From: Clostridia bacterium
Lineage (GTDB): Bacteria > Bacillota_A > Clostridia > Christensenellales > Aristaeellaceae
Assembly: GCA_017481065.1 (NCBI GenBank)
Contig: JAFUPT010000152.1
Location: 1 to 19,803 of the forward strand
Length of the DNA stretch: 19,803 nt
Direction of reading: 5' to 3'
The position numbers and the translations under genes are program-made. How positions within the stretch are numbered: position 1 is the stretch's first letter; each line of letters begins with the position of its first letter. A model generated the notes under the pieces. It was given only the letters and a program-made list of their open reading frames with translations. It did not search any database and was not told the DNA's origin. Shown here one piece after another: positions 1-19,803 of this stretch.

Positions 1-723
1 CACCGTGCCGTATTCAATAATCTCGCCCGCGTACATCACGGCCACCTTGTCGCAGGTCTGGGCCACGATGCCCAGATCATGGGTGATCATGATCATTGCG
101 GTGCCCAGCTTTTCCTTCAGCTCCATCATCATCGCCAGCACCTGCGCCTGGATGGTCACGTCCAGCGCCGTGGTGGGCTCGTCTGCGATCAGCAGCATGG
201 GATTGCAGGCCAGCGCCATGGCGATCACCACGCGCTGCTTCATGCCGCCGGAAAACTGGTGGGGATATTCATTCTTGCGGCTGGCCATGATGCCCACCAT
301 CTCAAGAACTTCATCCACGCGCCTGTCGATTTCATCCTTCCTGAGCCCGGATTCATTGTGCAGCTGCAGGGATTCGGCGATCTGGTCGCCCACGGTCAGC
401 ACCGGATTGAGGGCGGTCATGGGGTCCTGGAAGATCATGGAAATCTTCGCGCCGCGGATCATCTGCAGCTCCTTTTTGTTGGCGGAGAGGATGTCCTGCC
501 CGTCAAAATCGATGGAGCCGCCCAGCACCCTTGCCGTGCGCTCGGGCAGCAGACCCAGCAGGGTGAGCGCCGTGGTGGTCTTGCCCGCGCCGGTTTCGCC
601 CACGAGTCCCAGGGTCTCGCCCTTGTTCAGTTCAAAGGAGATGCTGTTCACGGCATGCACCGTTTCCAGATCGGTCTTGTAAATTACTTTCAGACCATCC
701 ACCTTCAAAAGCGTATCGCTCAC
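1..723 (-). CDS. dppD: Peptide ABC transporter ATP-binding protein, DppD/OppD type (3' end cut by window edge)
   Basis: This is an ATPase subunit of a dipeptide/oligopeptide importer, acting on the cytoplasmic side of the membrane. The visible 241 residues show Walker A (GETGAGKT, about residues 42-49), a Q-loop (FQDPMTALNP), the ABC signature FSGGMKQR, Walker B LLIADEPTTALD and the switch histidine in ITHD. The N-terminal form and the FQDPMTALNP Q-loop are typical of OppD/DppD rather than general ABC ATPases. The start is GTG at 723, preceded by GGGAGGTG at a suitable distance, so searches limited to ATG would miss it. It lies 15 bp after the dppC-like gene in the same direction, as last visible member of a dppB-dppC-dppD operon; a dppF partner would be expected beyond the left edge. 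Family and role are secure; the transported substrate is not shown by the sequence. Confidence 0.93.
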   Translation of the reverse strand, partial: MSDTLLKVDGLKVIYKTDLETVHAVNSISFELNKGETLGLVGETGAGKTTTALTLLGLLPERTARVLGGSIDFDGQDILSANKKELQMIRGAKISMIFQDPMTALNPVLTVGDQIAESLQLHNESGLRKDEIDRRVDEVLEMVGIMASRKNEYPHQFSGGMKQRVVIAMALACNPMLLIADEPTTALDVTIQAQVLAMMMELKEKLGTAMIMITHDLGIVAQTCDKVAVMYAGEIIEYGTV

Positions 724-738
724 GGATGCACACCTCCC

Positions 739-1599
739 TTAGTTCTTGAGCTTCGGGTCGAGGGCGTCGCGCAGTCCGTCGCCCACCAGGTTGAAGCTCA
801 GCGCAGAAATCACGATAAACAGGCCGGGGAAATACAAAAGATGCGGGGCGTCAAACATGTAAGTCTCCGCGTCGGAGAGCAGCGCGCCCCATTCCGGAGC
901 CGGCGGCTGCACGCCCATGCCGATGAAGGAAAGGCCCGCTGCGGAGAGGATCATGCCTGCCACGTTCATCGTGGTGGTAACGATGATCGGTCCCAGCGCA
1001 TTGGGGATAACATACTTCAATATGATGCGCATGTCGCTCGCGCCGTAGCTGCGGGCGGCCTCGATGTAATCCTGGTCGGCAACGGTCAGCACCACGCTTC
1101 GCACCATGCGCACCATGCTCGGCACGCAGGAGATGGTGATGGCCAGCAGCAGATTTTTCAGGTTCGGACCCAGCGCCGCAACCACCGCCAGGGAGAGCAG
1201 GATGGGCGGCACCGTCATCACGATATCGGTGATGCGCATGATGATGTTGTCCACCGTGCCGCCGTAGAATGCGGCGATGGCGCCCAGCAGGCCGCCGAGG
1301 ATCAGGGAAAATACGCTGGTCGAGATGCCGATCAGCAGCGAATAACGGCTGCCGTGCACCACGCGGGCGAACACATCGCGGCCCAGCTCATCCGTGCCGA
1401 ACCAATGCTCGGCGGAAGGACCCTGCTTGCGCACCATGATGTTCTGCTCGGTCGCCTTCTCATAGGGCACGATCACATCCGCAAAGATGGCCATACCCAC
1501 CACGATAATCAGCAGGAACAGGCCGAACATGGCGGTCTTGCTCTTGCGGAACCTGCGCCATACTTCCCGCCACTGGCTGTTTTTCTTCGTCTTCTTCAT
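739..1599 (-). CDS. dppC: Peptide ABC transporter permease, DppC/OppC type
   Basis: This is a 286-residue inner-membrane permease, the usual length of the family. The N-terminus is basic and cytoplasmic, followed by a first membrane helix at about 24-43. The DppC/OppC hallmark HWFGTDELGRDVFARVVHG then leads into the transport core. The cytoplasmic coupling motif EAARSYGASDMRIILKYVIPN contacts the ATPase. The C-terminus GLRDALDPKLK is typical of DppC. The ATG lies 15 bp after the stop of the dppB-like gene and is preceded by a GGGGG-rich ribosome binding site. It would pair with the DppB-like permease to form the channel. Nothing is truncated or unusual. Peptide specificity is inferred from family and from the neighbouring M42 peptidase; nickel or other family-5 substrates cannot be excluded. 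Confidence 0.93.
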   Translation of the reverse strand: MKKTKKNSQWREVWRRFRKSKTAMFGLFLLIIVVGMAIFADVIVPYEKATEQNIMVRKQGPSAEHWFGTDELGRDVFARVVHGSRYSLLIGISTSVFSLILGGLLGAIAAFYGGTVDNIIMRITDIVMTVPPILLSLAVVAALGPNLKNLLLAITISCVPSMVRMVRSVVLTVADQDYIEAARSYGASDMRIILKYVIPNALGPIIVTTTMNVAGMILSAAGLSFIGMGVQPPAPEWGALLSDAETYMFDAPHLLYFPGLFIVISALSFNLVGDGLRDALDPKLKN

Positions 1600-1614
1600 T
1601 CTGTTCGCGCCCCC

Positions 1615-2544
1615 TTACTTGTACCGGGCCTTGATGCGCGGATCGATGTAAGCATACAGGATATCCACCACCAGCATCACCAGGCAGAACAGCGCCGCCA
1701 GGAAAAGCGTCGCCGCCATCACCACCGGGGTGTCCTTTTGGCGTATGGATTCCACGATCAGCATGCCCACGCCCGGCATACCGAACACCGTTTCCACGAT
1801 CACCGCGCCGCCGAGGCTGCCGCCGAAATTCATACCCATGGAGGTGATAACCGGCAGCAGGGCGTTCTTCAATGCATGCTTGAAGATCACCTTGTTCTCC
1901 GGCGCGCCCTTGGAGCGGGCGGTACGGATGTAATCCTGGCGTATGGTCTCCAGCATCGTGGAGCGGGTGAGGCGCATTACGCTCGCCGCGCCGCCGAGGG
2001 AAAGCGTGGCCACCGGCAGCACATAGCCCTTCCAGCTGTCCACGCCGCCGAAGGGCAGCCAGCCCAGGTTCAGCGCGAACACCACCATCAGCATCAGTCC
2101 CAGCCAGAAGCCGGGTACGGCGGAAAACAGCATCGCCAGGGTGGTGAGGATGTTGTCGGTTGCGGAATACTGCTTCACTGCCGAAATGATGCCCAGCACG
2201 ATGCCGATCACCGAGCTCGCCACCATGCTCCACAGCGCCAGCCAGAAGGTGGTGGGGAAGCGGGCGAGTATGGAATCAAACACCGGCTTGCCGCTGCGGT
2301 AGGACTCGCCGAAGTCAAACTTCGTCACAATATCCTTCACATAATTGAAGAACTGCTGGAAGAAGGGCTGGTCCGCGCCGAGCCTGTGGTTCAGGGCGGC
2401 GATGTCCTCCGGGGATGCGGTCATGCCCAAAATAAGCGTGGCGGGATCGCCCGGCGTCAGCTGCATAATGGCAAATACCAGGAAAATTGCTCCGAATAAC
2501 ACGGGTATGGTGAGCAGGATGCGCTTTGTTACATACTTGTACAT
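1615..2544 (-). CDS. dppB: Peptide ABC transporter permease, DppB/OppB type
   Basis: This is the first gene of the importer operon, with 309 residues. It begins MYKYVTKRILLTIPVLFGAI, the usual DppB/OppB start in which a short basic end enters the first membrane helix. The extracytoplasmic loop LTPGDPATLILG follows. The coupling motif is DYIRTARSKGAPENKVIFKHALKN, and the C-terminus LYAYIDPRIK is characteristic. A longer reading frame from 2589 exists, but the ATG at 2544 is chosen because GGAGGAAG precedes it at normal spacing and the extra 15 residues do not resemble the family. It is divergent from the flavoprotein gene across an AT-rich gap of about 200 bp that carries a good sigma-A promoter on this strand. 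Confidence 0.94.
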   Translation of the reverse strand: MYKYVTKRILLTIPVLFGAIFLVFAIMQLTPGDPATLILGMTASPEDIAALNHRLGADQPFFQQFFNYVKDIVTKFDFGESYRSGKPVFDSILARFPTTFWLALWSMVASSVIGIVLGIISAVKQYSATDNILTTLAMLFSAVPGFWLGLMLMVVFALNLGWLPFGGVDSWKGYVLPVATLSLGGAASVMRLTRSTMLETIRQDYIRTARSKGAPENKVIFKHALKNALLPVITSMGMNFGGSLGGAVIVETVFGMPGVGMLIVESIRQKDTPVVMAATLFLAALFCLVMLVVDILYAYIDPRIKARYK

Positions 2545-2605
2545 GGCTTCCTCCGAATTTTTTTGCGTGCATGTGCCCGATGAAAGCACAAATCATATCT
2601 AGTTT

Positions 2606-2634
2606 ACTCTACTCCATTTTCGGCCATATGTCAA
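2606..2634 (-). promoter_or_regulatory. Sigma-A promoter for the dppBCD operon
   Basis: Read on the minus strand, a perfect -35 TTGACA (2634-2629) is followed by a 17 bp spacer and a -10 TAGAGT (2611-2606, 4 of 6 matches). Transcription would begin near 2599, about 55 nt before the dppB ATG. It lies in the AT-rich divergent gap. The -35 is convincing and the -10 is moderate. Confidence 0.6.
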
Positions 2635-2666
2635 TCATTTTTTATACTTTATTATACTATAATCTA

Positions 2667-2695
2667 TTGTAAAATTGGCGGATATCTGTTAATAT
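2667..2695 (+). promoter_or_regulatory. Possible promoter for the flavoprotein-ferredoxin-M42-SBP genes
   Basis: TTGTAA (2667-2672), a 17 bp spacer and TAATAT (2690-2695) lie about 50 bp upstream of the flavoprotein ATG. Each box matches consensus at 4 of 6 positions. The surrounding stretch is very AT-rich and also contains a TATAAT at 2658-2663 without a good -35, so the exact promoter is uncertain. A plus-strand promoter somewhere in this gap is likely. Confidence 0.4.
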
Positions 2696-2746
2696 TGAAA
2701 AATAGAATGGAAGAATGGCCCCAATCCGGGGTATGAGGAATTTGAT

Positions 2747-4693
2747 ATGGCAAAAAAGTGGCCCTATCCCGCAAAAATTAGCTCCACACTGCGCATATCC
2801 GCAGATGTGCTGGTGCTGGGCGGCGGCATCGCCGGCTGTATGGCGGCAATTTCTGCAGCCAAGGCGGGGAAGAAGGTAATCCTGGTGGAAAAGGGCGCCA
2901 CCAAGAGATCCGGCGCGGGCGGCTCCGGCTGCGATCACTGGGAATCCGCCGCCACCAACCCCTGCTCAGGCGTGACGCCTGAGCAGCTCCTCCAGGCCAT
3001 GCTGGATGACAACGATGGCTATAACAACGCCATCTCCCATTACATCGAGTGCCGCGAGGGCTGGGACAGGCTCGAGGAAATCGAGAAAATGGGCGGCAAA
3101 ATCCGCGATACCGAGGGCGAATTCCTGGGCGCGGATTTCCGCGATCCCGAAACCGGCCTGATGTTCGCCTACGACTATAAGAATAAATTCACGCTCCGCA
3201 TCTGGGGCACCACCTTCAAACCCGCCATGGAGAAGGAGCTGCGCCGTCTGGGCGTTCAGATTGTCGACCGCGTGATGGTCACTTCCCTCCTCACCGAGGA
3301 TGGAAAGATCGGCGGCAAATGCATCGGCGCCACCGGCTTCAACACCCGCACCGGCGAATTCTGCGTGTTCTCCGGCAAGGCTGTGATCATCACCATGAGC
3401 CGCCCGGCGCGCGTGTGGCTCTTCTCCTCGGCCCATCCGGGCCTGTGCGAATTCCGCCCCCTCTCCACCATCGGCGATGGACATGCCATGGGCTGGCGCA
3501 TCGGCGCGGAATTCAACATGATGGAAAAATCCGTCCGTGCGGAATTCTCCTCCGCAGGCCGCTCCTTCCCGCCGTACAGCGCGGGCAACAACCACAACAC
3601 CTGGTATCCCGCCACCCTGATCGATGCCGAGGGCAGGGAAATTCCCTATGCCGACCGCGATGGCAACATCCTAAAGGATGTGCCCTCCCGCTTCCAGCCC
3701 GCCGAGGGCCAGCATTACTTCCTCAAGGGCGGCAATATCGAGCAGGCCAAGTATGAATTCGATGGCCCCGAAACCCTGCCTTATTCCAAGCTCAAGGAGC
3801 TGGGCTACAAGCTGCCCTTCTATGCCGACCTTTCCACCATGCCCGAAATGGAGCGCAAGGTGATCTGGGGCATGATGGTGGGCCAGGAGGGCAAGACCAA
3901 CGTGCCCGTCTATAAAAATTTCACCGAGCGCGGCTTCGATCCCGAGAAGCATGTGCTCCAGTGCTACGGCGTGGGTTGGACCAGCGCGGAATTCTTGCCC
4001 CAGGAGCGGCAGCTCTTCGGCCTTCCCGGCGGCTTCATGAACGACTGGAACCTGATGACCAATATCCCCGGCCTCTTCGTAGGCGGAGACAGTCTCTTCG
4101 CCAGCAATTGCTTCGGCCACGCCGCCTCCACCGGCTCTTACGCGGGCCGCAAGGCAGCCGCCTATGCCGAAGGCGAGGATGCAATCATCGCTCCCTGCGA
4201 GGCACAGGTTGCGGCTGAGCGCGAGCGCATCTTCGCGCCCCTGTTCAATGATCCCGAGAGTGGGGTCAGCTGGAAGGAGCTCAACGAGGCGGTTTCGAAG
4301 GCCATGCAGAATTACTGCGGCGAAATCAAGCGGGATGAGCTGCTCAATTCCGGCGTGGAGCTGCTGGGCAGGTATGAAAAGGAAATCGTACCCCATGCCT
4401 ACGCCGCCAATCCCCACGAGCTGATGCGCCTGCTGGAAGTATTCGATATTCTCACCGTGGCGCAGATCATCCTGCAGGCCTGCCTGGCCCGGAAGCAGGA
4501 TTGCGAAAAGCTGGAGTTCTACCGCTCCGACAGCGATGGAGCGGCCAAGGCGCCCTTCATCGTGATCAAAAACGACGGCGAAAGGGTGGTTTCCCGCGAG
4601 GTGCCGCTGGATTACGCCGGAAATATCAAAGAGAACTACGAAAAATACAACAGCGATTATATCGCAGCAAGGGAGGCCGGGGCAAATGCGTGA
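2747..4693 (+). CDS. FAD-dependent oxidoreductase of the fumarate reductase / AprA flavoprotein family
   Basis: This is a 648-residue flavoprotein. Near the N-terminus, DVLVLGGGIAGCMAA (about 20-34) is a dinucleotide-binding GxGxxG/A fold with the acidic end of the second strand in VILVEKG. An FAD-contacting segment follows (RSGAGGSGCDHW). Near residues 440-470, IPGLFVGGDSLFASNCFGHA is the second FAD-binding signature seen in succinate dehydrogenase, fumarate reductase and adenylylsulfate reductase alpha subunits. The final part is the helical C-terminal domain of that superfamily. It overlaps the next gene, a 2x[4Fe-4S] ferredoxin, by 8 bp, an arrangement like AprA/AprB, so the two probably form one electron-transfer complex. 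A GAGGAA ribosome binding site precedes the ATG. The substrate is unknown: no sulfate-activation genes are nearby, so it should not be called APS reductase. The peptide transporter context suggests a reducible organic substrate. Confidence 0.85.
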   Translation: MAKKWPYPAKISSTLRISADVLVLGGGIAGCMAAISAAKAGKKVILVEKGATKRSGAGGSGCDHWESAATNPCSGVTPEQLLQAMLDDNDGYNNAISHYIECREGWDRLEEIEKMGGKIRDTEGEFLGADFRDPETGLMFAYDYKNKFTLRIWGTTFKPAMEKELRRLGVQIVDRVMVTSLLTEDGKIGGKCIGATGFNTRTGEFCVFSGKAVIITMSRPARVWLFSSAHPGLCEFRPLSTIGDGHAMGWRIGAEFNMMEKSVRAEFSSAGRSFPPYSAGNNHNTWYPATLIDAEGREIPYADRDGNILKDVPSRFQPAEGQHYFLKGGNIEQAKYEFDGPETLPYSKLKELGYKLPFYADLSTMPEMERKVIWGMMVGQEGKTNVPVYKNFTERGFDPEKHVLQCYGVGWTSAEFLPQERQLFGLPGGFMNDWNLMTNIPGLFVGGDSLFASNCFGHAASTGSYAGRKAAAYAEGEDAIIAPCEAQVAAERERIFAPLFNDPESGVSWKELNEAVSKAMQNYCGEIKRDELLNSGVELLGRYEKEIVPHAYAANPHELMRLLEVFDILTVAQIILQACLARKQDCEKLEFYRSDSDGAAKAPFIVIKNDGERVVSREVPLDYAGNIKENYEKYNSDYIAAREAGANA

Positions 4694-4982
4694 TATCCAG
4701 GAATTTTCCTTCCGGCAGACCCCTCCGGCCATGCCGCTGCGCTTTGATGATGCGAAATGCATCGGCTGCAACCTCTGCATGGAGGCCTGCATGATCGATG
4801 TGATGACCCCCGCGGAGGAGAAGGGCAGGCATCCTGTCGTCTCCTATCCCGATGAATGCTGGTATTGCGGCTGCTGCGTGATGGAATGCCCCACCGGCGC
4901 CATCTCCCTCCATCATCCGCTGATGAACCAGACCCGCTGGGTGGAAAAGGCGAGTCTTATGAAAAGGAGCGATGCCGAATGA
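4686..4982 (+). CDS. Small 2x[4Fe-4S] ferredoxin-type subunit
   Basis: This is a 98-residue protein with two CxxCxxCxxxC motifs, CIGCNLCMEAC (about residues 24-34) and CWYCGCCVMEC (about 57-67). The second is followed by the proline of the usual CP pattern, while the first has methionine instead. This is the bacterial ferredoxin fold carrying two [4Fe-4S] clusters, as in AprB-like subunits. The gene starts inside the end of the flavoprotein gene and overlaps the following M42 peptidase by the four bases ATGA, so translation of all three is probably coupled. GGGAGG stands upstream of the ATG. It most likely passes electrons to or from the flavoprotein; its partner donor is not encoded here. 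Confidence 0.9.
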   Translation: MRDIQEFSFRQTPPAMPLRFDDAKCIGCNLCMEACMIDVMTPAEEKGRHPVVSYPDECWYCGCCVMECPTGAISLHHPLMNQTRWVEKASLMKRSDAE

Positions 4983-6007
4983 GCGATCTGAATTTTGAAC
5001 TTTTGAAGGAACTTACCCAGGCATGGGGCGTTGCGGGCCGCGAGAAGAAGATCCGCGCCATCGTGAAGCGGGAAATCGCCCCCTATGCCGATGAATTTTA
5101 CACTGATAACATCGGCAATATCATCGCCCTCAAGCGGGGCAATGGCTCCCCCATGGGCAAAAAGATCATGCTCAGCGCCCACATGGATGAAATCGGCGTG
5201 CAGGTGAAGAAGATCGAGGGCGACGGCCGCATCAAGCTCTGCCGCGTCGGCTGGATCTGGACCGCCGCGCTCTACAACGATAAGGTCGTCTTCCAGAACG
5301 GCACCATCGGCGTGGTGGGCTGCGAGGGCGATATCGAGCAGGCCCACAATGATTGCGGAAAGCTCTATGTGGATATCGGCTGCACCTCCAAGGAGGATAC
5401 CGAGAAGTACGTCAAGGTCGGCGATTACGCGGGCTTTGTCGGCAACTATTACGAGCTGCAGAACGGGCGCATCACCGCCAAGTCCTTCGATAACCGCGTG
5501 GGCTGCTTCATGCTGATCGAGGCCCTGAAGCGCAACGCAGGCGATGGCCCGAACGATGTGTACTATGTCTTCTCCGTGCAGGAGGAGGTGGGCTGCCGCG
5601 GCGCAAAGACTGCCGCCGCCCAGATCAACCCGGATATCGGCATTTCTGTGGACGTTACCCCGGACCACGCCTATCCTACCGATCTGGAGGGTGCAAACGA
5701 GGTCGGCGCGGGTGTGGGCGTGAAGCTGGGCGATCCCTCCGCCATGCTGGATGAATACCTGGTGGACGAAATGATCGCCTGCTGCGAGGAAAACCAGATC
5801 AAATACCAGCGGGATGTGATGGACCGCGGCGGCACGGACGCCGAATCCATCAACCTCTCCGGGGTGGGCGTGCGCGTGTGCGGCATTTCCATCGTGGACC
5901 GCTTCCCCCACAGCCAGTCCTCCATCATCTCCAAGGATGATGTGCGCGGCGGCGTGCAGCTGGTCGGTCTCTATACCAAGCGTGAATTCAATTTCGCCGA
6001 AGATTGA
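4979..6007 (+). CDS. M42 family metallo-aminopeptidase (glutamyl aminopeptidase / deblocking type)
   Basis: This is a 342-residue cytoplasmic peptidase of family M42 (co-catalytic two-metal aminopeptidases, often large oligomeric shells). The expected ligands and catalytic residues are visible: H68 and D70 in LSAHMDEIG, the bridging D171 in FDNRVGC, E202/E203 in QEEVGCRGA, D225 in SVDVTPDHA and H311 in DRFPHSQ. The sequence MDRGGTDAESINLS near the end is a family hallmark. A longer frame begins at 4856 inside the ferredoxin gene, but the ATG at 4979 gives the normal N-terminus and overlaps the ferredoxin stop as ATGA, with AAAGGAG upstream. Placed between a redox pair and a peptide-binding protein, and divergent from a peptide permease, it probably trims imported peptides. 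Confidence 0.93.
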   Translation: MSDLNFELLKELTQAWGVAGREKKIRAIVKREIAPYADEFYTDNIGNIIALKRGNGSPMGKKIMLSAHMDEIGVQVKKIEGDGRIKLCRVGWIWTAALYNDKVVFQNGTIGVVGCEGDIEQAHNDCGKLYVDIGCTSKEDTEKYVKVGDYAGFVGNYYELQNGRITAKSFDNRVGCFMLIEALKRNAGDGPNDVYYVFSVQEEVGCRGAKTAAAQINPDIGISVDVTPDHAYPTDLEGANEVGAGVGVKLGDPSAMLDEYLVDEMIACCEENQIKYQRDVMDRGGTDAESINLSGVGVRVCGISIVDRFPHSQSSIISKDDVRGGVQLVGLYTKREFNFAED

Positions 6008-6052
6008 TCCGGCGTATTGGAGATAAACAGACAGTTGAAAGGAGTTCCCATT

Positions 6053-7540
6053 ATGAAGCGTATCCTTACCCTCATCCTGGCCCTGTGCCTGATGCTCAGC
6101 GCATTTGCACTGGCAGATGCATCCGATGCCTCCCTCGTCGTCGCCGTAGACGCCGATTACAACGGCCTGCATCCGGCAAACTGGTATACCACCGTTGAGC
6201 AGCGCCTCAACAGCCAGATTTACGATACCCTGCTGCGCAAGAACTACGAAGATCCCTCCGTGCTCGAGCCCCGCGTGGCCGAGAGCTGGACCGTCAGCGA
6301 AGACGGCACCTGCTACACCTTCAAGCTCCGCGACGATGTAACCTTCCACAACGGCGAGAAGCTCACCGCCGCCGATATCGAATTCACCTTCGAAACCTTC
6401 GCCGCTTCCGAGTATCAGGGCGCGGTCGTGGATGGCTACAGCCACTGCGTGATCGTGGATGATACCACCATCGAAGTTCACACCGTGAGCCCCTATGCTC
6501 CCTTCCTGGCTTCCCTGGACCAGATGTTCATCGCCAGCAAGAATTATTATGAGACCGCCGGCGAGGAAGCCTTCGCCCAGGCTCCCATCGGCTGCGGCCC
6601 CTACAAGTGGGCTTCCCACAATGAAGGCGATAAGGTCACCCTCGAGGCCTATGAAGGCTACTATCGCGGCCCCGCCTCCATCAAGACCGTCACCTTCAAG
6701 GTGATCTCCGATGTGTCCTCCATGGGCATCGGCCTGCGCACCGGCGAGCTGGATTTCGCTGAAGTCGAGCCCAGCATCCTCTCCACCCTGCAGAAGGCCG
6801 ACGGCGTATCCATCGCCGAGGCAGACCAGACCACCTTCGGCTTCATCACCATGAATATCGAAAAGGAACCCTACAACAATGTAAAGTTCCGCCAGGCCGT
6901 CAACTATGCCATCGACCGCCAGTCCATCATCATCGCTGTGCTGGAAGGCGCCGCCACCGAGAACTCCAACCTGCTCACCCCCGACCGCATGGGCTGGTCC
7001 GAATCCCAGAAGCAGTATTCCTATGATCCCGAGATGGCCAAGGCCCTGATCGCCGAGTGCGGCATCACCACCCCCTATGATCTCGGCACCATGATCATCT
7101 CCGAGCAGTACAAGCTCATGGCCCAGGTCGTGCAGGCCAACCTCGAAGCCGTAGGCCTCACCTGCAAGATCGAGGTTATGGAAGCCAACGCCTACTATGA
7201 GCGCCTCATGGGCGGCGACTTCGGCCTCACCTGCCTGCAGATGTCCCTCGAGGGCGATACCCAGCAGGTCTCCCTGGCCCTGTGCCCCGAATACATCGGC
7301 ATGGCCAACAATGCCCGCTACAACAATCCCGAGATCGCCGAGCTCTTCGCCACCGCCGTCATCACCGTTGACGATGCTGAGCGCGCAGCCATCTACGAGC
7401 AGATCTTCACCATCGTCCAGGAAGAGGCCGTATACGCCATCCTGTACAACCCCACCATGTTCTATGCTTACGACAGCAACCTCAAGCTGCACACCCTGCC
7501 GCTGGAGGGCCAGTACGATATCTACAACTTTGCATGGTAA
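6053..7540 (+). CDS. Extracellular solute-binding protein family 5 (peptide-binding component)
   Basis: This is a 495-residue periplasmic-type binding protein that would deliver substrate to the DppBCD importer encoded divergently. An N-terminal signal sequence (MKRILTLILALCLMLSAFALA) is followed by the mature start. The SBP_bac_5 signature region occurs at VAESWTVSEDGTCYTFKLRD and VTFHNGEKLTAADIEFTF. The closing VYAILYNPTMFYAYDSNLK also fits the family. A frame from 6017 exists, but the ATG at 6053 has GAAAGGAG at ideal distance and starts directly at the signal sequence. No lipobox cysteine stands at a plausible cleavage site; ALA-DA looks like a type I signal peptidase site, which is unusual for a Gram-positive binding protein. 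The gene ends just before a strong terminator. Confidence 0.93.
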   Translation: MKRILTLILALCLMLSAFALADASDASLVVAVDADYNGLHPANWYTTVEQRLNSQIYDTLLRKNYEDPSVLEPRVAESWTVSEDGTCYTFKLRDDVTFHNGEKLTAADIEFTFETFAASEYQGAVVDGYSHCVIVDDTTIEVHTVSPYAPFLASLDQMFIASKNYYETAGEEAFAQAPIGCGPYKWASHNEGDKVTLEAYEGYYRGPASIKTVTFKVISDVSSMGIGLRTGELDFAEVEPSILSTLQKADGVSIAEADQTTFGFITMNIEKEPYNNVKFRQAVNYAIDRQSIIIAVLEGAATENSNLLTPDRMGWSESQKQYSYDPEMAKALIAECGITTPYDLGTMIISEQYKLMAQVVQANLEAVGLTCKIEVMEANAYYERLMGGDFGLTCLQMSLEGDTQQVSLALCPEYIGMANNARYNNPEIAELFATAVITVDDAERAAIYEQIFTIVQEEAVYAILYNPTMFYAYDSNLKLHTLPLEGQYDIYNFAW

Positions 7541-7564
7541 TAGGGGAAAGGTATTGGGGGCGCC

Positions 7565-7656
7565 GGGGGCTGAAAGCCCCCAGACCCCTGACCAAAGGGC
7601 AGGTCGCCCTCTGGAAACCCCAGAAAAAGGCACGCTTTGCGTGCCTTTAATTTTTT
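7565..7656 (+). terminator. Terminator region after the solute-binding protein gene
   Basis: The clear intrinsic terminator is at 7626-7656: a perfect 10 bp stem (AAAGGCACGC / GCGTGCCTTT, loop TTT) followed by AATTTTTT. Two GC-rich hairpins stand before it: GGGGGCT-GAA-AGCCCCC (7565-7581) and AGGGC-AGGTC-GCCCT (7596-7610). A nearly identical final hairpin ends the dehydrogenase gene at 9058. Confidence 0.88.
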
Positions 7657-7670
7657 GATGCGGGAGAACC

Positions 7671-7856
7671 AAAAGGCTCCCCTGTGCAAGGGGAGCCGGC
7701 AATCGCTTGCGATTGACTGAGGGCTTGTTGCATTTCGCGATGGATGAGGCGTCGTAACCTCATCTCCTCTTGCAGGGGAGGCGGGCAGCGCCGGAGAGGC
7801 AGCTGTATGATGCACGAACCGCAGGGCGGGATGAAGGCATCCCGCCGTCCCTCTCT
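7671..7856. repeat. Structured intergenic palindromic repeat (gut-Clostridia type)
   Basis: This fills most of the gene-free stretch between the binding protein and the dehydrogenase. It is a chain of hairpins: GGCTCCCC-TGTGCAA-GGGGAGCC (7675-7697), CAATCG-CTTG-CGATTG (about 7699-7714), a second GC-rich element beginning CTCCTCTTGCAGGGGAG (about 7765-7781), and GGCGGGATG-AAGG-CATCCCGCC (7825-7846). The first hairpin followed by a GACTGAGGG stretch matches a repeat type I recall as common between genes of gut clostridia, probably of MITE or REP type. No credible protein is encoded. Copy number elsewhere in the genome cannot be seen from here. Confidence 0.6.
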
Positions 7857-7861
7857 CCCCA

Positions 7862-7890
7862 TTGACAGCCAAACTTCACCTTGATATAAT
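7862..7890 (+). promoter_or_regulatory. Perfect-consensus sigma-A promoter for the zinc dehydrogenase
   Basis: TTGACA (7862-7867), exactly 17 bp, then TATAAT (7885-7890): both boxes match consensus fully with optimal spacing. Transcription would start near 7897, about 40 nt before the ATG at 7939. Such a strong promoter on a catabolic-type gene suggests it is held in check by a repressor; see the palindrome at 7887-7900. Confidence 0.88.
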
Positions 7891-7900
7891 AATATTATTA
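7887..7900. promoter_or_regulatory. Palindrome overlapping the -10 box and start site, candidate operator
   Basis: TAATAATATTATTA is a perfect 14 bp palindrome that overlaps the -10 box and the expected transcription start of the dehydrogenase promoter. A repressor bound here would block initiation. The site is simple AT sequence, so it could be palindromic by chance, and no regulator gene lies nearby. Confidence 0.35.
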
Positions 7901-7938
7901 CCAATATGAACAATAACGCCGTCGAAAAGGAGAAATAT

Positions 7939-8997
7939 ATGAGAGCGCTTCAGATGGAAGGCCCGGGCATTGTCCGTGAAGTCAATGTGCCCATCCCGGA
8001 AATCGCAGATGATGAAGTATTGATCCGCATTGCCTATTCCGGCATCTGCGCCACGGATTATGAAATCCTCAGCGGCGAAATGGGGCTGGTTAAGGAGGGC
8101 AAAATCAAATACCCGGTGCGTTTCGGCCATGAATACAGCGGCACGGTGGTGAAGGCGGGCAGCGCGGTAAAGAATTTCAAGCCCGGCGATCATGTGATCG
8201 GCGATGCGATCATCACCTGTGGCAAGTGTCCGGCTTGTCTGGAAAGGCGCTATGAGGACTGCACCACATTCAACTGTGTAGGCACGATGTACTGCTGGGA
8301 CGGCTCCTTTGCCGAATATATGCACCTGCCGGAGCGCCATCTCTTCAAACTGCCGGACAGCCTGAGCCTAATGCAGTGCGCGCTGATCGAGCCCAGCTGC
8401 GTAGCTCTGGAGGGTTTGAAGCGCGGCGGCGATTTGAAGGATAAGACCGTGGCGATCATCGGCACGGGCGCAATCGGCATGACTGCCGTGGCCATGGCCA
8501 GCCATTTCAAGCCCGCGAAGATCATTCTGGTGGGCCGGACGGAGGGCAAGCTGGCGATTGGCCGGAAGCTGGGCGCGCAGGTTTTGGTGAACGCCCGTCA
8601 GGAGGATGCGCTGGAAGCCATACTGCGGGAGACCGGCGGACAGGGCGCGGATTTCGTGCTGGAGACCTCCGGCAATCTTGAAATGGTGAACAAATGCGTG
8701 CGCGCGCTGCGCTATGGCGGTGCGGTGGCCTACATCGGCTTCTACGATAATCCTGCCGACGGTTTTCCTATCGACATCGTGGTCTCAAACAAGATCACCG
8801 TATCCGGCGTGATGAGCGGCTTCGGCGTGCCTGCCGAGGTAATTCGCATCCTTGAAGAGGATAAAACCGATCTCACACCCATCATTTCCCATCTCATCAC
8901 CATGGACGAGGCTCCCGAGGCCCTGCTCCACCCGGAAAAGCTCCCCGGCGACCGGATCAAAATTATGGTCAAGATCTGCGGAGAGGGAGATGTTTAA
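7939..8997 (+). CDS. Zinc-dependent medium-chain alcohol/polyol dehydrogenase
   Basis: This is a 352-residue NAD(P)-dependent dehydrogenase of the MDR superfamily, closest in layout to threonine or sorbitol dehydrogenases. Catalytic zinc ligands are visible as C37 (SGICATDYE) and H64/E65 (GHEYSG), with a further acidic residue in ALIEPSC. The structural zinc lobe is present in full (C94, C97, C100, C108 in CGKCPACLERRYEDC). The cofactor-binding fold is AIIGTGAIGMTAVA. ATG 7939 is chosen over the in-frame ATG at 7906 because GAAAAGGAG lies between them at proper distance. It is a single-gene unit with its own consensus promoter and terminator. The substrate cannot be read from the sequence. 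Confidence 0.93.
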   Translation: MRALQMEGPGIVREVNVPIPEIADDEVLIRIAYSGICATDYEILSGEMGLVKEGKIKYPVRFGHEYSGTVVKAGSAVKNFKPGDHVIGDAIITCGKCPACLERRYEDCTTFNCVGTMYCWDGSFAEYMHLPERHLFKLPDSLSLMQCALIEPSCVALEGLKRGGDLKDKTVAIIGTGAIGMTAVAMASHFKPAKIILVGRTEGKLAIGRKLGAQVLVNARQEDALEAILRETGGQGADFVLETSGNLEMVNKCVRALRYGGAVAYIGFYDNPADGFPIDIVVSNKITVSGVMSGFGVPAEVIRILEEDKTDLTPIISHLITMDEAPEALLHPEKLPGDRIKIMVKICGEGDV

Positions 8998-9026
8998 GGA
9001 ACTCCGTCTCCTAAAACCCCTGCCGG

Positions 9027-9092
9027 GGGGAAATGATTTCCCCTGGCCCCGTCAGATAAAGGCACGCATTGCGTGCCTTTAAATTGATTTTT
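9027..9092 (+). terminator. Terminator of the dehydrogenase gene
   Basis: The stem AAAGGCACGC / GCGTGCCTTT (9058-9080, loop ATT) is followed by AAATTGATTTTT. The stem is identical to that of the terminator at 7626. A preceding hairpin GGGGAAA-TGA-TTTCCCC lies at 9027-9043. Confidence 0.82.
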
Positions 9093-9154
9093 GCGAATCA
9101 CGCCGCCCAATGACGCGATTCGCTTTTTGGCGTTTCCAAAGGGGATCATTCCCT

Positions 9155-9817
9155 TTACATCAATTTCTGCCCATTTATCCTGAGAACAAATTTCAAGCCC
9201 AGCTTTTCTGCGGCCTTGCGGCAGAGGATCATACGGCCGAGGAAGATTTCGAAGTAATCCGTCACGGAGCAGATCGTGGTATCGATCTCCAGCTCCAGGG
9301 AAAGCTCCATCTTTCCGGCGTCGATGTTCACGCCGGACTTCGTTACTGCGTAATTCACCCGGTCGTGGATATCGAAGGTGGCGAAATCCTGGTTGCGCAC
9401 GCGGCTGCGGCGCACATCCGTCTTGTCTGCCAGAATCAGCGCGGCGGCCACGGCGTTCACGGGGAAAGCGGTGCTTTCATCATGGTTTCCAATGGCGGTG
9501 ATGATGGTGGCGGTCTGCTCCGGGTCCGCGCCCATGTTGTCCAGCAGGCGGAAGGCCATGATCGCGCCGGACTGGGCATGGTCGATGCGGTTGACCACGT
9601 TTCCGATATCATGCAGGTAGCCCGCGATGCGCACCATTTCAATTTCTTCCGCGCTGGCATTCAGGGCGCTGAGTATCTTCGCGGCGGTCTCCGCCACGCA
9701 GCAGACGTGGGGGAAGCTGTGCTCGGTGAATCCCAGTGCGATCAGCGATTCATCCGCCTTGCGGATATAGGCCTGGATGGCCGGGTTTTTGCGTACCTGT
9801 TCGTAGGTGATAAACAT
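9155..9817 (-). CDS. HD-domain metal-dependent phosphohydrolase
   Basis: This is a 220-residue protein with the HD superfamily pattern: H37 (HSFPHVCCVAE), the HD pair H69-D70 in GYLHDIGN, H112-D113 in GNHDES and a later aspartate in LADKTDVRR. This resembles the HD/HDIG phosphohydrolases acting on nucleotides or cyclic nucleotides, though no partner domain is present to suggest a substrate. GGAGGAAC precedes the ATG at normal distance. It is downstream of the DUF1667 gene on the same strand, but a terminator-like hairpin (9915-9945) and an inverted repeat separate them, so it is probably its own unit. A small hairpin AAAGGG/CCCTTT spans its stop codon (9138-9156). Confidence 0.85.
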   Translation of the reverse strand: MFITYEQVRKNPAIQAYIRKADESLIALGFTEHSFPHVCCVAETAAKILSALNASAEEIEMVRIAGYLHDIGNVVNRIDHAQSGAIMAFRLLDNMGADPEQTATIITAIGNHDESTAFPVNAVAAALILADKTDVRRSRVRNQDFATFDIHDRVNYAVTKSGVNIDAGKMELSLELEIDTTICSVTDYFEIFLGRMILCRKAAEKLGLKFVLRINGQKLM

Positions 9818-9858
9818 AGTTCCTCCAAAAATTTTGTATGGTTTTGTTATGAGAACGG

Positions 9859-9887
9859 TGTGATAAATGCATCAAAAACTTATCACA
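9859..9887. promoter_or_regulatory. Inverted repeat upstream of the HD-domain gene
   Basis: TGTGATAA (9859-9866) and TTATCACA (9880-9887) form a perfect 8 bp inverted repeat separated by 13 bases, 42-70 bp upstream of the HD gene ATG. A further ATGATAAA lies at 9893-9900. The spacing does not fit the CRP (TGTGA-N6-TCACA) or FNR pattern. It may be an operator for the HD gene; no strong promoter boxes were identified beside it. Confidence 0.4.
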
Positions 9888-9914
9888 GAAACATGATAAA
9901 CCTGGTATAAGAAT

Positions 9915-9945
9915 AGCATCCCTGTTGGAGAAAAACAAGGATGCT
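9915..9945 (-). terminator. Terminator-like hairpin after the FAD oxidoreductase/DUF1667 operon
   Basis: AGCATCC and GGATGCT form a perfect 7 bp stem, extended inward by TTG/CAA, just 9 bp past the DUF1667 stop on the minus strand. The tail on this strand (ATTCTT) is only moderately T-rich; on the plus strand the hairpin is followed by TTTT. Confidence 0.5.
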
Positions 9946-9953
9946 TTTGGAAA

Positions 9954-10319
9954 TTAAATCATATCGCAGCCGCGCGTGGCCACCAGGTCCGCGCCGCTGC
10001 CGGCGATATCCGGACAGAGCACATCTCCGATTTTCACCGGCGCCTGCGCCGTGACCAAACGCAGGGCCTCCATCACGGCAAACATCTTTTCCTTGGCAAC
10101 GGGAGCGGCGGTCTTTACCGATACCCGCTTCAGGCTGCCGCCCAAAACCGGCACGCTGGCGGTGACCACCCGCACCGGAGCGATGCATTCCTGTGCGGCA
10201 TATTCCGCGCCGCGCTTGCAGCCATTGCCGCTGACGGATTTTACTGCGCCCGCCTCGATTTCGGCGCGGAGCACGCAGCCCACCGGGCAGCAGATGCAGG
10301 TAAGTTCCATCTGTTTCAT
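9954..10319 (-). CDS. DUF1667 domain protein, cysteine-rich, in the FAD oxidoreductase operon
   Basis: This is a 121-residue protein with a cysteine-rich start (CICCPVGC), a second pair around NGCKRG, and further cysteines at AAQEC, DVLCPDI and RGCDM. This layout matches DUF1667 proteins, which are known mainly as third members of operons with a GlpA-like dehydrogenase and an FAD/NAD oxidoreductase. The cysteines suggest bound metal or an Fe-S cluster, so an electron-transfer role within a three-subunit complex is reasonable, but the function is not established. ATG 10319 is preferred: GGAGGAGG stands 7 bases before it. A GTG two codons upstream (10325) would overlap the previous stop as GTGA and is the alternative. 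Confidence 0.85.
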   Translation of the reverse strand: MKQMELTCICCPVGCVLRAEIEAGAVKSVSGNGCKRGAEYAAQECIAPVRVVTASVPVLGGSLKRVSVKTAAPVAKEKMFAVMEALRLVTAQAPVKIGDVLCPDIAGSGADLVATRGCDMI

Positions 10320-10321
10320 GC

Positions 10322-11575
10322 TCACGCCTCCTCCATTTCAATGCGGATTGCGCCGCCTGCATTTTCCAGCAGCTCGCGCTTCAAGCTAAGGGTTTCCATT
10401 TCGCCGGGGGTCATAATTCTGCGCTTCACATGGGCGATGCGCTCCTCGCCGGAGTATACGCTCAGGTAGTGGTTTTCGGCCACTTTCCGCACGCGGAAGC
10501 GCAGGCTGATCTTCTCAGGAGCAGCGGAGAGCTCGATCCTCTGGGGTACCGCGCCCATGACGCCGCTTCCGGAGATCACATCGATCATCCTTTCGCCGCC
10601 GCGCTCGCCCTTCAGGTAGGCGGCTGCGGCCGCGCCCGCAGCTTCGGATTCCTCGGAAACATGGTCCACCAGATCATGCACATGCAGCACATTTCCGCAG
10701 GCGAACACGCCGGGAACGCTGGTTTCCAGGTTTTCCCTTACAACCGGGCCGCTGGTGGCCGGGTCGATTTCCACGCCCGCCAGCTCGCTCAGCTCGTTTT
10801 CCGGGAGCAGGCCCACGGAGAGCAGCAGCGTATCGCAGGGGATTTCCTCCTCGGTGCCGGGGATGGGGCGGCGGTTTGCATCCACCTCCGCCAGCACCAC
10901 GGCCTCCACCCGCTTCTTGCCGCGGATTTCCACCACCGTGTGGCTCAGCTTCAGCGGAATGCCGAAATCATCCAGGCACTGCGCAATATTCCTGCGCAGG
11001 CCGCTGGAATAGGGCATGAGTTCCGCCACGGCGTGCACCTTCGCGCCCTCCAGGGTGAGGCGGCGCGCCATGATCAGGCCGATATCGCCGGAGCCGAGGA
11101 TCACGACTTCCTTGCCCGGCATCCTGCCCTCGATGTTGATCAGTTTCTGCGCGGTTCCCGCGGAATATACGCCTGCGGGGCGGACTCCGGGGATGTTCAG
11201 CGCGCCCCGGGGCCGCTCCCGGCAACCCATGGCGAGGATCACCGCGCCTGCCTGCATCTGCACAAGGCCGCATTCACGGCCGGTGATGGTGAGCACGCGG
11301 TCAGGGCTTAAGTCGATCACCATCGCGCCCGTCATGCAGGGGATGCCGAGCTCCACGGCCTGATCGATCCAGCGCTGGGCGTATTCCGGACCGGTGAGCT
11401 CCTCCTTGAAGCGGTGCAGGCCGAAGCCGTTGTGGATACACTGGTTCAAAATGCCGCCCAGCACATTCTCGCGTTCGAGGATCAGGATATCGTCGATGCC
11501 CTGTTTTTTCGCGGCAACCGCTGCGGCGAGGCCCGCCGGGCCGCCGCCGATGATGACCAGATCATGCTTCTGCAG
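10322..11575 (-). CDS. FAD/NAD(P)-binding oxidoreductase, second subunit of a GlpA-like system, apparent CTG start
   Basis: This is a 417-residue flavoprotein disulfide-reductase-like oxidoreductase. The N-terminal FAD fold is DLVIIGGGPAGLAAA and a second dinucleotide fold for NAD(P) is EVVILGSGDIGLIMA. A third FAD signature, TSVPGVFACGNVLHVHDLVD, follows late in the sequence. The first in-frame ATG/GTG/TTG codon is the GTG at 11464, which would delete the essential FAD-binding motif. The reading frame stays open upstream, and the only plausible initiator is CTG at 11575 with AAGGAGG eight bases before it, giving the expected (M)QKHDLVIIGGGPAG. It overlaps the GlpA-like gene by 14 bp and the DUF1667 gene follows directly, so the three probably form one enzyme complex. 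Confidence 0.88.
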   Translation of the reverse strand: MQKHDLVIIGGGPAGLAAAVAAKKQGIDDILILERENVLGGILNQCIHNGFGLHRFKEELTGPEYAQRWIDQAVELGIPCMTGAMVIDLSPDRVLTITGRECGLVQMQAGAVILAMGCRERPRGALNIPGVRPAGVYSAGTAQKLINIEGRMPGKEVVILGSGDIGLIMARRLTLEGAKVHAVAELMPYSSGLRRNIAQCLDDFGIPLKLSHTVVEIRGKKRVEAVVLAEVDANRRPIPGTEEEIPCDTLLLSVGLLPENELSELAGVEIDPATSGPVVRENLETSVPGVFACGNVLHVHDLVDHVSEESEAAGAAAAAYLKGERGGERMIDVISGSGVMGAVPQRIELSAAPEKISLRFRVRKVAENHYLSVYSGEERIAHVKRRIMTPGEMETLSLKRELLENAGGAIRIEMEEA

Positions 11576-12992
11576 CCTGCTCGCCTCCTTCCATTTCGGA
11601 ACCCGCGCCGCACTTGGTGACGGCGAAATCTTCGCCCAGCTCCCGGCGCAGCAGCTCCATCACCCTTGCTGAGCAGAAGCCCGCCTGGCAGCGGCCCATG
11701 CCCGCGCGGGTGCGGCGCTTTACCGCATCCAGGCTCCGCGCGCCCAGGGGACGGCGGATGGCGTCCAAAATTTCGCCCTCGCTCACCTGCTCGCAGCGGC
11801 ACACGATTGCGCCGTAGGCAGGGTTTTCCTTTACCAGCGCCTGGCGCGCCTCGAAATCCATCTCCCGGGGGCGAATAACCCGGCGGATAGGGTTGAAATT
11901 GCGCTTTTCGTCCGCGCCCAGCTGCGCGGCGATTTCCCCGGCGAGGTATGCGCCGATGGCGGGTGCGGCGGTGAGGCCGGGAGATTCGACGCCGGCGGCC
12001 TCGAAGTAGCCGGGAACGGGATTGCCGATGCAGAAATCATGGTGATCGCCGTCCAAATGGGCGCGCAGGCCGGAGAAGGAGGTGATCACCTGCCGGAAGG
12101 GCACGCCGGGAACGCTCAGCTTGGCGGTTTCCGCAGCCTTGGAGAGCCCTTCTGCGGTGGTGCAGGTGGCTTCGCGGTCATCAATGTCCTCGGCAGTGGG
12201 GCCGATCATAAGGTTTCCATGGGCGGTAGGGGTGACCAGCACGCCCTTGCCCAGTTTGCCGGGGGCCTGGAAGATGGTGGCGGATACGAGATTGCCCGCC
12301 TTGTGGTCCAGCAGCTGGTATTCGCCGCGGCGGGGAACGATGCGCAGCTGATCTTCGCAGACCTGGTTGTGCAGCACATCGCTGTACAGGCCCGCGCAGT
12401 TCACGATGACCTTTGCCTCGAAATTGCCCTTGTCCGTCTCGGCAGTCCAGCTGTTTCCAGCGGGAGAAATCTTCCGGACGGCGGTGTTCAGGAAAAATTC
12501 CACGCCGTTTACGCAGGCATTTTCCGCGAAGGCCTGGGTCATTTCAAAGGGGCACACGATGCCTGCGGTGGGGGCATGCAGCGCCGCAGGGATATCCTTC
12601 GAGAGGGCGGGCTCCATTGCCCGGGCCTCGTCGCCGGAGATGATTCTGAGATCCGGCACGCCGTTGGCGTCGCCGCGCTGCTTGAGTGCCTCGAGCTTGG
12701 GAATGTCCTCCTCCGAGAGGGCCACAACCAGCGAACCGTTGCGCTTGAAGGGGATGTCCAGCTCTTGCGCGAGCCGGCCCATCATTTCGCAGCCTGCGAC
12801 ATTGAAGCGCGCCTTGAGCGTGCCGGTTTCGGCGTCAAAGCCCGCATGGATGATGGCGCTGTTGGCCTTCGAGGTGCCCGCGCCCACATCTTCTTCCTTT
12901 TCCAGCACGGCAATTTTGAGCGCATAGCGGCTCAGCTCCCGCGCCACGGCGCAGCCAACTACGCCGCCGCCGATGATCAATACATCCAACAT
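11562..12992 (-). CDS. GlpA-like FAD-dependent dehydrogenase with C-terminal BFD-type [2Fe-2S] domain
   Basis: This is a 476-residue oxidoreductase of the DAO / glycerol-3-phosphate dehydrogenase family. The FAD fold LDVLIIGGGVVGCAVARELSR is at the very start. SKANSAIIHAGFDA follows, as in GlpA and L-2-hydroxyglutarate oxidase relatives. The C-terminal part carries a BFD-like [2Fe-2S] site, CRCEQVSEGEI followed by GRCQAGFC. Clostridial anaerobic glycerol-3-phosphate dehydrogenases combine exactly such a subunit with an FAD/NAD oxidoreductase and a DUF1667 protein, which is the order seen here. Glycerol kinase and facilitator genes are absent from the window, so the substrate (glycerol-3-phosphate, a 2-hydroxyacid or other) is not proven. 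A GGGGGAG ribosome binding site precedes the ATG. Confidence 0.88.
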   Translation of the reverse strand: MLDVLIIGGGVVGCAVARELSRYALKIAVLEKEEDVGAGTSKANSAIIHAGFDAETGTLKARFNVAGCEMMGRLAQELDIPFKRNGSLVVALSEEDIPKLEALKQRGDANGVPDLRIISGDEARAMEPALSKDIPAALHAPTAGIVCPFEMTQAFAENACVNGVEFFLNTAVRKISPAGNSWTAETDKGNFEAKVIVNCAGLYSDVLHNQVCEDQLRIVPRRGEYQLLDHKAGNLVSATIFQAPGKLGKGVLVTPTAHGNLMIGPTAEDIDDREATCTTAEGLSKAAETAKLSVPGVPFRQVITSFSGLRAHLDGDHHDFCIGNPVPGYFEAAGVESPGLTAAPAIGAYLAGEIAAQLGADEKRNFNPIRRVIRPREMDFEARQALVKENPAYGAIVCRCEQVSEGEILDAIRRPLGARSLDAVKRRTRAGMGRCQAGFCSARVMELLRRELGEDFAVTKCGAGSEMEGGEQAAEA

Positions 12993-13049
12993 AATCCCAC
13001 TCCCCCGATTGGAACAACGAAATCTTCTTCACGTTCCATGATACCACAA

Positions 13050-13058
13050 ATTATATCA
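13050..13058 (-). promoter_or_regulatory. Extended -10 promoter for the GlpA-like operon
   Basis: On the minus strand, TGATATAAT (13058-13050) is a full extended -10 element about 57 bp from the GlpA-like ATG. The -35 region is weak (TGGAAG at 17 bp), which an extended -10 can tolerate. Upstream, at about 13100-13200, lie dyads that could bind a regulator, including GTTAA-N6-TTAAC (13181-13196) and TTATG-N11-CATAA (about 13099-13119). These are unproven. The whole 12993-13317 gap holds only this and the divergent promoter. Confidence 0.6.
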
Positions 13059-13250
13059 GAGAAATCGGGTATCTTCCACCAAATATGCGGCGCTTTTGTT
13101 ATGAACAGAGTTAACATAAGTGAACAAAACGGGCTGAAAAAGGGCGAAAAGTGCTGAAATAAATTTTAGATGAAAAATGAGTTAATGATGCTTAACAAAT
13201 GGCGGAATTTGTCATCCGTTGGACGAGATTATGACATTGCGCTGCCCGCT

Positions 13251-13280
13251 ATGGCATGTGCCGCCCGCATCATGTATAAT
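13251..13280 (+). promoter_or_regulatory. Promoter for the peptidoglycan-binding protein gene
   Basis: TATAAT (13275-13280) is a perfect -10 box. ATGGCA at 13251-13256 is a weak -35 at 18 bp. The start would be near 13287, about 30 nt upstream of the ATG. Confidence 0.5.
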
Positions 13281-13317
13281 AAAATCAGGCTTTTATCCCT
13301 GTAACTTGGAGGAAACC

Positions 13318-14688
13318 ATGAAACGCAGGTTTTTATCGATATTTTGCATACTGCTGATGCTGGCTTCGGCTTCGGCGGAGGTCACGCCCGCGCCCACGCT
13401 GCCCAGCGGGGAGCTGGATTTGCTGGCGGTGGACCACAAGCTCTATGAACTGGGCTATCGGGACAGCGCATGCACCGGCGAGATGACGGATGTGGTGATC
13501 CGGGCGCTGAAGAACTTCCAGACTGTGAACGGCCTGGAGGTGACCGGCGAGCCGGACGAGGGCACCGTGAGCCTGCTGATGAGCGGCAGCGGCATGAGCC
13601 AGGCGGACTACCTGAACCGGATTTCCATGGAGTATGCCCAGCGGGAGCTGCTCTCCAACGGCTCCTACGGCGACGGCGTGCGGGAATTGCAGCAGGCGCT
13701 CAAGGACCTCGGCTACTTTGCCGGGGAGTGCGACGGCGCATACGGCCGGGCCACCGAGGAGGCGGTGTACCGCTTCCAGATGGCCAATGGCTTAAAGGAG
13801 ACCGGCGTGGCGGACAGATCGCTTTACCTGCGCATCTACGGCGGCGAGCCCATCTCCTGGGAGGATTTCCTTGAGGAGAGCTGCGCTTCCGCAGGGGAGA
13901 GCGGCGCGCATGTGCGGCGCATCCAGATGCTGCTGAAAAATAAAAACCACTTCAAGGGCGCGTGCACCGGCCGCTATGGCGAGGGCACCCAGCAGGCCGT
14001 GAAGCGCTTCCAGGCCGCCAACGATCTGGAGGCCAGCGGCGATGTGGATATGGAAACCTGCCGCCTGCTCTTTGCGGATATGAAGGCCATGCGCAGCGAT
14101 GCGGAGGCCATACGCCGCGGCGAGATGGGCAGCGAGGTTGCCGAGCTTCACCAGGCGCTCTCCAGCCTGGGCTATCCCTCCTCCGATGCATTCAACATGC
14201 AGACGGAGCTTGCCGTGATGCAGTTTCAGCTGGTGAATGAGATCAGCATTACCGGCATTGCGGATGCGACCACGCTGGCGCGGATTGCCCATCCCAGCGT
14301 GCGGGGCATGGATAGCTTTGATGTGGAGCAGCATGGCGTGGAGATCGGCGAGAATACGCTGGTGCAGGCTGCACGGCAGGCGGCTTCCGTGCTGGGACAG
14401 GCCGGCATGTTTGAAAGCGGCTTTAATTTCGTGAGCTATGTATACCTCAAGTGCGGCCAGCCGCTGGTGGCCCAGGAGCAGCTGCGGGTGGATATGATCA
14501 CCGACCGGGAGGCGATTGAAGCCGGGCAGATCATATTCATCGAGGCTGGCGGCGAGGAAATCTGCGGCATTGCCACGGCGGACGGCGCGGTGATTTATGC
14601 CGACCAGACTGGATATGTGGTGATGCGCTATCTGGACATGATGAATGTGGAGAGCATCTTCGGCTGCGGCACGGGGGCGGATGCATGA
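13318..14688 (+). CDS. Secreted protein with four peptidoglycan-binding repeats and a degenerate NlpC/P60-like C-terminus
   Basis: This is a 456-residue exported protein. The signal peptide is MKRRFLSIFCILLMLASASA. Four PG_binding_1 repeats follow at about 31-90, 115-173, 194-253 and 268-325, recognisable by patterns such as GDGVRELQQALKDLGY and RATEEAVYRFQMANGL. The C-terminal 340-445 follows the order of an NlpC/P60 domain: a helix with AARQAASVLGQ, then GFNFVSYVYLKCGQPL, then EAGQIIFIEAG, then ICGIATADGAVIYA. The catalytic Cys of DCSG and the His of HVGI appear to be replaced, so it would bind cell wall without cleaving it. A frame from 13219 exists, but ATG 13318 has TTGGAGGAAA in front and starts the signal peptide. 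Its stop overlaps the next gene's start as ATGA. Confidence 0.87.
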   Translation: MKRRFLSIFCILLMLASASAEVTPAPTLPSGELDLLAVDHKLYELGYRDSACTGEMTDVVIRALKNFQTVNGLEVTGEPDEGTVSLLMSGSGMSQADYLNRISMEYAQRELLSNGSYGDGVRELQQALKDLGYFAGECDGAYGRATEEAVYRFQMANGLKETGVADRSLYLRIYGGEPISWEDFLEESCASAGESGAHVRRIQMLLKNKNHFKGACTGRYGEGTQQAVKRFQAANDLEASGDVDMETCRLLFADMKAMRSDAEAIRRGEMGSEVAELHQALSSLGYPSSDAFNMQTELAVMQFQLVNEISITGIADATTLARIAHPSVRGMDSFDVEQHGVEIGENTLVQAARQAASVLGQAGMFESGFNFVSYVYLKCGQPLVAQEQLRVDMITDREAIEAGQIIFIEAGGEEICGIATADGAVIYADQTGYVVMRYLDMMNVESIFGCGTGADA

Positions 14689-15431
14689 GCGCCCTGCTCA
14701 GGCCGGGGGAGAGGCTGGATGATTTGCAGGCCGGCGGATTTTTCCTGATCCAGCGGCCGGGAACCTTCTGCCTGAATACGGATTCCGTGCTGCTGGCGGA
14801 TTTTGCCGCGCCCCGGAAGCGGGATAAGGCGGTGGATCTCGGCAGCGGAAACGGCGCGGTGGCCATACTGATGGCGGCGCACCAGCGGGAATTGCAGGTG
14901 GATTCGGTGGAAATCCAGCCGGAGATGGCGGATATGGCCGCCCGGAGCGCCGAATACAACCAAATCACAGGCCGCATGCGGGTGCATTGCATGGACATGC
15001 GGGATGCATGGAAGGAGATCGGGCGCCAGGGGAGCAGCCTGGTGGTTTGCAACCCTCCCTACGGGGCGAAGGGCAAGACCCTGCTGAACGAGAATGCCCC
15101 GGAGCGCATCGCCCGGCATGAGGATAATCTCGGCCCGGAGGATGTGGCGAGGTCGGCGGAGAGGCTGCTGAAGTACGGCGGCCGCTTCTGCGTGGTCTAC
15201 CCGGCCCAGCGCGCGCTGGAGATGATGCAGGCCATGGAGAAGTGCGGCCTCGCTCCCAAGCGCATCCGCACCGTGCACAGCCTGCCGGACAGGGCGCCGA
15301 AGCTGATGCTGATCGAGGCGATCAAGGGCGGGGGACAGGGGCTCAACTGGCTGCCGCCGCTCGTGCTCTACGATGCGCCAGGCCAGCCCAGCGCCGAGTA
15401 CCGCAGGATATATACTCTGGAATTAACTTGA
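14685..15431 (+). CDS. trmN6: TrmN6-type tRNA1(Val) adenine-37 N6-methyltransferase family protein
   Basis: This is a 248-residue SAM-dependent methyltransferase. Motif I is VDLGSGNGAVA (50-60), the acidic strand-2 end is VEIQPEMA, and motif IV NPPY (123-126) is the signature of N6-adenine methyltransferases. The early QRPGTFCLNTDSVLLADF matches the TrmN6/YfiC group, which modifies A37 of tRNA1(Val); many Firmicute relatives are annotated only by similarity. It overlaps the preceding cell-wall-binding protein gene by four bases, so the two are co-transcribed. Its last 56 codons are duplicated at 17615-17786. The copy here is continuous with the catalytic body and looks fully intact. Confidence 0.87.
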   Translation: MSALLRPGERLDDLQAGGFFLIQRPGTFCLNTDSVLLADFAAPRKRDKAVDLGSGNGAVAILMAAHQRELQVDSVEIQPEMADMAARSAEYNQITGRMRVHCMDMRDAWKEIGRQGSSLVVCNPPYGAKGKTLLNENAPERIARHEDNLGPEDVARSAERLLKYGGRFCVVYPAQRALEMMQAMEKCGLAPKRIRTVHSLPDRAPKLMLIEAIKGGGQGLNWLPPLVLYDAPGQPSAEYRRIYTLELT

Positions 15432-15530
15432 CGCATTGCCAGAATCCGCATAAAATTATGACGAAAGAACCGCTGGGGGCGCCGAAAGGCTGAGATGTGC
15501 GCAATGGCACGGTCCCTTGGAACCTGATGT
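15260..15530 (+). repeat. Direct repeat, upstream copy (trmN6 3' end + promoter + first half of TPP aptamer)
   Basis: This segment recurs at 17615-17886 with only a handful of substitutions outside one loop. It comprises the last 56 codons of trmN6, the stop, a promoter and the riboswitch as far as ACCTGATGT. The copies differ by two base changes in the coding part, both changing the residue (I to V, T to N between the copies). There are a few more in the spacer, a paired change in riboswitch stem P3, and a wholly different variable hairpin in the aptamer. Homology stops abruptly at 15530. Confidence 0.93.
15428..15456 (+). promoter_or_regulatory. Promoter upstream of the degenerate TPP riboswitch
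   Basis: TTGACG (15428-15433), 17 bp, TAAAAT (15451-15456). It overlaps the trmN6 stop codon. The corresponding box in the downstream repeat copy is a perfect TTGACA, so this copy is slightly weaker. Confidence 0.6.
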
Positions 15531-15566
15531 ATAAGGGCAAAATGCTGATTATACAAGGGTTCAGGC
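15471..15566 (+). ncRNA. Degenerate TPP riboswitch (THI element), 3' half replaced
   Basis: The 5' half is a good TPP aptamer: P1 strand CGCT, GGGGG, stem P3 GCC-GAAA-GGC, the CTGAGA box, a variable hairpin GTGC/GCAC, GGTCCC and ACCTGAT. After 15530 the conserved TAAT and GTAGGG elements that hold the pyrophosphate are missing. A helix GTATAA / TTATAC (15529-15534 / 15549-15554) sits exactly where P4 should be, with an unrelated 14-base loop. It is followed by AAGGG and then GCGG, which could pair with the 5' CCGC. TPP binding is therefore doubtful. Confidence 0.75.
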
Positions 15567-15583
15567 GGCTAAGAATATCAATT

Positions 15584-15622
15584 ACACAGTGTTCTACTAA
15601 ATGTAGAATACTGTGTTTTTTG
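15584..15622 (+). terminator. Intrinsic terminator after the degenerate riboswitch
   Basis: A 14 bp stem, ACACAGTGTTCTAC / GTAGAATACTGTGT with one G-U pair and loop TAAAT, runs directly into TTTTTT. It would end transcripts started at the upstream promoter and separate trmN6 from the inserted genes. Confidence 0.85.
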
Positions 15623-15634
15623 GAGGTGCGACAG

Positions 15635-15778
15635 ATGAAAAGAAAAATGATGCAAAGCAATACGAATATGCCCTTGCGGGAGGCCTGCAAAAACTGTATT
15701 CTAACAAAAAATAGACACGGAATCCGGCGTTATTCCTTGACACCAAAGCGGCAAAAAGCCTATAATTGCTATTGGTGA
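15635..15778 (+). CDS. Small cationic ORF of 47 residues, unknown (possible remnant)
   Basis: This ORF starts at an ATG with GGAGGTG seven bases before it, immediately after the terminator. It encodes a 47-residue basic peptide with one CKNC pair, ending YNCYW. I do not recognise it. The promoter of the following MATE gene lies inside its 3' part, which argues that it is either a gene remnant or a chance frame. Its position after aptamer and terminator is where a riboswitch-controlled gene would begin, so it may be what is left of one. Confidence 0.3.
   Translation: MKRKMMQSNTNMPLREACKNCILTKNRHGIRRYSLTPKRQKAYNCYW
15737..15766 (+). promoter_or_regulatory. Strong sigma-A promoter for the MATE-ATPase fusion gene
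   Basis: TTGACA (15737-15742), 18 bp, TATAAT (15761-15766): both boxes match consensus perfectly. Transcription would begin near 15773, giving a short leader before the ATG at 15810. The inserted gene therefore carries its own promoter and does not depend on trmN6 or on the riboswitch. Confidence 0.82.
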
Positions 15779-15809
15779 TTCGATATTATACAGATTGAAG
15801 AGGATGATT

Positions 15810-17573
15810 ATGGGAAACAGAGGAAAGAATGATTCCGAACGTCTGCTGCAGCAGCTGTATTTCCGGCTGATGCCGGTGCAGGTGATCACCCTGTTTATTA
15901 ATACCATCAACGCCTTCATTGACAGCCTGATCACCAGCCGCTATCTGGGCACCGAGGCCATGGCTGCAATCGGATTGTTTGCGCCGGTTTCGGCCCTGAT
16001 GGGCATGGCCTATGTGCTGATTTCGGGCGTACAGGTGCTCTGCTCCAACCATCTGGGCAGGGGTGATACCGGAAAGGTATCATCGCTGTTTTCCACCTGC
16101 CTGGTTGTGCTGGGAGGCGCAGGCATACTGATTGGCGCACTGTGCTTTGCCTTCAGGGCACAGCTGGCCGCCTTCCTGGGTGCTGCGGGCAATGCCGCGC
16201 CCCTGCTGGAGGATTACATCGCCGGCTGCTCCATCGGTATCGTGGCCCAGGTGCTTTCCGGCCTGCTGATGTCCATACTGCCGCTGAACAATGATTCCCG
16301 CATGTCCATGGCGGGCACCGTTGTGATGATCGTTACCAATGTATCCCTGGACCTGGTGTTTGCCATCTGCACGGATATGGGCACCCTGGGCATGGGCCTG
16401 GCCACATCCATCAGCTATCTGCTGTCCGCAGGCCTGCTGATGTCCAGCTTCCTGAAAAAGAACAAACTGGTGCGCTTCAGCTTCAGGAGCCTGAGATTTG
16501 GCGATATGCCCTCTGCGGCAAGGCTGGGCATGCCTTCGCTGCTGTTCAATGCCGGCTGCACGGTAAAATCCTTTGTGCTCAATCAGGTGCTGCTGTCCAC
16601 GGGCAGCATTGCCGCCATTGCTGCGATGTCGGTTCTGAACAACATTTGCAGCATACTGGGCGCAATTCCCTGCGGATCGGCCAAGGTTGCCATCATACTG
16701 GGCGGCATCTATTACGGCGAGGAAGACCGGCGCAACATGTGTACGCTGCTGAAGACTGCGCTTGCGATCACTGCATCGTTGTCCATCGTGGTTACCGCAG
16801 CGCTGATGCTGGGCAGCTCTGCCGTTTCCAGCCTGTTCTATGCACCCCACACCGAGGCATGGATCATCACCCGCAGAATGCTGATGATCTTCCCCAGCTT
16901 CCTGGTATTCAATTCCATTTACGGCATATTCACCAATCTGTACCAGTGCCAGGGGCAGGTGGGCTTTGTCAACGTGATGTCATTTGCGGAAAACATCCTC
17001 ATTGCCCTGCTTTCCGCACTGGGCGTGGGCGTACTCGGCTCGGATGCCGTGTGGCTGGCCTTCCCCCTGAGCGAAATTCTGTGCGTGCTGGCCATCGCCG
17101 CATCGGTGTTCATCCGGCATGGGGGCGTCACCTTCACCGCCCAGGATTGGCTGAAGCTGGCTCCGGATTTCGGCGTGGACGAACAGGACCGCATCGATAT
17201 TTCCGTCACCTCCATGGACAGCGTAATACAGATATCCGAGCAGATCGTTGCCTTCTGCAATGCCAAGGGCCTGGATAGAAAAACCTGCATGCTGTCGGGC
17301 CTGAGCGTGGAGGAGATGGCCGGCAACATCGTCCGGCACGGCTTCAAGGGACAGCACAGGCCGGTGATCGATATCCGCGTGATCTATAAAAACGGCGGCG
17401 TCACCATCCGCCTGAGGGACAACTGCCGGGCCTTCGATCCTCTGGCCTACACCCAGCAGTTCGTTTCGGATGATCCCGCCGCGAACATCGGCATACGCAT
17501 GATTTGCGGCCTGGCCCGGGATGTTGTGTATCTGAACAACATCGGCATGAATGTATTGCTGGTCAAGGTATAA
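15810..17573 (+). CDS. MATE-family transporter fused to a C-terminal RsbW/GHKL-type ATPase domain
   Basis: This is a 587-residue predicted fusion. Residues 1-435 form a polytopic membrane region of MATE type with two homologous halves, including INAFIDSLITSRYLG near the start and QGQVGFVNVMSFAENILIALLSALG in the second half. Residues 455-587 resemble the HATPase_c domain of anti-sigma factor kinases such as RsbW: N-box SVEEMAGNIVRHG (E501/E502, N506), G1-like RLRDNCRAFDP (D537) and G2-like NIGIRMI. The glycine of the usual DxG box is Cys here. MATE proteins normally are cation-driven and have no ATPase, so the tail probably regulates or signals. TTG at 15795 and ATG at 15804 are possible starts, but GAAGAGG is best spaced for ATG 15810. 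The gene lies alone between two direct repeats and has no terminator of its own. Confidence 0.85.
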   Translation: MGNRGKNDSERLLQQLYFRLMPVQVITLFINTINAFIDSLITSRYLGTEAMAAIGLFAPVSALMGMAYVLISGVQVLCSNHLGRGDTGKVSSLFSTCLVVLGGAGILIGALCFAFRAQLAAFLGAAGNAAPLLEDYIAGCSIGIVAQVLSGLLMSILPLNNDSRMSMAGTVVMIVTNVSLDLVFAICTDMGTLGMGLATSISYLLSAGLLMSSFLKKNKLVRFSFRSLRFGDMPSAARLGMPSLLFNAGCTVKSFVLNQVLLSTGSIAAIAAMSVLNNICSILGAIPCGSAKVAIILGGIYYGEEDRRNMCTLLKTALAITASLSIVVTAALMLGSSAVSSLFYAPHTEAWIITRRMLMIFPSFLVFNSIYGIFTNLYQCQGQVGFVNVMSFAENILIALLSALGVGVLGSDAVWLAFPLSEILCVLAIAASVFIRHGGVTFTAQDWLKLAPDFGVDEQDRIDISVTSMDSVIQISEQIVAFCNAKGLDRKTCMLSGLSVEEMAGNIVRHGFKGQHRPVIDIRVIYKNGGVTIRLRDNCRAFDPLAYTQQFVSDDPAANIGIRMICGLARDVVYLNNIGMNVLLVKV

Positions 17574-17614
17574 AAACGGATTCATCAAGGCAGCAACGAA
17601 ATAACGGCAGCGCG

Positions 17615-17786
17615 GCGCATCCGCACCGTGCACAGCCTGCCGGACAGGGCGCCGAAGCTGATGCTGATCGAGGCGGTCAAGGGCGGGGGACAGGGGCTCA
17701 ACTGGCTGCCGCCGCTCGTGCTCTACGATGCGCCAGGCCAGCCCAGCGCCGAGTACCGCAGGATATATAATCTGGAATTAACTTGA
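17615..17786 (+). pseudogene. trmN6: 3' fragment of trmN6 (last 56 codons)
   Basis: The reading frame from RIRTVHSLPDRAPK to RIYNLELT and the TGA stop is kept, but the catalytic domain and a start codon are absent, so it is a non-functional gene end. It differs from the intact gene by one I-to-V and one T-to-N change. It is left over from the event that placed the MATE gene here. Confidence 0.88.
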
Positions 17787-17811
17787 CACATTGCCATAAT
17801 CCGCATAAAAT
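17783..17811 (+). promoter_or_regulatory. Promoter for the riboswitch-controlled thiT
   Basis: TTGACA (17783-17788), 17 bp, TAAAAT (17806-17811). The start would be near 17818, just before the aptamer begins at 17826. The -35 box overlaps the stop codon of the trmN6 fragment. Confidence 0.8.
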
Positions 17812-17825
17812 TATGGCGAAAGAAC

Positions 17826-17910
17826 CGCTGGGGGCGTCGAAAGACTGAGATGAACGGATTCCGTTCGGTCCCTTGGAACCTGATGTGGGTAATCCCACCG
17901 TAGGGAAGCG
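17826..17910 (+). ncRNA. TPP riboswitch (THI element), complete
   Basis: All conserved parts of the thiamine pyrophosphate aptamer are present in order: P1 CGCT/AGCG (17826-17829 / 17907-17910), GGGGG, P3 GTC-GAAA-GAC, the pyrimidine-binding CTGAGA box (17845-17850), a variable hairpin GAACGG/CCGTTC, GGTCCC, ACCTGAT, P4 GTGGG-TAAT-CCCAC (17885-17898) and TAGGGAAG. It precedes thiT and a terminator hairpin, so TPP should switch off thiT expression when thiamine is plentiful. Confidence 0.95.
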
Positions 17911-17950
17911 AACGCTGGAATCTAATCCGGATAGATGAAAGCATCCGTTT

Positions 17951-17987
17951 CCCGCCTGGCTGTGAAAGCAGCCAGGCGGGTTTCATT
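17951..17987 (+). terminator. Riboswitch-associated terminator hairpin before thiT
   Basis: A perfect 12 bp stem, CCCGCCTGGCTG / CAGCCAGGCGGG with loop TGAAAG, is followed by TTTCATT. Its place between the TPP aptamer and thiT fits transcriptional attenuation. The T-run is short, so termination may be incomplete. A smaller hairpin CGGAT/ATCCG (about 17928-17948) lies between aptamer and terminator and may be part of the switching structure. Confidence 0.78.
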
Positions 17988-18015
17988 ATGCGGCAAAACG
18001 AAGGGAGAATGAAAG

Positions 18016-18723
18016 ATGAAGAAATTCCTTGTTCTGCTGATGACGATTGCACTTTGCTTTGCGGCCTGCATCCCGGCGCTTGCCGAGGAGGCGGCGGATT
18101 CCTCCGCACTGATGACTTCCAGCATCATCGCCGTGGCGGTATTGCTGGTGCTGATGGCCGTGGGCGTGTGGTTCTCGGCAAAGCGGGTGAAATGGAATGC
18201 GGCGATGATCGCGAAGGCTGCGCTCTGCGTGGCGCTGGCTTACATCCTGAACATGATCACGCTCTACCGCATGCCCATGGGCGGCTCCATTACCCTGGTG
18301 GCCATGCTGCCGCTGGTGCTCTTTACCGTGGCCTTCGGGCCGCTGGAGGGCTTGCTGGCGGGCTGCGTGTTCGGCCTGCTGGATTTGCTGATCAATCCCT
18401 ATGTGATCCATCCCATCCAGATGCTGGTGGATTATCCGATGGCATACGGCGCGGTGGCGCTGGCTTACGCGGGCTGGAAGCTGCCGGTAAATAAGAAGCT
18501 GAAGCTGCCGCTGGCCGTGCTCTTCGGCTACTTTGGAAGGTATGTGATGGCAGTGCTCTCCGGCGTGGTGTTCTTCGCGGAATATGCGGGCGAGCAGGGC
18601 GCGCTGGTGTATTCGCTGGTTTACAACATCAGCTATCTGGGCATCGAGGCGCTCGTGTGCTTTGCCGTGACGCTGATCCCCGGCATGCACCGCCTGCCGG
18701 AGCTGATGCGGAAGGGAAGGTAA
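18016..18723 (+). CDS. thiT: Thiamine-specific ECF transporter S component ThiT, with extra N-terminal segment
   Basis: This is a 235-residue membrane protein that binds thiamine and works with the shared ECF energizing module (EcfT/A/A', not in this window). The core from about residue 60 is ThiT-like: an AxxxA motif in the first core helix (ALCVA), YRMPMGGSITLVAMLPLVLF, GPLEGLLAGCVFGLLDLL, then PIQMLVDYPMAYGAVAL. The TPP riboswitch directly upstream supports thiamine as substrate. The protein is about 50 residues longer than typical ThiT: the N-terminus has a signal-peptide-like sequence ending PALAEEA and then an additional membrane helix (about 35-52). The ATG has GGGAG at suitable spacing. 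Confidence 0.92.
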   Translation: MKKFLVLLMTIALCFAACIPALAEEAADSSALMTSSIIAVAVLLVLMAVGVWFSAKRVKWNAAMIAKAALCVALAYILNMITLYRMPMGGSITLVAMLPLVLFTVAFGPLEGLLAGCVFGLLDLLINPYVIHPIQMLVDYPMAYGAVALAYAGWKLPVNKKLKLPLAVLFGYFGRYVMAVLSGVVFFAEYAGEQGALVYSLVYNISYLGIEALVCFAVTLIPGMHRLPELMRKGR

Positions 18724-18807
18724 GAAAAAATACCTCATCCGCCGCAGGCAACCCCGCTTGCCATCGAGGGAAGGCATGGTTCCTACCCGGGAGGCGGCAT
18801 AAAAAGG

Positions 18808-18845
18808 AAGCTCCACAGTTCACATGAACTGTGGAGCTTTTTGTA
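18808..18845. terminator. Bidirectional terminator between thiT and the P-type ATPase gene
   Basis: A perfect 15 bp inverted repeat, AAGCTCCACAGTTCA / TGAACTGTGGAGCTT, has a two-base centre. AAAAAGG stands on the left and TTTTTG on the right, giving a U-run for either strand. The two genes converge here. Confidence 0.92.
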
Positions 18846-18861
18846 GCTGCGGGCCCGCCGC

Positions 18862-19803
18862 TTATTTGGAAAACTTGCGCTGAATGAACTTCACGCATTC
18901 CACGATCGGGATGACCAGCGCGCCGATGGCGATGGCGACCACGAATTCCACGAGGGATACGCTGGTGAACTCAAAGGCCCTGGCCAGGAAGGGAACTTCG
19001 CAGACCAGTGCGGTGGCGATCAGGGAGAACACGCCGGCGATCCACAGAACTTTATTGTGGCTGCCCAGACGGAAGATGGAGCCGCGCTGGGAGCGCATAT
19101 TGAAGCTGTGGAAGATTTCCGCCATGGACATGGTGAGGAAGGCCATGGTGGTGCCGTGGGCGCTGTTGGTGATGGCCCAGTTGCCGGTCTCCATGAAGTG
19201 GCCGAGGAAATAGGAGAGCAGAACCAGCACGGAAACCATCAGGCCCTGGTAGGCGATATCAAAGCCCATGCCGCCGGCGAAGATGCCCGCCTTGGCGCTG
19301 CGGGGCTTGCGGCGCATGATGTCCGGCTCGGCCTTTTCCATGCCGAGGGCCAGCGCCGGGAAGCAGTCGGTTACGAGGTTGATCCACAGCAGGTGCACCG
19401 GCTGCAGGATGGTGAAGCCCATGAGGGTGGCCACGAAGATGGAGATGACCTCGCTCATGTTGGAGCCCAGCAGGAACTGGATGGCCTTGCGGATGTTATC
19501 GTAGATGCGGCGGCCTTCCTCCACTGCGCCCACGATGGTGGCGAAGTTATCATCGGCCAGAACCATGTCGGTCACGTTCTTGGTGACGTCGGTGCCGGTG
19601 ATGCCCATGCCAACGCCGATATCGGCGGACTTGATGGAGGGGGCGTCGTTTACGCCGTCGCCGGTCATGGCGGTGACATAGCCTGCGCCGCGCCAAGCGT
19701 TTACGATGCGGGTCTTGTGCTCGGGCTGCACGCGGGCGTATACGGCGATATTCTTAAATTCCTTGGCGAATTCTTCATCTCTCATTTCGTTGAGCTGCAT
19801 GCC
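18862..19803 (-). CDS. Cation-translocating P-type ATPase, Ca2+ (SERCA/PMCA-like) type, C-terminal part
   Basis: About 313 residues are visible; the N-terminal part with the DKTGT phosphorylation site lies beyond the right edge. The hinge motif MTGDGVNDAPSIKSADIGV is intact, preceded by VYARVQPEHKTRIV. The transmembrane region keeps the residues used for Ca2+ binding in SERCA-type pumps: glutamate in the M5 segment GSNMSEV, Asn and Asp in the M6 segment LWINLVTD, and a glutamate in MSMAEIFHSF at the M8 position. The protein ends with IQRKFSK. It probably exports Ca2+ (or Mn2+) from the cell. It converges with thiT and shows no functional link to it. Confidence 0.92.
   Translation of the reverse strand, partial: GMQLNEMRDEEFAKEFKNIAVYARVQPEHKTRIVNAWRGAGYVTAMTGDGVNDAPSIKSADIGVGMGITGTDVTKNVTDMVLADDNFATIVGAVEEGRRIYDNIRKAIQFLLGSNMSEVISIFVATLMGFTILQPVHLLWINLVTDCFPALALGMEKAEPDIMRRKPRSAKAGIFAGGMGFDIAYQGLMVSVLVLLSYFLGHFMETGNWAITNSAHGTTMAFLTMSMAEIFHSFNMRSQRGSIFRLGSHNKVLWIAGVFSLIATALVCEVPFLARAFEFTSVSLVEFVVAIAIGALVIPIVECVKFIQRKFSK

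Follow-up and report, generated by a model that had tools for sequence, protein, structure and literature searches.

The locus described here raises the question of how a gene for a putative exporter came to be enclosed by two trmN6 3' ends on a 19,803-nt contig of a Clostridia bacterium (JAFUPT010000152.1). The contig, taken over its whole length, is referred to as the window; the features discussed are listed in Table 1.

Table 1. Features of the trmN6-thiT region (window positions)
Feature	Position	Strand	Remarks
trmN6-like methyltransferase gene	14685..15431	+	248 aa, intact, ends in the left (attached) tail; Pfam MTS
Direct repeat, left copy	15260..15530	+	last 56 trmN6 codons, promoter, front of TPP-like RNA
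Promoter-like site	15428..15456	+	10/12
Variant TPP-like fold	15465..15580	+	full-length; CUGAGA core retained, P4/P5 arm rebuilt
Intrinsic terminator	15584..15621	+	14 pairs and T run; z -6.06
47-codon open frame	15635..15778	+	behind GGAGG
Promoter-like site of MATE-ATPase gene	15737..15766	+	sigma-70 type, 12/12
MATE transporter fused to HATPase_c_2 domain	15810..17573	+	587 aa
Linker, MATE stop to joint with detached tail	17574..17614	+	41 nt
Detached (right) trmN6 tail	17615..17786	+	last 56 codons and stop
Promoter-like site for thiT leader	17783..17811	+	11/12
Complete TPP riboswitch aptamer	17820..17923	+	72.4 bits; RF00059 cut-off 54.3
Terminator-like hairpin in thiT leader	17951..17980	+	
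thiT, thiamine transporter S component	18016..18723	+	235 aa

Organisation of the locus

The repeat is real. Its main part (15260-15497 and 17615-17852) spans 238 nt at 97% in an ungapped alignment and is continued by an exact 21-nt match (15510-15530 and 17866-17886), whereas the runner-up repeats of the class of 30 nt or more reach at most 46 nt at 65-81%. The first-pass annotation had described a single 271-bp repeat; both of its parts were recovered, but the second is shifted by one base in register. The longest identical run between the copies is 93 nt, and their similarity is uneven: the trmN6 tail has 2 differences over 172 nt, the next 66 nt have 5 (p 0.019). RNA parts that differ more than the tails are what mixed ancestry would give.

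The trmN6 gene was confirmed to be intact, as had been annotated, and its last 56 codons and stop recur in the right copy. Its product scores 87.4 bits against NCBIfam TrmN, under the 350-bit cut-off, and its relatives carry the NCBI name tRNA1(Val) (adenine(37)-N6)-methyltransferase. The enclosed gene was likewise found to encode a MATE-ATPase fusion with a promoter-like site of its own: the Pfam MatE match (82.5) exceeds the cut-off of 24.9, and the score against NCBIfam TIGR00797 (106.9) stays below 147.4. Promoter-like sites number 5 in the region, with 2.2 expected from shuffles. The reported absence of a transposase or integrase holds for the frames scanned in the module, namely the MATE gene and a 93-aa frame. 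PADLOC returned no defence family, and our literature searches yielded nothing fitting on MATE-ATPase fusions and no relevant report on tandem TPP riboswitches or thiT. The protein cluster to which the MATE fusion belongs, P0001, has a second member, and P0002-P0004 are related MATE proteins at 65-71%.

Several further candidates were tried and set aside. A homologue search with the 47-codon frame upstream of the MATE gene gave no result, and a 31-nt match to it in genome G464 covers the GGAGG-ATG stretch only and was judged to be chance; this frame is probably not a gene, or is a remnant. Carriage of the module by a phage was set aside, as viral contigs, searched for close relatives of the MATE protein, yielded none, and a search for near-identical plasmid DNA returned an unrelated P-type ATPase as its sole match. 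A TPP leader as a regular partner of this MATE family was set aside as well: the bare CTGAGA motif, which is all that was checked, turns up in 6 of 30 MATE loci when the 1.2 kb upstream are scanned, an estimated chance level.

The two copies of the repeat lead into different RNAs. On the right, thiT follows a complete TPP riboswitch, in agreement with the first reading, and this aptamer is a full member of RF00059. The left copy had been taken for the first half of an aptamer; it proved instead to continue as a full-length, low-scoring TPP-like fold, followed by a strong terminator. At a relaxed threshold this RNA matched model positions 1-105 of RF00059; the score of 33.4 bits (E 6.6e-5 for a search of 431 bases) does not reach the family cut-off of 54.3. 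It resembles the TPP riboswitch in its helices and in the retained CUGAGA and ACCUGAU motifs, and differs from it in the sub-cut-off score and in lacking the consensus L5 and GCGUAGGGAA stretch. Aligned over 107 columns, the two aptamers are alike in only 72. A folding z-score of -2.95 does not prove the left RNA to be a riboswitch: the right aptamer, which is genuine, reaches only -1.00, and 34 of 200 shuffles fold as well as it does.

Comparison with relatives

Which of the two tails belonged to the resident gene was addressed through P0074, a TrmN6 encoded on a 72,079-bp contig. It differs from the window TrmN6 at residues 213 and 244 only. Both lie among the 56 residues of the tail, and the preceding 192 are free of differences (Fisher p 0.05). 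At the protein level, at which the comparison was made, all 56 residues of the P0074 tail agree with the detached copy on the right. The attached left tail therefore looks like the newcomer and the detached right tail like that of the resident. Valine occupies position 213 in the right copy and in 52 of 65 relatives; isoleucine at this position is also found in 4 of the 65 and in P0076. Residue 244 is asparagine in P0075-P0077, histidine in P0078, and variable in more distant relatives. The argument from the tails depends on these two residues.

Empty sites, which the first-pass annotation had proposed to look for, were present in other species: trmN6 is followed by thiT (54-60%, same strand) with no insert in 6 of the 31 relatives' loci that have at least 1 kb downstream of trmN6, and a TPP match lies between the two genes in all 4 of these six that were checked. 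A donor locus carrying the window's MATE fusion was sought in 24 long trmN6 loci (four of them with less than 1 kb downstream) and found in none, and among 308 family genomes there was no TrmN6 closer than about 64%. In G280 a MATE gene begins 21 nt after trmN6, a gene order that would be of the donor type and was counted in favour.

Detached trmN6 ends also occur elsewhere. In G155 a 210-bp duplication of the trmN6 tail starts at codon 193, its copies lying 243 nt apart with no cargo; the window breakpoint falls at codon 192/193 and that of G155 at the first base of codon 193, so that the two agree to one base. Five species have in common a mobile 4-kb block with a transposase, terminal inverted repeats, a trmN6 end cut between codons 193 and 197, and then another MATE gene. 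Judged by these sequences, a comparable unit of trmN6 end and MATE gene does move between species. Exchange of the window's own module between strains, as suggested in the first-pass annotation, would be hypothetical. With the tail as query (E 0.01), 88 of 89 loci gave a match (several genomes being represented twice) and only L042 has two; as a positive control, the window returned both of its copies. Of the 213 family genomes in which the tail found a match, 7 have a second one, five of them owing to the transposon block and two with copies at contig ends, a count from which shorter trmN6 ends are missing because the query was the tail itself. The copies in G417 and G532, which lie at contig ends, may reflect assembly or strain effects and were not counted as further cases.

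Origin of the arrangement

An intact gene with one 3' end and a homologous 3' end detached downstream are what displacement of a gene end leaves, and both are present here. It is quite probable that incoming DNA displaced the resident end of trmN6, by whatever type of recombination. The incoming DNA, from a related lineage, would have comprised a trmN6 3' end of its own (starting near codon 193), the variant TPP-like leader with its terminator, and the MATE-ATPase gene. A circular donor may then have entered the resident trmN6 by one crossover, presumably a RecA-type event at or before base 15321. In that event trmN6 would have remained whole, now with the newcomer's last codons, while the resident's last 56 codons would have been severed and moved 2.36 kb downstream together with the promoter, the TPP riboswitch and thiT, which still form one unit. 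Counting against this account are the second member of cluster P0001, the dependence of the tail argument on two residues, the lack of a donor locus in the search described above, and the lack of a TrmN6 closer than about 64% in the family genomes.

Integration of a circle by a single crossover had already been suggested for this locus. It stands as the single most likely mechanism, and the empty sites of the relatives agree with it, but site-specific recombination had not been considered; we regard the homologous crossover as possible, at somewhat less than an even chance. Comparable outcomes are known. In E. coli, trimmed and resealed DNA that recombined by a single crossover gave partial duplications of 109-950 bp (PMC3240628), which resemble the window in the direct duplication of a homologous end beside foreign DNA and differ in having come from a laboratory plasmid under selection. 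Displacement of Rhs C-termini, for which a single crossover with a circle was also proposed, likewise shunts the old 3' end downstream (PMC2935791), with toxin tips in arrays where the window has a housekeeping gene and cargo. A joint formed by random ligation leaves the same start codon in G155 unexplained.

The same displacement could have occurred by site-specific recombination at an attachment site near codon 193, with the element bringing a replacement gene end and the integrase lost or supplied in trans. Since detached trmN6 ends recur in G155 and in the five-species block with identical or nearby breakpoints, this route is a serious rival, if an unlikely one, and the recurring breakpoints lower the odds of the homologous crossover. 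A parallel is offered by prophage e14, which inserts in the icd gene of E. coli K-12 (PMC11148124, PMC6379469): with a duplication of 165 bp, 54 C-terminal residues are replaced, two of them changed, with the frame intact and the old gene end left detached beyond the far side of the element, much as 56 residues with two changes would have been exchanged in the window. However, e14 spans 15 kb and has an integrase of its own, whereas the window holds 2.4 kb with one exporter gene and no integrase frame. The few genomes with two tails, and their division between one transposon block and contig ends, also speak against an attachment site, and three breakpoints are few, were noticed post hoc and come with a query that misses shorter ends.

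Under the other origin proposed at first, the trmN6 tail, riboswitch and thiT would have been duplicated in tandem within the lineage, after which the MATE gene replaced the first thiT. The left copy, a complete leader with terminator, and the plain tail duplication in G155 would suit such a history. It requires two or more events, however, and no remnant of thiT was seen; the right tail, though freed, would have kept its 56 residues unaltered and the left tail, under selection, would have been the one to change, and a compensatory P2 change sits in the working right riboswitch. The comparison with P0074 favours an incoming segment instead; this origin is improbable.

A chimeric assembly of co-existing strains appears quite improbable. 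The window is a whole contig, another TrmN6 variant exists (P0074) and the copies have a 93-nt exact stretch in common; yet similar arrangements occur on unrelated contigs, and reads must cover the joint 17614/17615, as its flanks have no sequence in common. A linear donor, recombined by homology at trmN6 and attached by end-joining at its opposite end (homology-facilitated illegitimate recombination), would leave an identical footprint, and this route is proposed for V. cholerae effector arrays (PMC5361080). Such events are rare and usually delete resident DNA, and in the E. coli test PCR showed duplications, attributed to single crossover, in 56 of 60 clones (PMC3240628); we consider this route very improbable. 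Insertion of the module by a transposon, as the five-species block might suggest, has next to no probability, with no transposase in the window, no inverted repeats of at least 14 nt at the module ends, and one chance-level match to that transposon's terminal repeat.

Implications

Gene-end replacement that preserves function is already known from prophages and toxin loci. Here such a scar encloses one exporter gene, no integrase being present, and other species have related trmN6-end cassettes, in one case on a transposon. As a scar of this kind reveals the newcomer among the two copies, large-scale searches for it are feasible. It is conceivable, though doubtful, that small exporter cassettes lacking an integrase dock preferentially in trmN6 near codon 193, bring a replacement trmN6 end and keep the host gene whole, and that they are moved either through recombination at trmN6 or as passengers of transposons; the left TPP-like RNA may then be a cassette leader with a changed choice of ligand. 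If the codon-193 breakpoint holds, this would suggest that small cargo can enter chromosomes harmlessly by an unknown route.

Layout of the scar and its cargo

The window, which is an entire contig of 19,803 bases, carries a genuine displacement scar, and the gene concerned is an unusual one. The two repeat copies, each carrying the last 56 codons of trmN6 (the tail), are 97% identical over 238 ungapped bases, followed by 21 further identical bases with the register shifted by one. The interval between them contains a terminator, a frame of 47 codons, a consensus promoter and the gene for a MATE protein (P0001) of 587 aa that ends in an HATPase_c_2 domain; a complete TPP riboswitch, a terminator-like hairpin and thiT follow 3' of the right copy. 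Simple scans found five promoter sites in the region against 2.2 in shuffles, and five terminator sites against 2.4, so strong sites alone were relied upon. Elsewhere in the window, two 46-base hairpin copies, 80% alike, are probably similar terminators.

At a cut-off of E 1e-60, 103 of the 300 family genomes contained relatives of the MATE-HATPase_c_2 protein, the closest at 45%. In a protein search in which the best 7,996 candidates were scored, both domains were present in 37 of 73 rows, the window's own included. The gene's GC3 (0.757) falls between the extremes of seven neighbours (0.725-0.835), so its donor was not strongly foreign. This fusion of a MATE transporter to an RsbW-like HATPase_c_2 domain, also seen in relatives P0002-P0039, is frequent in the family; a literature search on the combination found nothing.

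Coordinates of features in the window and in related loci
Feature	Locus	Coordinates	Description
Left repeat copy	Window	15260-15497	Attached to trmN6
Left TPP-like RNA	Window	15465-15580	Match at relaxed threshold
Rebuilt left P4/P5 arm	Window	15516-15562	Near-perfect inverted repeat, GAACCTGATGTATAA vs TTATACAAGGGTTC
MATE-HATPase_c_2 gene	Window	15810-17573	
Right repeat copy	Window	17615-17852	Detached
Hairpin copies	Window	7608-7653; 9040-9085	Core AAAGGCACGC..GCGTGCCTTT
Two trmN6 tails	L042 (G155)	2065-2274; 2308-2517	210 nt, 96% identical
ThiT C-terminal piece	L079 (G452; also L050)	1646-1920	80% identical
Transposon block	L165 (G617)	779-4820	
DDE transposase	Block		
rve-type transposase	Block		Fragment
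Detached trmN6 end	Block		75-77% identical to native genes compared
MATE gene	Block		486 aa, 52 nt past trmN6 end, same direction

The left RNA, a TPP-like variant

At the Rfam threshold the right aptamer was the sole TPP match. With a relaxed threshold, the left RNA matched the full model at 33.4 bits against a cut-off of 54.3; it has the CUGAGA core, and in its predicted fold pairing is possible for each of P1 to P5. Where the consensus has L5 and the GCGUAGGGAA stretch, bases that would hold the TPP pyrophosphate, the left RNA has a longer stem. The terminator (folding z -6.06) starts three bases past the end of this match. That the left RNA folds at low energy is no proof of a riboswitch, because the genuine right aptamer scored z -1.00, little above chance, in the same test. 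P3 is paired in both RNAs with different letters, and the right P2 shows a compensatory CG to UA change relative to the left copy and four aligned relatives. Judged by sequence and fold, the left RNA is a variant TPP-like RNA, and both RNAs descend from lines that retained the fold. The inverted repeat of the left P4/P5 arm perhaps arose via hairpin-templated copying.

The trmN6-thiT order in relatives

A scan of public contigs gave 16 loci, the best at 42%. The window's family was assigned by inference from TrmN6 similarity (up to 64%), and three of 308 genomes of this assumed family reached E 1e-97, with 62-63% identity. Of the 37 trmN6 loci compared together, 31 extended for 1 kb or more past the gene, and in six of these a thiT relative (54-60%) follows on the same strand; a TPP match lies between the two genes in all four of the six that were checked (G270, G483, G517 and G568). 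A distant thiT relative (30-31%) follows a TPP-like motif in loci L128 and L134, and L051 and L131 have a weak thiT match on the opposite strand. In genome G452 the ThiT C-terminal piece alone stands directly after trmN6, its riboswitch and N-terminus gone. The insert-free order is common enough among relatives to be regarded as predating the insert.

The probable newcomer among the two tails

The two copies differ at 2 sites in the 172 bases of trmN6 tail, compared to 5 in the next 66 (p 0.019); their aptamers are alike in 72 of 107 columns, the rest being 14 mismatches and 21 gaps. P0074, a near-identical TrmN6 found in the TrmN6 search (source ENA; 248 aa, two contigs, longest 72,079 bases), differs from the window's TrmN6 only at residues 213 and 244, both in the tail (p 0.05) and the same two at which the window's tails differ from each other; over its last 56 residues it is identical to the right fragment. 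Of 65 relatives, 52 have V at residue 213 and 4 have I; at residue 244, P0075-P0077 have N and P0078 has H, with variation in more distant relatives. On these two residues, the detached tail matches the state of an apparently undisturbed gene and the attached tail is the odd one, which speaks for incoming DNA rather than duplication followed by drift. The comparison also suggests that the displacement was recent.

Detached trmN6 ends elsewhere

The 56-residue tail query matched 88 of 89 fetched trmN6 loci, and the sole locus with two tails was that of G155, whose TrmN6 is 44% identical. Its duplication starts exactly with the codon after Pro-Lys (window residue 193), and the window's starts one base earlier; of the 58 residues in the detached G155 copy one is changed, and the next gene, on the other strand, encodes an MFS transporter.

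In the 308 family genomes the tail matched in 213 and twice in seven; G417 and G532, with both copies at contig ends, were left out as cases. Five species (G617, G601, G637, G621 and G589; L165-L169) share a block that is 97.5-99.7% identical where overlapping, while the native trmN6 genes of the other four reach only 81-87% identity with the G617 gene. The block measures about 4.04 kb in G617 and G589, the two contigs sharing most; in G617 it ends in perfect 15-nt terminal inverted repeats, amid phage tail genes. It is a transposon, presumably akin to IS1182, that acquired a foreign trmN6 end, starting between codons 193 and 197, and a MATE gene. The block and window MATE proteins are 26% identical over 285 residues, a distant kinship only. 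G280 has a MATE gene (Pfam MatE, 169.6 bits) 21 nt after native trmN6; the trmN6-MATE order, a possible source for cutting such cassettes, thus occurs in the family.

Proposed routes of displacement

These observations fit cassettes of a trmN6 3' end plus an exporter. One crossover between a circle and the resident trmN6 would give the window's layout in a single step; PMC3240628 offers a laboratory precedent, and the Rhs model (PMC2935791) a parallel. An additional scenario is site-specific recombination near trmN6 codon 193. The textbook case of such a route is e14 in icd of E. coli K-12: according to PMC11148124, this prophage inserts after codon 362, duplicates 165 bp and substitutes the 54 C-terminal residues, of which two change, without loss of the frame. 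The agreeing breakpoints of the window and G155, and the nearby cut of the five-species block, speak for this route; however, no integrase was found in the module, cases are few, the pattern was spotted post hoc, and the tail query misses shorter ends. Weighing these points, we therefore tentatively regard homologous single crossover as the likeliest single mechanism, at somewhat short of an even chance, and the site-specific route as a less likely but serious rival.

Several trmN6 ends have become detached among related bacteria, the window's among them, and its scar raises a testable question, namely whether codon 193 is a recurring breakpoint of trmN6.
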